Assembly: GCA_002753155.1 (NCBI GenBank)
Contig: PDZW01000012.1
Span: 29,713 to 93,712 of the forward strand
Reading direction: 5' to 3'
DNA from: Alphaproteobacteria bacterium WMHbin7
GTDB taxonomy: Bacteria; Pseudomonadota; Alphaproteobacteria; Rhodospirillales; WMHbin7
DNA: 64,000 bases
Numbering within the stretch: the stretch's first letter is position 1; each line of letters opens with the position of its first letter. A program made the translations under genes and the position numbers. The notes below the pieces were generated by a model that was given only the letters and a program-made list of their open reading frames with translations, searched no databases and had not been told where the DNA came from. This document shows, piece after piece, positions 1-64,000 of this stretch.

Positions 1-201
1 TCGCTATTCAATTCAATGCCAAGAAGTGCGAGCGCCGTTACGACGACGGGCTGCCGCTTGCGCGTCATCGACAAGGGCGAGATGGACCGTCGGGTAGAAA
101 CGCTGGATTCATTCTCTCGTCATTGGGTATCATATTTGATCAGCCGCATCGCCGATCTATCCGGGCGGGTGGCGGAATCGGGCCTGGGAGGTCAACCATG
201 A
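1..201 (+). CDS. Cyclic-nucleotide-binding domain protein, 3' fragment (cut by window start)
   Basis: The frame is open from the first base and ends in TGA at 199-201. The translated end reads SLFNSMPRSASAV, which matches the end of the phosphate-binding cassette of a CNB (Crp/cAMP-type) domain, followed by the usual C-terminal helix. Its tail, SRIADLSGRVAE, closely resembles the tail of the next gene (HRILDLSSRVAE), so the two are probably tandem paralogues. The ORF-track ATG at 16 is internal to the domain; the true start lies outside the window. The stop overlaps the ATG of the next gene (ATGA), suggesting translational coupling. No DNA-binding helix-turn-helix follows the domain, so it is probably a stand-alone sensor or adaptor rather than a transcription factor. 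Ligand unknown. Confidence 0.75.
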   Translation, partial: SLFNSMPRSASAVTTTGCRLRVIDKGEMDRRVETLDSFSRHWVSYLISRIADLSGRVAESGLGGQP

Positions 202-569
202 GCGTTTCAACCTTTGAAGACGGCCTTAACTGCTTGAATTATAAAAAGGGCCAGGTGATTTTCGAGGAGGGTGATGCGGCAAATTCAGCCTTCATGATTC
301 TTTCCGGTTCTGTCATGATCGTGAAACGGACAGCGGCTGAAGACGTCTTGCTGACCACGCTGAAGGCGAATCAGGCATTTGGAGAATTGGCCCTGATCGA
401 TGGCACCAAACGAAGTGCTACGGCCATCGCCGCCTTGGACACTAAGCTGGCGGTCGTTCCGGCGGCCAAATTTCAGGCCAAGATGGACGCGTTGGATCCG
501 TTCATGCGGGCATGGGTTCAGTTTCTGAAACACCGTATCCTCGATCTGTCCAGCCGGGTGGCCGAGTGA
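198..569 (+). CDS. Small single-domain cyclic-nucleotide-binding protein
   Basis: A 123-aa protein consisting almost only of a CNB fold. GQVIFEEGDAANSAFMILSG forms the beta-roll and FGELALIDGTKRSATAIAA is the phosphate-binding cassette, with the conserved Glu and Arg. The ATG at 198 was chosen over the ORF-track start at 123 because it overlaps the upstream stop (ATGA) and the domain begins shortly after it. There is no helix-turn-helix or enzymatic domain. It sits between a second CNB gene and a CNB-PAS-GGDEF cyclase, all on one strand with almost no spacing, so an operon passing a nucleotide signal to the cyclase is plausible (inference). It could equally be a degenerate Crp-like domain that binds no nucleotide. 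Confidence 0.8.
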   Translation: MSVSTFEDGLNCLNYKKGQVIFEEGDAANSAFMILSGSVMIVKRTAAEDVLLTTLKANQAFGELALIDGTKRSATAIAALDTKLAVVPAAKFQAKMDALDPFMRAWVQFLKHRILDLSSRVAE

Positions 570-579
570 TGTCTGGAGT

Positions 580-1908
580 TTGGCATTGAATAATTGCAGC
601 CACATCGTTCATGAACTGAAGCGGCATTATCTGTTTGCCGCACTGTCCGACGATGTGCTGACCAAGATTTCCCAATCCGGCCGCTTGATGCAGATGGAGA
701 ATGGCGATGTCTTGTTTCGCAAAGGCGATCCCGGCGATTTCTTCTTTTGCGTCTTGAAGGGCTCTATCCAGATTGGAGTTGATGTCGAGCCGGGTCGCTT
801 CCATTTGATGAACGTGCTTTCGTCGGGCGCGGTTTTTGGCGAGGTGGCTTTGCTTGACGGCATGCCCCGCACGGCTGATGCGGTCGCCGATGGGCAGGTC
901 CAACTTTTCACCCTTCACCGCAACGACTTTAGAAAAATCCTGATAGAAGAATGTCAATTGGAAGAACTGCTCCTTCGTCTGCTCTGCGAGCGCATTCGCT
1001 GGATAAGCGACCAAGTGGAGCAAAAGGACCGCGCCAAGATGGAGCTGCGTAAGCTCAGCCAAGCGGTTGAGCACAGTCCCAGCATTGTCATGATCACTGA
1101 TCGGGCCGGAACGATCGAATATGTGAACCCGAAATTCTCTGCCATTACCGGATGGTCGAGCGCCGACGTCGTTGGCAAGACCCCGCAGATTCTGAATTCC
1201 GACCTCACGCCGCGCGAAATCTATCACGACATGTGGGCCACCATTCAGTCTGGTGCCGAGTGGCGTGGGGAGCTGAGAAGCAAGAAGAAGGACGGCTCGC
1301 TGTATTGGGCGCGCTGCTCCATCTCGTCCATATTTGACGAGGAGGGAAATCTGACGCATTTCGTCGCCGTCATGGAGGACATTACGGAATACAAGCAGCT
1401 GCAAGATGAGCTTAGCCGACTGGCGACGTCTGATCCGCTGACGGGAATCGCCAACCGCCGCCATTTTCTGAACTGCGCCATCGACGAAATTAAGCGCTCA
1501 CACCGAACCGGCCTGCCGATTTCTGTGATCATGTTGGATGCCGACCACTTCAAGCGTATCAATGACACGTTTGGCCATGCAGGCGGCGACGCTGCGCTTG
1601 TGGCTTTGGTGAATTCAGTCAAGGGGGGGCTGCGTGAGATCGATATTTTTGGGCGGCTGGGGGGCGAGGAATTCGGAATCATTCTTCCCGGCGCCGACCT
1701 GGAAATGGCGGTGGAGGCGGCCGAGCGCCTGCGTGAGTCGCTTCGCCACGCCAAGACAGCCACGCCTCTGACCGTTAGCGTTGGGGTGTCGAAAATTGCA
1801 CCCGGCGAGCCCACGCCAGATCTTGCCCTGAAGCGTGCCGACGAAGCGGTCTATCGCGCCAAGGCAAAGGGTCGCGACCGGGTCGAAGTCGAGTTCTCTT
1901 TTGGTTAG
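580..1908 (+). CDS. CNB-PAS-GGDEF diguanylate cyclase
   Basis: A 442-aa cytoplasmic sensor-cyclase. Domains in order: CNB domain (about 20-140; cassette FGEVALLDGMPRTADAVA), PAS with PAC (about 155-265; ITDRAGTIEYVNPKFSAITG and FVAVMEDITEYKQLQ), GGDEF (about 275-440; DPLTGIANRR and the active-site loop GRLGGEEFGII). The catalytic GGEEF signature is intact, so synthesis of c-di-GMP from two GTP is expected. There is no membrane segment. The start is uncertain: TTG at 580 is the longest choice, TTG at 586 has better spacing from a tggag element, and no ATG lies in frame upstream. It closes a run of three CNB genes, suggesting that the cyclase and the two small CNB proteins respond to one signal. 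Confidence 0.9.
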   Translation: MALNNCSHIVHELKRHYLFAALSDDVLTKISQSGRLMQMENGDVLFRKGDPGDFFFCVLKGSIQIGVDVEPGRFHLMNVLSSGAVFGEVALLDGMPRTADAVADGQVQLFTLHRNDFRKILIEECQLEELLLRLLCERIRWISDQVEQKDRAKMELRKLSQAVEHSPSIVMITDRAGTIEYVNPKFSAITGWSSADVVGKTPQILNSDLTPREIYHDMWATIQSGAEWRGELRSKKKDGSLYWARCSISSIFDEEGNLTHFVAVMEDITEYKQLQDELSRLATSDPLTGIANRRHFLNCAIDEIKRSHRTGLPISVIMLDADHFKRINDTFGHAGGDAALVALVNSVKGGLREIDIFGRLGGEEFGIILPGADLEMAVEAAERLRESLRHAKTATPLTVSVGVSKIAPGEPTPDLALKRADEAVYRAKAKGRDRVEVEFSFG

Positions 1909-2057
1909 AGCATCTTTCGACCACGTGCGATCACGGCGCCGGAGCGCATTTTGGTCATGGGCAGACGAAGGAAGCAGGTCGTGGCGGGACTACGGCCAAG
2001 CCTTCCTGGGAGCCCACGCTCCAAAATCGCCTGGCCAAATGGGCTTCGATCTGGCGG
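1909..2057. other. Intergenic, convergent
   Basis: Lies between the cyclase (+) and the receiver protein (-). No clear intrinsic terminator or gene is seen. Confidence 0.4.
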
Positions 2058-2471
2058 TTAAACAACGCTTCGGATTGCCGCAGACATTTCCTGAACATTG
2101 AGGGGCTTGGTTAAAAACACGTTGACCCCGGCATCGGCGGCCAACTGCTTTCCCTCTGCTCCGGCATTTCCGGTCAGCATGATAATCGGAACGTCGGCAT
2201 CCAACCCATCAACAGCCCCGGATCTGATGCGCCTGGCGCACGCCATGCCATCAAAATCCGGCATCAACCAATCCAGAAAGACGATGTCAGAGGTGTTCTT
2301 CGCAATCGCCCCGCTCTCCTGGCGCTCAAGATTTGTCCCACGAAAGAAGAGCGAGCCATTGTCGACTTCAACGACTTCCTTGCAGCCGCACATCTCGACA
2401 GCGATGCGGATCAGCTTGCGCATGTATACGTCGTCTTCAACAATCAAAGCGCGTCTGACCTTGTGGTTCAT
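2058..2471 (-). CDS. CheY-like response regulator receiver protein
   Basis: A 137-aa stand-alone receiver domain. RRALIVEDDVYMRKLI carries the acidic pair, IVFLDWLMPDFDG carries the phospho-acceptor Asp, MLTGNAG supplies the conserved Thr and LTKPLN the conserved Lys. No output domain follows. The ATG at 2471 is preferred to the ORF-track start at 2513 because it has a strong ribosome-binding site (GGAGGAAGAACA) directly upstream. An insertion-like segment (SLFFRGTNLERQESGAIAKN) sits between beta-2 and beta-3, so this receiver is a little longer than CheY. No histidine kinase is adjacent; the nearby CNB-PAS-GGDEF cyclase is the closest signalling neighbour. Partner unknown. Confidence 0.88.
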   Translation of the reverse strand: MNHKVRRALIVEDDVYMRKLIRIAVEMCGCKEVVEVDNGSLFFRGTNLERQESGAIAKNTSDIVFLDWLMPDFDGMACARRIRSGAVDGLDADVPIIMLTGNAGAEGKQLAADAGVNVFLTKPLNVQEMSAAIRSVV

Positions 2472-2896
2472 TGTTCTTCCTCCGAATGCCTTGTGGCCTT
2501 CGCATGTTTCCAATCTATCACCAAGGAAACAAGCTAAAAGGGAGGGTCTATAACCAAATATAGGCCTTAGAAAAAATAGCGAATTACGAAAAACGAGTTG
2601 AAAAATAATAACATAATTGTTGAGGCCTTTCCTCAGGATCTCACTTTTGCAGCCTTACACCTTATAACGGCTCGAAACTATTGACGCTTCCGGTCGTTCA
2701 TTCTGCAAGCTGGCATAAGAGGCAGGCCAAGCCCGCCGCCAGGGCGCATCGATTGAGGGGGTGCATGCCCCTGGTCTGAGATCGTCTGCGTTTGTCCGGT
2801 CTTGAGACATCGGGCGAGTCTTCTGAAACAGGAGCCGTAAGGCGGCTGCGCACACCACCCTTCGATACCGCACTCGATCCCTGTCAATCCGCCAGG
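2472..2896. other. 425-bp intergenic region, partly AT-rich
   Basis: No convincing gene. About 2530-2640 is markedly AT-rich compared with its surroundings and probably holds the promoter of the receiver gene on the minus strand. The two minus-strand ORFs here (2655-2900 and 2678-2887) have no recognisable domain and biased composition. No terminator was identified for the AraC-type gene that runs into this region. Confidence 0.5.
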
Positions 2897-3847
2897 TCAC
2901 ATCTTCCGGAACTGGCTTGGCGACTTATCAAACTGCGCCTTGAAGGCATTCGTGAAATTGGTGACGTGGCTATAGCCAATTCGAAAGGCGATCTGCTTGA
3001 TCGGCACATCGGTATTTTCAATGGCCAAGCGTGCGTTCTCCAGCCTCTCGCGCTTCAGATATTCGAAGACAGGATAGCCATAGAGGGCGCGAAATCCCTC
3101 GCTCAGGCGCTTTTCGGACAATCCCACCGAACGGGCGAGATCGATCACGCGGGGCGGGGTGCGCATATCGGCAAGAAGCCGGTCACGTGCTTCGCGCACA
3201 GCCCTCTCTTCGCGGGCGGTCAAAGCCCGCCCGCCTGCTTGGCCATCGCGCAATGCCGCCACCTGAAGAGAAAGCATTTGAAGCATGCTGCCCTCGAGAA
3301 ACAATTCAAGAAGGCGCCCGGTCAGCCCAGGCTTCACCATCGCCTTGGCTAACATGCGTAGCGGGCGCGAGACGGGGATAGGCAGTATTTTCGATACACT
3401 CCTAGTTGGATTCAGCAAGGGGGCGAGTGCCGAAGGAACTTCATCGTCGAGCAATTGAACGAGCGCATCTGGCGCCATCGAGTAACCAGCGTAGAGAATA
3501 TGCTCTCCTGCCCTCAAGTCGTAGCGCGCCCGCATCTTTGCCGGGTAGAAAAGCAGGCCGCTGGAGGGGCTTACCTTCGCCTTGAGGCCATCGGGGAAGG
3601 TAATCTTTACCCGTCCCGAGGCGGCGACATGACTGCAAACGCGATATTGGTCAGCATCGCCTTGCGGCTCAAAAATCATCGGGCGGCGGACATCGATGAC
3701 GTGGGTGAATAGCTGAATATTCGGCCCCAGGTCATAGCGCATATTAATTGCCCGGCAGTGTTCGTTATCCAGGCGGCTGCCATGGGAGGGAAGTGTTTCA
3801 TTCTCTCCCGTCTCGTAAGAAATCAACCAATCGAAGCTTCGTTGCAT
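2897..3847 (-). CDS. AraC-family transcriptional regulator, PchR-like
   Basis: A 316-aa regulator with an N-terminal ligand-sensing region and two C-terminal helix-turn-helix motifs (about 215-315): VIDLARSVGLSEKRLSEGFR and IKQIAFRIGYSHVTNFTNAF, ending FDKSPSQFRKM. The layout and C-terminal sequence resemble PchR-type regulators, which control siderophore or iron uptake genes (family knowledge; the ligand here is not evident). It is transcribed divergently from the surface-protein gene at 3988, so that gene is a natural candidate target. The shared 140-bp gap contains two TTGCATA copies 20 bp apart. The start could instead be an internal Met near residue 36. Confidence 0.88.
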   Translation of the reverse strand: MQRSFDWLISYETGENETLPSHGSRLDNEHCRAINMRYDLGPNIQLFTHVIDVRRPMIFEPQGDADQYRVCSHVAASGRVKITFPDGLKAKVSPSSGLLFYPAKMRARYDLRAGEHILYAGYSMAPDALVQLLDDEVPSALAPLLNPTRSVSKILPIPVSRPLRMLAKAMVKPGLTGRLLELFLEGSMLQMLSLQVAALRDGQAGGRALTAREERAVREARDRLLADMRTPPRVIDLARSVGLSEKRLSEGFRALYGYPVFEYLKRERLENARLAIENTDVPIKQIAFRIGYSHVTNFTNAFKAQFDKSPSQFRKM

Positions 3848-3957
3848 CCAGCCTTATCTTCCTCACACCGCCACCCAAAAAATTATTGAAGCTTAGCAAA
3901 ATTAAAGCAAGCGCCATAAAGGCGGGCAGGCAGCGCGATCGCATAATTTCTGCGGAA

Positions 3958-3984
3958 TTGCATATATTGTAGCGCATTTGCATA
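3958..3984. promoter_or_regulatory. Direct repeat, possible AraC-type operator
   Basis: TTGCATA occurs at 3958-3964 and again at 3978-3984, a 20-bp centre distance (about two helical turns), in the gap between the divergent AraC-family regulator and the surface protein. AraC-family proteins commonly bind direct repeats. Binding here is inference only. Confidence 0.35.
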
Positions 3985-3987
3985 GCT

Positions 3988-5701
3988 TTGCTGGCGCAAA
4001 ACAGCCTGGGGATTGTGATAAGAAGTTCAATAAGCTCGGCGGGATCAGCGGGGCAGGTGCGCGTTGTTGAATTGTGGGGGCGCGTTTTGGCCACAGGTTT
4101 TGCGACTTTTGGGGCTTTGTCGGCAGTCTTGGTAACATTCGCCCTGCCCGCGATGGCAGGAGAGGCTGTGTCTCCCAAATGGGGGCCTCACATCGATCTG
4201 GAAGGCAAGGCAGGCACCAAACGCAATCTGGGTGAGGCGGATCTATTCGTTCCCCTGGTGCAAAATCAACAAAGCCTGCTTTTCGCCGATTTTCGCACAA
4301 GATTGGATGATCACGGCAGCCAGGAAGGAAATTTCGGCCTGGGGGCTCGCGCCATGCTGGATCATGGCTGGAACCTGGGTGCTTACGGGTATTTCGACCG
4401 GCGCAGAAGCGACAACGGCAACTACTTCAACCAGGCTACGCTGGGAATCGAGGGATTGTCCCAAGACTGGGACGTGCGCTTGAACAGCTATCTGCCCGTG
4501 GGTCGGCGCACCCATTTGATGGAAGCCTGAGCACAGCCACCCTTTCCGGCAGCACCGTCATCTTCAAGGGTGGCGAGGAACGGTCGATGCAGGGCTTCGA
4601 TGCCGAAATCGGCTGGCGATTGCCTTTCTTCAAGGCGGATGCCGGGCAGCAATTGCGTATTTACGGAGGCGGTTATCGCTTTGCCGCCGATTCGGAAACT
4701 GTCCCCAAGATACAGGGCCCGCGCGGTCGCCTGGATCTGACCTTCGCCCAAGTTCCCTACCTATGGGATGGATCGCGCTTGAGCCTGGGGGCTGAAGTAC
4801 AGCATGACAATCCTCGCGGTACCCAGGGCTTTGTGTCGGCGCGCCTGCGTATTCCCCTGCAGTTTTTCGGCAAAGCCGACCCTGCAAAATTGACGGCGCA
4901 GGAACTGCGCATGACCGATCCCATCATCCGAGATATCGACATCGTGTCGCAGGCTAGGGCATATGGAGCGCCGGAAGCGGCCACGCAAACGGCCAGCGGC
5001 CAGACCCTGACCGTGCTGGACAGCAACACCACAACGGGCGCTGGTTTGCCAGCCGCCATCGCCGCTGCCGGGGCCAATAGCATAGTAATCCTGTCAGGCA
5101 CCTTCAGCACGACAGCCGTCACCACCTTGCAATCCGGTCAAACCGTGATGGGTGGTGGCAGTACCAGTGTACGCAGCCTGTCCGGCCGGACGGCAACCTG
5201 ACAACACCCAGTGCCACCCTTTCCGCGACCATCGCTGCCGACAGCGCTGCGGTGCCCATGGCCAACAACAGCACATTGATCGGGATGACCATCAACCAGT
5301 CTTACGGCGGCGGTGTCGTTAGCGCTTGGGGTGTCACTGCCGATGGTGTCAGCGGCGCTACCATTTCCAATAACAAAATCACAATCAACCATGCGAGCAG
5401 CAACGCATTCGGTGTGCGGGCTGTTACCAATTCCAGTAGCATCATCGTCAGCGGCAACACCATCTCGGTCACTAACACGAATGGCCATGCCTATGGGCTG
5501 CAGGTTACTGGAACCTCGTCAGCGACCGTGACTGGAAACACATTCTCTGCGGATGGCACCCTATCCGACAGGGCCATCTACCTAGCCAACGCGACCATCC
5601 AGTCCGGTTCCACCGGCAACGCTATTTTGGCTGGTACGTGTAATAATGCTGGAGGCAATACCGGCTCGATCGGCTTGACTGACGGCACGACCTGTCCTTA
5701 G
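3988..5701 (+). pseudogene. Inverse-autotransporter-like surface protein with beta-helix passenger, broken by two frameshifts
   Basis: Three consecutive ORFs in different frames (3988-4530, 4587-5201, 5252-5701) read as one protein of about 570 aa. The first has a hydrophobic signal segment ending ALPAMAGEA and the start of an intimin/invasin-type beta-barrel (GLGARAMLDHGWNLGAYGYF). The second continues the barrel (EERSMQGFDAEIGWRLPFF); the third is a Thr/Asn/Ser-rich repeat region with NN and GN turns typical of right-handed beta-helices. Frame continuity returns if one G is added at about 4500-4502 (giving VGSAHPFDGSLSTATLSG) and one at about 5184-5185 (giving LSGPDGNLTTPSATLS). Both losses fall in short G runs, so sequencing error, true decay or slippage are all possible. 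The N-terminal start is uncertain; a GTG just before the signal segment is an alternative. Confidence 0.7.
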
Positions 5702-5799
5702 GCGCGAATTCACTTGGTCTATGGTTTCCCGCGTCACCAGGCGAAAAGAACCCGCCGGGAGAGGGCTGCCGCCCTCTCGTCAGCGCAGTGGACCTGGCC

Positions 5800-6210
5800 T
5801 CAGTCGGCCAGGCGAATCACCACATCGACGCGGCGGATGCGCGTTCCCGCAGGGGGGACCGGCAGATGGTCGATATTCAACACATCGCCCATCACATCTT
5901 CCAGGCGTCCCTGACGCTCGAAATAGAAATGATGGTGGTCCGATGTATTGGTGTCGAAGTAGGAACGGCCTGAATCCGCCACGATCTCACGCAGCAGGCT
6001 CACCTCGGTAAACTGGTGCAGCGTATTGTAAACGGTGGCCAGCGAAACGCGCACATTGGCCTGTAAGGCCTCGCTGTGCAGTTGCTCGGCGGTGACGTGG
6101 CGGTGCCCGTTCTCGAACAAAAGCTTGGCCAAAGCCAGACGCTGACGGGTGGGGCGCAGTCCGGCTCCGCGCAGGCGGTCCATGGCAAGGCTGTAAGGGC
6201 GGGCGTTCAT
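5800..6210 (-). CDS. irr: Fur-family iron response regulator, Irr-type
   Basis: A 136-aa winged-helix regulator of the Fur superfamily. The N-terminal part (GLRPTRQRLALAKLLFENG; VSLATVYNTLHQF) is the DNA-binding domain and the C-terminal part is the dimerisation and metal/haem-sensing domain. The motif DTNTSDHHHFYFE is characteristic of Irr, the alphaproteobacterial regulator that reads iron status through haem (family knowledge). The start ATG at 6208-6210 fits the family length. A near-perfect inverted repeat lies 36 bp upstream and may be an operator. The nearby PchR-like regulator suggests a loose iron theme, though no uptake genes are in view. Confidence 0.88.
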   Translation of the reverse strand: MNARPYSLAMDRLRGAGLRPTRQRLALAKLLFENGHRHVTAEQLHSEALQANVRVSLATVYNTLHQFTEVSLLREIVADSGRSYFDTNTSDHHHFYFERQGRLEDVMGDVLNIDHLPVPPAGTRIRRVDVVIRLAD

Positions 6211-6245
6211 GGCGATATCTCGATATTGGTGTTGGGGTATCTACT

Positions 6246-6262
6246 CATGCCAAATTGGCATG
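6246..6262. promoter_or_regulatory. Inverted repeat upstream of irr
   Basis: CATGCCAA-A-TTGGCATG is a perfect inverted repeat with 8-bp arms and a 1-bp centre, located 36 bp before the irr start codon. A dimeric regulator site is likely, possibly autoregulatory. It does not match the Irr ICE box as I know it (TTTAGAA-type), so the bound protein is unknown. Confidence 0.55.
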
Positions 6263-6383
6263 CATTACGTCTTATCATGTCACGAACGTCAAAACCTGTC
6301 ACGTAAATTATAATTCCTAGAAAACAAGTCGGGCATTGTCCAAAGACTTACAGAACATCAAGGCTCGCCGCGATATTCTATGA

Positions 6384-7781
6384 TTAGAAGCCTGTCAGAA
6401 TGCGCTCTACGAGTTGAGCCACGCTGGGGACAAAACCGTTTGCATAGAAAGGATCCGAAGCAAAACGGTAGGCATTATGGCCAGCAAACATCAACTCCTG
6501 CTCGATGTCTTGACCATGGGCGACGTTTTGCAGGGTCTTTTGAATGCAGAACGAGCGGGGATCGGCCAGCCTGCCCGTCGTTCCCTCCTCGTTTTGCGAC
6601 CAGTTCGAGAAAGAGCAGCCCGACAGGCAGCCCATGCAGGAAACCTGATCCTTATGAATGGCTTCTGCCTTTTCAGGTGAAACAAAGATGAGGGTCGAAT
6701 CGGGGGTTCTCAGCGGCGTCGAGAAACCCTTGGCAATCCATCCGTCCGCGCGCGCCTTGTCTTGTGGCGTTACAAAGACAAGTCGACCGCTGGAACCAAC
6801 GCCCATGGACACGGTGTGCTCGCCGATGGCATCGGCCGTAAAGAGGATCTGACGGTCCGAACGCTCGACCAACTCGCCCAGAAAGGGGTTCTTGACGGCT
6901 GATGAGTAAAAACCGGTGGGGCTGAAGCGGTGCAGCAGCACATCGCCGGGACTGAGGGCCGCAAGACGCTTCTTCCAAGCCTCTGGTATAGGTGATTCCC
7001 TGGTCAGCATGGGCCGGGTGCCAAACTGGAAGGCGACGGGACCGATCTCGGGATTATCCAGCCAGTCCTCCCATTCCGACAGCCACCAGACACCTCCGGC
7101 CATGATCACCGGAACCTCCTTGAGGCCCGCCTCGTTCATGGCGGTGCGCAGCTCAGCCACGCGGGCATAGGGGGCCTGGGGCACCAAGGGATCTTCGCTG
7201 TTGGACAGGCCGTTATGGCCGCCCGCCAGCCAGGGGTCCTCATAGACCACGCCACCCAGAAGCTCTGGCGTCTTGTGATAGGCCCGTTTCCATAAGGCCT
7301 TGAAAGCGCGGGCCGATGACACGATGGGATAGTAGTAGATGTTGTAATGCGCAGCGATTTCGGCCACGCGGTAGGGCATGCCGGCACCGCAGGTGACACC
7401 CTGAATCAGGCCCTTGGCGCCTTCTAGAATGCCGGTCAACACCCGCTCGGCGCCGCCCATTTCCCAAAGAATGTTGACATGGATGGCGCCCTTGCCGCCC
7501 GAGGTTTCGTGCGCCACCTGGGCTTGATAGATGCCGCCCTTAATACCATAGGCCACCAGCTCCTCGAAGCGCTCGCGCCTGGTCTTGCCATAATAGATTT
7601 GGGGAATGTTGTTGCCGTCGGCGTCATGGCTGTCGGCATTGACGCCGGAAAAGGTACCGACGCCGCCCGTTTTCGCCCAGGCGCCTGAAGAAATACCGGT
7701 GGTAACGGCAACGCCCTTTCCGCCCTCGATCAGCGGCAGAACGTCGCGGCCCGACATACGAATTGACTCAAGTGCCTTCAC
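6384..7781 (-). CDS. Nitronate monooxygenase-like FMN enzyme with C-terminal Cys cluster
   Basis: A 465-aa protein of the NMO/2-nitropropane dioxygenase TIM-barrel family, which oxidises alkyl nitronates using FMN. Supporting segments are GISSGAWAKTGGVGTFSGVN near the N terminus, GLIQGVTCGAGMPYRVAEIA, VPVIMAGGVWWLSEWEDWL and VAFQFGTRPML. The protein is longer than typical NMOs (about 320-380 aa): after the barrel it carries about 130 residues including Cys382, Cys385 and Cys389 (CMGCLSGC), a metal-binding-like arrangement not expected in a plain NMO. The start is GTG with a good ribosome-binding site (GGAGAGAGAAGCC). It is followed on the complementary side by the GDPD gene. A role outside nitronate oxidation is possible; the substrate is not deducible. 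Confidence 0.78.
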   Translation of the reverse strand: MKALESIRMSGRDVLPLIEGGKGVAVTTGISSGAWAKTGGVGTFSGVNADSHDADGNNIPQIYYGKTRRERFEELVAYGIKGGIYQAQVAHETSGGKGAIHVNILWEMGGAERVLTGILEGAKGLIQGVTCGAGMPYRVAEIAAHYNIYYYPIVSSARAFKALWKRAYHKTPELLGGVVYEDPWLAGGHNGLSNSEDPLVPQAPYARVAELRTAMNEAGLKEVPVIMAGGVWWLSEWEDWLDNPEIGPVAFQFGTRPMLTRESPIPEAWKKRLAALSPGDVLLHRFSPTGFYSSAVKNPFLGELVERSDRQILFTADAIGEHTVSMGVGSSGRLVFVTPQDKARADGWIAKGFSTPLRTPDSTLIFVSPEKAEAIHKDQVSCMGCLSGCSFSNWSQNEEGTTGRLADPRSFCIQKTLQNVAHGQDIEQELMFAGHNAYRFASDPFYANGFVPSVAQLVERILTGF

Positions 7782-7835
7782 GGCTTCTCTCTCCCCGATT
7801 GACCCCGTACATATAGACCTCTTGAACCCGGCTGA

Positions 7836-8570
7836 CTACCCTTCGCTTAATGATTTCGGGTCGTCCGTGAAGATGCTGTCCACCCCCATCGCCCACAGGC
7901 GGCGAGCCTCGGTCGGATCGTTCACAGTATAGGCCAGCACGGCCATGCCTGCGTCATGAATCGCAGAAATGTGAGAGGGCTGCACATAGTTCGCGTTTAA
8001 ATTGAGGCTGGCGGCACGGACGGATCGCGCCCTTTCCAGAAGGTCCTGATCGAAGCGCTCGGCAAGATAGCCGATGGGCCAGGGGCACAGGCCATTTGCC
8101 AGGGCCAGGACCTCGTGGCTGAAGCTGGAAATCAGGGGCGGGGGGGCCGTTTCCGGCCAGACTTTCTTGGCAACGGCAAGCGCTGCCTGCACCATTTCTA
8201 AGGCTTCGCCCTGGTCTGGCTTCAGTTCGATGTTCACTTCCATGCCCAGGCGGGCGATGGTCGATAGCGCCTCTTCGAGCGTGGGGATGGGCTCGTCTCT
8301 GAAACGTGGCGAAAACCATGTGCCCGCATCCAGGCTTTTCAACTCGTCCAGCCGGTGCTGGGCCACACGACCCAGGCCGTTGGTGGTGCGCTCGAGCGTC
8401 TCGTCGTGAAAGACCACGGGAATGCCGCCCTTGCACAGGCGGACATCCAACTCGACCCACTCAGCACCCAGATCGGCGGCGCAAAAAAAGGACGCCAGAG
8501 TGTTCTCTGGCGCCCATTTTGCAGCCCCCCGGTGACCGATAAGACGCGGCCACCGGAGTTGGCTGATCAT
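7836..8570 (-). CDS. Glycerophosphodiester phosphodiesterase (cytoplasmic, UgpQ-like)
   Basis: A 244-aa GDPD-family hydrolase that releases glycerol-3-phosphate from deacylated phospholipids. The N-terminal GHRGAAKWAPENT holds the catalytic His-Arg and the PENT motif, VELDVRL the metal-binding Glu/Asp and VVFHDETLERTTNG the second catalytic His. No signal peptide is visible, suggesting a cytoplasmic UgpQ-type enzyme. The ATG at 8568-8570 lies only a few bases after the pnp stop (8578), so it may be read from the same transcript as the downstream end of the ribosomal operon. Confidence 0.92.
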   Translation of the reverse strand: MISQLRWPRLIGHRGAAKWAPENTLASFFCAADLGAEWVELDVRLCKGGIPVVFHDETLERTTNGLGRVAQHRLDELKSLDAGTWFSPRFRDEPIPTLEEALSTIARLGMEVNIELKPDQGEALEMVQAALAVAKKVWPETAPPPLISSFSHEVLALANGLCPWPIGYLAERFDQDLLERARSVRAASLNLNANYVQPSHISAIHDAGMAVLAYTVNDPTEARRLWAMGVDSIFTDDPKSLSEG

Positions 8571-8577
8571 GCCCTGC

Positions 8578-10698
8578 CTACTCTTCGGTCTTCTTGGCGG
8601 AGATGTCCTCTCCGGTCGCCTGATCGACCTGCTTCATCGACAGCTTCACCTTGCCGCGATCATCAAAGCCGATCACCTTGACCTTGACCGCATCGCCAAC
8701 CTTGACCACGTCGGTGGTCTTGGCAACGCGCGCCGAAGCCAGTTCCGAAATATGGACCAGGCCGTCCTTGGAGCCCAGGAAGTTGACGAAGGCGCCGAAA
8801 TCCATGGTCTTGACGACCTTGCCGGGATAGATGACGCCCACTTCCGCTTCGGCGACGATGTTGCGGATCATGTTGATCGCAATCTCGGCGGCTTCGCTGT
8901 CGACGGCGGCCACCTTGATGGTGCCCGAATCGTCGATATCGACCTTGGCGCCCGAGACTTCGCAGATTTCGCGAATCACCTTGCCACCGGAACCGATCAC
9001 ATCACGGATCTTTTCCTTGGGGATCTGCATGGTGGTGATGCGAGGAGCGTTGCGGCTGACTTCCTGGCGACCGCGATCGAGTGCCTTGCTCATCTCGCCC
9101 AGGATATGCATGCGCCCATCCTTGGCCTGGCCAAGGGCGATCTTCATGATCTCCTCGGTGATCGAGGTGATCTTGATGTCCATCTGCAGCGCGGTAATAC
9201 CCTGATCGGTGCCCGCCACCTTGAAGTCCATGTCGCCCAGGTGATCCTCATCGCCCAGGATGTCGGTCAGAACCGCAAAGCGGCTATCTTCCTTGATCAG
9301 ACCCATGGCGATGCCAGCCACCGGACGCGGCATGGGAACGCCCGCATCCATGAGGGCGAGCGACGAGCCGCAAACGGTCGCCATCGAGGAAGAACCGTTC
9401 GATTCCGTAATCTCGGAGACGACGCGCATGGTGTAGGGGAAGGACTCCTTGGCAGGCAGCAACGGATGAATGGAACGCCAGGCCAGCTTGCCATGGCCCA
9501 CTTCGCGCCTGCCGGGGCTGCCCATGCGGCCCACTTCGCCCACCGAATAGGGGGGGAAGTTGTAATGCAGCATGAAGTTTTCCCGATACTCGCCTTCCAG
9601 GGCGTCGATGATCTGCTCGTCCTGGCCGGTGCCCAGCGTGGTCACCACCATGGCCTGGGTCTCGCCGCGGGTAAACAGGGCGGAGCCATGGGCGCGGGGC
9701 AGGAAACCCACCTGGCAGTCGATGGGGCGCACCGTCTTGGTGTCGCGTCCGTCGATGCGCTTGCCGGTATCCAGAATCGCGTTGCGCACGATATCGGCTT
9801 CGAGATCCTTGAAAAGGATCGACAGAAGCCCCGAATCGATGCCCTCTTCGGTCAAGGCGGCCAAGGCCTTTTCCTTGACGGCGCCGACTTTGGCATAGCG
9901 GTTCTGCTTGACCGTCTCGGTGTAGGCAACGCGCAGATCGGCCTCGGCTGCCGCCTTCAGGCGGGCGCGGGCATTGGCCGTCTCGGGGGCCTCGACGGGC
10001 ATGTCCCAGGGTTCCTTGGCGCATTTTTCCGCCAGGCTGATGATGGCGTCGATTACCGGCTGGAAGCTCTGATGGCCGAAAGTGACGGCGCCCAGCATGA
10101 CGTCCTCGGTCAGTTCCTTGGCTTCCGATTCGACCATCAGCACGCCTTCCTTGGTGCCGGCGACGACCAGTTCCAGGGTCGAGCGGGGCAGATCGCCCTG
10201 CAGCGGATTCAGAACATACTGGCCGTCGATATAACCGACGCGAGCCGCTCCGATGGGGCCCAGGAAGGGCACGCCGGAAATGGTCAGCGCCGCTGAAACG
10301 GCAACCATGGAGACGATGTCGGGATCATTCTCAAGATCGTGCGACAGAACAGTGGCCACGACCTGGGTCTCGTTGCGGAAACCATCGGCGAACAGCGGGC
10401 GGATGGGGCGGTCGATCAGGCGCGAAACCAGGGTCTCACGTTCGCTCGGACGGCCTTCGCGCTTGAAGAAGCCGCCCGGAATCTTACCGGCGGCAAAAGC
10501 CTTTTCCTGATAATTCACGGTCAGCGGAAAGAAGTCGATTCCCTGACGCGGGGTCTTCATGGCGACAACGGTCGCCAGAACGGTGGTGTCGCCATAGGTC
10601 ACCAACACGGCGCCGTCGGCCTGACGGGCGATCTTGCCGGTCTCGATGACCAGCTTGCGTCCACCCCAGATCATTTCCTTGCGTGTAACATTGAACAT
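8578..10698 (-). CDS. pnp: Polyribonucleotide nucleotidyltransferase (PNPase)
   Basis: A 706-aa phosphorolytic 3'-5' exoribonuclease and degradosome component. Two RNase PH cores are present (first about 1-220; second about 310-540 with [21 protein letters not shown]), followed by a KH domain (about 552-615; [21 protein letters not shown]) and an S1 RNA-binding domain (about 620-690; [18 protein letters not shown]). Length and order are standard. It lies downstream of rpsO on the same strand with a 168-bp gap rich in stem-loops. In E. coli the rpsO-pnp gap is processed by RNase III for pnp autocontrol; the hairpins here suggest the same. Confidence 0.98.
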
Positions 10699-10718
10699 GC
10701 GTTCAGTTCCTTGTGTGC

Positions 10719-10742
10719 GAGTTTCGCCGGATTGCGAAACTC
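10719..10742 (-). promoter_or_regulatory. Stem-loop just before pnp
   Basis: GAGTTTCGC / GCGAAACTC (9-bp arms, 6-nt loop) lies about 20 nt upstream of the pnp start codon in the transcript. It could limit ribosome access or be part of an RNase processing site. Confidence 0.6.
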
Positions 10743-10752
10743 ATGCGGGCGC

Positions 10753-10778
10753 CACCCGGCGTCCCCGGGACGCGGGTG
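10753..10778 (-). promoter_or_regulatory. GC-rich stem-loop in rpsO-pnp gap
   Basis: CACCCGGCGTCCC pairs with GGGACGCGGGTG with one bulged G. This is the middle of three consecutive hairpins in the intergenic RNA. No U-run follows in the direction of transcription, so it is not an obvious terminator. Confidence 0.5.
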
Positions 10779-10818
10779 CGGCAGGCAGACCAAGGCCCTT
10801 GCCTCGGTTTGCCTGCCG
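10779..10818 (-). promoter_or_regulatory. Long stem-loop downstream of rpsO
   Basis: CGGCAGGCA / TGCCTGCCG with four further inner pairs gives about 13 base pairs. The position between rpsO and pnp matches the E. coli RNase III-processed hairpin (established there, inferred here). It would also protect the 3' end of the rpsO message. Confidence 0.6.
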
Positions 10819-10866
10819 AATGGGTCTTGCCTTGAAGCCCAAAAATCCGTTTTTCAAAGGGATTGC

Positions 10867-11136
10867 TTACTTGCGGATGCCAAGACGCTGAATCAGCGTG
10901 TCGTAGCGAGCCACGTTCTTGCCCTTCAAATAGTCGAGAAGACGGCGACGCTGGCCGACCATGATCAAAAGACCGCGACGGGAATGGAAGTCCTTCTTGT
11001 GGTCCTTCAGATGTTCGGTGAGGTTGCGGATGCGCTCGGTCAGAACGGCCACCTGCACCTCGGGCGACCCGGTATCGGCCGGGGCTGTTGCGAACTCGGC
11101 AATCAGCGCCTGCTTGCGCTCTGGCGTAATCGACAT
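10867..11136 (-). CDS. rpsO: 30S ribosomal protein S15
   Basis: An 89-aa protein, the standard S15 length, starting [18 protein letters not shown] and ending [12 protein letters not shown]. The conserved segments [32 protein letters not shown] and [10 protein letters not shown] bind 16S rRNA helices and organise the platform of the small subunit. The ORF-track start (11310) runs into truB; the ATG at 11134-11136 is preceded by AGGAGAACACG and is clearly the true start. It sits 14 bp after truB in the translation operon. Confidence 0.98.
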
Positions 11137-11150
11137 CGTGTTCTCCTGTT

Positions 11151-12074
11151 TTAGAGGTTGAAAACCCGGATCGACCGGACTTCGCCGTCTTCGATCCGTG
11201 CCAGCGCCACCAGCTTGTTTCCCTCCATCGCCCGCACCACAGGTGCCGTGGGAATTTGGGAAAGAGGCATGCGAGCCGCAAGTTTCAAGAGTGAAACGGA
11301 CTGGCCGCATTTGAGGCGTTGGGCTTCCGCTTCCGTCAGGGCCAGGGCCGGGATGTCGTCCAGCACGGTCTCGATCGGCAGCAGATGCTCCGAGGCGGGC
11401 GCACTATGGCCAAGTTCCGCCAGTTTTTCCAGAGAAATCGCATCTTTCTCGTAAAAGGCGCCGACCCGCATGCGACGCAGCCGCACGACATGGCCCACCG
11501 TTCCCAAGGCTAGGGCCAGATCGCGGGCCAAGGCCCGGATATAGGTGCCTTTGCCGCAGGAGGCCTCGAAATCCGCATGATCCTGGTCGGGCAGACCCAG
11601 CAGGCGCACCTGGTCGATGCGCACCAAGCGCGGTTTCATCTCGACTTCCTGATGGCTGCGGGCCAGATCATAGGCCCGCTTGCCATCGATCTTGACGGCA
11701 GAAAAGATGGGCGGCACCTGGGTGACGTCGCCTTCGAAGGCGGGCAGGGCCTGCTCGATCTCCTGGGCTGAGGGGCGAACCGGCGAGGTGGTGGTGATCT
11801 CGCCCTCGCCGTCGTCCGTGGCCGTGGCAACGCCCCAGCGCACCCGGAAATGATAGGTTTTGTCGCCGTCCATGGCATAGGACACGGTTTTGGTGGCTTC
11901 CCCCAGTGCGATCGGCAAAACGCCGGAAGCCAGGGGGTCTAGGGTGCCGCCGTGACCGACCTTGGCCGCCCCGGTCGCCCGGCGAACCTTGGAAACGACG
12001 GCGGTCGAGGTCAGTCCGATCGGCTTGTCGATGATCAGCCAGCCATGAATGGCCAAGCCATTCCTACGCCCCAT
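11151..12074 (-). CDS. truB: tRNA pseudouridine-55 synthase
   Basis: A 307-aa enzyme that converts U55 of the tRNA T-loop to pseudouridine. [19 protein letters not shown] contains the catalytic Asp, followed by the TruB-specific YHFRVRWG and [15 protein letters not shown] motifs. The ATG at 12072-12074 ([12 protein letters not shown]) is preferred over the track start at 12095: it has a GAGGACC ribosome-binding site and gives an 11-bp overlap with the end of rbfA, consistent with translational coupling. Confidence 0.97.
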
Positions 12075-12495
12075 CTTCGGGGTCCTCGACAGCATCCTTG
12101 GAGTCGAGATCGCGCTGCACCTCGGGCTGCCTTAACAGCGCATCGATTCTGGCCCCTTCGTCGAACGAGGTATCCAGGGCGAAACGGTATTCGGGAAGGA
12201 ATTTCAGGGGGACTTGCTTGGCGACCTCGTGGCGCAGAAAGCCGCCGACGCGGTTCAATCCTTCGACGACTTCAGGGCCGTTGGCGCCACCCAGCGGCAT
12301 GACAAATGCCATCGCATGCTTAAGATCAGGGCTCATGCGGACTTCGGTGACGGTCAGCACCACGCCCTGAAGGGCGGGATCGCGAATGGTGCCGCGCTCA
12401 AGCGCCCAGGCCAGGGCGTGGCGAAGCGCCTCGCCAACGCGAAGCTGGCGCTGGCTGGGACCGGCCGGGTGGGATGCGCGATGGGATCGGACCAT
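12064..12495 (-). CDS. rbfA: 30S ribosome-binding factor A
   Basis: A 143-aa KH-type ribosome maturation factor that binds the 30S subunit near the 5' end of 16S rRNA. SQRQLRVGEALRHALAWALERG at the N terminus and VVLTVTEVRMSPDLKHAMAFV are family-typical. The C terminus is acidic (EDPEDGA). It lies between infB and truB, its canonical place, and overlaps truB slightly. Confidence 0.95.
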   Translation of the reverse strand: MVRSHRASHPAGPSQRQLRVGEALRHALAWALERGTIRDPALQGVVLTVTEVRMSPDLKHAMAFVMPLGGANGPEVVEGLNRVGGFLRHEVAKQVPLKFLPEYRFALDTSFDEGARIDALLRQPEVQRDLDSKDAVEDPEDGA

Positions 12496-12532
12496 GGCTT
12501 GTTCCTAAGAAGAAAGAAGAAGGCCGCCGCTG

Positions 12533-15103
12533 TCAGCCCAGCGTCGCGGCAATCTCCTCCATCTCGAAGCACTCAATGACGTCGCCCTGCTGGATGTCGT
12601 TGTAGTTCTCCAGCGACATGCCGCATTCGTAGCCTTCCTGCACTTCCTTGACGTCATCCTTGAAGCGCTTGAGCTGCGACAGCCCGCCTTCGTGAATGAC
12701 CACGCTGTCTCTGAGCAGGCGGACCTTGGCGCCGCGCTTGACCACGCCCTCGGTGATGCGGCAACCCGCCACCTTGCCGACCTTGGTGATATTGAAGACT
12801 TCGCGGATTTCGGCATAGCCCAGGAACTTCTCCCGGATGGTGGGCGCCAGCATGCCGGTCAGCGCCTTCTTCATGTCCTCGGCGACGTCGTAGATGATCG
12901 AGTAGTAGCGGATGTCGACGCCATCTCGGCGCGCGATGTCGCGGGCCTGGGGGTTGGCGCGCACGTTAAATCCGATGATCAAAGCGCTTGAGGCACGGGC
13001 CAGAGTCACGTCGGATTCGTTGATGCCGCCGACAGCCGAGTGCAGGACGCGGATCTTGACCTCGTCGGTGCCGATTCTGGAAATGGTGCCGATGATGGCC
13101 TCGACCGAGCCTTGCACGTCGCCCTTGACCACGACCGGCAGCTCCTTGACCTCGCCTGCCTGTATGCGCTCGAACATCTGTTCCAGCGTGCCGCGGGCCG
13201 AAGCCACATGCCGGGCCTCGCGCTGCTTTCTTTCGCGATAGCCAGCCACTTCGCGCGCCCTGGTCTCGTTCTCGACCACGATGAAATCGTCGCCCGCCTG
13301 GGGCACGCCGTTCAGGCCCAGCACCTCGACCGGCGAGGCGGGACCGGCGGAATCGATCTTTTTGCCGTGATCGTCGGCCATGGCGCGCACACGGCCCCAT
13401 TCGGTGCCGCAGACGAAAATCTCGCCCACTTTCAACGTACCCTTCTGGACCAGGACGGTGGCGACGGCGCCGCGGCCCTTTTCCATCTTGGCTTCGATCA
13501 CAACGCCCTGGGCCGTGCGATCCGGGTTGGCCTTAAGCTCCAGAATTTCGGCTTGCAGCAGAATGGCTTCCTCGAGCTTTTCGAGATTCATCCGCTTCTT
13601 GGCCGAGACGTCGATGGCCAGAACCTCGCCGCCCATTTCCTCGACCACGATCTCGTGGTTCAGCAATTCCTGGCGCACACGGGCCGGGTCGGCGTCGGGC
13701 TTGTCGATCTTGTTGACCGCCACCACGATGGGCACCTTGGCCGCCTTGGCATGGCGGATGGCTTCGATGGTCTGCGGCATGATGCCGTCGTCGGCGGCCA
13801 CCACCAGCACCACCACGTCGGTGACGGCAGCACCGCGGGCGCGCATGGCGGTAAAGGCCTCGTGGCCTGGCGTGTCGATGAAGGTGATCTTCTGGCCGCC
13901 CCGCATGGTCACCTGATAGGCGCCGATATGCTGGGTAATGCCGCCTGCTTCGCCCGACACCACGTCGGTTTCGCGCAGCGCGTCCAAAAGCGAGGTCTTG
14001 CCGTGATCGACATGGCCCATCACGGTCACCACCGGCGGGCGGCGAATCAGATTTTCCTCGGTGTCATCGATGCCGGTCAGGCCGATTTCAACGTCGGAAT
14101 CAGAGACGCGTTTGGTGGTATGGCCGAACTCCTGCACCACCAGTTCGGCGGTATCGGCATCGATCACCTGATTGATGTTGGCCATGACGCCCATGCGCAT
14201 CAATGCCTTGATGACCTCGGCGCCGCGGGCGGCCATGCGGTTGGCCAACTCCTGAACGGTGATGGTCTCGGGGACTACGATTTCACGCACGAACTTCTCG
14301 GCGGCCTTCTGGGCCTCCAGCAGCTTCATGCGCTCGCGTTCGCGGGCGCGCTTGACGGCGGCCATGGACCTGCCGCGCTCGCCTCTGTCCTCATCGTCGA
14401 GGGCGGCGGACACGGTCAGTTTGCCCGAGCGGCGCTTGGGCTCCATGCGCGATTTTACGGGGGCGGGCGGTTTGTGGGCGGCAGCCCCGCCGCGACCGGG
14501 CCTTCGTGATTTATCGCTGCTTTCATCGTCCTCGTCGATGTCGGCGCCGTGTCCGGCGGGACGGGGCACACGCACCGAATCGGCAGCACCCGGCTTCGCG
14601 GAGGGAAGTGCGGGGCGGGCCTCGGGGGCCGCAGGCGTGGGGGCGGCCTCTACCTCCTGTGCTGCCACGGGCTCGGGCTCAGGAGGCAGCTTGGCTTTGC
14701 GCTCGCGCTCTTCCTCGGCGGCGCGGGCATCTTCCTCGGCCTTGATATGGGCCAGACGGCGGCTTTCCTCTTCGGCCTTACGGGCGGCCTGAAGGGCGTG
14801 CAGGCGGTGCTGCTTTTCGTCGTCGGTCAACTGGTGATGCGGCACGGGCTCGGGGGCTGGCGGCGGCGCTGGCGGCGGCGGCGCAGAGGGCGCCTGAACG
14901 GGGGCTGCTGCTGCTTCAGCCACTTCCTGGGGGGTGCTGCCCGAGGTGATGGTGCGCTTCTTGCGCACCTCGACCGCCACGGCCTTCGAGCGGCCATGCG
15001 AGAAGCTTTGGCGGATTTGGCCCGCCTCGACGGTCTTCTTCAGCTCCAGCTTGGGCCGTGCCAAGCGCAGTTTGCTGCCGTCCTGATCGTTCGTATCCGT
15101 CAT
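12533..15103 (-). CDS. infB: Translation initiation factor IF-2
   Basis: An 856-aa GTPase that positions initiator tRNA on the 30S subunit. The first 290 or so residues are a low-complexity Ala/Pro/Glu/Lys-rich extension, as in other alphaproteobacteria. Next comes the IF2 N-domain ([16 protein letters not shown]) and the G domain with [27 protein letters not shown] and [10 protein letters not shown], then domains II-IV. The ATG at 15101-15103 (MTDTNDQDG) is favoured over the GTG at 15124 because AGGAAGCG lies upstream and the GTG overlaps the ylxR stop. Confidence 0.97.
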
Positions 15104-15120
15104 TTCGCTTTCGCTTCCTG

Positions 15121-15729
15121 TCACTTGATCGCTTGCGTCTGATTGCCCTGAAGGGCGCCCAGACGGGCTAACTCGATTTTCAGCCGCCTTGCCAAACCAC
15201 CTGGCAAAACGGCCACATGCACAACATGCTCGCGCCCCAGGGCCTGACCCAATTCAGTCCCCGAAAACAGCATCACCGGCGCCAGCTCGGGCATCTTGCC
15301 CGCAAGCTTGCGCCTGCCGTCCGGGGCGCCGTCGCTGGCCTCCAGATGAAGCGCCACCGACTGTTTGACCAGGGCGTCGCGGACCTGATCGAAGCCCGCC
15401 ACAACCTGTCCCGCCCCGCGCGCCAGCCCCAGAATCTCAAGGCAGCGCTTTTTGGCCAAATCCAAAAGCCGTTCGGCCAGATCGGGCGGCACGGCGACCT
15501 TTTGCCGGGCGGCCTTGGCGAACAAGCCCTTGGTCAGGGCCGTATTTACCATATCCCTCTCTGGGCTCAACCACAAACCCCGGCCCGGCAGCCTGGCCGC
15601 CAGATCGGGCACCAACACGCCATCGGGCGAAACGGCGAAGCGGATCATCTCCACCTTGGGCCGGATTTGCCCGCTGGCCAAACAGCGGCGCATCGGTCCG
15701 GTCGCCTCGGCGTCCTCTTCCTCTTCCAC
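15121..15729 (-). CDS. YlxR (DUF448) / L7Ae-like RNA-binding fusion protein
   Basis: A 202-aa protein with an N-terminal YlxR/DUF448 domain (about 10-90; [19 protein letters not shown] and [18 protein letters not shown]) and a C-terminal L7Ae/YlxQ-like domain (about 90-190; [20 protein letters not shown]). This fused form between nusA and infB is normal in alphaproteobacteria, whereas Gram-positives carry two genes. Its role is probably RNA binding linked to transcription-translation (the YlxR domain binds RNase P RNA in some bacteria). The start codon is GTG at 15727-15729. Confidence 0.88.
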
Positions 15730-15744
15730 CCGGATCGCTCCCGG

Positions 15745-17259
15745 CTACTTCGCCTCGTCCTCGAACCAGTGGGCCCTGGCCTTCATGATGATGGCGTTGG
15801 CCTCTTCCTCGTTCATGGCATCGGCGCCCACGATCTCGATCAGCTCGTCCGAAGCCAGATCGGCCAGATCGTCCAGCGATTTCACGCCCTTTTCGCCAAG
15901 GGCGACCAGCATGCCGGGCGAAATGCCCTCGATGGCGGCGATTTCGTCGGCAACACCCAGACCCTTGCGCTTCTCGTCGAACTGGGCGTCGCGGGTCTCG
16001 ATGAAGCCCTTGGCGCGGTTTTGCAGTTCCTCGGCCACGGTCTCGTCGAAGCCTTCAATCGAAGCCAGATCGTCCAGCGGCACGAAAGCCACTTCCTCGA
16101 CCGAGGTGAACCCCTCGGTAACCAGCAAATGGGCGATCACGTCATCGACATCCAAGGCGTCGATGAAAAGCTGCGAGCGGGTGCGGAACTCTTCCTGGCG
16201 CCGCTCGGATTCCTCGGCCTCGGTCAGAATATCGATATCCCAGCCGGTGAGTTGGCTGGCCAGACGCACATTCTGTCCGCGCCTGCCGATGGCAAGGCTC
16301 AACTGATCATCGGGCACCACCACTTCCATGCGGTTCTGCTCTTCGTCCAGCACGACCTTGGCGACCTCGGCCGGGGCCAGCGCGTTGACCACGAAGGTGG
16401 CGGGGTCTTGCGACCAGGGAATGATGTCGATCTTCTCGCCCTGTAGCTCGGCCACCACGGCCTGCACGCGCGAGCCCTTCATGCCGACGCAAGCGCCCAC
16501 GGGATCAATGCCGTGATCGTTGGACAGCACGGCGATCTTGGCCCTGGAGCCCGGATCGCGGGCCACCGACTTGATCTCGATGATGCCGTCGTAGATTTCC
16601 GGCACTTCCTGGCCGAACAGCTTGGACATAAATTGCGTGGCGGTACGCGACAGGAAAATCTGCGGACCCCGGACTTCCTTGCGCACGTCCACGATATAGG
16701 CGCGCACCCGGTCGCCCACGCGGAAATTCTCACGCGGGATCAGTTCGTCGCGGCGCAACAGCCCTTCGGCGCGGCCCAGATCAACCACCACATTGCCGAA
16801 TTCGACGCGCTTGACCAGCCCGTTCGAAATGTCGCCGATGCGGTCCTTGTATTCGTTGTACTGGCGCTCGCGCTCGGCGTCACGCACACGCTGCACGATC
16901 ACCTGCTTGGCGGTCTGGGCTGCGATGCGGCCGAAATCGATGGGGGGCAGGGGGTCGATCAGAAGCTCGCCCAACTCGGCGTCGGGCTTCTTGCGCCTGG
17001 CCTGGGCCAGCGTCGCCTGTGTCGCTTCGTTCTCGACGGTTTCCACCACCTCGATTACGCGGGTGAGCTGAATCTCGCCGGTCTTGCGGTCGATATGGGC
17101 GCGAATGTCGTGCTCGTGGCCGTATTTGGAGCGCCCGGCCTTTTGAATGGCCTGCTCCATGGCGATGAGGACCTCCTCGCGATCAATATTTTTGTCGCGG
17201 GCGACGGCGTCAGCCACCTGAAGAAGTTCGGGGCGGGGAAGTGCTGCGGTGCGTTCCAT
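15745..17259 (-). CDS. nusA: Transcription termination/antitermination factor NusA
   Basis: A 504-aa RNA polymerase-associated factor. Domains: N-terminal RNAP-binding region (1-130), S1 (about 135-200; GLVKRVEFGNVVVDLGRAEG), KH1 and KH2 (about 230-350; DPVGACVGMKGSRVQAVVAE and LAIGRRGQNVRLASQLTGW), then two acidic helix-hairpin-helix C-terminal repeats (about 365-495). In other bacteria NusA represses its own operon, relevant to the leader terminator seen upstream of rimP. The gene follows rimP by 11 bp. Confidence 0.98.
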   Translation of the reverse strand: MERTAALPRPELLQVADAVARDKNIDREEVLIAMEQAIQKAGRSKYGHEHDIRAHIDRKTGEIQLTRVIEVVETVENEATQATLAQARRKKPDAELGELLIDPLPPIDFGRIAAQTAKQVIVQRVRDAERERQYNEYKDRIGDISNGLVKRVEFGNVVVDLGRAEGLLRRDELIPRENFRVGDRVRAYIVDVRKEVRGPQIFLSRTATQFMSKLFGQEVPEIYDGIIEIKSVARDPGSRAKIAVLSNDHGIDPVGACVGMKGSRVQAVVAELQGEKIDIIPWSQDPATFVVNALAPAEVAKVVLDEEQNRMEVVVPDDQLSLAIGRRGQNVRLASQLTGWDIDILTEAEESERRQEEFRTRSQLFIDALDVDDVIAHLLVTEGFTSVEEVAFVPLDDLASIEGFDETVAEELQNRAKGFIETRDAQFDEKRKGLGVADEIAAIEGISPGMLVALGEKGVKSLDDLADLASDELIEIVGADAMNEEEANAIIMKARAHWFEDEAK

Positions 17260-17270
17260 GGTCGTGACAA

Positions 17271-17765
17271 CTATCCCTGTTGTTGCATGGTGTGTTTGAT
17301 AAGCGTGTCGGTCAGCACCAGCTTGGCTTTCGTCAACGCGGTGATGGGCAGGCGAAATTCGATGCCTGCCTCGTCTTTCAGTTTGACCTCTTCGCCCTCA
17401 AGGCCCAGGAGAAGGCCTTTGAAGCGTTTGCGGCCATCGACGGGCTGGCGGGTTTCCAGGCGGGCCTCGAAACCGGCCCAGCGCTCGAAATCCTTGGGCC
17501 GGACCAGCGGGCGGTCGATGCCGGGCGAGCTGACTTCCAGCACATAGGCCCCTGCAATGGGGTCGGCGACGTCCAGAATCGGCGAAAGGGCCCGGCTGAT
17601 CGCGGTGCAGTCCTCGATGGTCATGGCCACCCCGTCGATCCGTTCGGCCATCACCTGAAGCGTGGCGCGCTTGGCGGCCCCGTTCACCTGCACGCGCACG
17701 AGATCGTAGCCCAGGGACTTCAAGGGCTCTTCGATGATCTGGGCGACGGCGATTTCCTGACTCAA
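17271..17765 (-). CDS. rimP: Ribosome maturation factor RimP (TTG start)
   Basis: A 164-aa protein for 30S maturation, first gene of the rimP-nusA-infB operon. Diagnostic segments are EPLKSLGYDLVRVQV, DCTAISRALSPILD and YVLEVSSPGIDRPLVRPKDFERW. The ORF-track start at 17888 would read through the leader terminator and lies upstream of the predicted transcription start. The TTG at 17763-17765, with AGGAA six bases before it, begins the conserved region and is my choice. An uncommon TTG start would keep expression low. Confidence 0.92.
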   Translation of the reverse strand: MSQEIAVAQIIEEPLKSLGYDLVRVQVNGAAKRATLQVMAERIDGVAMTIEDCTAISRALSPILDVADPIAGAYVLEVSSPGIDRPLVRPKDFERWAGFEARLETRQPVDGRKRFKGLLLGLEGEEVKLKDEAGIEFRLPITALTKAKLVLTDTLIKHTMQQQG

Positions 17766-17788
17766 ACCGGTTCCTAACGTCTGGGCAC

Positions 17789-17814
17789 AAAAAAAGGCGG
17801 GCCGGTGGCCCACC
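17789..17814 (-). terminator. Intrinsic terminator/attenuator in the rimP leader
   Basis: On the minus strand GGTGGGCC-ACC-GGCCCGCC (8 bp, one G-U) is followed directly by seven U. It lies only 24 bp before the rimP start codon, too close for a promoter in between, and about 40 nt after the predicted transcription start. It should therefore attenuate the whole rimP operon. Confidence 0.75.
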
Positions 17815-17824
17815 CCATCAAGCT

Positions 17825-17841
17825 CCCATCCAGCAGATGGG
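17825..17841 (-). promoter_or_regulatory. Upstream stem-loop of the rimP leader
   Basis: CCCATC / GATGGG with a 5-nt loop precedes the terminator hairpin in the same leader RNA. It may be an element that competes with or stabilises the attenuator. Confidence 0.45.
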
Positions 17842-17859
17842 CTATGGAATAGTGAGGCG

Positions 17860-17888
17860 TATATAGCAGGGAAGGAAGGGTGGCGCAA
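17860..17888 (-). promoter_or_regulatory. Predicted sigma-70 promoter for the rimP-nusA-infB operon
   Basis: On the minus strand TTGCGC, a 17-bp spacer and TATATA are found in the gap after the PIN-domain gene. The expected start of transcription is near 17853, giving a leader of about 88 nt that includes both hairpins. Confidence 0.6.
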
Positions 17889-17894
17889 GCCGAT

Positions 17895-18320
17895 TCAAGG
17901 GCGCTTAAGGCGGCTTTTGAAGATGTGAGGGGTCAGGATCGGAACCGGAAATACGCTGCCCAGGGTCAGAAGGTCCTTGTCCCCCGTCACCAAAGCCTTC
18001 GCCCCGGCAGCGAGCGCCAGCCTCAAAAAAGCAAGATCGAGTGGGTCGCGGCATTCAGGCAGGCTCAGAAGCTGAGCGGGGGTTGCCACCGTTTCGCACC
18101 AGGGCAGGTAGTCAGCTAGAAGCTCTGACCTGTCCTGAGGGGTCAACCTGAATTTGGGATAAGCCAGCACGCGGATAAGTTCCTCGGCTGTTTCACGGCA
18201 GACCAAAGGGCGAATGCTACCTGCCTGCCATGCCGGACGCAGCCAGGAAAGCGAAGCTTTGGAGAAGAGAAGGGCCGAAAGAACGATATTGGTGTCGAGA
18301 ACGACCCTTGGCGAGATCAT
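17895..18320 (-). CDS. PIN-domain toxin (VapC-like)
   Basis: A 141-aa PIN-family ribonuclease of the 'putative toxin-antitoxin system toxin component' group. VVLDTNIVLSALLF gives the first catalytic Asp, TAEELIRVLAYPKF a conserved Glu and CRDPLDLAFLRLALAAGAKALVTGDKDLL the later acidic residues. PIN toxins cleave RNA, often tRNA or mRNA. Its ATG (18318-18320) overlaps the stop of the upstream antitoxin gene, the typical arrangement of a TA pair; a GTG three bases upstream is an alternative start. It reads towards the rimP promoter. Confidence 0.85.
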   Translation of the reverse strand: MISPRVVLDTNIVLSALLFSKASLSWLRPAWQAGSIRPLVCRETAEELIRVLAYPKFRLTPQDRSELLADYLPWCETVATPAQLLSLPECRDPLDLAFLRLALAAGAKALVTGDKDLLTLGSVFPVPILTPHIFKSRLKRP

Positions 18321-18541
18321 CACTTGCGACGGGCCCAGGCAACGGCATCTGCAACATCTTCCTCAACGATTCCAAGCGCTGCCAGCTTAGTACGAACAGC
18401 GTCAGCCCTCGATAGGCGAACGGGGGTGAGGACGATGCAGCCATCCACTTCGGCCACATCGAAATAATCCGTCTTCTCAACGGCGTTGACGATGGCCTTG
18501 GGCAGGGTCAGTTGGTTCTTGGATGTTAATTTGGCGAGCAT
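18320..18541 (-). CDS. AbrB/SpoVT-type antitoxin (VapB-like)
   Basis: A 73-aa protein with an N-terminal swapped-hairpin AbrB domain (MLAKLTSKNQLTLPKAIVNAV) and a short C-terminal tail that would wrap the PIN toxin. Antitoxins of this type bind their own promoter. It precedes the PIN gene, with which it overlaps by one to four bases, so co-translation is expected. Confidence 0.85.
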   Translation of the reverse strand: MLAKLTSKNQLTLPKAIVNAVEKTDYFDVAEVDGCIVLTPVRLSRADAVRTKLAALGIVEEDVADAVAWARRK

Positions 18542-18563
18542 GGCACCTTCTCAGAACAAGGAT

Positions 18564-18592
18564 ACCCTAATTCCTTACTTCCTTTATTTCAA
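18564..18592 (-). promoter_or_regulatory. Predicted promoter of the VapBC-like pair
   Basis: TTGAAA, 17 bp, TAGGGT on the minus strand, overlapping the last codon of the VanX-like gene. The spacer contains AAGGAA-GT-AAGGAA, a direct repeat that may be an AbrB-type operator. Confidence 0.4.
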
Positions 18593-19140
18593 GGCATCAT
18601 CCCCAGCCCCAGCACCTTGTCCTCCAGCACCGCAAAGCGCCTGGGGTCGAACATTTGATAGTGCCACCATTCCTTGCTATAGAAATCCCAGCCTGCGGCA
18701 CTCATCAAACCAAGTAAAATCAACCTGTTGCGCTGGGCTTTGAGCGGGATTTCCAGATTCGCGTGGTGCGAGAGCGGTGTGAAGGCATCAAACGGTGTGC
18801 CCATATCCAGTTCAACCCCCGAAGCCGCATCGACCAGCGTCAGATCGAGGGCCACCCCCCTTGAATGGGCTGAGCCCCGCCTGGGATCGGCCAGGAAATC
18901 GGGATCGGGCGTGTGTTTCCACAGCACCCACTGGGCCTCGGACGGCCTGAAGGCGTCGAAAATCTTGAGCCTGAAGCCCAGCGGGCGGGCCAGAGCCATG
19001 GCCTTCTCGAACAAGGGCAGGGCTTCCTTCAACAGATAAGCGGCGGGCCTGGCATAGACCGCTTGGCCGGTGAAATTGTTGGGCGTGGCATAGGCGATCT
19101 CGAAATCGACGTCATAAGGGGTAAGGTCGGTCAGCGGCAT
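18589..19140 (-). CDS. D-alanyl-D-alanine dipeptidase (VanX/DdpX-like)
   Basis: A 183-aa zinc peptidase. SAHSRGVALDLTL is the SxHxxGxAxD zinc motif, EWWHYQ carries the catalytic Glu and third zinc His, and FDAFRPSEAQWVLW is the substrate-side Arg region. VanX-type enzymes hydrolyse D-Ala-D-Ala; outside resistance clusters, DdpX-like versions recycle cell-wall dipeptide. No vanH/A genes are present, so a recycling or nutritional role is more likely. No signal peptide is visible. Confidence 0.88.
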   Translation of the reverse strand: MPLTDLTPYDVDFEIAYATPNNFTGQAVYARPAAYLLKEALPLFEKAMALARPLGFRLKIFDAFRPSEAQWVLWKHTPDPDFLADPRRGSAHSRGVALDLTLVDAASGVELDMGTPFDAFTPLSHHANLEIPLKAQRNRLILLGLMSAAGWDFYSKEWWHYQMFDPRRFAVLEDKVLGLGMMP

Positions 19141-19187
19141 GAAACACCCGATGGATTAAGCGACAGGTCTTCTTTATATCAAAGCCC

Positions 19188-19859
19188 ATGAGAATTCTCG
19201 CCCTCGATGCTTCCAGCCATGCCTGTTCCGCCGCCCTGATCGAGGATGGCCGGGTGGTGGCGCATCGCATAAATCTTCAGGAGCGCGGCCAGGCCGAGGC
19301 GCTGATTCCCCTGGCGGCCGAGGTTTTGGCCGAGGCCAACCTCGCCTGTTCGGATGCCGATATGATCGCGGCGTCGGTGGGGCCGGGCTCTTTTACGGGG
19401 CTGCGCATCGGTTTGGCCGCCGCCCGGGGCCTCTGCCTGGCCACCGGCAAGCCCTTTGCGGGAATCAGCAGCTTCGAGGCTTTGGCCCGCGCCGTGCCAA
19501 AAGCCGAGCGACTGGGGCGCATTGTCCTGGCCTGCGTTGACGCCAAGCGGGCGGAAATTTTCGTGCAATGTCTGGATGAACAACTCAACGCCTTGAATGA
19601 GCCACAGGCCTTGTTGGCTGAGGAGGTTCCTAGCCATCTGCCCCAAGGCCCCCTGCTGGTGGCGGGCGACGGTGCCGCCGCCTTGAAAGACATTCTGAGC
19701 CAGCGCCCTGATGCGCTGTTCAGTTCGGCCCCGCCCCATCTGGACGCTGTCTGGGTGGGCATGGCGGCTTTCGAGCGGCTGGCCCAGGGCAGGCCGGTTC
19801 TGCCCCCGGCACCTCTCTATCTGCGCGCACCCGACGTGACCATCTCAAAGAAGCAGTAA
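19188..19859 (+). CDS. tsaB: tRNA t6A biosynthesis protein TsaB
   Basis: A 223-aa ASKHA-fold protein, partner of TsaD and TsaE in making N6-threonylcarbamoyladenosine at tRNA position 37. MRILALDASSHACSAAL and SVGPGSFTGLRIGLAAARGLCLA are diagnostic. In many alphaproteobacteria tsaB is followed by rimI; here the gene ends by overlapping a convergent cytochrome gene by 15 bp, and a RimI-like gene lies 34 kb away. Confidence 0.93.
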   Translation: MRILALDASSHACSAALIEDGRVVAHRINLQERGQAEALIPLAAEVLAEANLACSDADMIAASVGPGSFTGLRIGLAAARGLCLATGKPFAGISSFEALARAVPKAERLGRIVLACVDAKRAEIFVQCLDEQLNALNEPQALLAEEVPSHLPQGPLLVAGDGAAALKDILSQRPDALFSSAPPHLDAVWVGMAAFERLAQGRPVLPPAPLYLRAPDVTISKKQ

Positions 19860-20519
19860 TCCCCAAACCGCCAGGGCAGCCAGCGCCAGAATAGCCAAAG
19901 CCAGCAGCGGATGACCCATCTTCGCCTGATGCCCTGCCAGGCTTTCCGGCAGGGCCTTCCAGCCGGTGATCATGGGCCGTATCAGATTGTCCTTCTTGAC
20001 CACCAGATAGAACAGCGCCGCCCCGATATGCATCAATACCAGGGCCAGGAGCCCCTTGAAGAGCAGGCTGTGCCAGGCCCTGGCCGCATCGCTGGTGGAT
20101 TTGGAAACGAATTTGGATAAAGGGGCCTCGAAGGCAATGTCGTCATTGCCGAACAGGCCCAGCGTGGCATGGATCAGCAGGGCGGCCAAAAGGGCCAGCA
20201 CCATTAATCCGCCCAGGGGGTTGTGACCGATCGACAGAGGATGGCCGCCCCTAAGCAATTCGCGCAGATAGGCCAGGGCCGCCCTGGGTCCTTTGACGAA
20301 ATCAGCGAAGCGGGCATGGGTGCCGCCCACAAAGCCCCAGACCAAGCGAAAGAGCAGCAGGGCCAGAATGGACAGGCCCGCAAGCTGATGCAGGCTCATC
20401 GGCCCCTTCTTGGCGGCGATGAAGCTCACGATCACCAAAAGGACCAGCGCCCAATGAAACAGGCGGGTCGGCAAATCCCAGACCTGCACCTGCACCTTGC
20501 GTTCGGCTTCGTGTGTCAT
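19845..20519 (-). CDS. Cytochrome b561-type membrane protein
   Basis: A 224-aa integral membrane protein with about five hydrophobic segments. It resembles the b-type cytochromes of the COG3658/Ni-Fe hydrogenase cytochrome-b group: VWDLPTRLFHWALVLLV gives the first haem His, MSLHQLAGLSILALLLFRLVWGFVGG the second region, and RAWHSLLFKGLLALVLMHIGAALFY two further histidines. It probably transfers electrons between quinone and a periplasmic or soluble partner. No hydrogenase or partner c-type gene is adjacent. Confidence 0.85.
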   Translation of the reverse strand: MTHEAERKVQVQVWDLPTRLFHWALVLLVIVSFIAAKKGPMSLHQLAGLSILALLLFRLVWGFVGGTHARFADFVKGPRAALAYLRELLRGGHPLSIGHNPLGGLMVLALLAALLIHATLGLFGNDDIAFEAPLSKFVSKSTSDAARAWHSLLFKGLLALVLMHIGAALFYLVVKKDNLIRPMITGWKALPESLAGHQAKMGHPLLALAILALAALAVWGLLLL

Positions 20520-20603
20520 AACGCCTTATAAACAACGGCTTTGGGTCTAGGTCAACACCCCCGGTTGACGACATGGCAGCAGGGTGCCAAAGTCGGGCCA
20601 TCC

Positions 20604-22514
<1,911 letters not shown>

Positions 22515-22585
22515 CACTCTTGCGTCTGGCTATCGGGGGGGCTATCTTCTGCCCCCTCGAACCTGAGCAAGTCCCAAAGACACCC

Positions 22586-23548
22586 GTGAAACGCCCCCTT
22601 CTCATCGCCCTGTTCGGACTGGCCGGAACCGTGGCTGCCGTTGTGCTGGCCCTGTTCTGGTCGCCGGTTGAAGAGACGCCGCCGATTCCAGGCGTCACCG
22701 AACCGCCGCAATTCCTAAAGCCGCCAACACCGCTGGAACCCAGCCAGATCAAGCCGCAAACCATGGGCGACCAGCCCCAGGAAGCGGCCAGCCAGCCCCC
22801 GGTCTTCGATGTCGTGCGCATCAATCCCAAGGGCGATACGCTGATCGCCGGGCGCGCAGCGCCGGGCTCCGAAGTAACCCTTTTGGATGGAACCAAGGAA
22901 ATCGGTAAGGTCGTGACGGACGGGCGCGGCGAGTGGGTCTTCGTGCCCACGGGACCTTTGGCTCCGGGTGCCAGGCGCTTGAAACTGCGCTCGAAATCGG
23001 TCGAGGGGGTCATTCAGGAATCGACCTCCATGGCCGAAATGGTGGTGCCGACGCGCGAGGCGACAAGCCCCACTGCCGAAGGAGCCAATCTGGGGCGGGG
23101 CAATCTGTCGATCGATCTCGTCGAAGACGAAAAAACGGGTCATCTGTCCCTCTCGGGCAAGGCCAGCGCCAAGGGGCTATTGCAGATTTTTCTCGACAAC
23201 CGCCTTTTGGGCCGCGTCGAGGCCGATGCCAAGGGGCACTGGGTGCTGAAAGCGCCGGTTACGGTCAATGACAGCAAGATGCATGTCTTTCGGGCCGACG
23301 AACTGGCGGTCGAGGGCAGGGTGCAGGCCCGCGTTGAATTGCCCTATCTGCGCGAGGAGCTAGTCGGGGAATTCGTGCGGCCCAACGTGCTGGTGGTCAA
23401 GCCCGGCCAGTCGCTGGCTGACATCGCCAAGGAATTCTACGGCAACGAGGCGGCCGCCAAGGCCATCTTCGATGCCAACAAGAACCAGTTGCGTACACCC
23501 GACTCGCTTTTTCCTGGCCAACTGATCTTCCTGCCGACCTTGCCTTGA
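22586..23548 (+). CDS. Membrane-anchored LysM protein with Ig-like repeats
   Basis: About 320 aa. A single N-terminal hydrophobic anchor (LLIALFGLAGTVAAVVLALFW) is followed by a Pro-rich stretch, two beta-rich repeats that look like bacterial Ig-like modules (RINPKGDTLIAGRAAPGSEVTL and a weaker second copy LSGKASAKGLLQIFLDN), and a C-terminal LysM domain (VVKPGQSLADIAKEFYG ... LFPGQLIFLP). LysM domains bind peptidoglycan, so a periplasmic wall-associated role is likely. GTG at 22586 is chosen because the anchor starts there; the track start at 22520 (TTG) is less convincing. No enzymatic domain is seen. Confidence 0.8.
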   Translation: MKRPLLIALFGLAGTVAAVVLALFWSPVEETPPIPGVTEPPQFLKPPTPLEPSQIKPQTMGDQPQEAASQPPVFDVVRINPKGDTLIAGRAAPGSEVTLLDGTKEIGKVVTDGRGEWVFVPTGPLAPGARRLKLRSKSVEGVIQESTSMAEMVVPTREATSPTAEGANLGRGNLSIDLVEDEKTGHLSLSGKASAKGLLQIFLDNRLLGRVEADAKGHWVLKAPVTVNDSKMHVFRADELAVEGRVQARVELPYLREELVGEFVRPNVLVVKPGQSLADIAKEFYGNEAAAKAIFDANKNQLRTPDSLFPGQLIFLPTLP

Positions 23549-23571
23549 TGGGGCGCCGACAAGGGGCCTGC

Positions 23572-23600
23572 TTGCCATGCATACGGTAATGCCGTATAGT
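23572..23600 (+). promoter_or_regulatory. Promoter and operator of the BrnT-like toxin pair
   Basis: TTGCCA, 17-bp spacer, TATAGT. The inverted repeat ATACGG-TAATG-CCGTAT (23581-23597) fills the spacer and overlaps the -10 element, as expected for a self-repressing TA promoter. Transcription would start near 23607, two bases before the ATG, so the message may be nearly leaderless. Confidence 0.65.
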
Positions 23601-23608
23601 CTTTCTCC

Positions 23609-23884
23609 ATGAAATCAGAATTCGATCCTGAAAAGGATGCGGCCAACCGTGTTAAGCACGGATTGTCTCTTGGATTTGGCGCCAGAGTGCTGGCCGATCC
23701 GGATCGGCTCGAACTTCTCGATGTGCGCTGCGACTATGCCGAAGATCGTTTCATTGCGTATGGCAAGGTCCAAGGGCGCGTTTATGTCTGTGTCTTTACC
23801 CTGCGTGGCAGAACCTGCCGTATCATCAGTGTGAGAAAAGCCAATGACCGCGAGACGAGCCGCTATCACAAAACGCCACGCTGA
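23609..23884 (+). CDS. BrnT-family toxin
   Basis: A 91-aa RelE-fold ribonuclease toxin of the BrnT family: FDPEKDAANRVKHGLSLGFGARVL at the N terminus, DYAEDRFIAYGKVQGRVYVCVFTLRGRTCRIISVRKANDRE in the core, and the C-terminal Arg/Tyr set (ETSRYHK). BrnT toxins inhibit translation and are normally neutralised by the ribbon-helix-helix protein BrnA; here the partner is of another type. The following gene overlaps by 41 bp. Confidence 0.88.
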   Translation: MKSEFDPEKDAANRVKHGLSLGFGARVLADPDRLELLDVRCDYAEDRFIAYGKVQGRVYVCVFTLRGRTCRIISVRKANDRETSRYHKTPR

Positions 23885-24131
23885 ACCGGACAGCGAAGCG
23901 CCACTCTCCGACGAGGAATTCGAGCGCGGCCTGGGTGCCATGCTTGCCAGGAAAGCACGCACCACCACCGGTCTATCGCAAAGCGCCTTCGCCAAGCGCT
24001 TCGGCATTCCGGCAGCGACATTGCGCGATTGGGAGCAAGGTCGGCGCGCCCCAGATGGGGCGACGCAAAGCTATCTCAGGGTCATTGCGAAAATGCCGGA
24101 CGCCGTGGCGAAGGCGCTGAAGGCCGCGTGA
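23844..24131 (+). CDS. XRE-type helix-turn-helix antitoxin partner
   Basis: A 95-aa protein with a disordered N-terminal part and an XRE/Cro helix-turn-helix (about 35-90; LSQSAFAKRFGIPAATLRDWEQGRRAPDG). Such a domain is usual for HigA/MqsA-like antitoxins but not for BrnA. The position after and overlapping the toxin gene marks it as the antitoxin and probable repressor of the palindromic promoter. The toxin-antitoxin order is like BrnTA. Confidence 0.82.
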   Translation: MTARRAAITKRHAEPDSEAPLSDEEFERGLGAMLARKARTTTGLSQSAFAKRFGIPAATLRDWEQGRRAPDGATQSYLRVIAKMPDAVAKALKAA

Positions 24132-24214
24132 GGAACGTCAACATCGTTTGAAAGGCGAGCTTGGAGAAAGGTGTTAGCAGACAGCCTTTGTCTGCGTCAC
24201 AACAGGAGCGCTGG

Positions 24215-25261
24215 CTAATTCAACCCCGCCAGCATGGGCGCGTCGTCTTCCGCCTTCTTGATGCTTTCGAAGCCCTGCTTCATCTCGCTCATGATGAATT
24301 CGCCGCGCTTGACCGGCCCGCCAGACAATTTCTTGGGAAACATCCGGGCCCAGGCGTTCATCTTGACGGTCAGTGCGCATAGAATGCCGCCGATCGAGGT
24401 GTGGTAGCTTTCAATCAGTTCCTTCACCTTCTTGAAACGCTCGGCCGAGATATTGGCCCACATGTCCTTGGTCGAACGGTCGAAATTCTCGAATCTGCCG
24501 GTGATGTTGGCCATCAGGCCGTTCACGCTCGATTCGATCATCTCGCAGGTTCTTAACAGGTTGGCATCCTGCTTGAGCTGCCAGTTGTTGCGGATGTCGT
24601 ACATCGAGCCCAGGAAGTCAGAGATGATGGGTTCCAACTTGTCCAGGCACTGGCGGTAATAAGACAGCGATAGGAAAATGTCGCCGTAATCCTCAATGAA
24701 GCGCGGCACGTCCGACAGGTTAAGATGCAGCTTGTCGGCCATGCGTTGCAGATTCTGCTTGGCCTTCTGGATGTCGGGGTCGCGAAACAGCGCAATCACG
24801 TCGTCGAAGCTTTGAATGTTCACATTTTCGTCGCCGTAGATCTCGTGAATCAAGGGGCGCGTGAACAGGCCCATGTAACTGGTCAGTTCGGCATTCTTTT
24901 CGGGGCTTAAGCGCAAGGCTTCCGAACTGCTGACCGAAATGCCCTGCTGGCGCAGCGAAATTCGCAAGGAATAGATGTCGTAGCTGGGCAGCAGGGCCAG
25001 CTTGCGCACCACCAGAAAATCGGGATGAATCTTGTCGTCGGGCCAGCCGAACAGTTTGGGCAGGGCTTCCACCTCGACCTGTCCCGATCCTGTTCCCTCG
25101 ACATTGGAGAATAACTCGACGACACTGCGCAGGCGCACATTCTTGATCAGGCGCGCCGTCCTGAGAGCCGGGGTCTCCAAAGGAATGATCCGAAGCGGCA
25201 AAATGAACAGCGAGTCCATTTCTCCGTCTTCAAGCGGCTTCAGAACCTTATCGATACCCAC
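24215..25261 (-). CDS. Conserved hypothetical protein, 348 aa
   Basis: I do not recognise this protein. It is soluble, with no signal peptide or membrane segment, and mostly alpha-helical. The N-terminal part is leucine-rich (SLFILPLRIIPLETPALRTARLI), the middle contains long helices (FLSLSYYRQCLDKLEPIISDFL) and the C-terminal part has a basic helix. No catalytic or metal motif stands out. It is transcribed divergently from the iron alcohol dehydrogenase; a perfect 14-bp palindrome lies in the gap. Codon use looks native. Confidence 0.75.
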   Translation of the reverse strand: MGIDKVLKPLEDGEMDSLFILPLRIIPLETPALRTARLIKNVRLRSVVELFSNVEGTGSGQVEVEALPKLFGWPDDKIHPDFLVVRKLALLPSYDIYSLRISLRQQGISVSSSEALRLSPEKNAELTSYMGLFTRPLIHEIYGDENVNIQSFDDVIALFRDPDIQKAKQNLQRMADKLHLNLSDVPRFIEDYGDIFLSLSYYRQCLDKLEPIISDFLGSMYDIRNNWQLKQDANLLRTCEMIESSVNGLMANITGRFENFDRSTKDMWANISAERFKKVKELIESYHTSIGGILCALTVKMNAWARMFPKKLSGGPVKRGEFIMSEMKQGFESIKKAEDDAPMLAGLN

Positions 25262-25316
25262 TGCACTGCCCCGCAGTTACTTGCCAAATGTTAAATTAGC
25301 ATGCTGTTCATCGAGT

Positions 25317-25330
25317 TGCCATATATGGCA
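25317..25330. promoter_or_regulatory. Palindrome in a divergent promoter region
   Basis: TGCCATATATGGCA is a perfect 14-bp palindrome midway between two divergent genes (25261 minus and 25374 plus). It resembles the TGCC...GGCA core of the repeat upstream of irr. A shared regulator is possible but unproven. Confidence 0.5.
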
Positions 25331-25373
25331 CTCAAATGTTTAAATCCACGTAAAGTCGTCGGGGAGTAAGAAA

Positions 25374-26648
25374 ATGCCGCCGCAAGAGCGTGTTTTCACG
25401 GTTGAAGTCCCCCAGGTCCGCTTTGGGGCCCATGCCCTGGCCGAGGCGGGAGAGGCTGCCTTAAGTCTGGGCATGAAGCGCATCGCCTTGTTTACAGACC
25501 GTCACCTGGCTAAGGATAGCCCCTGGCCCGGCGAGCTTGCCCAGCATCTGAAAGCGGCTGGTTGCGACGTGGCGATCTATGCAGATGTGCGCGTCGAGCC
25601 GACAGACTCCTCGTTTCAGGCGGCGGCAGACTTTTACCGCCAGGGGGGCTTCGACGGGGCGGTTTCGCTGGGTGGGGGCTCGGTGATGGATACCGCCAAG
25701 GCTGCGCTGCTTTATGCGACCCATCCCGCCCCCTTTCTTGATTATGTGGCGGCACCCTATGGCAGGGTTCTGCCCGTGCCCGGCCCCTTGCCGCCCCACA
25801 TTGCCTGCCCCACGACATCGGGCACCGGCTCGGAATGCACCGGCATCGCCGTCTTCGATTTCGAGGGTCAGGCGATCAAAACCGTGATCGCGCATCGGCG
25901 CCTAAAGCCCACGCTGGCCCTGATCGATCCACGGGTTACCGCCACCATGCCGCTTGGCGTTCTGGCTTCGACCGGCTTTGACGTTCTGACCCACGCCATC
26001 GAATCCTATACGGCCAGGCCCTATACACTGCGCGAACGGCCCGCCTCGGGGTCTCTGCGCCCCATGAGCCAGGGGGCCAACCCCTGGAGCGACATGGGCA
26101 GCCTGGAAGCCATCCGTCTGGGCGGACGCTATCTGGTGCGCGCCGCCACCGACAGGCAGGACAGCGAAGCCCGCGAGGGGCTGATGTTCGCGGCCACTCT
26201 GGCCGGAATCGCCTTTGGCAATTCGGGGGTTCACCTGCCGCATGCGATGTCCTATGCCGTGGCCGGGCTCTGCCACAGCTTCACGGCCAAGGGCTATGAG
26301 CAGATACCGCCCATGGTGCCGCATGGCATTTCGGTGGTGCTGAATGCCCCCTCGGCTTTTCGCTTCACGGCTCAAGCCTGCCCCGAACGTCACCTCGATT
26401 GCGCCAAGGCGTTGGGGGCGACTTGCCAGGGCGAGGAACCGGGCGAGGCCCTGGCCCAGGCTTTGATTAGGCTAATGCAGGCGGCTGGCCTGCCCAACGG
26501 TCTGGCGGCACTTGGCTATGAGGAAAAGGATCTGGATGCCTTGGCCAAGGGGGCGGCCACCCAGCCCCGGTTGCTCAACAACGCGCCCCTGCCTGTCTGC
26601 GAAGCCGATCTGCGAGCCATCTTTCAGAATGCGCAGCAACTGTGGTGA
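25374..26648 (+). CDS. Iron-containing alcohol dehydrogenase, hydroxyacid-oxoacid transhydrogenase (HOT/ADHFE1) type
   Basis: A 424-aa group III dehydrogenase. The Rossmann part carries DGAVSLGGGSVMDTAKAA, the metal-binding part contains GFDVLTHAIESYTARPY and LPHAMSYAVAGLCHSF, and the stretch ERPASGSLRPMSQGANPWSD is typical of the HOT subgroup, which interconverts gamma-hydroxybutyrate and 2-oxoglutarate with succinate semialdehyde and 2-hydroxyglutarate. A succinate-semialdehyde-dehydrogenase-like gene lies at 55.6 kb. The exact substrate remains open. It overlaps the next gene by four bases. Confidence 0.88.
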   Translation: MPPQERVFTVEVPQVRFGAHALAEAGEAALSLGMKRIALFTDRHLAKDSPWPGELAQHLKAAGCDVAIYADVRVEPTDSSFQAAADFYRQGGFDGAVSLGGGSVMDTAKAALLYATHPAPFLDYVAAPYGRVLPVPGPLPPHIACPTTSGTGSECTGIAVFDFEGQAIKTVIAHRRLKPTLALIDPRVTATMPLGVLASTGFDVLTHAIESYTARPYTLRERPASGSLRPMSQGANPWSDMGSLEAIRLGGRYLVRAATDRQDSEAREGLMFAATLAGIAFGNSGVHLPHAMSYAVAGLCHSFTAKGYEQIPPMVPHGISVVLNAPSAFRFTAQACPERHLDCAKALGATCQGEEPGEALAQALIRLMQAAGLPNGLAALGYEEKDLDALAKGAATQPRLLNNAPLPVCEADLRAIFQNAQQLW

Positions 26649-27463
26649 AGCTTTCATCAACAATCACCCTGGCTTTGCTTCTTTTTGCTCTGCCCGCCCG
26701 GGCGGGCGATCACGCCCGCCTGCGCTACGAGGTGAATTGGAGCGGATTTCATGCCGCCGATCTGGAACTGGACCTGAAGGAAGGAGACGGGCGCCATCTG
26801 TCATCCCTGGCCATGGAAACGCGGGGTTTGGTGAACTGGCTGATCAAGCTGCGCTTTGATGCAAACGCCGAGGGCGTGTCCGCACCGGGCGGACCTAGGT
26901 CCCTGGCCTATCGCACGGAATTCACCAATCGCAATGGCAGGCGCAGGCTTGAACTGGCCTTCGATCCGGCCAGCGGAAAATCCGAGATCGTCACGGACAT
27001 CAAACTGGATAACGCGCCCGCTGGCGAGAGTGCTGATCCCGAGCAGGTCGAACCCGTTTTGATGGAAGAGCGTCTGGGTGCGCTCGATCCCCTGACCGCC
27101 ATCAATCGCTTGCAGGAAAACACCAGGCTGGCCACCCACGGGCAGGGGCCCAAGGCCTTCGCCATTCCCGTTTTCGACGGGCGAAGGCGTTATGATTTCG
27201 CCGCCGAGGTTCTGGGAAGCAAGCGCCTTCACGTCGCAGGCAAGCCCTACCAGATCATCGAAGTGCGCCTGTCCATGATCACGCTGCAGGGCTTTCGTCC
27301 GAAACATCGCAAGATGTGGGACGGCACGCATTTTCTGGTGCGTCTGGACCCGCACCGCAACTTTACCCCCGTGCAGATTCAAAGCGACGGTTTCTTCGCT
27401 TCGACCATGATCAATCTGATTGAAAGCTGCGAGGGAGACGAGGGCTGCCGAATCGAACGCTAG
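26645..27463 (+). CDS. DUF3108 periplasmic protein
   Basis: A 272-aa protein with a signal peptide (LALLLFALPARAG) and a DUF3108 body: RLRYEVNWSGFHAADLELDL at the N terminus and TPVQIQSDGFFASTMINLIES at the end. The family is exported and of unknown function, possibly a lipocalin-like beta-barrel. The GTG at 26645 overlaps the stop of the alcohol dehydrogenase gene, suggesting an operon. A Cys pair near the C terminus (SCEGDEGC) could form a disulfide. Confidence 0.82.
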   Translation: MKLSSTITLALLLFALPARAGDHARLRYEVNWSGFHAADLELDLKEGDGRHLSSLAMETRGLVNWLIKLRFDANAEGVSAPGGPRSLAYRTEFTNRNGRRRLELAFDPASGKSEIVTDIKLDNAPAGESADPEQVEPVLMEERLGALDPLTAINRLQENTRLATHGQGPKAFAIPVFDGRRRYDFAAEVLGSKRLHVAGKPYQIIEVRLSMITLQGFRPKHRKMWDGTHFLVRLDPHRNFTPVQIQSDGFFASTMINLIESCEGDEGCRIER

Positions 27464-27473
27464 GCAGTTCTCT

Positions 27474-27860
27474 TCAATGTTGCGAGAAGAGATCGCGCAG
27501 CTTGCAAAACAGACTCATCAGCCCTGGGGGATGCGCAGGCTTCAGGCATCCGGCCAGAAAATCATCGGCGGCCTTTTTAGCGTTGCGTTCCGAGGTCAGG
27601 CGGACATCAATTCCCCGTTTGGCCATGCGCCGCAAGAAGCCTTCGCCCGCACTGCGGCTGATCAGAACCTGCGCCGCATCCAACGGGTGGGGGCCGTCCT
27701 TGTCCTTGTGGTGATGGAACACCTGCCCGGACTCAAGCTCCAGCCGTTCGGACATGCTGGCCGGTTGCCCCATCTCGCCTTCAAAAATCAGCCAGCGCCG
27801 CACCTGTCCGGCATGGCCGCTGACTGATTTGAAATCGCCCGAGGCGACGGCAATCTGCAT
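27474..27860 (-). CDS. Dinitrogenase Fe-Mo cofactor (NifX/NafY)-like protein
   Basis: A 128-aa protein of the NifB/NifX-like fold that binds iron-molybdenum or iron-sulfur cofactors. MQIAVASGDFKSVSGHAGQVRRWLIF matches the family N terminus, and PHPLDAAQVLISRSAGEGFLRRMAKRGI the glycine-rich region. The ATG at 27858-27860 lies two bases after the stop of the glucan synthase gene, so the two are coupled; the track start at 27977 lies inside that gene. A C-terminal tail with Cys residues (AGCLKP, LFCKLRDLF) is unusual. No nif genes are nearby, and the cofactor is unknown. Confidence 0.82.
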   Translation of the reverse strand: MQIAVASGDFKSVSGHAGQVRRWLIFEGEMGQPASMSERLELESGQVFHHHKDKDGPHPLDAAQVLISRSAGEGFLRRMAKRGIDVRLTSERNAKKAADDFLAGCLKPAHPPGLMSLFCKLRDLFSQH

Positions 27861-27862
27861 GA

Positions 27863-30454
27863 TCAGGCCGTTGCCGCCGCCGCCTTTTTGGGGGTGAGCG
27901 CCGGAGCTGCCGATATCAGCGAAGTGATGACGGCGGCCAGATAGGGCATCGACTGCACGATCAGCACCAAAGTCCACAGACGCGCGTCGCGATCATGGGT
28001 GCCGTAGCTGTACAAAACTGCCGCCGCCGCCGACCATTGCAGAACGGCCAGCCCCAATTCCTCCCAGGCGCCCAACACGCCCTTCCACAAGGCGGCCTTG
28101 TTTTCCATCTTGGGTGTGCGCATGAAGGGAATCGACTTGGTGAAAATGCCGTGCAGGACCGCCCTTGCAATGATGAAGGTAAGCCCCATGCCCGCCACCG
28201 CCGAGCCGATTTGCTGCGAGACCGAGCATTTGACACGCGTCTGATACAAGAACAGATGCGTTGCCAGCTTGTAGAAAAAGACGAACAGGGTGGGAATGGC
28301 GAATTCCGCCAGCGGGAAATCGAAATAGCGGGGCGCCAGGACCAAGCCTAGCGACCAAAGAACGCTGGCCGCTGTGAAAACCAGGAACAGGCCGTCTGCC
28401 ATCCAGGGCAGCCAACCCGCCACGAACTGGAATTTTTGGGCGAAGGAGAGATTGTTGTTGGCCCAGGGCAACAGCGAGCGCCAATGGCCTTTTAGAATCT
28501 GCATGGCGCCATAGGCCCAGCGGTAGCGCTGTTTCTTGTAGCCCATGAAGGTGTCGGGTGTGAGGCCCTTGCCGAAGCAGTGATTGACATAGACTGAGTG
28601 ATAGCCGGTTTCCAGGAATTTGAGCCCCAGCTCGGCATCCTCGCAGATATAGCCCTCGCCCCACTTGCCGCACTTCTCCAGGGCTTCCTTGCGGATGAGC
28701 GTCATGGTGCCATGTTGAATGATGGCGTCATATTCGTTTCGGGCCACCATGCCGATATGGAAGAATCCGGCATACTCCCAATTGATCATTTCCTTGAACG
28801 TGTCGTTTTCCCATTCGCGATGATCCTGGGGGGCCTGCACCCAGGCCACCTTCGGATCGTCGAAATAGGGGGTGAGCGATTTAAGCCAGGTGGAATCGAC
28901 CAGATAGTCGCTGTCGATGACGCCGATCACCTCGGCCTCGGGATCGGTTTGGGAGAGGGCGAAATTCAAAGCGCCCGCCTTGTAGCCCGGCCATTGCGGC
29001 AGGTGAAAAAAGCGCACTTTGCTGCCCAGCTTGGCGCAATATTCCTCAACCGGCTGCCAGACCGCCGGGTCCTTGGTGTTGTTGTCGATGACCAGAATCT
29101 CGAAATCCGGATAATCGAGCTGCATCAGCGAATCGATGGTCATGATCAGCATCTGCGGCGGCTCGTTGTAGCAAGGAAGATGCAGCGACACCTTCGGCAG
29201 CTTTGCCTCTCTGGGGCTTGCCGGATCATGCGGCGCGAAATGGCGCTTGAATTTCTCGGTCCAGGTCAGTTCGGTGAATTCGAAGGTGGAAATCAGAATC
29301 ACGAACAGAAGAGCGATCTGGCCCGGCACCAGCATGGTCCACATCACCTCGGGCCCTGGTGCGAAATCCTTCAGCACCGGAATCGATGCGGCCCACATCA
29401 CCACGGAAGCAGATGCCATGGTCATGGCGGCAAAGAACAGGCGCCCGCCCAGTTTGATCTGGCTTCGGCGCCACAAAAACCAGACCAGGGGCAAAAAGCC
29501 CATGGCGGTAGCACCTGCGGCCAGCATCGGCCATTCCTTGATTTCGACCACGGGGCCTTCCATGGGGAATTTTTGGCGCCGGTCGGCGTCGAACAAGCCC
29601 CAATGGGCGCCCACCGACCATTCGATTTCGTTCTTCCAGGGCTGGTCGAAGGCCTCGATGATATTGTAGTCGATATTGGTTTCCGTGGCCGTCTTCAGGA
29701 ACTTGCGCAGGAACAGGGCCTGGCTGACCAGCGACGGTTCGGCGCCGCCCCGCATCTTGCCCGAGCTGGGCCAACCCACTTCGGTGATCACCACATGCTT
29801 GCCGGGGAAGGTGGACTTGATCTCCTCATAGCGTTTCAGAAGATAGTCGTTGGCCTCCTCGACCGGAACGCCTTCCCAATAGGGCAGAATGTGGATTGAG
29901 ATGTAGTCCACCTCTTTGGCCAGCTCGGGGTATTTCAGCCAGACATACCAGGGCTCGGCAGTGCTGACCGGCACGCGCACGCGCTCTTTCACTCTGCGGA
30001 TATAGCGCACAAGCTGGGGAAGCGTGACGTCGCCCCGATGCAAGGCCTCGTTGCCCACGATCACCCGCTCGACATTCTTGTAATTGCGGATCTGGCTCAT
30101 CAGACTGCGGATTTCCGCTTCGTTGCGCCCCAGCCGGGTATCGATCCAGGCTCCGGCCAGCACGCGCAACCCATAACGCGCCGCCAGTTCCGGCACCTGC
30201 TCCAACCCGTCCAGCGCCGTATAGGTTCGCACCATGGCGACCTTGCCCGCCAGCAGCTTGAGATCCTTGTCGACGTCCGACAGCGAGGGATAGCGACCCT
30301 GCTGGGGGTTGTCGTCCTTCTGGAAGGGGCTGAAGGAAACGCCTCGGATCTGGCCTTGCCAGTCCACCCCGGTATGGGGGCGGTTAAGCCAGGCCCAGGC
30401 GGCCAGATTGACGATGACGATCAGGGTAAGGACGATAACGCCGGAAAACCGCAT
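27863..30454 (-). CDS. Membrane beta-glucan synthase (GH17-like + GT2, NdvB-type beta-1,3)
   Basis: An 863-aa inner-membrane protein. After an N-terminal anchor, residues about 40-310 form a GH17-like (beta-1,3-glucanosyl) domain with VIVGNEALHRGDV and VVITEVGWPSSG holding the catalytic Glu pair. Then come membrane helices, and a GT2 cellulose-synthase-like domain (about 430-680) with DNN, DSD, CEDAELG and the QRYRW motif, followed by four or five helices. This combination resembles the Bradyrhizobium cyclic beta-1,3-1,6-glucan enzyme. It may make osmoregulated or surface glucan. The start ATG at 30454 is favoured over TTG at 30472. Confidence 0.9.
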   Translation of the reverse strand: MRFSGVIVLTLIVIVNLAAWAWLNRPHTGVDWQGQIRGVSFSPFQKDDNPQQGRYPSLSDVDKDLKLLAGKVAMVRTYTALDGLEQVPELAARYGLRVLAGAWIDTRLGRNEAEIRSLMSQIRNYKNVERVIVGNEALHRGDVTLPQLVRYIRRVKERVRVPVSTAEPWYVWLKYPELAKEVDYISIHILPYWEGVPVEEANDYLLKRYEEIKSTFPGKHVVITEVGWPSSGKMRGGAEPSLVSQALFLRKFLKTATETNIDYNIIEAFDQPWKNEIEWSVGAHWGLFDADRRQKFPMEGPVVEIKEWPMLAAGATAMGFLPLVWFLWRRSQIKLGGRLFFAAMTMASASVVMWAASIPVLKDFAPGPEVMWTMLVPGQIALLFVILISTFEFTELTWTEKFKRHFAPHDPASPREAKLPKVSLHLPCYNEPPQMLIMTIDSLMQLDYPDFEILVIDNNTKDPAVWQPVEEYCAKLGSKVRFFHLPQWPGYKAGALNFALSQTDPEAEVIGVIDSDYLVDSTWLKSLTPYFDDPKVAWVQAPQDHREWENDTFKEMINWEYAGFFHIGMVARNEYDAIIQHGTMTLIRKEALEKCGKWGEGYICEDAELGLKFLETGYHSVYVNHCFGKGLTPDTFMGYKKQRYRWAYGAMQILKGHWRSLLPWANNNLSFAQKFQFVAGWLPWMADGLFLVFTAASVLWSLGLVLAPRYFDFPLAEFAIPTLFVFFYKLATHLFLYQTRVKCSVSQQIGSAVAGMGLTFIIARAVLHGIFTKSIPFMRTPKMENKAALWKGVLGAWEELGLAVLQWSAAAAVLYSYGTHDRDARLWTLVLIVQSMPYLAAVITSLISAAPALTPKKAAAATA

Positions 30455-30472
30455 GGTTGAAAAAGGCCCCAA

Positions 30473-30660
30473 AGAAGTGGAAACAGGGCCTTGCGGCCCC
30501 TGTCTGGCCAGGGAATTACACCTTGTTCAAGGCGGAACTATGGCAAACTGCTAGGAACATTAGCAAAATCTTCTGGTCTGTGCCAGCCCGAGCGGGGGGC
30601 CATATCTTCCAGGCCGGGGCTTGCAGCCACAAAGAAATGTGATAGGTTGCCGCCCTCCAA
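30473..30660. other. Intergenic between glucan synthase and tRNA-Ser
   Basis: Probably holds the promoter regions of the glucan synthase (minus) and the tRNA (plus). AGGGCCTTGCGGCCCCT forms a short hairpin near 30487. No gene is seen. Confidence 0.4.
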
Positions 30661-30750
30661 GGAGGGGTGGCCGAGCGGTTGAAGGCGCACGCCTGGAAAG
30701 TGTGTGTACGGGAAACCGTACCGAGGGTTCGAATCCCTCTCCCTCCGCCA
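30661..30750 (+). tRNA. tRNA-Ser (GGA)
   Basis: Complete cloverleaf of a class II tRNA. The acceptor GGAGGGG pairs with TCCCTCC, the discriminator is G and the CCA is encoded. The anticodon loop CTGGAAA within CACGC/GTGTG gives anticodon GGA (codons UCC/UCU). A variable arm (TACGGGAAACCGTA) and T-arm (GAGGGTTCGAATCCCTC) are present. Confidence 0.96.
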
Positions 30751-30782
30751 TTAAATATGCCCCCATTCGGGGGCTTATTTAA
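30751..30782 (+). terminator. Intrinsic terminator after tRNA-Ser
   Basis: TTAAATATGCCCCC-ATTC-GGGGGCTTATTTAA is a 14-bp stem with one mismatch, and it begins directly after the encoded CCA. The U-rich end of the stem gives it bidirectional character. Confidence 0.8.
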
Positions 30783-30875
30783 TGGCGCGCGGGAGAGCGG
30801 TGAACGAAGCCTTGTTCGACCCCGAGCGCGCGATTTGACTCGCGCGAGGGGCGGGGAGGGGCAAAGCCCCGACCC

Positions 30876-30894
30876 AATCCCTCTCGCTGCGCCA
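30876..30894 (+). repeat. Partial copy of the tRNA-Ser 3' end (att-like)
   Basis: AATCCCTCTCGCTGCGCCA matches the tRNA-Ser end AATCCCTCTCCCTCCGCCA (30732-30750) at 17 of 19 positions. Such displaced tRNA 3' ends are typical of integrase attachment sites, but no integrase gene is in view and only 126 bp lie between the copies. Confidence 0.5.
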
Positions 30895-31048
30895 ATATCT
30901 TCACGAAATCAATTTTCTGTCTTGGGATGAGTTCCTGAAGGCCAGGCTTTCCGCGCCTTTCCGCTGTCAAAGTTGTTGTCCTTGCGGGCCGACGGAGAGT
31001 GATTTTGCTTTCAGCTTTCTTTCTCTCCGCAGCGATTGTTGCTTCGTT

Positions 31049-31555
31049 TTATCCTGTGCTTTCGGATAGGGATTGGAAACTATCTAAAGCATTGCGCCAT
31101 TCTTCAATTATTGGAATCAGGTTTGAAAAGAATAAGGATTGCGTCAATGCAAACAGCTTATTGGCGCAAGGGTGATTGCTTAAATCATCGTTGCCAAAGA
31201 AGGTATTAATGGTCTTTTCCGCGTTCTTGCCTAGCTCTTGGTCAATAGGCCATTCTTCTGAATGTTTCGCAAAGTTAGCTCCAGCGTTCAGAACTGCCAT
31301 CAATCCATTCGGACAAGCATCGAGAGCTTTGCGCTTATCAGGCATGACTTGCGGGTATGTAGAATGAAAATAACGCTGAATCGCAATAAAGCCAAAACCA
31401 GCATAATATTCAATTGTGTCAAGCACGCATTCGTTTTTTGTTAGCTTGAACTTATTGTCGCCCTCAGCGATCTTCGTATCAATCAATTCCAGAAAATCTT
31501 TCAGCAGATTAAAATCGAAATCTGCGTAATCATCGTTACACTTAAGGTAAACCAT
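31049..31555 (-). CDS. AT-rich orphan hypothetical protein
   Basis: A 168-aa soluble protein, rich in Asn, Phe, Lys and Glu, without a domain I recognise. Base composition is clearly lower in GC than its neighbours and codon use is different, so it was probably acquired by transfer. The sequence is helical (LNAGANFAKHSEEWPIDQEL resembles a MAE_28990/HEPN-like or RiboL-PSP-like helix, but this is weak). It lies just behind the tRNA-Ser and its partial repeat. The ATG at 31555 has no strong ribosome-binding site beyond aggagac. Confidence 0.65.
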   Translation of the reverse strand: MVYLKCNDDYADFDFNLLKDFLELIDTKIAEGDNKFKLTKNECVLDTIEYYAGFGFIAIQRYFHSTYPQVMPDKRKALDACPNGLMAVLNAGANFAKHSEEWPIDQELGKNAEKTINTFFGNDDLSNHPCANKLFALTQSLFFSNLIPIIEEWRNALDSFQSLSESTG

Positions 31556-31578
31556 AATGTCTCCTCATCTCTCTCCTA

Positions 31579-31611
31579 AAAACAGGGAAAATTCGGAAAA
31601 CAGGGAAAATT
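31579..31611. repeat. Short direct repeat
   Basis: AAAACAGGGAAAATT occurs twice (31579-31593 and 31597-31611), 18 bp apart. It sits in an AT-rich gap between the orphan gene and the TacAT-like pair, possibly a scar of a small mobile element. Confidence 0.6.
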
Positions 31612-31655
31612 GAGGTCAGAGTCATTTTAGAATTCTCGTTCCCCCTCATCTTCCC

Positions 31656-32180
31656 TCACTCCCCCACCAGCACCCGAACCGTCTCAATCGGCATCAACAT
31701 GACGCGCTCGCCAAGGGGGGAGCGAACAAAACCATAGCGCTCGTAGAAGCCGACGGCTGCTTCGTCGATGGCGTGGGCGATGACGCCGCGCAATCCGGCG
31801 ATTTTTGAAACTTTCAGGGCGCGGCCCAAGGCCTCTATCAGCAGCGCCGAACCGACCCCCTTGCCGCGCCAGGCGGCATCGACGGCAAGGCGGCCGACAA
31901 GAAGAAAAGGAACCTCGTCGGGGCTTCCCCGCCGCAGCTTCGCCGTGGGAAGGATTCTCCTTTCGGCCTGCGCCGTCGACAGGGAGAAATACCCCACAAC
32001 TAGGTCCGGATCGGTTTGCGGGCAGACGACGTAGGTTCGCGCGGTTAGCCCTTCGCTAGCGCGCGCCTGTTCGCGCAGCCAATCGTCGAGCGAGGCGTGA
32101 ACGCCATTGGCGAAGCGGGAGAGATCGTGCCGGGGGTCAAGCGGTGTTGGCGCCAACAACGCTGGCGTCATGCTTCCCAT
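31656..32180 (-). CDS. GNAT-family toxin (TacT/AtaT-like)
   Basis: A 174-aa acetyltransferase. LLVGRLAVDAAWRGKGVGSALL is the acetyl-CoA pyrophosphate-binding motif (R/Q-x-x-G-x-G/A), and IAHAIDEAAVGFYERYGF supplies the catalytic Tyr typical of TacT toxins, which acetylate aminoacyl-tRNA and stop translation. It overlaps the DUF1778 antitoxin gene. Two ATG starts are possible, 32180 or 32171; the latter overlaps the antitoxin stop as ATGA. Confidence 0.87.
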   Translation of the reverse strand: MGSMTPALLAPTPLDPRHDLSRFANGVHASLDDWLREQARASEGLTARTYVVCPQTDPDLVVGYFSLSTAQAERRILPTAKLRRGSPDEVPFLLVGRLAVDAAWRGKGVGSALLIEALGRALKVSKIAGLRGVIAHAIDEAAVGFYERYGFVRSPLGERVMLMPIETVRVLVGE

Positions 32181-32449
32181 GGAGCCTTACGACGAAAGCG
32201 GGTCACGACCTCGGGCGAAGGCGGCGGAGGATTATCGAGGAGATCGAGAAGTCGGCCAAACTCCTTCTTGTCGAGACGGAAGAGACGCTGGTCGAGAAGG
32301 GTCTCTTCGGCCTGTTGGCGAGCGCTTTCCAGCATGAACTCGGACAGCTTCTGTCCCCGCAAGGCGGCGGCGCGAACGAACAGCGCCTTGGTGTCAGCCG
32401 AAGCGCGGATTTGAATGACATCGTCCTTGGTGCGGGCGGTTGCTGGCAT
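32168..32449 (-). CDS. DUF1778 ribbon-helix-helix antitoxin (TacA-like)
   Basis: A 93-aa antitoxin. The N-terminal segment DVIQIRASADTKALFVRAAALRGQKLSEFMLESARQQAEE is a classic DUF1778 ribbon-helix-helix, and the C-terminal tail (LDKKEFGRLLDLLDNPPPP) neutralises the GNAT toxin. The ATG at 32449 is preceded by CAGGAGGCTTTC and preferred to the track start at 32485. It probably represses the promoter at 32477-32504. Confidence 0.9.
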   Translation of the reverse strand: MPATARTKDDVIQIRASADTKALFVRAAALRGQKLSEFMLESARQQAEETLLDQRLFRLDKKEFGRLLDLLDNPPPPSPEVVTRFRRKAPWEA

Positions 32450-32476
32450 GAAAGCCTCCTGAACAGGACCGAACCA

Positions 32477-32504
32477 GCCTAGCAAATGTAGCTACGTTGT
32501 CAAT
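32477..32504 (-). promoter_or_regulatory. Predicted promoter/operator of the TacAT-like pair
   Basis: TTGACA, 16-bp spacer, TAGGCT on the minus strand. The spacer holds the palindrome GTAGCTAC (32488-32495), a likely operator for the ribbon-helix-helix antitoxin. Confidence 0.5.
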
Positions 32505-32665
32505 ACACCTCTCGCCAGGCAGGCGGCGCCCTTCTCGGGGCGGACGGTGACGTCAATAATGCGCTGTATTTCAATGAGAAACAAAGAAGGTTCATCCGCA
32601 GCCGCCTTTCTCTCCCCTGCGACATTCTCAGCGGGCTGCAGAATCTGACGGAAAATCGGGGGGCG

Positions 32666-34603
32666 TCAGCGATTCTCCTCTGCCAGAAGGCGCGCCAGGA
32701 TTTCGGCCAGTTCAACCGGATCGAGCGGCTTGTCGATGCAGGCATCCGCCAGTCCCGGCTCCATCTCGGGAAAGGGATAGCCCGACATCAGAACGGTTTT
32801 GAGTCCGGGTTGAGATTCCTTGAGGTGGCGGATGACCTCGGGTCCGTTCATGTCGGGCATCGCCACATCGCACAGGGCCAGATTGGGCCGGTTTTCAGCG
32901 GCAAGACGCAGGGCCTCGGTGCCGCCCGGAGCGGCCAGCACCCGATAGCCCAGGTCGAACAGAAGATGCTTGAGATAATCCAGAACCGCCGGATCGTCTT
33001 CGGCGACCAGGATGGTGGCCTCGGTGGCCAGCACGGGCAAATCGCCAGGTTCGGAATGGCGGTGTCTTAAGGGCTTGGTCGTGATGGGCAAAAAGATCGA
33101 AAAAGTCGATCCCTGGCCCAAGGTGCTTTCCAGATGAACCGTTCCACCCGCTCCCGTGGCAAAGCCATAGACCATGGCCAGCCCCAGTCCGGTTCCCTCG
33201 CCTGCCTGCTTGGTTGTGAAAAAGGGTTCGAAAATGCGCTTCTTCAATTCGTCGTCGATGCCGGTTCCGGTATCCGTTACACGAATGGCGACGTATCTGC
33301 CGGGAGTGACGGAAAGAAGCTGCGCTTCGGGCTCGCTTAGGCTGACTGGTTCGGTGCGGATCGAAATGGCGCCAATGCTTGATGTGGCGTCCCTGGCATT
33401 GATGACCAGATTGACCACGGCCTGGGCAAGCTGGCTGGGATTGATCGACGACAGCAGGCCTTCGTCATGCGGGGCGATGCTCAAGGTGACGCGTTCGCCC
33501 AAAAGCGGCCTTAGGAAGGATTCGAGATCCCAAACGGCTTGGCCCACATCGACCACGCGCGTCTCGGTGGGCTGGTTTCGGCTGAAGGAAAGAAGCTGGC
33601 CGGTCAGATCGGTTGCCCGCTCTGCCGCCTTGCCGATCTCGACGAAACAAAGTTCGGCGCGCGCCGCGTTCGAAGGATCGCGCCGCCCCATTTCGGCAAA
33701 GCCGCCCACAGCGGTCAGCACGTTGTTGAATTCATGGGCGAGGCCGCTGGCCAATTGTCCCAAGGCCTCCATCTTGTGCGACTGGCGCAGATGCTCTTCC
33801 TGGCGCTTGATTTCGGTGATGTCGGTCAGCAGCTTGACCACGCCGCCCGAGGGGGTCGCCCGCTCGCTGATAACGTACCAGCGGTCGCTGGTCAGGCGGC
33901 AGACAACGGGATCGGTATGGCCGAGATGCCTTGCGATCCTTTCGCGCACCCATTCGTCCATATGCTCGGTGTCATCGACGAACTGACCTCGCGTTGCCGC
34001 CTTGCGCAGAATGTCGATAAAATTGGCGCCGGGAACCAGCAAATCGGCGATCAGGGGATAGGCCTGGCGATAGGTGGCGTTGCAGAGGACAAGGCGCATG
34101 TCGCGGTCGAACAACACGAAGCCTTCAGAAATGCTTTCGATGGCCTCGCGGCTCAATCTTTCAAGAATTTCCGCCGCCGCCCAGGCGTCAGCCTGGGCCT
34201 TGCGGCTTTCTTGCAACTGCCGCTCCTGATCGGCCAGCCGGGCCGAGGCGTGGTTGATGGCGGTCTGAAGACGCAGAATTTCGACGGGCGCTTCTGGCCG
34301 GTAGCCCAGGAACTGGCCGCGCCGTTCGGCTAGATCCTCGGTAAAGCGCGTCGCTTCGGCCAGAGCCGCCAGGGGGCGGCGCATGACCAGGGACACGGCC
34401 CCTATCATGGACAGAATGCCCAGCAGCACCAGGACCAGATCAGTCAGGCCGTGCTTCAGGCGTTCGCGGAAACGAAAGCCATCGCTGAAGTCGATAAACT
34501 CGTTGCCGATGATCAGGACGGCAAGCAGCAGGAAAATGCACCCCACGGCCAGAACTAGGCGCATTCCCAGTCTTTGGGGAAAAAACTGTCTCATCAGGGT
34601 CAT
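32666..34603 (-). CDS. Hybrid sensor histidine kinase with C-terminal receiver
   Basis: A 645-aa membrane protein. Two transmembrane segments near the N terminus (LVLAVGCIFLLLAVLIIG; LVLVLLGILSMIGAVSLVM) enclose only a short loop. A PAS domain follows (about 155-270; IESISEGFVLFDRDMRLVLCN), then HisKA (MEALGQLASGLAHEFNNVLTAVGG, H-box), HATPase (VVNLVINARDA, GTGIDDELKKRIFEPFFTTK, GEGTGLGLAMVYG) and a receiver domain (ILVAEDDPAVLDYL; LALCDVAMPDMNG). No output domain or partner regulator is adjacent. The ATG at 34603 follows GGGGGAGAGG; the track start at 34723 has no such site. Confidence 0.92.
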   Translation of the reverse strand: MTLMRQFFPQRLGMRLVLAVGCIFLLLAVLIIGNEFIDFSDGFRFRERLKHGLTDLVLVLLGILSMIGAVSLVMRRPLAALAEATRFTEDLAERRGQFLGYRPEAPVEILRLQTAINHASARLADQERQLQESRKAQADAWAAAEILERLSREAIESISEGFVLFDRDMRLVLCNATYRQAYPLIADLLVPGANFIDILRKAATRGQFVDDTEHMDEWVRERIARHLGHTDPVVCRLTSDRWYVISERATPSGGVVKLLTDITEIKRQEEHLRQSHKMEALGQLASGLAHEFNNVLTAVGGFAEMGRRDPSNAARAELCFVEIGKAAERATDLTGQLLSFSRNQPTETRVVDVGQAVWDLESFLRPLLGERVTLSIAPHDEGLLSSINPSQLAQAVVNLVINARDATSSIGAISIRTEPVSLSEPEAQLLSVTPGRYVAIRVTDTGTGIDDELKKRIFEPFFTTKQAGEGTGLGLAMVYGFATGAGGTVHLESTLGQGSTFSIFLPITTKPLRHRHSEPGDLPVLATEATILVAEDDPAVLDYLKHLLFDLGYRVLAAPGGTEALRLAAENRPNLALCDVAMPDMNGPEVIRHLKESQPGLKTVLMSGYPFPEMEPGLADACIDKPLDPVELAEILARLLAEENR

Positions 34604-34713
34604 CTTGAAACCTCTCCCCCGGCAGGCCAATCCTGCGCCGGGAACATGATTGCGGCTTTGGGGGGCAGGATCAAGAGTGGTGACGAAAGCGCTTCTGAGG
34701 TATAACCGGCGCG

Positions 34714-36387
34714 ATGGGTACAAACGAAACCTTACCAGATTCCCTGCTCGACCTTTTGGCGGATGCCGTGGTGGTGGCGGATGCCGATGGGCGCATTCTA
34801 AAGGTCAACCGTGCCTTCGAGAAGGCGACCGGCATGACCTTGAGCCTGGTTGAAGGAAGGAATTTCAAGGAATTATGGACCGAGCCCTTGGCCCTGGCCG
34901 AGGGGTTGACCCTGGGCGGCCATCCGCAAAGCGGCGAAGCCCGTCTGGAAAGGCCCGGCGGCGAGATCAAGCATTTTTCGGTCAATCTGACCCTTCAGGA
35001 GGGCGAGACTGAGCCGCGCCTGCTGGCTGTGCTGCACGATCTTGAGGATACGGAAGGGTCGGCATCCAAAGTTGGGCTCGATGCCTTGACCGGCCTGCCC
35101 AACCGCCATCTGTTTCACGACCGGGCCGAGCAGAATCTGCTCAATGCGCGCCGGGCGGCTAAGTCGGTTGCCATGCTGCTGGTGGGGCTTGACCGCTTCT
35201 CGGTTCTCAACGACGCCTTCGGCCATCCCGGCGGCGATTTGTTGCTGAAGGAAGTGTCCGAGCGGTTGAAAAAGTGCGTACGCGGCTCCGATACGGCGGC
35301 TCGCCTCACTTCCGACATGTTCGGTCTGGTTCTGCCCATCGCTGCGGTTGACGACAGCGTCATCGTGGCCGAGAAGGTGCTGAAAAGCCTGCGCGAGCCT
35401 TTTCACATCGGTGATCGCGAAGTCGTGCTGACCGCCAGTATCGGCATCAGCATTCATCCCACCGATGCCGATACCGCCGACCATCTGATGAAGAACGCCG
35501 ACAGTGCCATGCATCATGCCAAGGCCAAGGGGCGCGACCAATATCAGTTCTATGCGGGCGAGATGAACGAGAAGGCCCGTAAGCGCCTCGATCTCGAGCA
35601 AAGGCTGCGCCGCGCCCTGGTGGCGGGTGAATTCGTTTTGTACTATCAGCCGAAGATTCGCGTCGATGCTGACAGCCTGACCGGCATGGAAGCCCTGATC
35701 CGCTGGATCGAGCCCGGACGCGGCATGATTTCTCCCGCCGATTTCATTCCGGTGGCCGAGGAGTCGGGGCTGATTGGCCCCATCGGCCATTGGGTGCTGG
35801 CTGAGGCCTGTCGTCAGAACAAGGCCTGGCAGGACATGGGGCTGAAGCCGCTTCGCGTTTCGGTCAATGTCTCGGCGCATCAGTTTCGCGATCAGAATCT
35901 GATCGACAAGGTAAAGCAGGTGCTGCGCGACACCGGAATCGATCCCTGCTGGCTTGAACTTGAACTGACCGAAAGCATGCTGGTCGGTGATATCGAGCAG
36001 GTGGTCAGCAGAATGCGCGATCTGCGCGATCTTGGCCTTCATCTGTCGATCGACGATTTCGGAACCGGCTATTCCAGCCTAAGCTATCTGGCGCGTTTTC
36101 CCATCACCACCTTGAAGATCGATCGGGCCTTCGTGCGCGACGTTGAAACCAATCCCTTTACGGCGGAAATCGCCCGGGCCATCATCGGGCTCTCGCGCGG
36201 GCTCAATCTAGAAGTGGTGGCCGAAGGGGCCGAACTGGTCGAGCAGGTCGATTTCCTGCGCGAGAACGGTTGCGATATGGTGCAGGGCTTTTATTTCAGC
36301 AAGCCCCTGCCGCCCGCAGAGTTCGAAGCACGCCTGCGCGAGACGACCGAGAAGGAAGCGGCGCTAAAAGTGCAGGCGTTTGGATAG
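34714..36387 (+). CDS. PAS-GGDEF-EAL protein, probable c-di-GMP phosphodiesterase
   Basis: A 557-aa cytoplasmic protein. PAS (about 10-110; LADAVVVADADGRILKVNRAFE), GGDEF domain (about 125-285), EAL domain (about 300-545). The GGDEF active-site loop is replaced (ARLTSDMFGLVLP), so cyclase activity is not expected. The EAL domain keeps GMEALIRWIEPGRG, the ELTESM motif and DDFGTGYSSLSYL, so hydrolysis of c-di-GMP to pGpG is likely. Its 3' end overlaps the convergent amidohydrolase gene by 24 bp. Confidence 0.9.
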   Translation: MGTNETLPDSLLDLLADAVVVADADGRILKVNRAFEKATGMTLSLVEGRNFKELWTEPLALAEGLTLGGHPQSGEARLERPGGEIKHFSVNLTLQEGETEPRLLAVLHDLEDTEGSASKVGLDALTGLPNRHLFHDRAEQNLLNARRAAKSVAMLLVGLDRFSVLNDAFGHPGGDLLLKEVSERLKKCVRGSDTAARLTSDMFGLVLPIAAVDDSVIVAEKVLKSLREPFHIGDREVVLTASIGISIHPTDADTADHLMKNADSAMHHAKAKGRDQYQFYAGEMNEKARKRLDLEQRLRRALVAGEFVLYYQPKIRVDADSLTGMEALIRWIEPGRGMISPADFIPVAEESGLIGPIGHWVLAEACRQNKAWQDMGLKPLRVSVNVSAHQFRDQNLIDKVKQVLRDTGIDPCWLELELTESMLVGDIEQVVSRMRDLRDLGLHLSIDDFGTGYSSLSYLARFPITTLKIDRAFVRDVETNPFTAEIARAIIGLSRGLNLEVVAEGAELVEQVDFLRENGCDMVQGFYFSKPLPPAEFEARLRETTEKEAALKVQAFG

Positions 36388-37155
36388 AGCGCCGACCAGA
36401 TTTTCCAGCACTTCGATCAACGAAGCCGCAGACAAGGCGTCGAAGTTCCGGGGGGTCGCTTCGTCCATATAACAGTCCTGCACAATCTCGATCTGAAGCG
36501 CATGCACCCTTTTCTCAGGTTGGCCGTAATGGCGCGTGATATAGCCGCCTTTGAAACGTCCGTCTTGCACTCGGGTATATCTGGCTTGGCTGTCGAGGGC
36601 GTTCCAGGCGGTCTCGATCAGGCTTCGAGAGGCACTTTTGCCGTCTGCCGTTCCCAGATTGAGGTCGGGCAGGCGCCCTTCGAAGAAGCGCGGAACGCTG
36701 GCCGGAATGGAATGGCAGTCGAGCAGCAGGCACTGGCCGAAGCGCTCCAGGATGTCCTCGATATCCGCCTTCAGCCTGTCGTGGTACGGCCGCCAATAGA
36801 TGTCGATGCGCTGGGCGATTTCCGCCGATTCCGGGGTCTGGCCCGGTTGGTAGATGGGGCCATTGTCAAAGCGCGAAAGTGGCACAAGCTCGGTATTGTC
36901 GATGCCGGGATAAAGCAGGGCGCCAAACGGGTCCCGGTTCAGATCGACCACATAGCGGGAATGGGTGGCGGCCAGCAGACCGGTGCCCAGTTTCTGGGAA
37001 AAAGCCACCAGCTTATCGACATGCCAGTCGGTGTCGGGCAGGGGCTGTGCTTCTGGGGTGAAGCGCTCTAGCAATTCCGGGGGGACATAGGTTCCGGCAT
37101 GCGGAACGTCGATCAGGATGGGGATCTGGGCTTCGCGTCGCTGCCAGAGATCCAT
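36364..37155 (-). CDS. N-formylglutamate amidohydrolase family protein (HutG-like)
   Basis: A 263-aa zinc hydrolase. IPILIDVPHAGTYVPPELLERF, DTDWHVDKLVAF, ATHSRYVVDLNRDP and LLLDCHSIPASVPRF are the metal and substrate motifs of N-formylglutamate deformylase, the last step of one histidine degradation route. No other hut gene is nearby, so the substrate might be another N-formyl amino acid. It lies downstream of argF on the same strand (10-bp gap), suggesting cotranscription. Confidence 0.87.
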   Translation of the reverse strand: MDLWQRREAQIPILIDVPHAGTYVPPELLERFTPEAQPLPDTDWHVDKLVAFSQKLGTGLLAATHSRYVVDLNRDPFGALLYPGIDNTELVPLSRFDNGPIYQPGQTPESAEIAQRIDIYWRPYHDRLKADIEDILERFGQCLLLDCHSIPASVPRFFEGRLPDLNLGTADGKSASRSLIETAWNALDSQARYTRVQDGRFKGGYITRHYGQPEKRVHALQIEIVQDCYMDEATPRNFDALSAASLIEVLENLVGALSKRLHF

Positions 37156-37165
37156 CTTGCTTGTC

Positions 37166-38071
37166 CTAAATGCCTTCCAGGCACCACATCAGAATGCCCT
37201 TCTGGGCATGCAGGCGGTTTTCGGCTTCGTCCCAGACCACAGACCAGGGGCCGTCGATCACCTGATCGGTCACTTCTTCGCCGCGATGAGCGGGCAGGCA
37301 GTGCATGAACAGGGCATCCGGCTTGGCGCAGGCCATCAAGGCCTCGTTGACGGCGTAAGGAACCAGGTGATCCTGCCGGTTCTCGGATTCAAAACCCATC
37401 GAGACCCAGGCGTCGGTGATAACGAGATCCGCACCTTGAACCGCCTGTCTGGGATTCTCGGTCAGCAGGATGTTTGCCCCTTTCGAGCGGGCCCAGGCGA
37501 CCACGCCCGCATCGGGCGGCAGGTTGGCCGGGCAGGCCAGACGCATGTCGAAACCGAACAAGGCGGCTGCCTGAATCCAGGTATTGGCGACATTGTTGCC
37601 ATCACCGCTCCAGGCCACCACTTTTCCCCGGATCGGGCCGCGATGTTCTTCGAAGGTCATGATGTCGGCCATGATCTGGCAGGGATGCGTGGTGTCGGTC
37701 AGGCCGTTGATCACCGGCACCGAGGCATAGGCGGCCAGTTCGTCCAGCTTGGCGGGATCATTGGTGCGGATCATGATCGCATCGACATAGCGCGACAGGA
37801 CGCGGGCCGTATCGGCCACCGTCTCGCCGCGTCCCAACTGGGTATCATTCTGGCCCAGCACCACCACATCGCCGCCCAACTGTTTCATGCCGACCTCGAA
37901 CGAGACGCGGGTGCGGGTCGAAGGCTTCTCGAAAATCATGGCCAGGATGCGGCCCTGCAATGGCTGGGGGTTGGCGGTCTTCTTCTGCTTGAAAGCCAGA
38001 CCCAGCTTCAACATATGGCGCAACTGGATCTCGTCGAAACGGTCCAGGTTGAGAAAATGACGCAAACTCAT
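37166..38071 (-). CDS. argF: Ornithine carbamoyltransferase
   Basis: A 301-aa cytosolic enzyme of arginine biosynthesis, joining carbamoyl phosphate and ornithine to citrulline. [16 protein letters not shown] binds carbamoyl phosphate, [15 protein letters not shown] and [13 protein letters not shown] are the ornithine-side motifs. The start overlaps argD by four bases, so the two are translated together. Its typical order argD-argF is conserved in alphaproteobacteria. Confidence 0.97.
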
Positions 38072-39249
38072 AAGCCCCGCTCCTCCAGGGACGAGAGGGC
38101 GGCGTCCAGTCTGGCGCAGCCTTCCTTGATTTCCGATTCCGTGACGATCAAGGGCGGCAGGACGCGCACGACATTGTCGCCCGCCATCACGGTCAGCAGC
38201 CCCTGCTGATAGCAGGCCTCCACCACTTCGGAATTGGGACGGATGCAGACCAGGCCCTGCAGAAGGCCGCGCCCGCGCACCGAAGCCAGTGAAGTCGGAT
38301 GTTTTTTGACCAGCGCGAACAGCCCGGCAGCAAGCAGCTCGCCCATTTTCACCACGCCAGCCAGGAATCCCGGTTCCAGCATGACGTCCAGCACCGTCTC
38401 GGCCACCGCCATGGCCAGGGGGTTGCCGCCAAAGGTGCTGCCATGCGTGCCCGCCGTCATGCCCTGGGCCGCCTTCTCCGTAGCCAGGCAGGCCCCGATG
38501 GGAAAGCCGCCGCCCAGGCCCTTGGCCAGGGCCATGATATCGGGGGTAACGCCCGCCTGTTCATAGGCGAACAGGCTGCCGGTGCGTCCCATGCCAGTTT
38601 GCACCTCGTCGAACACCAGCAGCAGGCCGAACTCATCGGCGGCCAGGCGCAGCTTCTTCAAATAGTCAGCTTCGGCGGGACGCACACCGCCCTCGCCTTG
38701 AACCGGCTCGACCACAATGGCCGCCGTTTGGGGGCCGATGGCATTGCGCAGCGCATTCATGTTGCCAAAGGGGACATGGTCGAAGCCGTCGACCACGGGA
38801 TCGAAGCCCTTCAGATGCTTTTCCTGGCCGCCAGCGGCGATGGTGGCCAGGGTTCTGCCGTGGAATGCCCCCTCGGCGACGATGCAGCGATAGCGTTCGG
38901 GCGTTCCGATGGTGTCATGATATTTGCGCACCATCTTAAGCGCGCATTCCATCGCCTCGGCCCCGGAATTACAAAAGAAGGCCGTATCGGCAAAGCTGTT
39001 GGCGATCAGCCTGTCGGCGACGCGCTCCTGGCCCGGCACACGGTAGAGATTCGAGCAATGCCACAGTTTACCAGCCTGCGCGGTCAGGGCGGCGATCAGG
39101 CGGGGATGGGCATGTCCCAGCGCGGTGACGGCAACACCCGATCCGAAATCGAGAAAGTGCTTGCCGTCGCTTGCCTCCAGCCAACAGCCATCGCCCCGCT
39201 CGAAGGCGAGGTCGGCCCGGGCATAGGTGGGCATGACGGCAGAAACCAT
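38068..39249 (-). CDS. argD: Acetylornithine aminotransferase
   Basis: A 393-aa PLP enzyme that transfers an amino group from glutamate to N-acetylglutamate semialdehyde. [52 protein letters not shown] and [17 protein letters not shown] (PLP lysine) are diagnostic. The ATG follows AAAGGAGAGCC. It is divergent from gcrA. Confidence 0.95.
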
Positions 39250-39365
39250 GGCTCTCCTTTAGGCGAACCCAATAGGGCGCGGAGGAAAGCGGCAGACTAT
39301 GTTCTTTCCAGAGAATCCTGTCAACGAGGCCGAAACGAGAGCTTGGGCTTGTGGAAAACTCTTGT

Positions 39366-39395
39366 TTGACTCGGCCCGGCTTACCCCACTATCTT
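39366..39395 (+). promoter_or_regulatory. Predicted gcrA promoter with a GANTC site
   Basis: TTGACT, 18-bp spacer, TATCTT in front of gcrA. The -35 element runs into GACTC (39368-39372), a GANTC CcrM methylation site; a second one, GAATC, lies at 39313-39317. In Caulobacter the gcrA promoter is methylation-sensitive. Confidence 0.5.
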
Positions 39396-39444
39396 GTGGT
39401 CCAACAGAGGGACAAACCACTAGATACAGGGGCAAGGAGGGGTT

Positions 39445-39810
39445 ATGGCCTGGACCGATGAAATCATCAATGAACTGACGCGTCTTTGGGCGCAGGGGCT
39501 TTCGACCAGCGAAATCGGCCGACGCATCGGCATGTCGAAGAACGCTGTCGTCGGCAAGGCGCACCGCCTGGGGCTGATCGGGCGTCCGTCGCCTATCAAG
39601 CGCGCCGCTCCGGTGCAGCCTCAGCCGCCCAAGGTGGTGCCCTTCGGCGGCGCTCGCGGCGGCTGTTCCTGGCCGATCGGCGATCCCAGGAAAGAGGATT
39701 TCCATTTCTGCAGCGAGTCAGCCGTTCCCGGAAAGCCCTATTGTCTTCAACATGCGCAGATTGCCTATATCGCCCCCAAGAGCCATAACAAGTCGGAAGA
39801 CGCAGCATAG
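39445..39810 (+). CDS. gcrA: GcrA-family cell cycle regulator
   Basis: A 121-aa DNA-binding sigma-70 cofactor. The N-terminal helix-turn-helix MAWTDEIINELTRLWAQGLSTSEIGRRIGMSKNAVVGKAHRLGL is the hallmark of GcrA, and GGCSWPIGDPRKEDFHFC ... GKPYCLQHAQIAY is the C-terminal RNA polymerase sigma-binding region. The protein is shorter than Caulobacter GcrA (about 170 aa) because the linker is short. In Caulobacter it activates promoters methylated at GANTC. AAGGAGGGGTT precedes the ATG. Confidence 0.93.
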   Translation: MAWTDEIINELTRLWAQGLSTSEIGRRIGMSKNAVVGKAHRLGLIGRPSPIKRAAPVQPQPPKVVPFGGARGGCSWPIGDPRKEDFHFCSESAVPGKPYCLQHAQIAYIAPKSHNKSEDAA

Positions 39811-39834
39811 GTTTGTTGCAGCTTGAGTCACATG

Positions 39835-39865
39835 AAAACGCCGGGGATTTCCCCGGCGTTTTTTT
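39835..39865. terminator. Bidirectional intrinsic terminator
   Basis: AAAACGCCGGGG-ATTT-CCCCGGCGTTTT (12-bp stem) plus extra U, between the convergent ends of gcrA and the epimerase gene. Confidence 0.9.
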
Positions 39866-39899
39866 GCCCGTGGGCGGGTGCACGGCGCTTGAGTGCCGA

Positions 39900-40907
39900 C
39901 TAAATATGATGCGCGCTGCGGCGTGCCCCCGGCTGATGGCGCGACAGATAGCCGGGCACGATGGCCTCGGGCGCCGTCGGCTTGATGTCGAGGTCGGCCA
40001 GGCCCGGAAGCTTGCCCGAGGGCAGATTGTCCTTGGCCAGAAGCTTCATCTGATCAGGTGTCAGGGGCGGCTTGGGCAGGAATTGCAGGAAGAAGGCCTG
40101 AATTTTGCCGACAAAGGGGGGCAGGGGCAGAATCAGGGGGCGGCGCTTGATGGCGCTTGAGACCATTTCCATGATTTCCTTGAGATGCATCGGGCGCGGC
40201 CCGGCGATCTCGAAGGTGCGCCCCTGGGCCGAAGGCTTGTCCAGCACGGCCAGGATGGCGTCGGCCAGATCGCCGACATAGACCGGCTGAAAGGCCGCTC
40301 CGCCCGAACCGAAGAGGTCAAAGTCGAATTTCAGGTCTTTTAGCGACAGTTTTGGCTTGAAACCATCGGTCACGAAGACCGGCAGCAGGCCGGTCAGACG
40401 GGCCAGCACAGCAAAGCGGTTGAAAAAGTCATCGTCTGGTCCGAACACCACGCTGGGGCGGATGATCACCGCCTGGGGGAAGGCGGCTAGGACGGCGGCT
40501 TCTCCCTTGGCTTTGCTGCGGGCATAGGCCGAAGGCGAATCGGCATCGGCGCCCAGAGCGGAAACATGGACCAGGCTTTTGGCGCCGCCTGCCTTGGCGG
40601 CCTCGGCAACCCGTTTGGCCCCCTCGACATGGATGGCCTCGAATTTGGAAGCGCCCCGCTCGAACAGGATGCCGACCAGATTGATCACGGCGTCAGCGCC
40701 CTGGCAGGCCCGCTGGACCGAGGCCTTGTCTTGCAGGCTGGCCTTGATCGGCACCACCTGTCCCACCTCGCCCATGGGTTTCAGGAATGCCGCCCCGATA
40801 GGGTCGCGGACGGCGGCGCGAACGACATGCCCCGCCTTGGCCAGTCTTTGCACCACCTGGCGCCCGATGAACCCCGAAGCCCCGAAAACCGTGACGACAC
40901 GCGCCAT
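39900..40907 (-). CDS. NAD(P)-binding epimerase, complex I NDUFA9-like
   Basis: A 335-aa atypical short-chain dehydrogenase. VVTVFGASGFIGRQVVQRLAKAG is the dinucleotide fold and ADAVINLVGILFERG resembles the NDUFA9/Arabidopsis complex I accessory group; a YxxxK-like segment (AYARSKAKGE) is present. Alphaproteobacterial members are often called 'complex I NDUFA9 subunit family protein'; the role is not proven. The ATG at 40907 follows GGGGGAG; the track start at 40979 is less likely. Confidence 0.87.
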   Translation of the reverse strand: MARVVTVFGASGFIGRQVVQRLAKAGHVVRAAVRDPIGAAFLKPMGEVGQVVPIKASLQDKASVQRACQGADAVINLVGILFERGASKFEAIHVEGAKRVAEAAKAGGAKSLVHVSALGADADSPSAYARSKAKGEAAVLAAFPQAVIIRPSVVFGPDDDFFNRFAVLARLTGLLPVFVTDGFKPKLSLKDLKFDFDLFGSGGAAFQPVYVGDLADAILAVLDKPSAQGRTFEIAGPRPMHLKEIMEMVSSAIKRRPLILPLPPFVGKIQAFFLQFLPKPPLTPDQMKLLAKDNLPSGKLPGLADLDIKPTAPEAIVPGYLSRHQPGARRSAHHI

Positions 40908-41039
40908 TTTGACCATCTCCCCCTGAAAACCGCGGCAATTCTTTCGAAAGGTTACACGAGACGCAGACAGTTCGTCCATCCTGCCCTTGACAGAAAGGGT
41001 TCGGCTGGGGTATCGCTCGCCCTCCCGAGACGGTCCCCT

Positions 41040-41126
41040 GCCCAGGTGGCGGAATTGGTAGACGCGCTAGATTCAGGTTCTAGTGGCTGAAAGGTCGTGG
41101 AAGTTCGAGTCTTCTCCTGGGCACCA
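41040..41126 (+). tRNA. tRNA-Leu (CAG)
   Basis: A complete class II tRNA. The acceptor GCCCAGG pairs with CCTGGGC, discriminator A, encoded CCA. The anticodon arm CTAGA-TTCAGGT-TCTAG gives anticodon CAG. The D-loop GGTAGACGC and the T-arm AAGTTCGAGTCTTC-type sequences fit leucine tRNAs. Confidence 0.96.
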
Positions 41127-41217
41127 CCTCTCGGCCGGACTCTCCCTAGAATGGGGAGTTCGGCGGCTCCGGGGGGGCGCCGGAACTGTCGGGGGTCGCG
41201 TTCAGGGAGAAGCGCAC

Positions 41218-41826
41218 ATGGCCAATTATCTCCACCATGGCGACCTGCCCGAAGGGCTCGACCTGGGTTCGGTCATCGCCATCGACACCGAGACGATGGG
41301 CCTCAATCCCATGCGTGATCGGCTGTGCGTGGTGCAATTATCGTCGGGAAACGGCGATGCACATCTCGTCCATTTCCAGGGTCGCTATGAGGCTCCACGC
41401 CTCAAGGCGTTGCTGGCTGATCCCAAGCGGCTGAAATTGTTCCATTATGCTCGCTTCGACATTGCCATGCTGGCCCGCTGGCTGGGGGTGACTTGCGCCC
41501 CCGTTTATTGCACCAAGATCGCCTCGCGCCTCACGCGCACCAATACCGACAAGCATGGGCTTAAGGATTTGTGCCGCGATCTCTTGGGCGTCGATTTATC
41601 CAAGCAGCAGCAGACCAGCGACTGGGGCTCGGCCGATCTGACGGCGGAGCAGCAGGCCTATGCCGCTTCCGATGTGTTGCACCTTCACGCCCTGAAGGCC
41701 AGGCTGGACGGGTTTTTAAAGCGCGAGGGGCGGGCGGCCCTGGCCGAGTCCTGCTTCGCTTTCCTGCCCACCAGGGCGGCTCTCGATCTTCTGGGTTGGG
41801 ACGAGGAAGATATTTTTGCCCACTGA
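41218..41826 (+). CDS. nrnC: NanoRNase C (RNase D-like DEDDy exoribonuclease)
   Basis: A 202-aa DEDDy exonuclease without an HRDC domain. VIAIDTETMGLNPMRDRLCVVQLSS is Exo I (DTE), FHYARFDIAML Exo II and YAASDVLHLHAL Exo III (YxxxD). Length and the segments CTKIASRLTRTNTDKHGLK and LPTRAALDLLGWDEEDIFAH match Bartonella NrnC, which replaces Orn in alphaproteobacteria and degrades dinucleotides such as pGpG. That would complete c-di-GMP turnover begun by the EAL proteins in this window. The ATG at 41218 follows CAGGGAGAAGC. Confidence 0.92.
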   Translation: MANYLHHGDLPEGLDLGSVIAIDTETMGLNPMRDRLCVVQLSSGNGDAHLVHFQGRYEAPRLKALLADPKRLKLFHYARFDIAMLARWLGVTCAPVYCTKIASRLTRTNTDKHGLKDLCRDLLGVDLSKQQQTSDWGSADLTAEQQAYAASDVLHLHALKARLDGFLKREGRAALAESCFAFLPTRAALDLLGWDEEDIFAH

Positions 41827-41862
41827 TTCAGAGCCTGACCGGTCGGTTGGGCGTCTCTTGCC

Positions 41863-42567
41863 ATGAGCGGGCCCGCCCGTACCTATCTGCTCGATCTTTC
41901 CCGCGAAAATCTGCTCGATTGGCTCGACAAGGATCGAACGTTTGTTGAAATCGGCGTGGCCGAAGGGGCTTTCTCGCAAGAAATCCTGAAGCGCTGCCGC
42001 CCTTCTTGCCTGACCCTGATCGATCTGTGGGCGCATCAGGAAGACCCATCCTATGTGCCAGATGTGAACAATGTTCCAAGCCAGGAGCAAGATGCCCGCT
42101 ATCAGGCGGTGAAGGACCGGTTTTCCGGGCCGAATGTCAGCATCCTCAGGCAGGATTCACTCTCGGCGGCCCGTTGTTTTGCCGATGGCAGCCTTGATTA
42201 CATTTATATCGACGCCATGCATACGTTTGAGGCGGTAACCGCCGATCTAGAAGCCTGGTGGCCCAAATTGGCGGATGGCGGCCTTTTGATGGGACATGAC
42301 TACGCCAATCACATCGTGGCCCTGAAATCCGGCTTCGGTGTGGTCGAGGCAGTCAACAAATTCGTCGAGCGCACCGGCTGCGCCTTCGTCGGCATCACCC
42401 GTGAGAACTACCCCTATCCCAGCTATATCCTGGCCCGTTCCTGGCATCAAAAGGCCCTAGAAATCCATGACCGGGCCGATATCCTGGGATCGTTCGAGAC
42501 GGGCCGCATGAGCTGGGAGTTGATGCCGCTGCCCGACGGATCAATCAAAATTTTCCCCAAATTCTAG
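41863..42567 (+). CDS. Class I SAM-dependent methyltransferase
   Basis: A 234-aa protein of the Methyltransf_24 type. RTFVEIGVAEGAFSQEILKR is the SAM-binding motif, LIDLW motif II and LDYIYIDAMHTFEAVTADLEAWWPKLADGGLLMGHDY the later motifs. Such enzymes are frequent in polysaccharide or LPS loci; the substrate is unknown. It lies between nrnC and kdsD on the same strand, so it may be part of the LPS gene cluster. Confidence 0.82.
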   Translation: MSGPARTYLLDLSRENLLDWLDKDRTFVEIGVAEGAFSQEILKRCRPSCLTLIDLWAHQEDPSYVPDVNNVPSQEQDARYQAVKDRFSGPNVSILRQDSLSAARCFADGSLDYIYIDAMHTFEAVTADLEAWWPKLADGGLLMGHDYANHIVALKSGFGVVEAVNKFVERTGCAFVGITRENYPYPSYILARSWHQKALEIHDRADILGSFETGRMSWELMPLPDGSIKIFPKF

Positions 42568-42777
42568 CCAGCCCTGCCTAGGACGAGGTAGCGCGGCGCT
42601 TTTCACACGAATTAGGCGTGGCAGGGGCCTTGGCGGCGCTTCGGGTGGGGCCGCCATTCATTGACCCGGACGGCCAATCCATGCAAGTATGGCGCCAAGT
42701 GAAGGGGCTGTTGTTCGCCGCCTTCTTTCGGCCATTTTGACCCGTGATATTGGCTTTCGAGAATCGAACCATCCTGA
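42568..42777. other. Intergenic before kdsD
   Basis: 210 bp with no gene or clear terminator; probably includes the promoter of the kdsD-lptCAB-rpoN operon. Confidence 0.35.
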
Positions 42778-43764
42778 ATGACCCGCATGACGCAAACCCG
42801 ACCATCCACCGAAGCGGCCGATCTGGAATCGGCCAGGCGCGTTTTGGCCCTTGAGGCCGAGGCGCTGCAATCCCTGGCGCTGGGGTTGGATCAGGCCTTC
42901 GTGCGCGCACTTGATATTTTAAGCGCCGTTGAAGGTCGCGTGGTGGTCAGCGGCATGGGCAAAAGCGGCCATGTCGGCCACAAGATCGCCGCCACCCTGG
43001 CCTCGACCGGAACGCCTGCGGTTTTTGTGCATCCCGCCGAGGCCAGCCATGGCGATCTGGGCATGATCACGGCCAAGGACGCGGTTCTGGCCCTGTCCAA
43101 TTCCGGCGAAACGGCAGAGCTTTCCGATCTGATCGCCTATACGCGCCGCTTTGCCATTCCGCTGGTCGGTATCACCAGCCGCGGGGGCAGCACACTGTCC
43201 GAGGCCGCCGACGTCGCCCTGGTTCTGCCCTTGAAAACCGAGGCCTGCCCGATGGGCTTGGCTCCCACCACCTCGACCACCATGATGCTGGCCCTGGGCG
43301 ACGCCTTATCGGTGGCGCTTCTCGAACGCAAGGGCTTTACAGCGGCAGATTTCCAGATGCTGCATCCGGGCGGGTCCTTGGGGCGGCGCTTGTTGAAAGT
43401 CTCTGATCTCATGCATGATGGGGATGAGGTGCCTTTGGTGGCGCCCGCCCAGCCGATGGCAGAAACCCTGTTGGTCATGACCAACAAGCGTTTTGGCTGC
43501 GCTGGCGTCGTGGGGCCGGATGGACGGCTTATGGGCATCGTGACGGATGGCGATTTGCGCCGCCACATGGCCGGCAGCATGCTGGAGCGCACGGCCAAGG
43601 AAGTGATGACGCCAAGCCCCAAGACCGTGCGCCCGCAAATGCTTGCCGCCGAGGCGCTGCGCATCATGAACACCAGCGCCATCACCACGTTGTTCGTGGT
43701 CGATGACGAGAAGCCCGTCGGCATCTTGCACATTCACGACTGCCTCCGGGCAGGCGTGGCCTAG
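42778..43764 (+). CDS. kdsD: Arabinose-5-phosphate isomerase (KpsF/GutQ family)
   Basis: A 328-aa enzyme that converts ribulose-5-phosphate to arabinose-5-phosphate, the first step to Kdo of LPS. The SIS domain (about 30-185) has VVVSGMGKSGHVGHKIAATLASTGTPA and LSNSGETAELSDLI; two CBS domains follow (about 205-325; GCAGVVGPDGRLMGIVTDGDLRRH). It starts the LPS transport cluster. The first ATG (42778) lies in MTRMTQ; the second ATG nine bases later is possible. Confidence 0.93.
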   Translation: MTRMTQTRPSTEAADLESARRVLALEAEALQSLALGLDQAFVRALDILSAVEGRVVVSGMGKSGHVGHKIAATLASTGTPAVFVHPAEASHGDLGMITAKDAVLALSNSGETAELSDLIAYTRRFAIPLVGITSRGGSTLSEAADVALVLPLKTEACPMGLAPTTSTTMMLALGDALSVALLERKGFTAADFQMLHPGGSLGRRLLKVSDLMHDGDEVPLVAPAQPMAETLLVMTNKRFGCAGVVGPDGRLMGIVTDGDLRRHMAGSMLERTAKEVMTPSPKTVRPQMLAAEALRIMNTSAITTLFVVDDEKPVGILHIHDCLRAGVA

Positions 43765-43781
43765 GGAGAGGAGGCGAAGCG

Positions 43782-44465
43782 ATGGTTCACGTCGATAGCC
43801 GCATGGCCCTGAAAACGGTGCATCGCTCGCGCGACCTTCTGGCCGCTGGCGACATCAAGGAGCGCGATCCCAGATATACCCGCTTTGTCGGCATGATGAA
43901 GGTGCTGCTGCCCGCCGTGGCGGCGCTGGTGCTGGGTCTGGTTCTGGTCTGGCCGCAGATCGTGGGCCGGGACGAGCGCTTCCGGGTCAGCTTTTCCAAT
44001 ATCAACGCCAAGGATGTCGATACGCTGTCCATGGTCAATGCGCGCTATTTCGGCACCGACACCAACAACCAGCCCTTCAGCGTGACCGCCGACATGGCCA
44101 ACGAAGCCTCCAGGGGCGCCAAGGCAGTTGAACTGGAATCGCCCAAGGCCGACATCATGACCCATGACGGCCAGTGGCTGGCCCTGTCCGCCGACAACGG
44201 GCTTTACAGCCAGCCTTCCAGCACGCTGGACCTTCTGGGCAACGTCAATCTGTTCCATGACAAGGGCTACGAGATTCACACAACCAGCGCTCAGGCCGAT
44301 TTGAAAATGGGCTCGGCTTCGGGCGACGATCCGGTGCGCGGACAAGGCCCCTTCGGCGCGCTGACCGCCGAGGGCTTTCGTTTGTACGACAAGGGCTCGC
44401 GCATCGTCTTTACGGGCAAGTCGCATCTGGTCCTCGACCCCAAAGCAGGCATGCCAAAGCGATGA
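43782..44465 (+). CDS. lptC: LPS export protein LptC
   Basis: A 227-aa bitopic inner-membrane protein. One transmembrane helix (LLPAVAALVLGLVLVWPQIV) is followed by a periplasmic beta-jellyroll (INAKDVDTLSMVNARYFGTD; AKAVELESPKADIM). It links the LptB2FG extractor to the LptA bridge. The ATG follows GGAGAGGAGG. It overlaps lptA by four bases. Confidence 0.9.
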   Translation: MVHVDSRMALKTVHRSRDLLAAGDIKERDPRYTRFVGMMKVLLPAVAALVLGLVLVWPQIVGRDERFRVSFSNINAKDVDTLSMVNARYFGTDTNNQPFSVTADMANEASRGAKAVELESPKADIMTHDGQWLALSADNGLYSQPSSTLDLLGNVNLFHDKGYEIHTTSAQADLKMGSASGDDPVRGQGPFGALTAEGFRLYDKGSRIVFTGKSHLVLDPKAGMPKR

Positions 44466-45295
44466 GTCTGGCGGTGCGTGGTCTTTTGTTGCTTGTCCTT
44501 CTGGCGCTGCCCATCGGCAAGGCGCTGTTTGCTGCCGGTCTCGATTTCGCCAGCAACAGCGCCGAGGGCTCGATCGACATCACCTCGGACAACGGCATCG
44601 AATGGATGCAGCGCGAGCAGCGTTTCATCGCCAGAGGCAATGCCAAGGCCATTCGCAACAATGTGACGGTGCTGGCCGACGAACTGGTCGCGCATTATCG
44701 GGACCGCAAGGAAGGCGGGGGCACGGAAATCTGGAAGCTGGAAGCGCTGGGGCATGTGCGCATCCATTCCGCCGATACGAAGGTCTTTGGCGACTCGGCC
44801 GTCTATGACATTGACAACGTCGTCTTGGTGGTGCGCGGCAAGCCGATGGCCAAGCTGGTCACGCTCACCGATACGGTGACCGCCACCGACAGCCTGGAAT
44901 ATTGGGAAGCCAAGCGCGTGGCCGTCGCCAGGGGCGATGCCTTCATTCAGCACGAGGACAAGCGCCTTAAGGCCGATACGATTACCGCCGACCTCAAGGA
45001 AGACAAGAACGGCAAGCTGGAAATCAAGCGGGCCGACGCCTTCGGCAATGTGTTGGTCAGAACGCCCACCGACATCGCCACCGGCGATAAGGGCGTCTAT
45101 TTCACCGACACGCAGCTGGCGACGCTGACCGGCAACGTCAAGATCACAAGGGACAAGAACCAGTTGAATGGCGGCTATGCCGAGGTCAATCTGGCCACCG
45201 GAATCAGCCGCCTGTTCCCGGCACCCCCGGGCAATGCGCAAGGGACTCGCGTTCAAGGCATTCTGATGCCGGATGGCGGGCGCAAGAAAAAGTGA
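44462..45295 (+). CDS. lptA: LPS transport periplasmic protein LptA
   Basis: A 277-aa exported protein with a signal peptide (LLLLVLLALPIGKALFAAG) and the OstA/LptA jellyroll fold (ITSDNGIEWMQREQRFIARGNAKAIRNNVTVLADEL; QLATLTGNVKITRDKNQLNGGYAEVNLATG). It forms the periplasmic bridge for LPS. It is longer than E. coli LptA (185 aa), as usual in alphaproteobacteria. It overlaps lptC and lptB by four bases each. Confidence 0.92.
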   Translation: MSLAVRGLLLLVLLALPIGKALFAAGLDFASNSAEGSIDITSDNGIEWMQREQRFIARGNAKAIRNNVTVLADELVAHYRDRKEGGGTEIWKLEALGHVRIHSADTKVFGDSAVYDIDNVVLVVRGKPMAKLVTLTDTVTATDSLEYWEAKRVAVARGDAFIQHEDKRLKADTITADLKEDKNGKLEIKRADAFGNVLVRTPTDIATGDKGVYFTDTQLATLTGNVKITRDKNQLNGGYAEVNLATGISRLFPAPPGNAQGTRVQGILMPDGGRKKK

Positions 45296-46074
45296 TGAGC
45301 CTCGATCTCGAACAACCCCTGTCGCCGATCAACGTTCCGGGCAAGGCCGCCGGGCGCGGACTGGTGGCGCGCCATATCGGCAAACGTTTCAAGCGCCGCC
45401 CCGTCTTGCGCGACGTCACCGTGACCGTTCAGCGCGGCGAGGCGGTGGGGCTCTTGGGTCCCAACGGGGCGGGCAAGACCACCTGCTTTTACTGCATCAC
45501 CGGGCTGATCAGCCCCGATTCCGGCTCGATCGAGCTGGATGGGCAGAATATCACCGATCTTCCCATGTACCGCCGGGCCCGCCTGGGCATCGGCTATCTG
45601 CCTCAGGAAGCCTCGATCTTCAGAGGCCTTACGGTTTCCGACAATATCATGGCCGTTCTGGAAGTGACCGAACCCGACGCCCAAAAGCGCGAGCATATGC
45701 TAGACGCGCTGTTAAGCGAGTTCTCGGTAAGCCATCTTGCCGACGCGCCAGCCGTGGCCCTCTCGGGCGGCGAGCGTCGGCGCGTCGAAATCGCCAGGGC
45801 GCTGGCTTCGCGTCCGCATTTCATTCTGCTCGACGAACCCCTGGCTGGCATTGATCCCATCGCCGTCTCGGACATCCGCGATCTGGTGGCGCATCTGAAG
45901 GACCGGGGCATCGGCGTCTTGATCACCGACCACAATGTCCGCGAGACGCTGGATATCATCGACCGCGCCTACATCCTGCACGAAGGTCATGTGCTGATGG
46001 AAGGCAAGCCCGACGAGATCGTGGCGCACGCCGATGTGCGCCGGGTCTATCTGGGCGAAAAATTCAGCCTGTAA
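45292..46074 (+). CDS. lptB: LPS export ABC transporter ATPase LptB
   Basis: A 260-aa cytoplasmic ATPase. Walker A is GLLGPNGAGKTTCFYCI, the signature ALSGGERRRVEIARAL, Walker B FILLDEPLAGIDPIAV, the H-loop LITDHNVRETL. It powers LPS extraction from the inner membrane with LptFG. The order kdsD-lptC-lptA-lptB-rpoN is conserved in alphaproteobacteria. Confidence 0.97.
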   Translation: MMSLDLEQPLSPINVPGKAAGRGLVARHIGKRFKRRPVLRDVTVTVQRGEAVGLLGPNGAGKTTCFYCITGLISPDSGSIELDGQNITDLPMYRRARLGIGYLPQEASIFRGLTVSDNIMAVLEVTEPDAQKREHMLDALLSEFSVSHLADAPAVALSGGERRRVEIARALASRPHFILLDEPLAGIDPIAVSDIRDLVAHLKDRGIGVLITDHNVRETLDIIDRAYILHEGHVLMEGKPDEIVAHADVRRVYLGEKFSL

Positions 46075-46082
46075 GACCGGTC

Positions 46083-47582
46083 ATGGTTCTCGCCCCCCGC
46101 CTTGATCTGCGCCAGTCCCAGACGCTGGTCATGACGCCCCAATTGCAGCAGGCCATCAAGCTTTTGCAACTGAGCAATCTCGAATTGTCGGCCTATGTCG
46201 AGCAGGAGCTGGAACAGAACCCGCTGCTGGAGCGCGAGGACAGCGAGAACGATCAAAGGCTGGTCGAGTCCGAGAATCGAGGCGATGAGGAGATTCGCCG
46301 CGACGTCGAGGTTCCCCTGGTCGATCAGGCGCCAGGGTCCGAGGATTCCGCCTTGGATATCGAGGTCGACAACCAATTCAATCACGACGGCGCTTCCGAC
46401 AATGTGGAGGAGGGCTGGCAGGGATCGTGGGAAGGGCGCGGCGGTCGCTCCGACTTTCTGGACGACGACTCCGATTTGGCCCAGACCGTGGCCAGTCAGA
46501 AAAGCCTGCGCGATCATCTGATCGACCAGCTTAATCTGGATATCGCCAATGCGGGCGATCGCATGATCGGCCTGCATCTCATCGACATGCTGAACGAGGC
46601 GGGATGGCTTTCCGGCAATATCGCCGATGTTGCAACCAGGCTTGATTGTGCGCCCGCCCGTGTCGAGGACGTTCTTTCGCGCCTGCAGGCTTTCGATCCG
46701 CCGGGCATCTTCGCCCGCAGCTTGAAGGAATGCCTGGCCCTTCAGTTGAAGGACAAGGACAGGCTGGACCCCGCCATGCAGGCCCTTTTGGATAATCTCG
46801 AACTTCTGGCCCGGCGCGACATGACGGGCTTGATGAAAATCTGTGGCATCGATGCCGAGGATCTGGCCGACATGATCGGCGAAATCCGCGCCCTTGATCC
46901 CAAGCCCGCCCTGGCCTTCGATCACGAAGTTACACAGGCCATCGTCCCCGATGTGCTGATGCGCCAGATCAAGGGTGGCGGCTGGATCGTCGAGCTGAAC
47001 AACGATACGTTGCCCCGCGTTCTGATCAATACGAGGTACCACAGCGAAATCAGCAAGCGCGCCAAGAAGCGCGAGGAAAAGCAGTTTATTGCCGAGCGCT
47101 TCCAATCGGCCAATTGGCTGGTCAAAAGCCTGCACCAGCGGGCTACCACCATTCTGAAGGTGGCGACCGAGATCGTGCGCCAGCAGGAGGCTTTCTTCGA
47201 ACATGGCGTTGCCCACTTAAGACCCCTGGTCCTGCGCGACATCGCCAATGTCATCGGCATGCATGAAAGCACGGTCAGCCGTGTCACCTCGAACAAATAC
47301 ATGTCGAGCCCGCGCGGCATCTACGAGCTTAAATATTTCTTCACCCAGGCCATCGCCTCGGCCGAGGGTGGCGAGGCCCATTCGGCGGAATCGGTGCGTC
47401 ATCGTATCAAGGAATTGATCGATGCCGAGGCGCCCAAGGACATTCTGTCCGACGACCGGCTGGTTGAAATCTTGAAAAAGGAAGGCATCGACATCGCCAG
47501 GCGCACCGTGGCCAAATACAGAGAATCCTTGAAAATCGCCTCGTCCGTGCAGCGCAGGCGCGAGAAATCCATCGGTTTGTAG
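46083..47582 (+). CDS. rpoN: RNA polymerase sigma-54 factor
   Basis: A 499-aa sigma-54. Region I (LDLRQSQTLVMTPQLQQAIKLLQLSNLELS) binds activators, region II is acidic, and region III includes the core-binding part, the helix-turn-helix (LRDIANVIGMHESTVSRVTSNKYM) and the RpoN box (ARRTVAKYRESLKI). It serves enhancer-dependent promoters (-24/-12). Usual followers hpf and ptsN are absent; instead a MetY-type gene follows. Confidence 0.98.
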   Translation: MVLAPRLDLRQSQTLVMTPQLQQAIKLLQLSNLELSAYVEQELEQNPLLEREDSENDQRLVESENRGDEEIRRDVEVPLVDQAPGSEDSALDIEVDNQFNHDGASDNVEEGWQGSWEGRGGRSDFLDDDSDLAQTVASQKSLRDHLIDQLNLDIANAGDRMIGLHLIDMLNEAGWLSGNIADVATRLDCAPARVEDVLSRLQAFDPPGIFARSLKECLALQLKDKDRLDPAMQALLDNLELLARRDMTGLMKICGIDAEDLADMIGEIRALDPKPALAFDHEVTQAIVPDVLMRQIKGGGWIVELNNDTLPRVLINTRYHSEISKRAKKREEKQFIAERFQSANWLVKSLHQRATTILKVATEIVRQQEAFFEHGVAHLRPLVLRDIANVIGMHESTVSRVTSNKYMSSPRGIYELKYFFTQAIASAEGGEAHSAESVRHRIKELIDAEAPKDILSDDRLVEILKKEGIDIARRTVAKYRESLKIASSVQRRREKSIGL

Positions 47583-47595
47583 AGAGGTCGAGAAG

Positions 47596-49428
47596 ATGGC
47601 GCAGCCCGACGTGATTCCCTATGCCGACGACTATCTTCGGGCGATTCTGGCCGGGGTGCGAACCATCGCCGTGGTGGGCGCCTCGGCCAACTGGAACCGG
47701 CCCAGCTTCTTCGTGATGAAATATTTGCAGGAAAAGGGCTATCGCACCATTCCGGTCAATCCCGGCTTGGTCGGTCAGGACCTGCTGGGCGAGACGGTCT
47801 ATGCCTCGCTTGCCGACATTCCCGAGCCCGTCGATATGGTGGACATCTTCAGAAATTCAGAAGCGGCGGGGCCGATTACCGACGAGGCCATCCAGATCGG
47901 CGCCAAGGTGGTGTGGATGCAGCTGGGTGTTCGCAATGACGAGGCGGGGGCGAAGGCTGCCGCCGCAGGCCTTGAAGTGGTGATGAATCGCTGCCCCAAG
48001 ATCGAATTCGGGCGCCTGGGCGGCGAGTTGTCCTGGTCGGGGGTCAATTCCGGTCTGGTGCAAAGCAAGGCCCTGCGCGCCCCCAACATGGCGCCAAGGC
48101 GCAAGCAGAATGAGACCAAGGCGGCGGAGCAGGAACCAGGCAAGAAGCATGCCTTCGGAATCGAGACGCTGGCCGTGCATGCCGGAGCCAGGCCCGATCC
48201 GGTGACCGGGGCGCGCAACGTGCCGATCTATCAGACCACCAGCTATGTCTTCGACAATGTCGATCACGCCGCCAATCTCTTCAACCTGCACACTTTTGGT
48301 TATATCTATTCGCGCCTGACCAATCCCACAGTGTCGGCCTTGGAAGAGCGCATCGCCACGCTGGAGGGTGGGCGAGCCGCGGTCTGCGCCGCCTCGGGCC
48401 ATGCCGCCCAGTTCCTCACCTTTTTCACACTTCTGGAGCCGGGCGACGAATTCCTGGCGGCGCGTAATCTGTATGGCGGATCGCTGACACAGTTCATGCT
48501 GTCCTTCAAGAAGCTGGGCTGGACCTGTCATCTGGTCGATCCCAAGGACCCTGAGAATTTCAGAACGGCGCTGACACCGCGCACCAAGGCCATTTTCGTC
48601 GAGGGCCTGGCCAATCCGGGCGGCATCGTGGTCGATCTGGAAGCGGTTTCCGCCATCGCCAAGGCCGCAGGCATTCCCCTGATCGTCGACAATACGCTGG
48701 CCACGCCCTATCTGTGCCGCCCCATCGAATGGGGGGCCGATCTGGTGGTGCATTCGACCACCAAATTCATTTCCGGCCATGGCACGTCGGTCGGCGGCGC
48801 TTTGGTGGAATCGGGCAAGTTCGATTGGGCGGCCTCCGACAAGTTTCCCTCGCTGGCCAAGCCCGAGCCGGCCTATCACGGCCTGACCTTCTATGAAACC
48901 TTCGGCGATTTCGCCTTCACCACGAAGGCCCGGGCGGTGGCGCTGCGCGACTTCGGCCCTGCCATGGCGCCGATGAATGCCTTTCTCACCTTGACCGGGG
49001 CCGAGACACTGCATTTGCGCATCGAGCGCCATGTGCAGAACGCTCAAGCCGTAGCCGAATATCTGAACAAGCATCCCGCCGTGGCCTGGGTTTCCTATGC
49101 TGGCCTGCCCTCCAGCCCCTATTATCAATTGGCAAAAAAGTATTTTCCCAAGGGGCCGGGCTCGGTTTTCACCTTCGGTGTCAAGGGCGGCTATGAAGCG
49201 GGAATCAGGGTGGTGGAATCGGTCGAGCTGTTCTCACACCTGGCCAATATTGGCGATACGCGCAGCCTGATCATTCATCCGGCATCGACCACGCACCGCC
49301 AGCTTCCCGACGAGCAGAAGATCGCCTCGGGCGCTGGGCCAGATGTGCTGCGTCTGTCCATCGGCATCGAGAATGTCGACGATCTAATCCGCGACCTCGA
49401 CCGCGCGCTCAGACGTATCGTCGGCTAG
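47596..49428 (+). CDS. Fusion of CoA-binding domain and O-acetylhomoserine sulfhydrylase (MetY-type)
   Basis: A 610-aa protein. Residues about 1-150 are a YccU-type CoA-binding Rossmann domain (TIAVVGASANWNRPSFFVMKYL; YRTIPVNPGL). A hydrophilic linker (MAPRRKQNETKAAEQEPGKK) leads to a complete gamma-family PLP enzyme (about 190-605; YIYSRLTNPTVSALEERIA; HSTTKFISGHGTSVGGALV with the PLP Lys). O-acetylhomoserine plus sulfide gives homocysteine for methionine. In related genomes the two are normally neighbouring genes; here no stop separates them. The ATG in the linker could serve as an internal start. Ends overlap the convergent gene by 45 bp. Confidence 0.88.
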   Translation: MAQPDVIPYADDYLRAILAGVRTIAVVGASANWNRPSFFVMKYLQEKGYRTIPVNPGLVGQDLLGETVYASLADIPEPVDMVDIFRNSEAAGPITDEAIQIGAKVVWMQLGVRNDEAGAKAAAAGLEVVMNRCPKIEFGRLGGELSWSGVNSGLVQSKALRAPNMAPRRKQNETKAAEQEPGKKHAFGIETLAVHAGARPDPVTGARNVPIYQTTSYVFDNVDHAANLFNLHTFGYIYSRLTNPTVSALEERIATLEGGRAAVCAASGHAAQFLTFFTLLEPGDEFLAARNLYGGSLTQFMLSFKKLGWTCHLVDPKDPENFRTALTPRTKAIFVEGLANPGGIVVDLEAVSAIAKAAGIPLIVDNTLATPYLCRPIEWGADLVVHSTTKFISGHGTSVGGALVESGKFDWAASDKFPSLAKPEPAYHGLTFYETFGDFAFTTKARAVALRDFGPAMAPMNAFLTLTGAETLHLRIERHVQNAQAVAEYLNKHPAVAWVSYAGLPSSPYYQLAKKYFPKGPGSVFTFGVKGGYEAGIRVVESVELFSHLANIGDTRSLIIHPASTTHRQLPDEQKIASGAGPDVLRLSIGIENVDDLIRDLDRALRRIVG

Positions 49429-52400
49429 CCATTCCTCGAAAGCCTTGACGGGCATGGGGCGGCCGAACAGATAGCCCTGGGCCAGGTGGCAGCCTTGTTC
49501 ACTTAAGTAATTGGCCTGTTCCACGGTCTCGACGCCCTCGGCCACGGCTTCCAGCCCCAGTGAGCGAGCCAGATCGAGAATGGTTCTGGCGATGGCGGCA
49601 TCGTCGGCGTCGCCCGGCAAATCCATGACGAAGGAGCGGTCGATCTTGAGCGCTGTGATGGGCAAGCGCTTCAGGTAGCTTAGGCTGGAATAGCCGGTGC
49701 CAAAATCGTCCACCGCCACCGAAAAGCCCTTGGCGCGCAGTTCCTTCAAGATTTCGACGGTTTCTGCAGGGTTGCTCATCACCACCGACTCCGTCAGTTC
49801 CACCTCGATATTGGCGGGATCGACTTTTGTCGTGGCCAGAATGCCTTCGATGCGTTCCATCAAATGCAGATCCTGGAACTGGCGGGCCGAGAGATTGACC
49901 GCGATGCGTCCGTTCAACTGATTGTTCTGCCGCCAGCGGGCGGCATGACGGCAGGCCTCGCTTAAAACCCACTCGCCGATGGGCACGATCAGCCCGGTTT
50001 CCTCGGCCAGCGGAATGAAGTCGAGCGGGGAGACCAGGCCGCGCTCAGGGTTCTTCCATCGGATCAGTGCCTCGGCGCCAGCCACCTTGCCGGTCGCCAG
50101 AACCACCTTGGGCTGGAAGTAGACTTCGAACTCTTCGCGTTCGATGGCGCGGCGCAGGCTGGCCTCGAGGTCAAGGCGTTCTAACGCTCGGGTATTCATG
50201 CTGGCGTCGAAGAAGCGAAAGGCGTTGCGTCCCGAAGCCTTGGCCTGATACATCGCGGTGTCGGCGTTCTTCATCAGGCTTTTGGCGTCCAGCCCGTCTT
50301 CCGGGAAGAGGGCGATGCCCAAACTGGTGGTGACATGAATGTCATGGCCCTCAAGCGTCAAGGGGGCCACCAACTCGCGAATGATCTTTTCCGCCAGATG
50401 GGCCACCTCGGCGGTGTTGGCAAAATCGCTCTGTACCAGCATGAACTCGTCGCCGCCCAGGCGGGCCAGCGTGTCACTTTTGCGCACACAAGCGGTAAGG
50501 CGCTTGGCCACGGCCTGCAAAAGCAGGTCGCCGACATCGTGCCCCAGGCTGTCGTTGATGGTCTTGAAGCGGTCGAGATCGAGGAAGAGGACGGCCAAGT
50601 GCGACCGGTCGCGCTGGGCGACATTTAGCGCATGGTCTAGGCGATCTTGCAGTAGCAGGCGGTTGGGCAGGCCGGTCAGTGCGTCATGATAGGCCTGATG
50701 CTTGATATGCTCGTCCTTCTGGCGCAGTTCCGTAACATCGTTGAAAACGGCAACGTAACGGACAGGTGTTCCTTCAGAATCCTTGATGGCCGTGATGTTT
50801 TGCCATTCCAAAAAGGCCTCGCCGTTCTTGCGCCGGTTCCATATCTCGCCCCGCCACGAGCCGGTTTCGCTTAATATCTTCCACATTGCCTTGTAGAAGT
50901 CTTCGTCGTGATGATCCGATTTCAGAATGCGCGGCGTCTTGCCAATCGCCTCCTCGGGCGTGTAGCCCGTGATCTCGGTAAAGGCCGGATTGACCGAAAG
51001 AATGGTGCCGTAGTTGTCGGTAACGACGATGCCCTCGATGGTGTTGGTATAAACGCTGGCAGCCAGGCGCAACTCGGCCTCGGACTTGCGCTTCTCGCTG
51101 ATGTCCTCGGCCATCAGCAGCAGATGGTAACTGCCGCCGCTGGTAAAGCGAACGCAGCGGCAGGCCAGCCATATTTCCTGCCCGAAGCTTGATTTGGTGT
51201 GTACCTCGATCTCTTGGGCGTCGCCGTTTTCCAGCACCCGAAGGGCGGCGGCCTTCATGCCCGAGCGCTGCCAGGATTCGATGGCCAGGAAATTCTGACG
51301 CTGCAATTGTTCGACCGAGGCGCCTACGATGTCGGCCATGGCTTGATTGGCCAGAATGCACTGGCCGCTGGCCCGATAGACGCTGACCCCCACGGGGGCC
51401 GCCGAAATGATGCGCTGGTTGAGATCAAGCAGTTCAGCGATGCGCTCCTCGGCCCGATGTTGCTCGGTGACGTCTTGCAAAACGCCTTGCAGGCGAACCG
51501 CCTTGCCGCTCTCGTCCTGGATCACTTCGCCTTGCGAGGCGATATGGCGCCACTCGCCGTCGGTGTGACGGACCCGGTAGTCGATCCGGTAGGACTCCTT
51601 GCTTTCCACCACCTCCTGAAGCTTGGCCTCCAGGCGGGGCAGGTCGTCGGGGTGAACCATGTTGAAATAGGCCGAGCGCCATAGGAGATCGCTGGGCGTC
51701 AACCCGAAGATATGAAAGGTCTCATCCGTCCAGGTCAGTTTGTCGCTGGCCAGATCCCATATCCAGCCGCCAACTTTTGCCCTGGCCTGCGTGTATTCAA
51801 GTTGGCGCTGGGCATGGCGTTCGGCCGTGAGGAGCCACAGGAGCTGGCGAACGGTGACGCCGATGCCCAACAGAAGGCCGATCCAGATCACAAGGCCCTG
51901 CAATGCATTCTGACGCCAGGGGGCAAACACCTTTTCGTAGCGCAAGGTAACAGCGACGTTCAGGGGAAAACCGTCCAGCTTGGCGTGCGAGATCACGCGC
52001 TCGATGCCATCGACCGGCGAGCGGTCGATGAAGCTGCTCTCACGCTCGGGTCCTTTCGCGAATCGAACCGCCGGTTCGGGCTTGGCTCCGATGACAGCGG
52101 GGGCGTAGGGAGCGCGGCTCATCACTTCGCCAGTCGAAGAGAGCAATCCCACGGTGACGTTGGGCTCGGCGAGCCTTTGTCCATAGGACGAACTGAAATT
52201 CTCGCAATCCACCAAAACCAGAGCGATGCCGGTGAACCGGCCATTCTGGTCGGTCAATTTGCGGGTCAGGGCAAAGAAAAAGCGGCCCTTGGTGTTGATG
52301 AAAGGCAGGATAGAGGTGATATGCAGCCCCTCTACCAAACCGTCGCGATGACGGATGAAGTAGTCTCGGCTGCTTAAGTCGTCGGGCGACTTTCCGCTCA

Positions 52401-52755
52401 TGGTCTTGTGGCGGATGCGCCCCTTGTCGTCGAGAAGGGTGATCTCGATGGGGATTGGTGTGGTGGCCTTGCGCAGCTCGATCAGGGCGCCGACGTCCTG
52501 GCGGGCATTGGCCAGCGACGGGTTGGCCTCGATGGCGACAACGAGTTGCAGAATTTGGTCGAGATTCGTCAGCAGCTGTTCTGTATAGGCCTTGTAGACG
52601 CGCGCCAGATCGCGGGTTTCTATAAAGGCCTTCTCCCGCGCCAGCTCCCGTTCGTTCCAAATCGACAGGCCAAGCAGAATCGTGACGAGCAGGGCAAGCC
52701 CCGCGCCAATGATCTTGATCCACCGCTCCAGTCTCAGGGGACTTCTAGCGCCCAT
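49384..52755 (-). CDS. Membrane Cache-PAS-PAS-PAS-GGDEF-EAL c-di-GMP protein
   Basis: A 1123-aa sensor. Two membrane helices (IGAGLALLVTILLGLSIW near 20; VIWIGLLLGIGVTVRQLLWLL near 295) frame a periplasmic Cache-like domain (about 45-275). Three PAS domains with PAC ends follow (about 325-690), then GGDEF (about 695-855; ARLGGDEFMLVQ) and EAL (about 870-1115; GAEALIRWKNPERG, ELTESVVM, DDFGTGYSSLSYLKRL). Both active sites look intact, so it could make or break c-di-GMP depending on signal. The periplasmic ligand is unknown. Confidence 0.93.
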   Translation of the reverse strand: MGARSPLRLERWIKIIGAGLALLVTILLGLSIWNERELAREKAFIETRDLARVYKAYTEQLLTNLDQILQLVVAIEANPSLANARQDVGALIELRKATTPIPIEITLLDDKGRIRHKTMSGKSPDDLSSRDYFIRHRDGLVEGLHITSILPFINTKGRFFFALTRKLTDQNGRFTGIALVLVDCENFSSSYGQRLAEPNVTVGLLSSTGEVMSRAPYAPAVIGAKPEPAVRFAKGPERESSFIDRSPVDGIERVISHAKLDGFPLNVAVTLRYEKVFAPWRQNALQGLVIWIGLLLGIGVTVRQLLWLLTAERHAQRQLEYTQARAKVGGWIWDLASDKLTWTDETFHIFGLTPSDLLWRSAYFNMVHPDDLPRLEAKLQEVVESKESYRIDYRVRHTDGEWRHIASQGEVIQDESGKAVRLQGVLQDVTEQHRAEERIAELLDLNQRIISAAPVGVSVYRASGQCILANQAMADIVGASVEQLQRQNFLAIESWQRSGMKAAALRVLENGDAQEIEVHTKSSFGQEIWLACRCVRFTSGGSYHLLLMAEDISEKRKSEAELRLAASVYTNTIEGIVVTDNYGTILSVNPAFTEITGYTPEEAIGKTPRILKSDHHDEDFYKAMWKILSETGSWRGEIWNRRKNGEAFLEWQNITAIKDSEGTPVRYVAVFNDVTELRQKDEHIKHQAYHDALTGLPNRLLLQDRLDHALNVAQRDRSHLAVLFLDLDRFKTINDSLGHDVGDLLLQAVAKRLTACVRKSDTLARLGGDEFMLVQSDFANTAEVAHLAEKIIRELVAPLTLEGHDIHVTTSLGIALFPEDGLDAKSLMKNADTAMYQAKASGRNAFRFFDASMNTRALERLDLEASLRRAIEREEFEVYFQPKVVLATGKVAGAEALIRWKNPERGLVSPLDFIPLAEETGLIVPIGEWVLSEACRHAARWRQNNQLNGRIAVNLSARQFQDLHLMERIEGILATTKVDPANIEVELTESVVMSNPAETVEILKELRAKGFSVAVDDFGTGYSSLSYLKRLPITALKIDRSFVMDLPGDADDAAIARTILDLARSLGLEAVAEGVETVEQANYLSEQGCHLAQGYLFGRPMPVKAFEEWLADDTSERAVEVAD

Positions 52756-52849
52756 GCTCCCGTCATTTCAGACATTATTCCATCCAGGCAAAAGGTACGT
52801 GCTGGGCCGGGCAAGGGCAATAGGCAGAATGGAACTAATAAAAATAGGG

Positions 52850-53434
52850 CTAAAAGAGATCGGCCCGGCTGACAGCGCTGGGGGTTTGCGCGGCCAGGGC
52901 CAGGGGAATGACGTCCTCGATGCGCTCGGCCAGAACATAGAGATCGCGGTGACGGGGGGCGACGAACCCCGCCTCGATCATCGCGTCAATCATTGCAACC
53001 AAAGGAGTCCAGAAGCCGAAGGCGTCAACCAGAACCACGGGCTTGCCATGCAGCCCCAGTTGTTTCCAGGTGAGAATCTCGAAGGTTTCATCGAGTGTTC
53101 CCAGCCCGCCCGGAAGCACGGCAAAGGCGTCAGCCAACTCGAACATGCGGGCTTTTCGGCTGTGCATGCTATCCACGACGACCAGTTCCGACAGGCCCGT
53201 ATGACCAACTTCCATCTTCAACAGATGTTCGGGGATGACGCCTGTGACATGGCCGCCATTGTTCAAAACGCCTTCAGCGACGCGGCCCATCAGGCCCACA
53301 TTGCCCCCACCATAGACCAGGGATATGCCATGCCCGGCCATCAAAGCGCCAAGACGCCCGGCTATTTCGGCCATCTGGGGATTCTTGCCAGCGGAAGAGC
53401 CGCAAAAAACGCACAAGGATTTAATAGTGTTCAT
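52850..53434 (-). CDS. LOG-family protein (cytokinin riboside 5'-monophosphate phosphoribohydrolase type)
   Basis: A 194-aa Rossmann-fold nucleosidase-like protein of the TIGR00730 group. SLCVFCGSSAGKNPQMAEIA starts the fold, LVYGGGNVGLMGRVAEGVL and the signature FAVLPGGLGTLDETFEILTW form the active site; SRKARMFELADA is also conserved. LOG enzymes release the base from adenosine-type monophosphates; bacterial substrate is usually AMP-like. The ATG at 53434 is chosen; a GTG one codon upstream is possible. Confidence 0.92.
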   Translation of the reverse strand: MNTIKSLCVFCGSSAGKNPQMAEIAGRLGALMAGHGISLVYGGGNVGLMGRVAEGVLNNGGHVTGVIPEHLLKMEVGHTGLSELVVVDSMHSRKARMFELADAFAVLPGGLGTLDETFEILTWKQLGLHGKPVVLVDAFGFWTPLVAMIDAMIEAGFVAPRHRDLYVLAERIEDVIPLALAAQTPSAVSRADLF

Positions 53435-53570
53435 CACGCTACCCTGTCGAGGAAAGGCATCTACACACGGCCCTTGTATAGCCTATCGAGGGGCTGGGAG
53501 CGAGGGGGGCTTGACAGAGGGCGGGCTTCAGCCTTTCTGTTTGTAACCGCACCAAAAAAGGAGACCCTTC

Positions 53571-54032
53571 ATGCATCGTTCCTTGACGTTCGCCGCCTCA
53601 GCCCTTGTGGTGTCCACAATCGGCATCGGGGCTGCCCAGGCCCAGCAGGCCAAGCCCGAGGATGTTCTGGCCCTGCGCAAGGGTGTCTATCAGGTGGTCA
53701 AAGCCAGCTTTGGTCCCATGGCGGGCTTTGCCGACGGCAAGGTCCAGTTGGATGCCGCCAAGCTGGCCGTGCTGGGAACGCGCCTGGGGGCCGTCGCCCC
53801 GATGGCGGCAGATACCTTCCCGGCGGGCTCGGACCTGGTGGCCGGGTCGAAGGCCAAGCCCGAAATCTGGAGCAAGCCCGACGATTTCAAGGCCAAGATG
53901 GGCGCTTTCCAGGCTGCGGCGGCCAAGCTGGCCGATCTAGCCAAGGCGGGCAACCTTGAGGGCGTGAAGGCCCAGGTGCCTGAGGTCGGCAAGACCTGCA
54001 AAGCCTGTCACGACGATTACAAGGAAAAGTAA
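53571..54032 (+). CDS. Cytochrome c' (class II c-type cytochrome)
   Basis: A 153-aa periplasmic four-helix haem protein. Signal peptide (LTFAASALVVSTIGIGAAQAQ); haem-binding motif CKACH near the C terminus followed by DDYKEK, as in class II cytochromes. These proteins bind NO or CO and may protect from NO. AAAGGAGACCCTTC precedes the ATG. No electron-transfer partner is adjacent. Confidence 0.93.
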   Translation: MHRSLTFAASALVVSTIGIGAAQAQQAKPEDVLALRKGVYQVVKASFGPMAGFADGKVQLDAAKLAVLGTRLGAVAPMAADTFPAGSDLVAGSKAKPEIWSKPDDFKAKMGAFQAAAAKLADLAKAGNLEGVKAQVPEVGKTCKACHDDYKEK

Positions 54033-54058
54033 GAGCATAGGTCGGCTCCGCCAGCGGC

Positions 54059-54505
54059 ATGGAAACCGAGATCGATATTGATCTGGCGGGGCAGGCCTAT
54101 GCCTTCACGCTGGCCGCCCTGCATCAGGAAAGTGCTGCCGATGCCTGGGATGGGGCGGCCTTCGCCGCTCTTTTGGCCCAGCCCGGCGTTTTGGCCCTGC
54201 TGGCCAAGCGGGGCGGCGAGCCCCTGGGCTTCATTCTCATCCGTTTGGCCGCCGACGAGGGCGAAATCCTGCATTTCGCGGTCCGTCCGGCTTATCGGCG
54301 CCAACATCTGGGCCAGGCCCTCCTGGACCAGGCCATGCGGATTTTGACGGCGCGCGGCGCCCAGCGCCTGTTCCTGGAAGTCGAGGAATCCAATCTTCCC
54401 GCCCAAGGGCTTTACCTTCAGGCGGATTTCAAACCAGCCGGAAAACGGGCGGATTACTACGGTCCCGGCCGCCCGGCCCTGGTTCTGGCGAAGAATCTTG
54501 AATGA
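54059..54505 (+). CDS. GNAT acetyltransferase, RimI-like
   Basis: A 148-aa N-acetyltransferase. EILHFAVRPAYRRQHLGQALLDQAM is the acetyl-CoA motif and LFLEVEESNLPAQGLYLQADFKPAGKRADYY matches the RimI end (acetylation of ribosomal S18 alanine or other N-termini). RimI usually sits next to tsaB, which is 34 kb away here. The gene follows the cytochrome gene by 26 bp. Confidence 0.83.
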   Translation: METEIDIDLAGQAYAFTLAALHQESAADAWDGAAFAALLAQPGVLALLAKRGGEPLGFILIRLAADEGEILHFAVRPAYRRQHLGQALLDQAMRILTARGAQRLFLEVEESNLPAQGLYLQADFKPAGKRADYYGPGRPALVLAKNLE

Positions 54506-54606
54506 GTATGCTTGGCAAGCCCGATTAGCTGTGCTAGAACCCCCGCCTTTCCAGGACGCATGGGGCGGCCTGGGGGCGCTTTAGCTTTTGGAAGGAGCGG
54601 TTGCCC

Positions 54607-54810
54607 GTGCAGGTTCTCGTCCGTGACAACAATGTCGATCAGGCCCTCAAGGCGCTTAAGAAGAAGATGCAGCGCGAGGGGATCTTCCGCGAGATGAAGC
54701 TGCGCCGCAACTTTGAGAAGCCTTCCGAGCGCAAAGCCCGCGAAAAGGCCGAGGCCGTGCGCCGGGCCCGCAAGCTGGAGCGCAAGCGCCTGGAGCGCGA
54801 AGGCTTCTAG
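54607..54810 (+). CDS. rpsU: 30S ribosomal protein S21
   Basis: A 67-aa basic protein: [34 protein letters not shown] followed by a Lys/Arg/Glu-rich helix ([19 protein letters not shown]). S21 helps start-site selection on the 30S subunit. The GTG at 54607 lies nine bases after AAGGAG and begins the conserved region; the TTG at 54601 of the track is too close to it. Confidence 0.95.
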
Positions 54811-54843
54811 CCCTTCTAGCCTTTCCTGGTATCAAGGAAGAAT

Positions 54844-54874
54844 AAGGCCCCGATCCTTATAGGACCGGGGCTTT
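54844..54874 (+). terminator. Intrinsic terminator after rpsU
   Basis: GCCCCGATCCT-TAT-AGGACCGGGGC, 11-bp stem with one mismatch, then CTTT. It lies 34 bp after the rpsU stop. Confidence 0.75.
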
Positions 54875-54949
54875 CAGTTTCTGCTAAAACAAATCCGTAG
54901 CGCAGATTCACGCAAGGAAGCACTATTCTTGGCTTGAACAGAACTGGGG

Positions 54950-55627
54950 ATGCGCATGACTTATCGTACCGACTTCACCTTTGGCGAGCTGCTGCTGTCG
55001 CGCATCGTCACCAATCCCCCCTGGTTCGAAAATGCCTATGTGGTGCGCGATCCAAGCGCCAAGGTCTCGGTCATCATCGATCCGGGCGGCAATGCGGACA
55101 GCCTGTGGTCGGCCTCGCGCGAGGATGGCTGCGACCTTGCCGCCATTTGGCTGACGCACGGCCATTTCGATCATCTGGGAGGTGTTGCCGATCTTCAGGA
55201 TATGAAGGATGTGTCCTGTTTCGCGCACCGAGACGAAAAGCCCATCATCGACGCCCAGCCATCCTGGTCGGCTTCCATGCTGCCGCAAGCGGTTCGAGCC
55301 CCTCGCAACCTGACATGGCTGGAAGGCGATGCGCCCGGCCTGACATTGGGAAGCCATGACATCCGCGCCATCGCCACGCCGGGTCATACACCGGGCGGCG
55401 TCTGTTTCGATTTCGGCGCTTTCGTCATCACCGGCGACACGCTGTTCAATCAGGGTGTGGGACGCACGGATCTTCCCGGCGGCAGTGGGGCCGTGCTGAA
55501 AGCGTCGATCGAGCGGCTGTTGAAGATGCTTGCCCCTGATGTGCAATTATTCGCGGGTCATGGCGAGGAATGGACGGTCGAAGACGCTAGGCCCTGGTGG
55601 AGCCAAATGGGCAACTACTTTTTCTAG
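54950..55627 (+). CDS. Metallo-beta-lactamase-fold hydrolase (glyoxalase II-like)
   Basis: A 225-aa hydrolase. WLTHGHFDHLGGVADL is the dinuclear zinc motif, followed by ATPGHTPGGVC, VITGDTLFNQGVGRTDLPGG and FAGHGEEWTV. It resembles hydroxyacylglutathione hydrolases and related persulfide or thioester hydrolases; the exact substrate is open. The ATG at 54950 or 54956 is possible. Confidence 0.88.
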   Translation: MRMTYRTDFTFGELLLSRIVTNPPWFENAYVVRDPSAKVSVIIDPGGNADSLWSASREDGCDLAAIWLTHGHFDHLGGVADLQDMKDVSCFAHRDEKPIIDAQPSWSASMLPQAVRAPRNLTWLEGDAPGLTLGSHDIRAIATPGHTPGGVCFDFGAFVITGDTLFNQGVGRTDLPGGSGAVLKASIERLLKMLAPDVQLFAGHGEEWTVEDARPWWSQMGNYFF

Positions 55628-55645
55628 GCAAAAAAGGAGGGGGCC

Positions 55646-57070
55646 ATGTACATCAATGGCGCCTGGGTGGATGCCCGCAAAAGCTTTGCCAGTCATAATC
55701 CCGCCAATGGCGAGGTGCTGGGGCATGTGCCCGACGGCAACGAAATAGACGCACGCCTAGCCATTGCCGCCGCCGCCAAGGCATCTCCAGAATGGGCCGC
55801 CTCCACGGCTTATCTGCGCTCAAACCTTCTCCATCGCGCCTGGCAGATCATGATGGAGCGCAAGGAGGAACTGGCGCGCCTGATGACGGAAGAACAGGGT
55901 AAGCCCCTGAAGGCCTCGCGCAACGAAGTGGTTTATGGCGCTGACTTCCTGCAATGGTTTTCCGAGGAGGCCAAGCGGGTTTATGGCGCGGTCATTCCGG
56001 CGCCCAGGGCCGAGCAGCGTTTCATCACCCTAAGGCAGCCCGTGGGCGTGGTGGCGGCGATCACGCCCTGGAACTATCCGATCTCGATGCTGACCCGCAA
56101 GATGGCGCCAGCCCTGGCGGCGGGCTGCACCATCGTTTTAAAACCCGCCGAGGCCACGCCGCTTTGCGCCATGGCCGTCTTCAAGGTTTTTCACGATGCG
56201 GGCTTTCCGCCCGGCGTGGTCAATCTGGTCACCGCATCCGATCCTGTGCCGGTGGGCCAGGAAATGACCGCCAATCCCTTGGTGCGCAAGATCACCTTCA
56301 CGGGTTCAACCCGGGTGGGCAAGATGATCGCGGCCAGTGCAGCGGCGCAGGTCAAGCGGGTGTCGATGGAACTGGGGGGCCATGCGCCTTTCATTCTTTG
56401 CCCAGACGCCGATCCCGTGCATGCCGCCAAGGGAGCCGTGCTGATCAAGGGCCTGAATACCGGACAGGCCTGTATCAGCCCCAACCGTTTCCTGGTTCAT
56501 CGCCCCCTGGTTCCCGCCTTTGTCACCGAACTGACGGCCAGAACCGCAAAGCTGAAGGCGGGATCGGGTCTTGACGAAAGCGTCTCGGTGGGGCCGCTGA
56601 TCAATTCCATGGCTCTGGACAAAGTCCATCGCCAGGTCGAGGACGCTCTCTCGAAAGGGGCCAAGCTGGAATGCGGCGGTCATCGTTTGACCGAGCATGG
56701 ACTGGATAAGGGCTGTTTCTACGCGCCCACCGTTTTGTCGGGGGTCACGCGCGATATGCTGATCTGGCACGAGGAAACCTTCGGCCCCATCGCTCCGGTC
56801 ATCGCCTATGACGACGAGGCTGAGATTCTTCCCCTGGCCAATGACACGGCTTATGGCTTGGCAGCCTATGTCTATACGCCGACTCTTGCCAGGGCCATGC
56901 GCTTGTTCGAAGGGCTGCATTTCGGCATCATCGGCATCAATGACATCAATCCAACCGCCGTCGCCGCTCCCTTCGGCGGCATGCAGGAAAGCGGGCTGGG
57001 CCGCGAGGGCGGAGCCGAGGGAATCTCGGAATATCTCGAAACCAAGCTGGGTGGTTTTTCGCTCGTCTGA
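55646..57070 (+). CDS. NAD(P)-dependent aldehyde dehydrogenase, succinate-semialdehyde type
   Basis: A 474-aa ALDH. VAAITPWNYPISMLTRKMAPAL is the cofactor region, ITFTGSTRVGKMI the Rossmann loop, VSMELGGHAPFIL the general-base Glu and NTGQACISPNRFLVH the catalytic Cys. SSADH or a related glycolaldehyde/semialdehyde dehydrogenase is likely. AAAAAGGAGGGGGCC precedes the ATG; the gene follows the MBL-fold hydrolase by 18 bp, so they may form an operon. Confidence 0.92.
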   Translation: MYINGAWVDARKSFASHNPANGEVLGHVPDGNEIDARLAIAAAAKASPEWAASTAYLRSNLLHRAWQIMMERKEELARLMTEEQGKPLKASRNEVVYGADFLQWFSEEAKRVYGAVIPAPRAEQRFITLRQPVGVVAAITPWNYPISMLTRKMAPALAAGCTIVLKPAEATPLCAMAVFKVFHDAGFPPGVVNLVTASDPVPVGQEMTANPLVRKITFTGSTRVGKMIAASAAAQVKRVSMELGGHAPFILCPDADPVHAAKGAVLIKGLNTGQACISPNRFLVHRPLVPAFVTELTARTAKLKAGSGLDESVSVGPLINSMALDKVHRQVEDALSKGAKLECGGHRLTEHGLDKGCFYAPTVLSGVTRDMLIWHEETFGPIAPVIAYDDEAEILPLANDTAYGLAAYVYTPTLARAMRLFEGLHFGIIGINDINPTAVAAPFGGMQESGLGREGGAEGISEYLETKLGGFSLV

Positions 57071-57075
57071 TTTGT

Positions 57076-58290
57076 TCAGCGCCGCTTCTGTACGCGCTTC
57101 TTCGCTTTATGCTTATCGGGCTTTGCGATCACCGGCTCGGGCAGCATCGAGCGGGTCGAGAAGACAAGGCGCTCGCACAAAACGCGCGACAGATTGAACA
57201 GGACTTTCGAGGCCAGTTCCGGCGAGGACTTCATCAGCTTTTTCAAGAAGGTCTGGGAGACGACCAGAATTTCGCTGTCGGCCAGGGCGACCACATCGGC
57301 CGAGCGCTTCACATCGGCGATAAAAGCAATTTCACCGAAAACTTGGCCCGGCTCCAGCACGGCAATCGGCTTTTTCGTCTTGCCCAGGCGCACTTCCGCC
57401 AGGCCCGAAAGAACCACGAAGAGTTCGCTGCCCACGTCGCCGGTTCTCAAGATGGTGTCGCCGGCGGCACAAGACAGCACCGTGCCGCTTTTCAGCACAT
57501 GGCGCTCTTCCTCTTGCGTCAGGTCTTCGAGCAGAGGCACGCGCCGGCCTGTCGAGGGGCGCAGCTTGTCGGCCAGGAAATGCCAGAAGGCGTCGTCATC
57601 GATCGCCCACTGGCTGGCCTTGGTGGTGGCGGGGAATTTGCGGGCCAGCCACTCAGCGCCCTCAGCGTCCTGCCAGAGCTCTTGACGGTTCTTAAGCTTG
57701 CGCCAGAAGGGTGAGCGCACGGCTTCCAGGTGGCGGGCATCCTTAAGGGCCAGCAATAGCGGTACGCGGTAGCCGACCTCGGGGTCGAGGAAGTTATCGG
57801 TGAAAGGCCGGTATCCCAGATGCTCGTAAAGCTCGATCAAGGCGGGGGCGCAGTGGCAGAAATCATAGACAATGCCGTCTTCCAGCCCGGTTTCGTAGGC
57901 CTTGGCCAGAATTTTATGAAGGGCCGTCGTGCCTCGAAGATCGCGCGCCACCATCAAGCGTGAGGAAAAACTCAAGCGCGAGGGTGGAATGTCATCAAAG
58001 CGGGAAAGGCGGTAGGCGGTCTCGAAAGCCGGAGGCAGACGGGTGCGGTCCGCCCGATTGATGCGCAAGGTGGCGATGACGGCATCGCCCTCCTGGGCGT
58101 AGAGGATCAGGGCGTTTTCGTCCATCTCGTCGGTCAGCCAGCGCCGCTTGTGATCGGCATTGGCCAGGGCGATCTTGCCCATTTCCTCGACATAGACCTG
58201 ATAGCGGAAACGCCAAATCGCCTCCAGCTCATCGGATGAGCGGGCCTGATAAATGCGCAGCGGTGTCTCAGTACTCTCGGCTTCTGCCAT
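57076..58290 (-). CDS. N-acyltransferase (LuxI/FeeM-like GNAT) fused to cyclic-nucleotide-binding domain
   Basis: A 404-aa protein. The N-terminal part (about 10-195) has the acyltransferase features IWRFRYQVYVEEMGK, ALILYAQEGDAVIATLRINRA and LSFSSRLMVARDLRGTTALHKILAKAYETG, similar to FeeM/autoinducer-synthase N-acyltransferases. The C-terminal part (about 265-375) is a CNB domain (LFVVLSGLAEVRL; PGQVFGEIAFIADVKRSADVVA). The last 30 residues are very basic. The ATG at 58290 is preferred over 58368, which precedes a non-conserved stretch. It is divergent from the SIS gene. It may make a nucleotide-controlled acyl product, but no substrate can be read from the sequence. Confidence 0.8.
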   Translation of the reverse strand: MAEAESTETPLRIYQARSSDELEAIWRFRYQVYVEEMGKIALANADHKRRWLTDEMDENALILYAQEGDAVIATLRINRADRTRLPPAFETAYRLSRFDDIPPSRLSFSSRLMVARDLRGTTALHKILAKAYETGLEDGIVYDFCHCAPALIELYEHLGYRPFTDNFLDPEVGYRVPLLLALKDARHLEAVRSPFWRKLKNRQELWQDAEGAEWLARKFPATTKASQWAIDDDAFWHFLADKLRPSTGRRVPLLEDLTQEEERHVLKSGTVLSCAAGDTILRTGDVGSELFVVLSGLAEVRLGKTKKPIAVLEPGQVFGEIAFIADVKRSADVVALADSEILVVSQTFLKKLMKSSPELASKVLFNLSRVLCERLVFSTRSMLPEPVIAKPDKHKAKKRVQKRR

Positions 58291-58390
58291 GGTGCTTCTA
58301 CATTCCCCCAATGGGGTAATCCTAGCAGTTTGATTCGATTTGCGCACCTGCCGGGTTGCGAGGCGCAATCAGTTCGGCTATGACAGGCCT

Positions 58391-58981
58391 ATGACCGATA
58401 CCGTCTCCCAACTCAGCCAGTATTTCGATTTGCTGTCCGATCTCGGGCGCAAGGCCCAGGCCAGCGATGCCTCGGGCAAGACTCTGCAACTGGACGAGGC
58501 GCTGGGCCGCATTCGCGCCCTGGCCCGGGTGACTCACGAATCCGGCCACACCCTCTTTTTTATCGGCAATGGCGGCAGTGCGGGCATTGCCAGCCATCTG
58601 GCCATCGATTACGGCAAAAACGGGGGCTTGCGCTCAATGGCCCTGAACGATGGGGCCGCCCTCACCTGTCTGGCCAACGATCTGGGCTATGAACATGTCT
58701 TTTCCCAACAGATCAGCCTGCTTGGCCGGTCAAATGATCTGTTGATCGCCATTTCCAGCTCGGGCCGCTCGCCCAATATCTTAAAGGCGGTCGAAGCCGC
58801 CCGGTCGAAAAACATGGCCGTGATTACGCTGTCGGGTTTCGACGGCACCAATCCCTTAAGGCGCCTGGGTGACATCAATCTGCATGTGGCCTCGCACCAG
58901 TACGGATTCGTCGAAATCCTGCATCTGGCGCTTTTGCACGCCGTTCTCGATTTCGAAATGGGCTGGAAAGGCCAAGTATAA
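58391..58981 (+). CDS. SIS-domain sugar isomerase (phosphoheptose isomerase-like)
   Basis: A 196-aa SIS protein. LFFIGNGGSAGIASHLAIDYGKNGG is the phosphosugar-binding loop and LIAISSSGRSPNILKAVEAAR the SIS motif; EILHLALLHAVLD matches the C-terminal metal-binding helix of GmhA only in part. It might isomerise sedoheptulose-7-phosphate for LPS heptose. The ATG at 58391 begins the recognisable N-terminal helix; the track start at 58340 is upstream of it. Confidence 0.83.
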   Translation: MTDTVSQLSQYFDLLSDLGRKAQASDASGKTLQLDEALGRIRALARVTHESGHTLFFIGNGGSAGIASHLAIDYGKNGGLRSMALNDGAALTCLANDLGYEHVFSQQISLLGRSNDLLIAISSSGRSPNILKAVEAARSKNMAVITLSGFDGTNPLRRLGDINLHVASHQYGFVEILHLALLHAVLDFEMGWKGQV

Positions 58982-59002
58982 CCTTTGGCGGCGAAGTCAA
59001 AA

Positions 59003-59030
59003 AAAAGGCCGGGGAATGCCCCGGCCTTTT
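59003..59030. terminator. Bidirectional intrinsic terminator
   Basis: AAAAGGCCGGGG-AATG-CCCCGGCCTTTT, 12-bp perfect stem, between the convergent ends of the SIS gene and the BI-1 gene. Confidence 0.9.
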
Positions 59031-59050
59031 CGTTTCGACGGTCGATTTTC

Positions 59051-59767
59051 CTACCTGCGGTCACCAAAGAAGCGCAGGAGCATCAGGAACAGATTCAGGA
59101 AGTCCATATACAGGGTCAGCGCCCCCATTACGGCCTTTTTGCCAGCGATTTCATGGTGATCCGACTCGAGATAGAGTTCCTTGATCTTCTGGGTATCCCA
59201 GGCGGTCAGGCCGGTAAAGATCAGCACGCCTGCTGCGGAAATCACGAATTGCAGCATGCTGGACTGCATGAACAGGTTGACCAGGCTGGCCAGAATCAGG
59301 CCCCACAGCCCCATGATCAGGAAAGAGCCGATGCCCGACAAATCCTTCTTGGTGGTGTAGCCGTACAGGCTCATGCCGGCGAAGGTGGCGGCACAGATAA
59401 AGAAGGTACGGGCGATGCTGGCGCCGGTATAGACCACGAAGACCGGGGCCAGGGCAGCTCCCATCAGGCCCGCATAGAGCCAGAAGGTGGTCTGAACGGC
59501 GGTCAGGCTCATTTTCTGAACGCGAAAGCTTAAGAAAAACACCAGGGCCAGGGGGGCCAGCATGACCACCCACATCAGGCCGCTGCCAAACAGGGCCTGC
59601 ATCAGGGCCTCGTTCGAGGCGACCAGAAGGGCTACAATGCCTGTCAAAGCCAGGCCCGAGCCCATATAATTGTAAACCCGCAGCATATAGGAGCGCAGGC
59701 CCAGGTCGATAGCGACGCCTTGGGCCTCGGCGCCGGTTGCGGTGCGGCGAAGGGTTTCGAAAGCCAT
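59051..59767 (-). CDS. Bax inhibitor-1/YccA family membrane protein
   Basis: A 238-aa protein with seven hydrophobic segments, among them MLRVYNYMGSGLALTGIVALLVA, FFICAATFAGMSLYGYTTKKDLS and LIFTGLTAWDTQKIKELYLE. The family forms pH-dependent calcium leak channels or modulates FtsH (YccA). C-terminal YMDFLNLFLMLLRFFGDRR is typical of the alphaproteobacterial group. Confidence 0.94.
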   Translation of the reverse strand: MAFETLRRTATGAEAQGVAIDLGLRSYMLRVYNYMGSGLALTGIVALLVASNEALMQALFGSGLMWVVMLAPLALVFFLSFRVQKMSLTAVQTTFWLYAGLMGAALAPVFVVYTGASIARTFFICAATFAGMSLYGYTTKKDLSGIGSFLIMGLWGLILASLVNLFMQSSMLQFVISAAGVLIFTGLTAWDTQKIKELYLESDHHEIAGKKAVMGALTLYMDFLNLFLMLLRFFGDRR

Positions 59768-59870
59768 GTCCGGTCCTCTCGTTAAAGGGTTCCGCCCATG
59801 TTATATGTGAGAGGGGGGAGGGAAATCAACCTTCGACCCGGGAAAAGTTAACAGGGGAACGAGAGGCCGG

Positions 59871-61934
59871 ATGGCCAAGGAACCGGAAAAGAAGAAGGAA
59901 GCGCCGCCGCCGCCCAGAAAGGAACCCGTGAAAGGGGCGGGGACGCCGGTCGTTCTGCGCGACCGCTACCAGATTTACCCTGCCACGCCGCTGTTCGATT
60001 TTGATCAACCCAGCGCCACGGCTTTTGCCTGCACGGACAAACGCGATCCCGGACGCTACCTGTTGGCCTATGTCTGCAAGCCCGAACTGCCGCCCCGGGT
60101 CAATGTGCTGCGCACACTAAAGGGCCAGCAACTTGCCGGGGTGATTCCCCTGCTCGACTGGGGAATCGTGGAGTGGCCCCTGGCCGGTCGCCAGTGCCTG
60201 GTCGTCATCTATGCGCGGCCTTTGGGGGGGCGGGTGATGCCGTCACTCGATTCCGAGATCAAGCCCCTTGAAGAGCATGAGCTGGTCAAGAAGATCATGC
60301 CCCAACTGGCGCAATCGCTGAAGGAACTGAGCGAGCGGGGCATTCCGCACCGAGCCATCAGGCCGACCAACCTGTTTTGGATGGACGAGAATTGCGAACA
60401 GATGGTTCTGGGCGATTGCGTGACGGCGCCACCGGCCTACGATCAGCCGGTCCTCTTTGAAAGCATCGAGGTGGGGATGTGCCTGCCCGCCGCCAGGGGC
60501 AGCGGCAGCTATGGCTACGATCTCTATGCGCTGGGTGTTTCGATTCTGATTCTGAAACTGGGACGCGCACCGCTTAAGGGTGTTGAAAGCGAGTCGCTGC
60601 TAAGGGGAAAGATCGCCAAGGGCTCCTATTCCTATTTGGTTGGCGATGAGCGCATGCCGCTCTCCATGATCGAGTTGTTGCGCGGTTTGCTGTGCGACGA
60701 TCCGCACGAACGCTGGTCGGTCAACGATCTCGAGCTTTGGTCAAACGGGCGCCGCCTCTCGCCCTTGCAGCCCAGGCAGGAAAAGCGCGCCGTGCGCGGC
60801 TTCGCCTTCGCCGGAGAAGAATACAATACCTGCCGCGAACTGGCTTTTGCCATGTCCCTGAACTGGGACAAGGCGCATGTCCCCATGATCGACGGCTCGC
60901 TTGAGGTCTGGCTGCGGCGCGGCATCGACAACAAGGAATTGGCAGACGTTGCCACCACTGCCATCAAGAATGCCAGACAGGCCCCGGCGGCGGACGTCAA
61001 GCTTGCAGAGGAGCTGCTTGTCACGCGTGTATTGATGCTGCTCGATCCCCTGGCCCCCATCCGCTACAAGGGCTTCTCGGCTCTGCCGCTGGGTTTCGGT
61101 CCGGCGCTGGCCGTCATCATGGGCACCAAGTCCGATCCCAAGCTCTTTGCGGAATGCCTGCTGCGCGACGTGCCGCACATCTGGTTCGAGACAAGGCCCG
61201 AATATGATCCCGCCAACTCGCAGATCGATAACTTGTTCAAGGACCTGAAAGCCTACATGCAGCAGACGGCGCTGGGTTACGGTCTCGAGCGCCTGCTCTA
61301 CGATCTGAACGAGGCCCTGCCTTGCCAGAGTCCCCTGGTGGCCGATTCCTTCGTGGTTGAAATCGGGGAGTTGCTGCCGGCTCTTGAGCAGACAGCCAAG
61401 CGAATCGATCCGCGCACGATGCCCATGGATCGCCATATCGCCGCCTTCATCGCCTGCCGCTTCGATTTCAATGTCGAGCGTCAGATTACGGCGCTGAACG
61501 CCGGTCATCAGGAACGTCAGATCATCGGCATTCTAAGCCTGCTGGGAACCGTGCAATGGAAGCTGGGGCCTGAAAGCCTGCCCGGCCTGGCCTCGTGGAT
61601 GGGGGCGCATCTGGGGCCCGTGGTCAACGGTTTTCACAGCCGGGCAAAGCGGCGCGAAATGGAAAAGGAGCTGCCGAAGCTGGTGCGCGCGGGCAATCTG
61701 CCGGAATTGTTCTCCTATGTTGAAAATCACGACGAGCGCAGGCGCGACGACGAAGGCTATCTATTGGCCAGGGCGGAATTCGCCGCCTCCAGCCAGGAAG
61801 CCAATGAAATCGAAACAGGCACGAGAAGGCGGACAGATCAGGCCATGCGCTATGGCCATCAGGCGGCTGGCATGATCGCCATGATGCTAGCACTCACCGT
61901 TATCAGCATTCTGCTCCTCATCCGGTTCTTGTAG
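59871..61934 (+). CDS. Predicted tail-anchored pseudokinase
   Basis: A 687-aa protein. After a Lys/Pro-rich N terminus, residues about 30-305 follow a protein kinase fold: GIPHRAIRPTNLFWMDE corresponds to the catalytic loop HRDxKPxN with Asp replaced by Ala and Lys by Arg, and MVLGDCVTAP replaces DFG. SGSYGYDLYALGVSILILKLG matches the APE/D-x-W-alpha-F region, and DDPHERWSVNDLELW the kinase end. Phosphotransfer is therefore unlikely. The middle 350 residues are helical and unrecognised. The last 20 residues are a single membrane helix (AAGMIAMMLALTVISILLLIRFL). It is followed by a small membrane protein 11 bp downstream. Confidence 0.75.
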   Translation: MAKEPEKKKEAPPPPRKEPVKGAGTPVVLRDRYQIYPATPLFDFDQPSATAFACTDKRDPGRYLLAYVCKPELPPRVNVLRTLKGQQLAGVIPLLDWGIVEWPLAGRQCLVVIYARPLGGRVMPSLDSEIKPLEEHELVKKIMPQLAQSLKELSERGIPHRAIRPTNLFWMDENCEQMVLGDCVTAPPAYDQPVLFESIEVGMCLPAARGSGSYGYDLYALGVSILILKLGRAPLKGVESESLLRGKIAKGSYSYLVGDERMPLSMIELLRGLLCDDPHERWSVNDLELWSNGRRLSPLQPRQEKRAVRGFAFAGEEYNTCRELAFAMSLNWDKAHVPMIDGSLEVWLRRGIDNKELADVATTAIKNARQAPAADVKLAEELLVTRVLMLLDPLAPIRYKGFSALPLGFGPALAVIMGTKSDPKLFAECLLRDVPHIWFETRPEYDPANSQIDNLFKDLKAYMQQTALGYGLERLLYDLNEALPCQSPLVADSFVVEIGELLPALEQTAKRIDPRTMPMDRHIAAFIACRFDFNVERQITALNAGHQERQIIGILSLLGTVQWKLGPESLPGLASWMGAHLGPVVNGFHSRAKRREMEKELPKLVRAGNLPELFSYVENHDERRRDDEGYLLARAEFAASSQEANEIETGTRRRTDQAMRYGHQAAGMIAMMLALTVISILLLIRFL

Positions 61935-61945
61935 GGATAAGCGCC

Positions 61946-62455
61946 ATGGCCCAAAAGAAACAGGTGCGCAAGGTGCCTCAAGGGGCAAAGCCTCCCGGAA
62001 AACTTAAAGTCACTCTGGGCCTGCTCATTCTTGGCCCCCCCCTCTTCTTTTTCTTTCTGCCCACTTGGGTGTTTTTGTTCCTGTCCATGCTGCCTTCGGT
62101 GGTCGCCTTCGTGGTCGATCGCACGCCTTATCGCTATGCCTGGGTCAGTGTGGCTGGTCTTAACCTTGCGGGCGTGGCTCCCTACTTGATGAAATTATGG
62201 TTCGAAGGCCATTCGATGAGCACGGCCCTTAAGATGCTGTCCAATCCTTTCGATCTCATCGTCATGATCGGCGCCGCCGGTTTGGGCTGGGTGCTTCATT
62301 TGTCACTGCCGCCTGTGGTCGGAGCCTGGCTGGATGTCACCTCGCAGCGCCGCCTGACGCAATTGCGCGCAACACAGCGCAAACTGCTCGATGAGTGGGG
62401 GGCAGAGGTTGCCCAGCCGGACAGCGAAGAGGCACCGGTTTCCAGACGACGGTAA
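61946..62455 (+). CDS. Small multi-helix membrane protein, unknown
   Basis: A 169-aa protein with a basic N terminus and about three or four membrane segments (LGLLILGPPLFFFFLPTWVFLFLSMLPSVVAFVV; AGLNLAGVAPYLMKLW; LIVMIGAAGLGWVLHLSLPPVVG) and a hydrophilic tail (RRLTQLRATQRKLLDEWG). I do not recognise the family. It lies 11 bp after the pseudokinase gene, so a joint membrane complex is plausible (inference). Confidence 0.75.
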   Translation: MAQKKQVRKVPQGAKPPGKLKVTLGLLILGPPLFFFFLPTWVFLFLSMLPSVVAFVVDRTPYRYAWVSVAGLNLAGVAPYLMKLWFEGHSMSTALKMLSNPFDLIVMIGAAGLGWVLHLSLPPVVGAWLDVTSQRRLTQLRATQRKLLDEWGAEVAQPDSEEAPVSRRR

Positions 62456-62491
62456 TGCCAAGCTTCCCGGGCCTATCCCGACGATTTATCG

Positions 62492-64000
62492 CTAGGTATT
62501 GCCGGGCGTCGGCAAGCTGAGCTTGAAGGTCGAGCCTTTATTGATCCCGTCGGACTCAACCCAGATTCTTCCGCGATGCCGTTCAACGATGCGCTTGCAG
62601 ATAGCAAGACCAACGCCCGTTCCTGGATAGTCCATAATGGTGTGGAGCCGCTTGAAAATAACAAATATCTGGTCGGCATACTGGGGTTCGATGCCAATGC
62701 CATTATCGGAAATGGCAATCTCGCAAGCTTCATCCTGCTCGCTTGCCCGGATTGAAACAACTGGACGCTGTCCCTTTGAGGAGAACTTGAGGGCATTGCC
62801 GATAATGTTCATGAAAAGATGATGCAACTGAAGCTGGTCTCCCAGGACAATGGGCAGTTTGTCGTGATTGATCTCGGCTCCGCTCTCCAGAAGAGTTGTC
62901 TTCAGATCGGAAAAAACATTCTGAAGAACGACGTTCATATCAACCGGATTGAAGGACTGTGCGTGACTGCTGACCTGTGAGTAGGTCAACAGGTCGAGGA
63001 CCAGAGCATCCATGCGCTTGGCGGCTTGAATAATCATATCCAGGCTTTGCTGGGCGTCTTGGGCAATCGTTCCAACTTGGCGGGGTAATAGCTGGGAAAA
63101 GGCGACGAGGGTGCGAACAGGCTCGCGCAGATCATGCGACGCGACAAAGGCAAAGCGCTCAAGCTCGGTATTGGAATTCGTAAGCGTATCCACCGTTTTC
63201 AAAAGTGTTCGCTCAGCATTGTAGCGGTCGGTTATGTCGCGTGCGATCGAGGCGAACTGAACAACCTCCCCCGAGGAGGCGTGGATTGGACGCGTGTTCC
63301 AGCTCATATGGTGAATTTGGCCATCCTCGGCGATCTGACGATTCTCAAAGGAAAAAACCCTGTCCCTCGAATTTTCCCCAGCCCCCATCGCCTCTGCCGT
63401 TAGCTTTCTGTCGTCTGGGTGGGTAAAATCAAAGGCCGATCTGCCGATGCAGTCCTCCGGCCTCAGGCCGAAAATGATGTTGGAGGCATGATTCACGAAC
63501 AAAAGCGTGCCCTCTCTATTCGTCCAGACGATTAGGTCGGGTGTGCGTTCGACAATGTCTCTGTATTTCCTTTCGCTTTCCGCCAGCAAAACCTCGGCCC
63601 GCCTTCGACGGCGATTGTTGGCCAAAAGGGCGCCGATCAAAGCCGTCTCAATCACGATGAACAGCAGAGCTGTCACAATGTGGAATTTGTAAAGCTCCCA
63701 TAATCCGGGGTCGCGATTGACGAATTGTGTTTCCGGCGGAAGATTTTGGGGAAATCCCCCCCAACGCCTGATTTGACGCCAATCGAATAGGGGCACAGCC
63801 TCGTTTGTGATAACTGTGATCGGCTCGACAATCTGGCGCGCCCCCTTCACAAAGTCGCTTGCCAGCCGGGCAGTTGCTTGACCCAGTCCGGCAACGCTGA
63901 CGACGGAACCGCCAATTCCCCCGTTGCGCAGATTGTAGTCATAGAGTCCGAAAACCGGAGCGTTCGCCGTTTTGGTAAGCATGGCCTCCAATTCATAGGC
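62492..64000 (-). CDS. Sensor histidine kinase with ABC-type sensor domain (5' end beyond window)
   Basis: The frame stays open to the end of the window; about 502 residues are visible. The N-terminal part (FGLYDYNLRNGGIGGSVVSVAGLGQATARLA) looks like the end of an ABC-transporter substrate-binding-like domain (PF04392 type), followed by a membrane helix (IVTALLFIVIETALIGALL), a PAS domain (VERTPDLIVWTNREGTLLFVN), HisKA (FAFVASHDLREPVRTLVAFSQLL) and HATPase (LFMNIIGNALKFSS; DNGIGIEPQYADQIF; GTGVGLAICKRIVERH). No receiver domain or response regulator is seen within the window. Confidence 0.9.
   Translation of the reverse strand, partial: AYELEAMLTKTANAPVFGLYDYNLRNGGIGGSVVSVAGLGQATARLASDFVKGARQIVEPITVITNEAVPLFDWRQIRRWGGFPQNLPPETQFVNRDPGLWELYKFHIVTALLFIVIETALIGALLANNRRRRRAEVLLAESERKYRDIVERTPDLIVWTNREGTLLFVNHASNIIFGLRPEDCIGRSAFDFTHPDDRKLTAEAMGAGENSRDRVFSFENRQIAEDGQIHHMSWNTRPIHASSGEVVQFASIARDITDRYNAERTLLKTVDTLTNSNTELERFAFVASHDLREPVRTLVAFSQLLPRQVGTIAQDAQQSLDMIIQAAKRMDALVLDLLTYSQVSSHAQSFNPVDMNVVLQNVFSDLKTTLLESGAEINHDKLPIVLGDQLQLHHLFMNIIGNALKFSSKGQRPVVSIRASEQDEACEIAISDNGIGIEPQYADQIFVIFKRLHTIMDYPGTGVGLAICKRIVERHRGRIWVESDGINKGSTFKLSLPTPGNT

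Follow-up and report, generated by a model that had tools for sequence, protein, structure and literature searches.

A predicted tail-anchored pseudokinase and its small membrane partner form an apparently undescribed gene pair of Alphaproteobacteria

To our knowledge, bacterial pseudokinases are almost unstudied. Seven bacterial families have been reviewed, out of a 42-family classification (PMC12599244). EssB/YukC, of the Firmicutes type VIIb secretion system, is a membrane-bound pseudokinase with degraded catalytic motifs that serves as a scaffold, and the actinobacterial MviN/MurJ pseudokinase (ActPs3), with the motif Lsidhpsr, is part of a transmembrane protein required for peptidoglycan synthesis (PMC12599244). 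The GLW pseudokinases occur in Proteobacteria and have a transmembrane segment after the kinase fold and hydrophobic residues in place of the beta-3 Lys, and the DLHK pseudokinases are cytosolic, retain the HRD Asp and are joined to helicase-type domains; ActPs1-3 and DYD occur mainly in Actinobacteria or Firmicutes, and CP1 has no transmembrane segments (PMC12599244).

The gene pair described here was found in a 64,000-nucleotide stretch of DNA (the window) and encodes a predicted tail-anchored pseudokinase and a small membrane protein, called here PSK and MEM (Table 1). The GLW family is nearest to PSK in description, whereas PSK differs from the DLHK family in having no HRD Asp, a tail anchor and no helicase domain. 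Both open reading frames lie where an earlier reading, made from the sequence alone (the sequence-only reading), had placed them, 11 nt apart on the + strand. Judged by layout, the pair is its own two-gene transcription unit, with a promoter presumably located in the divergent intergenic region; a sigma-70 consensus was looked for in this short region upstream of PSK, and none was seen. A histidine kinase gene converges on the pair in the window, and a different sensor histidine kinase gene lies directly upstream of PSK-MEM on the chromid of Azospirillum ramasamyi, which is probably a coincidence. In the product of the gene at 57076-58368 (- strand), an N-acyl amino acid synthase domain of the GNAT/FeeM-like kind is fused with a cyclic-nucleotide-binding domain, and this protein may be an autoinducer-type synthase under the control of a cyclic nucleotide.

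Table 1. Features of the PSK-MEM locus, in coordinates of the window.
Feature	Position	Strand	Basis
PSK gene, tail-anchored pseudokinase, 687 aa	59871..61934	+	ORF; homologues in order and class genomes
MEM gene, small membrane protein, 169 aa	61946..62455	+	52-sequence alignment, hydropathy, class-wide co-occurrence
Pseudokinase domain, residues ~27-300	59949..60770	+	PDB profile match, model and Foldseek, conservation over 147 sequences
C-terminal all-alpha domain, residues ~300-620, including two beta hairpins	60768..61730	+	model pLDDT 95, conservation
67-residue helix, residues 620-686, ending in membrane anchor 663-686	61728..61931	+	model, hydropathy
Divergent intergenic region, PSK versus Bax1-I gene	59768..59870	.	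gene layout
Bax1-I family gene, upstream of PSK, divergent	59051-59767	-	gene layout
Sensor histidine kinase gene (PAS-like), convergent with the PSK-MEM pair	62492-63991	-	read from sequence

Kinase fold and active-site residues of PSK

The kinase fold had been recognised in the sequence-only reading, and profile, AlphaFold2 model and Foldseek all agree on it. The Pfam Pkinase profile matched residues 131-286 with an E value of 5.5e-7, slightly short of the family cut-off, and a profile built from 56 sequences of the PSK family matched PDB kinases over residues 63-288 (E 5e-11). The AlphaFold2 model of PSK, with a mean pLDDT of 92, matched WNK3, ULK1, PknB and many other PDB kinases (Foldseek E 1e-8 to 1e-10), and at the level of profile and model the protein-kinase fold is not in doubt. 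A Pfam search gave no match of PSK to the UbiB/ABC1 domain (PF03109).

Conservation was counted over 147 distinct PSK homologues of full or nearly full length, many of which are close relatives and not independent samples. HRA stands in place of HRD, and R164 in place of the catalytic-loop Lys, as had been stated earlier. The residues at position 162, the site of the HRD Asp, include A (89 sequences), S (20), G (9), N (9) and Q (7), and Asp in 0 of the 147, and no intact HRD/DFG pair was found after alignment. The motif at this site is HRA in 81 sequences and HRS in 16, with similar forms such as HRQ also present, and the catalytic-loop motif of the family is HR[A/S]IRPxN. The losses extend to features on which the earlier reading was silent: the beta-3 (VAIK) Lys is present in 1 of 147 homologues, the usual sequence being [FY]AL[IV], and the glycine-rich loop is gone throughout the family, with a sequence of the type P[IL]PxLDxPxAxA at its site (for example, PIPSLDMPNALA and PLPELSTPSASA).

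The loss of DFG, which reads GDC in PSK, had also been claimed, and this holds for the Phe and the Gly but not for the Asp. Alignment to MK2 sets D182 of GDC in register with the DFG Asp, and this position is still acidic in 137 of 147 homologues (D 97, E 40); the catalytic-loop Asn, N167, is retained in 144 of 147. As read from these alignments, both metal-ligand positions survive in PSK, whereas the base Asp, the catalytic-loop Lys and the F and G of DFG do not. Other conserved residues of the kinase domain are D217, R281-W282 and W290, and the arginines R76, R164 and R209. Phosphotransfer by a protein with this set of residues is very unlikely.

The retained N167 and D/E182 place a caveat on a non-catalytic reading, as they would permit PSK to bind a metal or a nucleotide, or to act as an unusual transferase. 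PSK might bind nucleotide and metal, and act either as a nucleotide-dependent switch or as a non-kinase transferase, an activity found in SelO and SidJ. The conservation of both metal-ligand positions and of several arginines speaks in favour of this, and repurposed pseudokinases are known (PMC12599244). However, Ile or Val replaces the beta-3 Lys, the glycine-rich loop is gone, the alphaC helix is very short and the base Asp is missing, which leaves this possibility doubtful.

Helical domain, membrane anchor and relatives of PSK

The sequence-only reading had described about 350 unrecognised residues between the kinase fold and the anchor, and these were equally unrecognised in our Pfam search; for the second half of PSK as a whole, no family was found in Pfam, NCBIfam or PHROGs. 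When residues 300-620 (about 320 residues) were modelled alone, the result was a confident model (pLDDT 95) of helices and two beta hairpins. Comparison of this helical domain with PDB folds gave nothing convincing (best E 0.32, TM <0.2), and comparison with viral structure models gave no fold match at E<0.3. As modelled, the domain is apparently a new fold, i.e., new relative to solved structures. Internal repeats appeared alike by eye and in secondary structure, yet had no profile-profile support and were rejected, as were armadillo matches, which came from one 25-residue helix, no stretch passing alone.

The invariant residues of the helical domain are G469xGxER474, Y477, C485xS487, D520xH522, Q562 and G608, and the near-invariant D626 sits just past its end. 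Conservation of E473, R474, Y477, C485, S487, D520, H522, Q562 and D626 is 96-100% over the 147 sequences. The polar residues of PSK that come closest to invariance thus lie, in many cases, in the helical domain, which may be the catalytic part. It would then be an enzyme of unknown fold, regulated or positioned by the pseudokinase domain, and the near-invariant polar residues, together with a confident model that has no fold match, point in this direction. Against it, the domain has no enzyme match by sequence or by fold, and its start (residues 303-405) recurs as an accessory module in kinases, so that we regard a helical-domain enzyme as unlikely. This and the nucleotide-dependent switch are the leading rivals to a non-catalytic complex of PSK and MEM.

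A single C-terminal membrane helix, as proposed earlier, is predicted at residues 663-686, which form the last 24 residues of the 67-residue helix and have no soluble tail beyond them. Hydropathy gave a hydrophobic segment at the C-terminus in 140 of 147 homologues, and at least three of the anchor-less exceptions resemble frames ending before the true C-terminus.

In a phylum sample, the full-length PSK family was not found outside the Alphaproteobacteria. The nearest relatives beyond the family, L187 and L188, are active-looking Hanks kinases of Proteobacteria outside the class, which have in common with PSK the RWxxxxLxxWxxG end of the kinase and the start of the helical module but, unlike PSK, carry an intact HRDIKPGN. 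Where PSK has residues 405-686, L187 (879 aa) has an apparent Ig-like part and C-terminal membrane segments, and the part that follows the kinase in L187 and L188 falls in no Pfam family. L190, a Rhizobium kinase-DUF4011 protein whose layout suggests that it is a DLHK member, has the RWxxxxLxxW motif in common with PSK and gave a profile match over the kinase and ~100 residues more (E 1e-19, in a small set); against residues 303-405 alone, E was 0.001 in a set including 900 shuffled sequences. The match past the kinase end is supported for L190 and marginal for L187 and L188. Residues 405-686 appear from these comparisons to be private to PSK. The most apt description of PSK is a dead offshoot of that Hanks kinase lineage, with a C-terminal, membrane-linked part of its own.

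Occurrence of active kinases and pairing of PSK with MEM

Many eukaryotic pseudokinases regulate active kinases, and PSK might act likewise on an active Ser/Thr kinase. The window genome has one other, separate kinase-like gene (L217; G000:C43:57404-57970), with the motif HGDLKHDN, which has as neighbours a PP2C-like phosphatase gene and a gene for a repeat protein. However, several near-complete genomes of 1.7-2.2 Mb keep the pair and have no Pfam-detectable canonical Ser/Thr kinase. In a Pfam scan of 16 PSK genomes, G079, G173, G177, G194 and G131 (99-100% complete) had zero Pkinase matches, and in G168, G166 and G069 the sole match besides PSK was a UbiB-like gene, so labelled from its KxGQ and HADLHPGN motifs. 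At least eight genomes, with completeness listed as 93-100%, thus keep PSK and have no detectable Hanks kinase besides UbiB, although the scan missed PSK itself in some genomes, and a very divergent kinase could therefore escape it. Since PSK occurs in genomes in which the Pfam search finds no canonical Hanks kinase, it does not serve just to regulate an active kinase as its partner. Kinase regulation as a general role of PSK is unlikely, indeed largely refuted, and we assign it very little probability.

PSK matches were obtained in 49 of 60 genomes of the order (relatives) sample and in 67 of 190 genomes of the class sample, most of them with full-length homologues, and PSK is single copy in most genomes that carry it. 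The gene pairing is conserved: MEM occurs in 67 of 67 PSK genomes, immediately after PSK in 134 of 142 loci, and the gap between the two genes is <60 nt in most loci. MEM is present in 70 of the 190 class genomes, and 120 have neither gene. The three with MEM and no PSK are the incomplete MAGs G091 and G104 (75% and 84%) and G063, where MEM is a weak fragment. Fisher's exact test of co-occurrence gave a p value of 2.5e-48, the significance of which is overstated, because genomes share ancestry. In all eight loci that have no adjacent MEM, MEM is present elsewhere in the genome; six of these cases, in five Magnetospirillum-type genomes and Roseospira, have a single PSK gene and a single MEM gene, located apart. 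That both genes are kept although linkage has been lost is strong evidence for functional dependence of PSK and MEM.

The two proteins also evolve in a correlated manner. PSK and MEM distances correlated with r 0.83-0.84, and the partial correlation after neighbouring genes had been regressed out was 0.67-0.75, a value matched by 0 of 1000 permutations. For PSK or MEM against single neighbours, the values were 0.05-0.32 (six-gene set, 31 loci); the PSK-purA control partial of 0.58 in a smaller four-gene set is higher because only rpoH was regressed out. A tandem PSK-MEM-PSK-MEM array at L167, whose genome (G191) holds three PSK and three MEM copies, shows that the pair duplicates as a unit.

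The commonest gene order is serC-serA-hisZ-purA-PSK-MEM, opposite rpoH and rluD, with names assigned from the sequences. That the pairing merely reflects the order of genes handed down within a conserved hisZ-purA-PSK-MEM-rpoH-rluD region, an order common to many loci, is barely credible, given that the pair is intact in unrelated contexts (the Azospirillum chromid, the window itself and tandem duplicates), that every sampled PSK genome has MEM, that both genes are kept when apart, and that they covary in rate more strongly than the neighbours do. A functional tie to purA, hisZ, rpoH or rluD was likewise rejected, as the pair leaves the region in several lineages and rate covariation with these genes is weaker. 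A role as a defence system was set aside, the PADLOC matches being just weak ones of the kinase part (mad6, PD-T4-6) and the chromosomal site being stable in most genomes, and so was a phage origin, as a PHROGs search gave no match. PSK loci of Rhodospirillales type were also found in MAGs labelled Marinimicrobia, Asaia and Methylocystaceae (L079-L081, L106, L114), bins that are probably wrongly labelled or contaminated.

MEM had been described earlier as a membrane protein that could not be placed, and it remains unnamed after database searches: comparison with Pfam, NCBIfam, PHROGs and the PDB gave no family, and the scattered weak matches vary between members. An alignment of 52 sequences and hydropathy indicate three to four hydrophobic segments and a basic N-terminus, and the C-terminal part is an amphipathic, charged helix in which W151-G152 (EWG) are invariant. 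G073 and G205 have additional MEM copies unaccompanied by PSK, and in these genomes MEM can act alone. G073 holds three further MEM paralogues, one of which follows a hybrid histidine kinase gene and a response-regulator gene. At L210 (6378-10717), a MEM paralogue without PSK lies directly after a HAMP-HisKA-HATPase-REC-Hpt hybrid kinase and a response regulator, an arrangement which suggests that MEM-like proteins can join other signalling units.

A membrane module and its nearest analogues

We consider it probable, at roughly two chances in three (about 0.68), that PSK and MEM together make up an obligate two-subunit complex of the inner membrane, which functions without phosphotransfer. The membrane-bound module without phosphotransfer that the sequence-only reading had proposed is well supported by sequence, whereas its signalling or scaffold part we can only infer. 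PSK would lie in the cytoplasm, tethered by its C-terminal helix, and its kinase fold would serve as a binding or switch surface; the helical domain and the long helix would couple this surface to MEM in the membrane, probably via the conserved cytoplasmic C-terminal helix of MEM (EWG). The analysis establishes the fold (by model), the loss of catalytic residues across the family, the tail anchor (from sequence), the obligate co-occurrence and the correlated evolution; the physical PSK-MEM complex, the non-catalytic switch role and the docking site we infer. More tentatively, the pair could be an undescribed, class-wide two-subunit inner-membrane machine, built from a pseudokinase, a helical domain of new fold and a dedicated MEM, with a kinase-independent core function that is important and hence kept in streamlined genomes.

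PSK is widespread in the class, mostly single copy, present in reduced genomes without a canonical protein kinase, and has an obligate partner, and this combination makes it a clean system for the study of non-phosphorylating functions of the kinase fold. The finding further brings to light what appears to be a new helical fold, along with two protein families that Pfam and NCBIfam lack. In the Azospirillum ramasamyi record, MEM is annotated as 'hypothetical protein' and PSK as 'serine/threonine protein kinase', and the latter annotation misleads readers. The earlier suggestion that the system is undescribed fits the database results for MEM and the second half of PSK, and no description of the PSK-MEM pair was found in open-access papers; the pair is a real, class-wide module that is apparently undescribed so far.

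Compared by described motif or layout, PSK fits none of the seven reviewed pseudokinase families (PMC12599244). The GLW family has GLW at the HRD site, whereas PSK has HRA, HRS or HRQ, and GLW does not occur in the 15 motifs most common among the 147 homologues. The MviN/MurJ pseudokinase resembles PSK in being tied to membrane machinery; PSK differs from this pseudokinase in retaining HR[A/S]IRPxN. EssB/YukC, like PSK, is a membrane-bound pseudokinase, and the scaffold role belongs to EssB/YukC; unlike EssB, PSK is anchored by its very C-terminal end, has no extracellular part and carries a 320-residue helical domain ahead of the anchor, and no secretion genes were recognised in the recurring PSK neighbourhood (hisZ, purA, rpoH, rluD). 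EssB/YukC and MviN are nevertheless the best functional analogies for PSK, and by this analogy the PSK-MEM pair would work like a membrane pseudokinase scaffold while standing outside every reviewed pseudokinase family.
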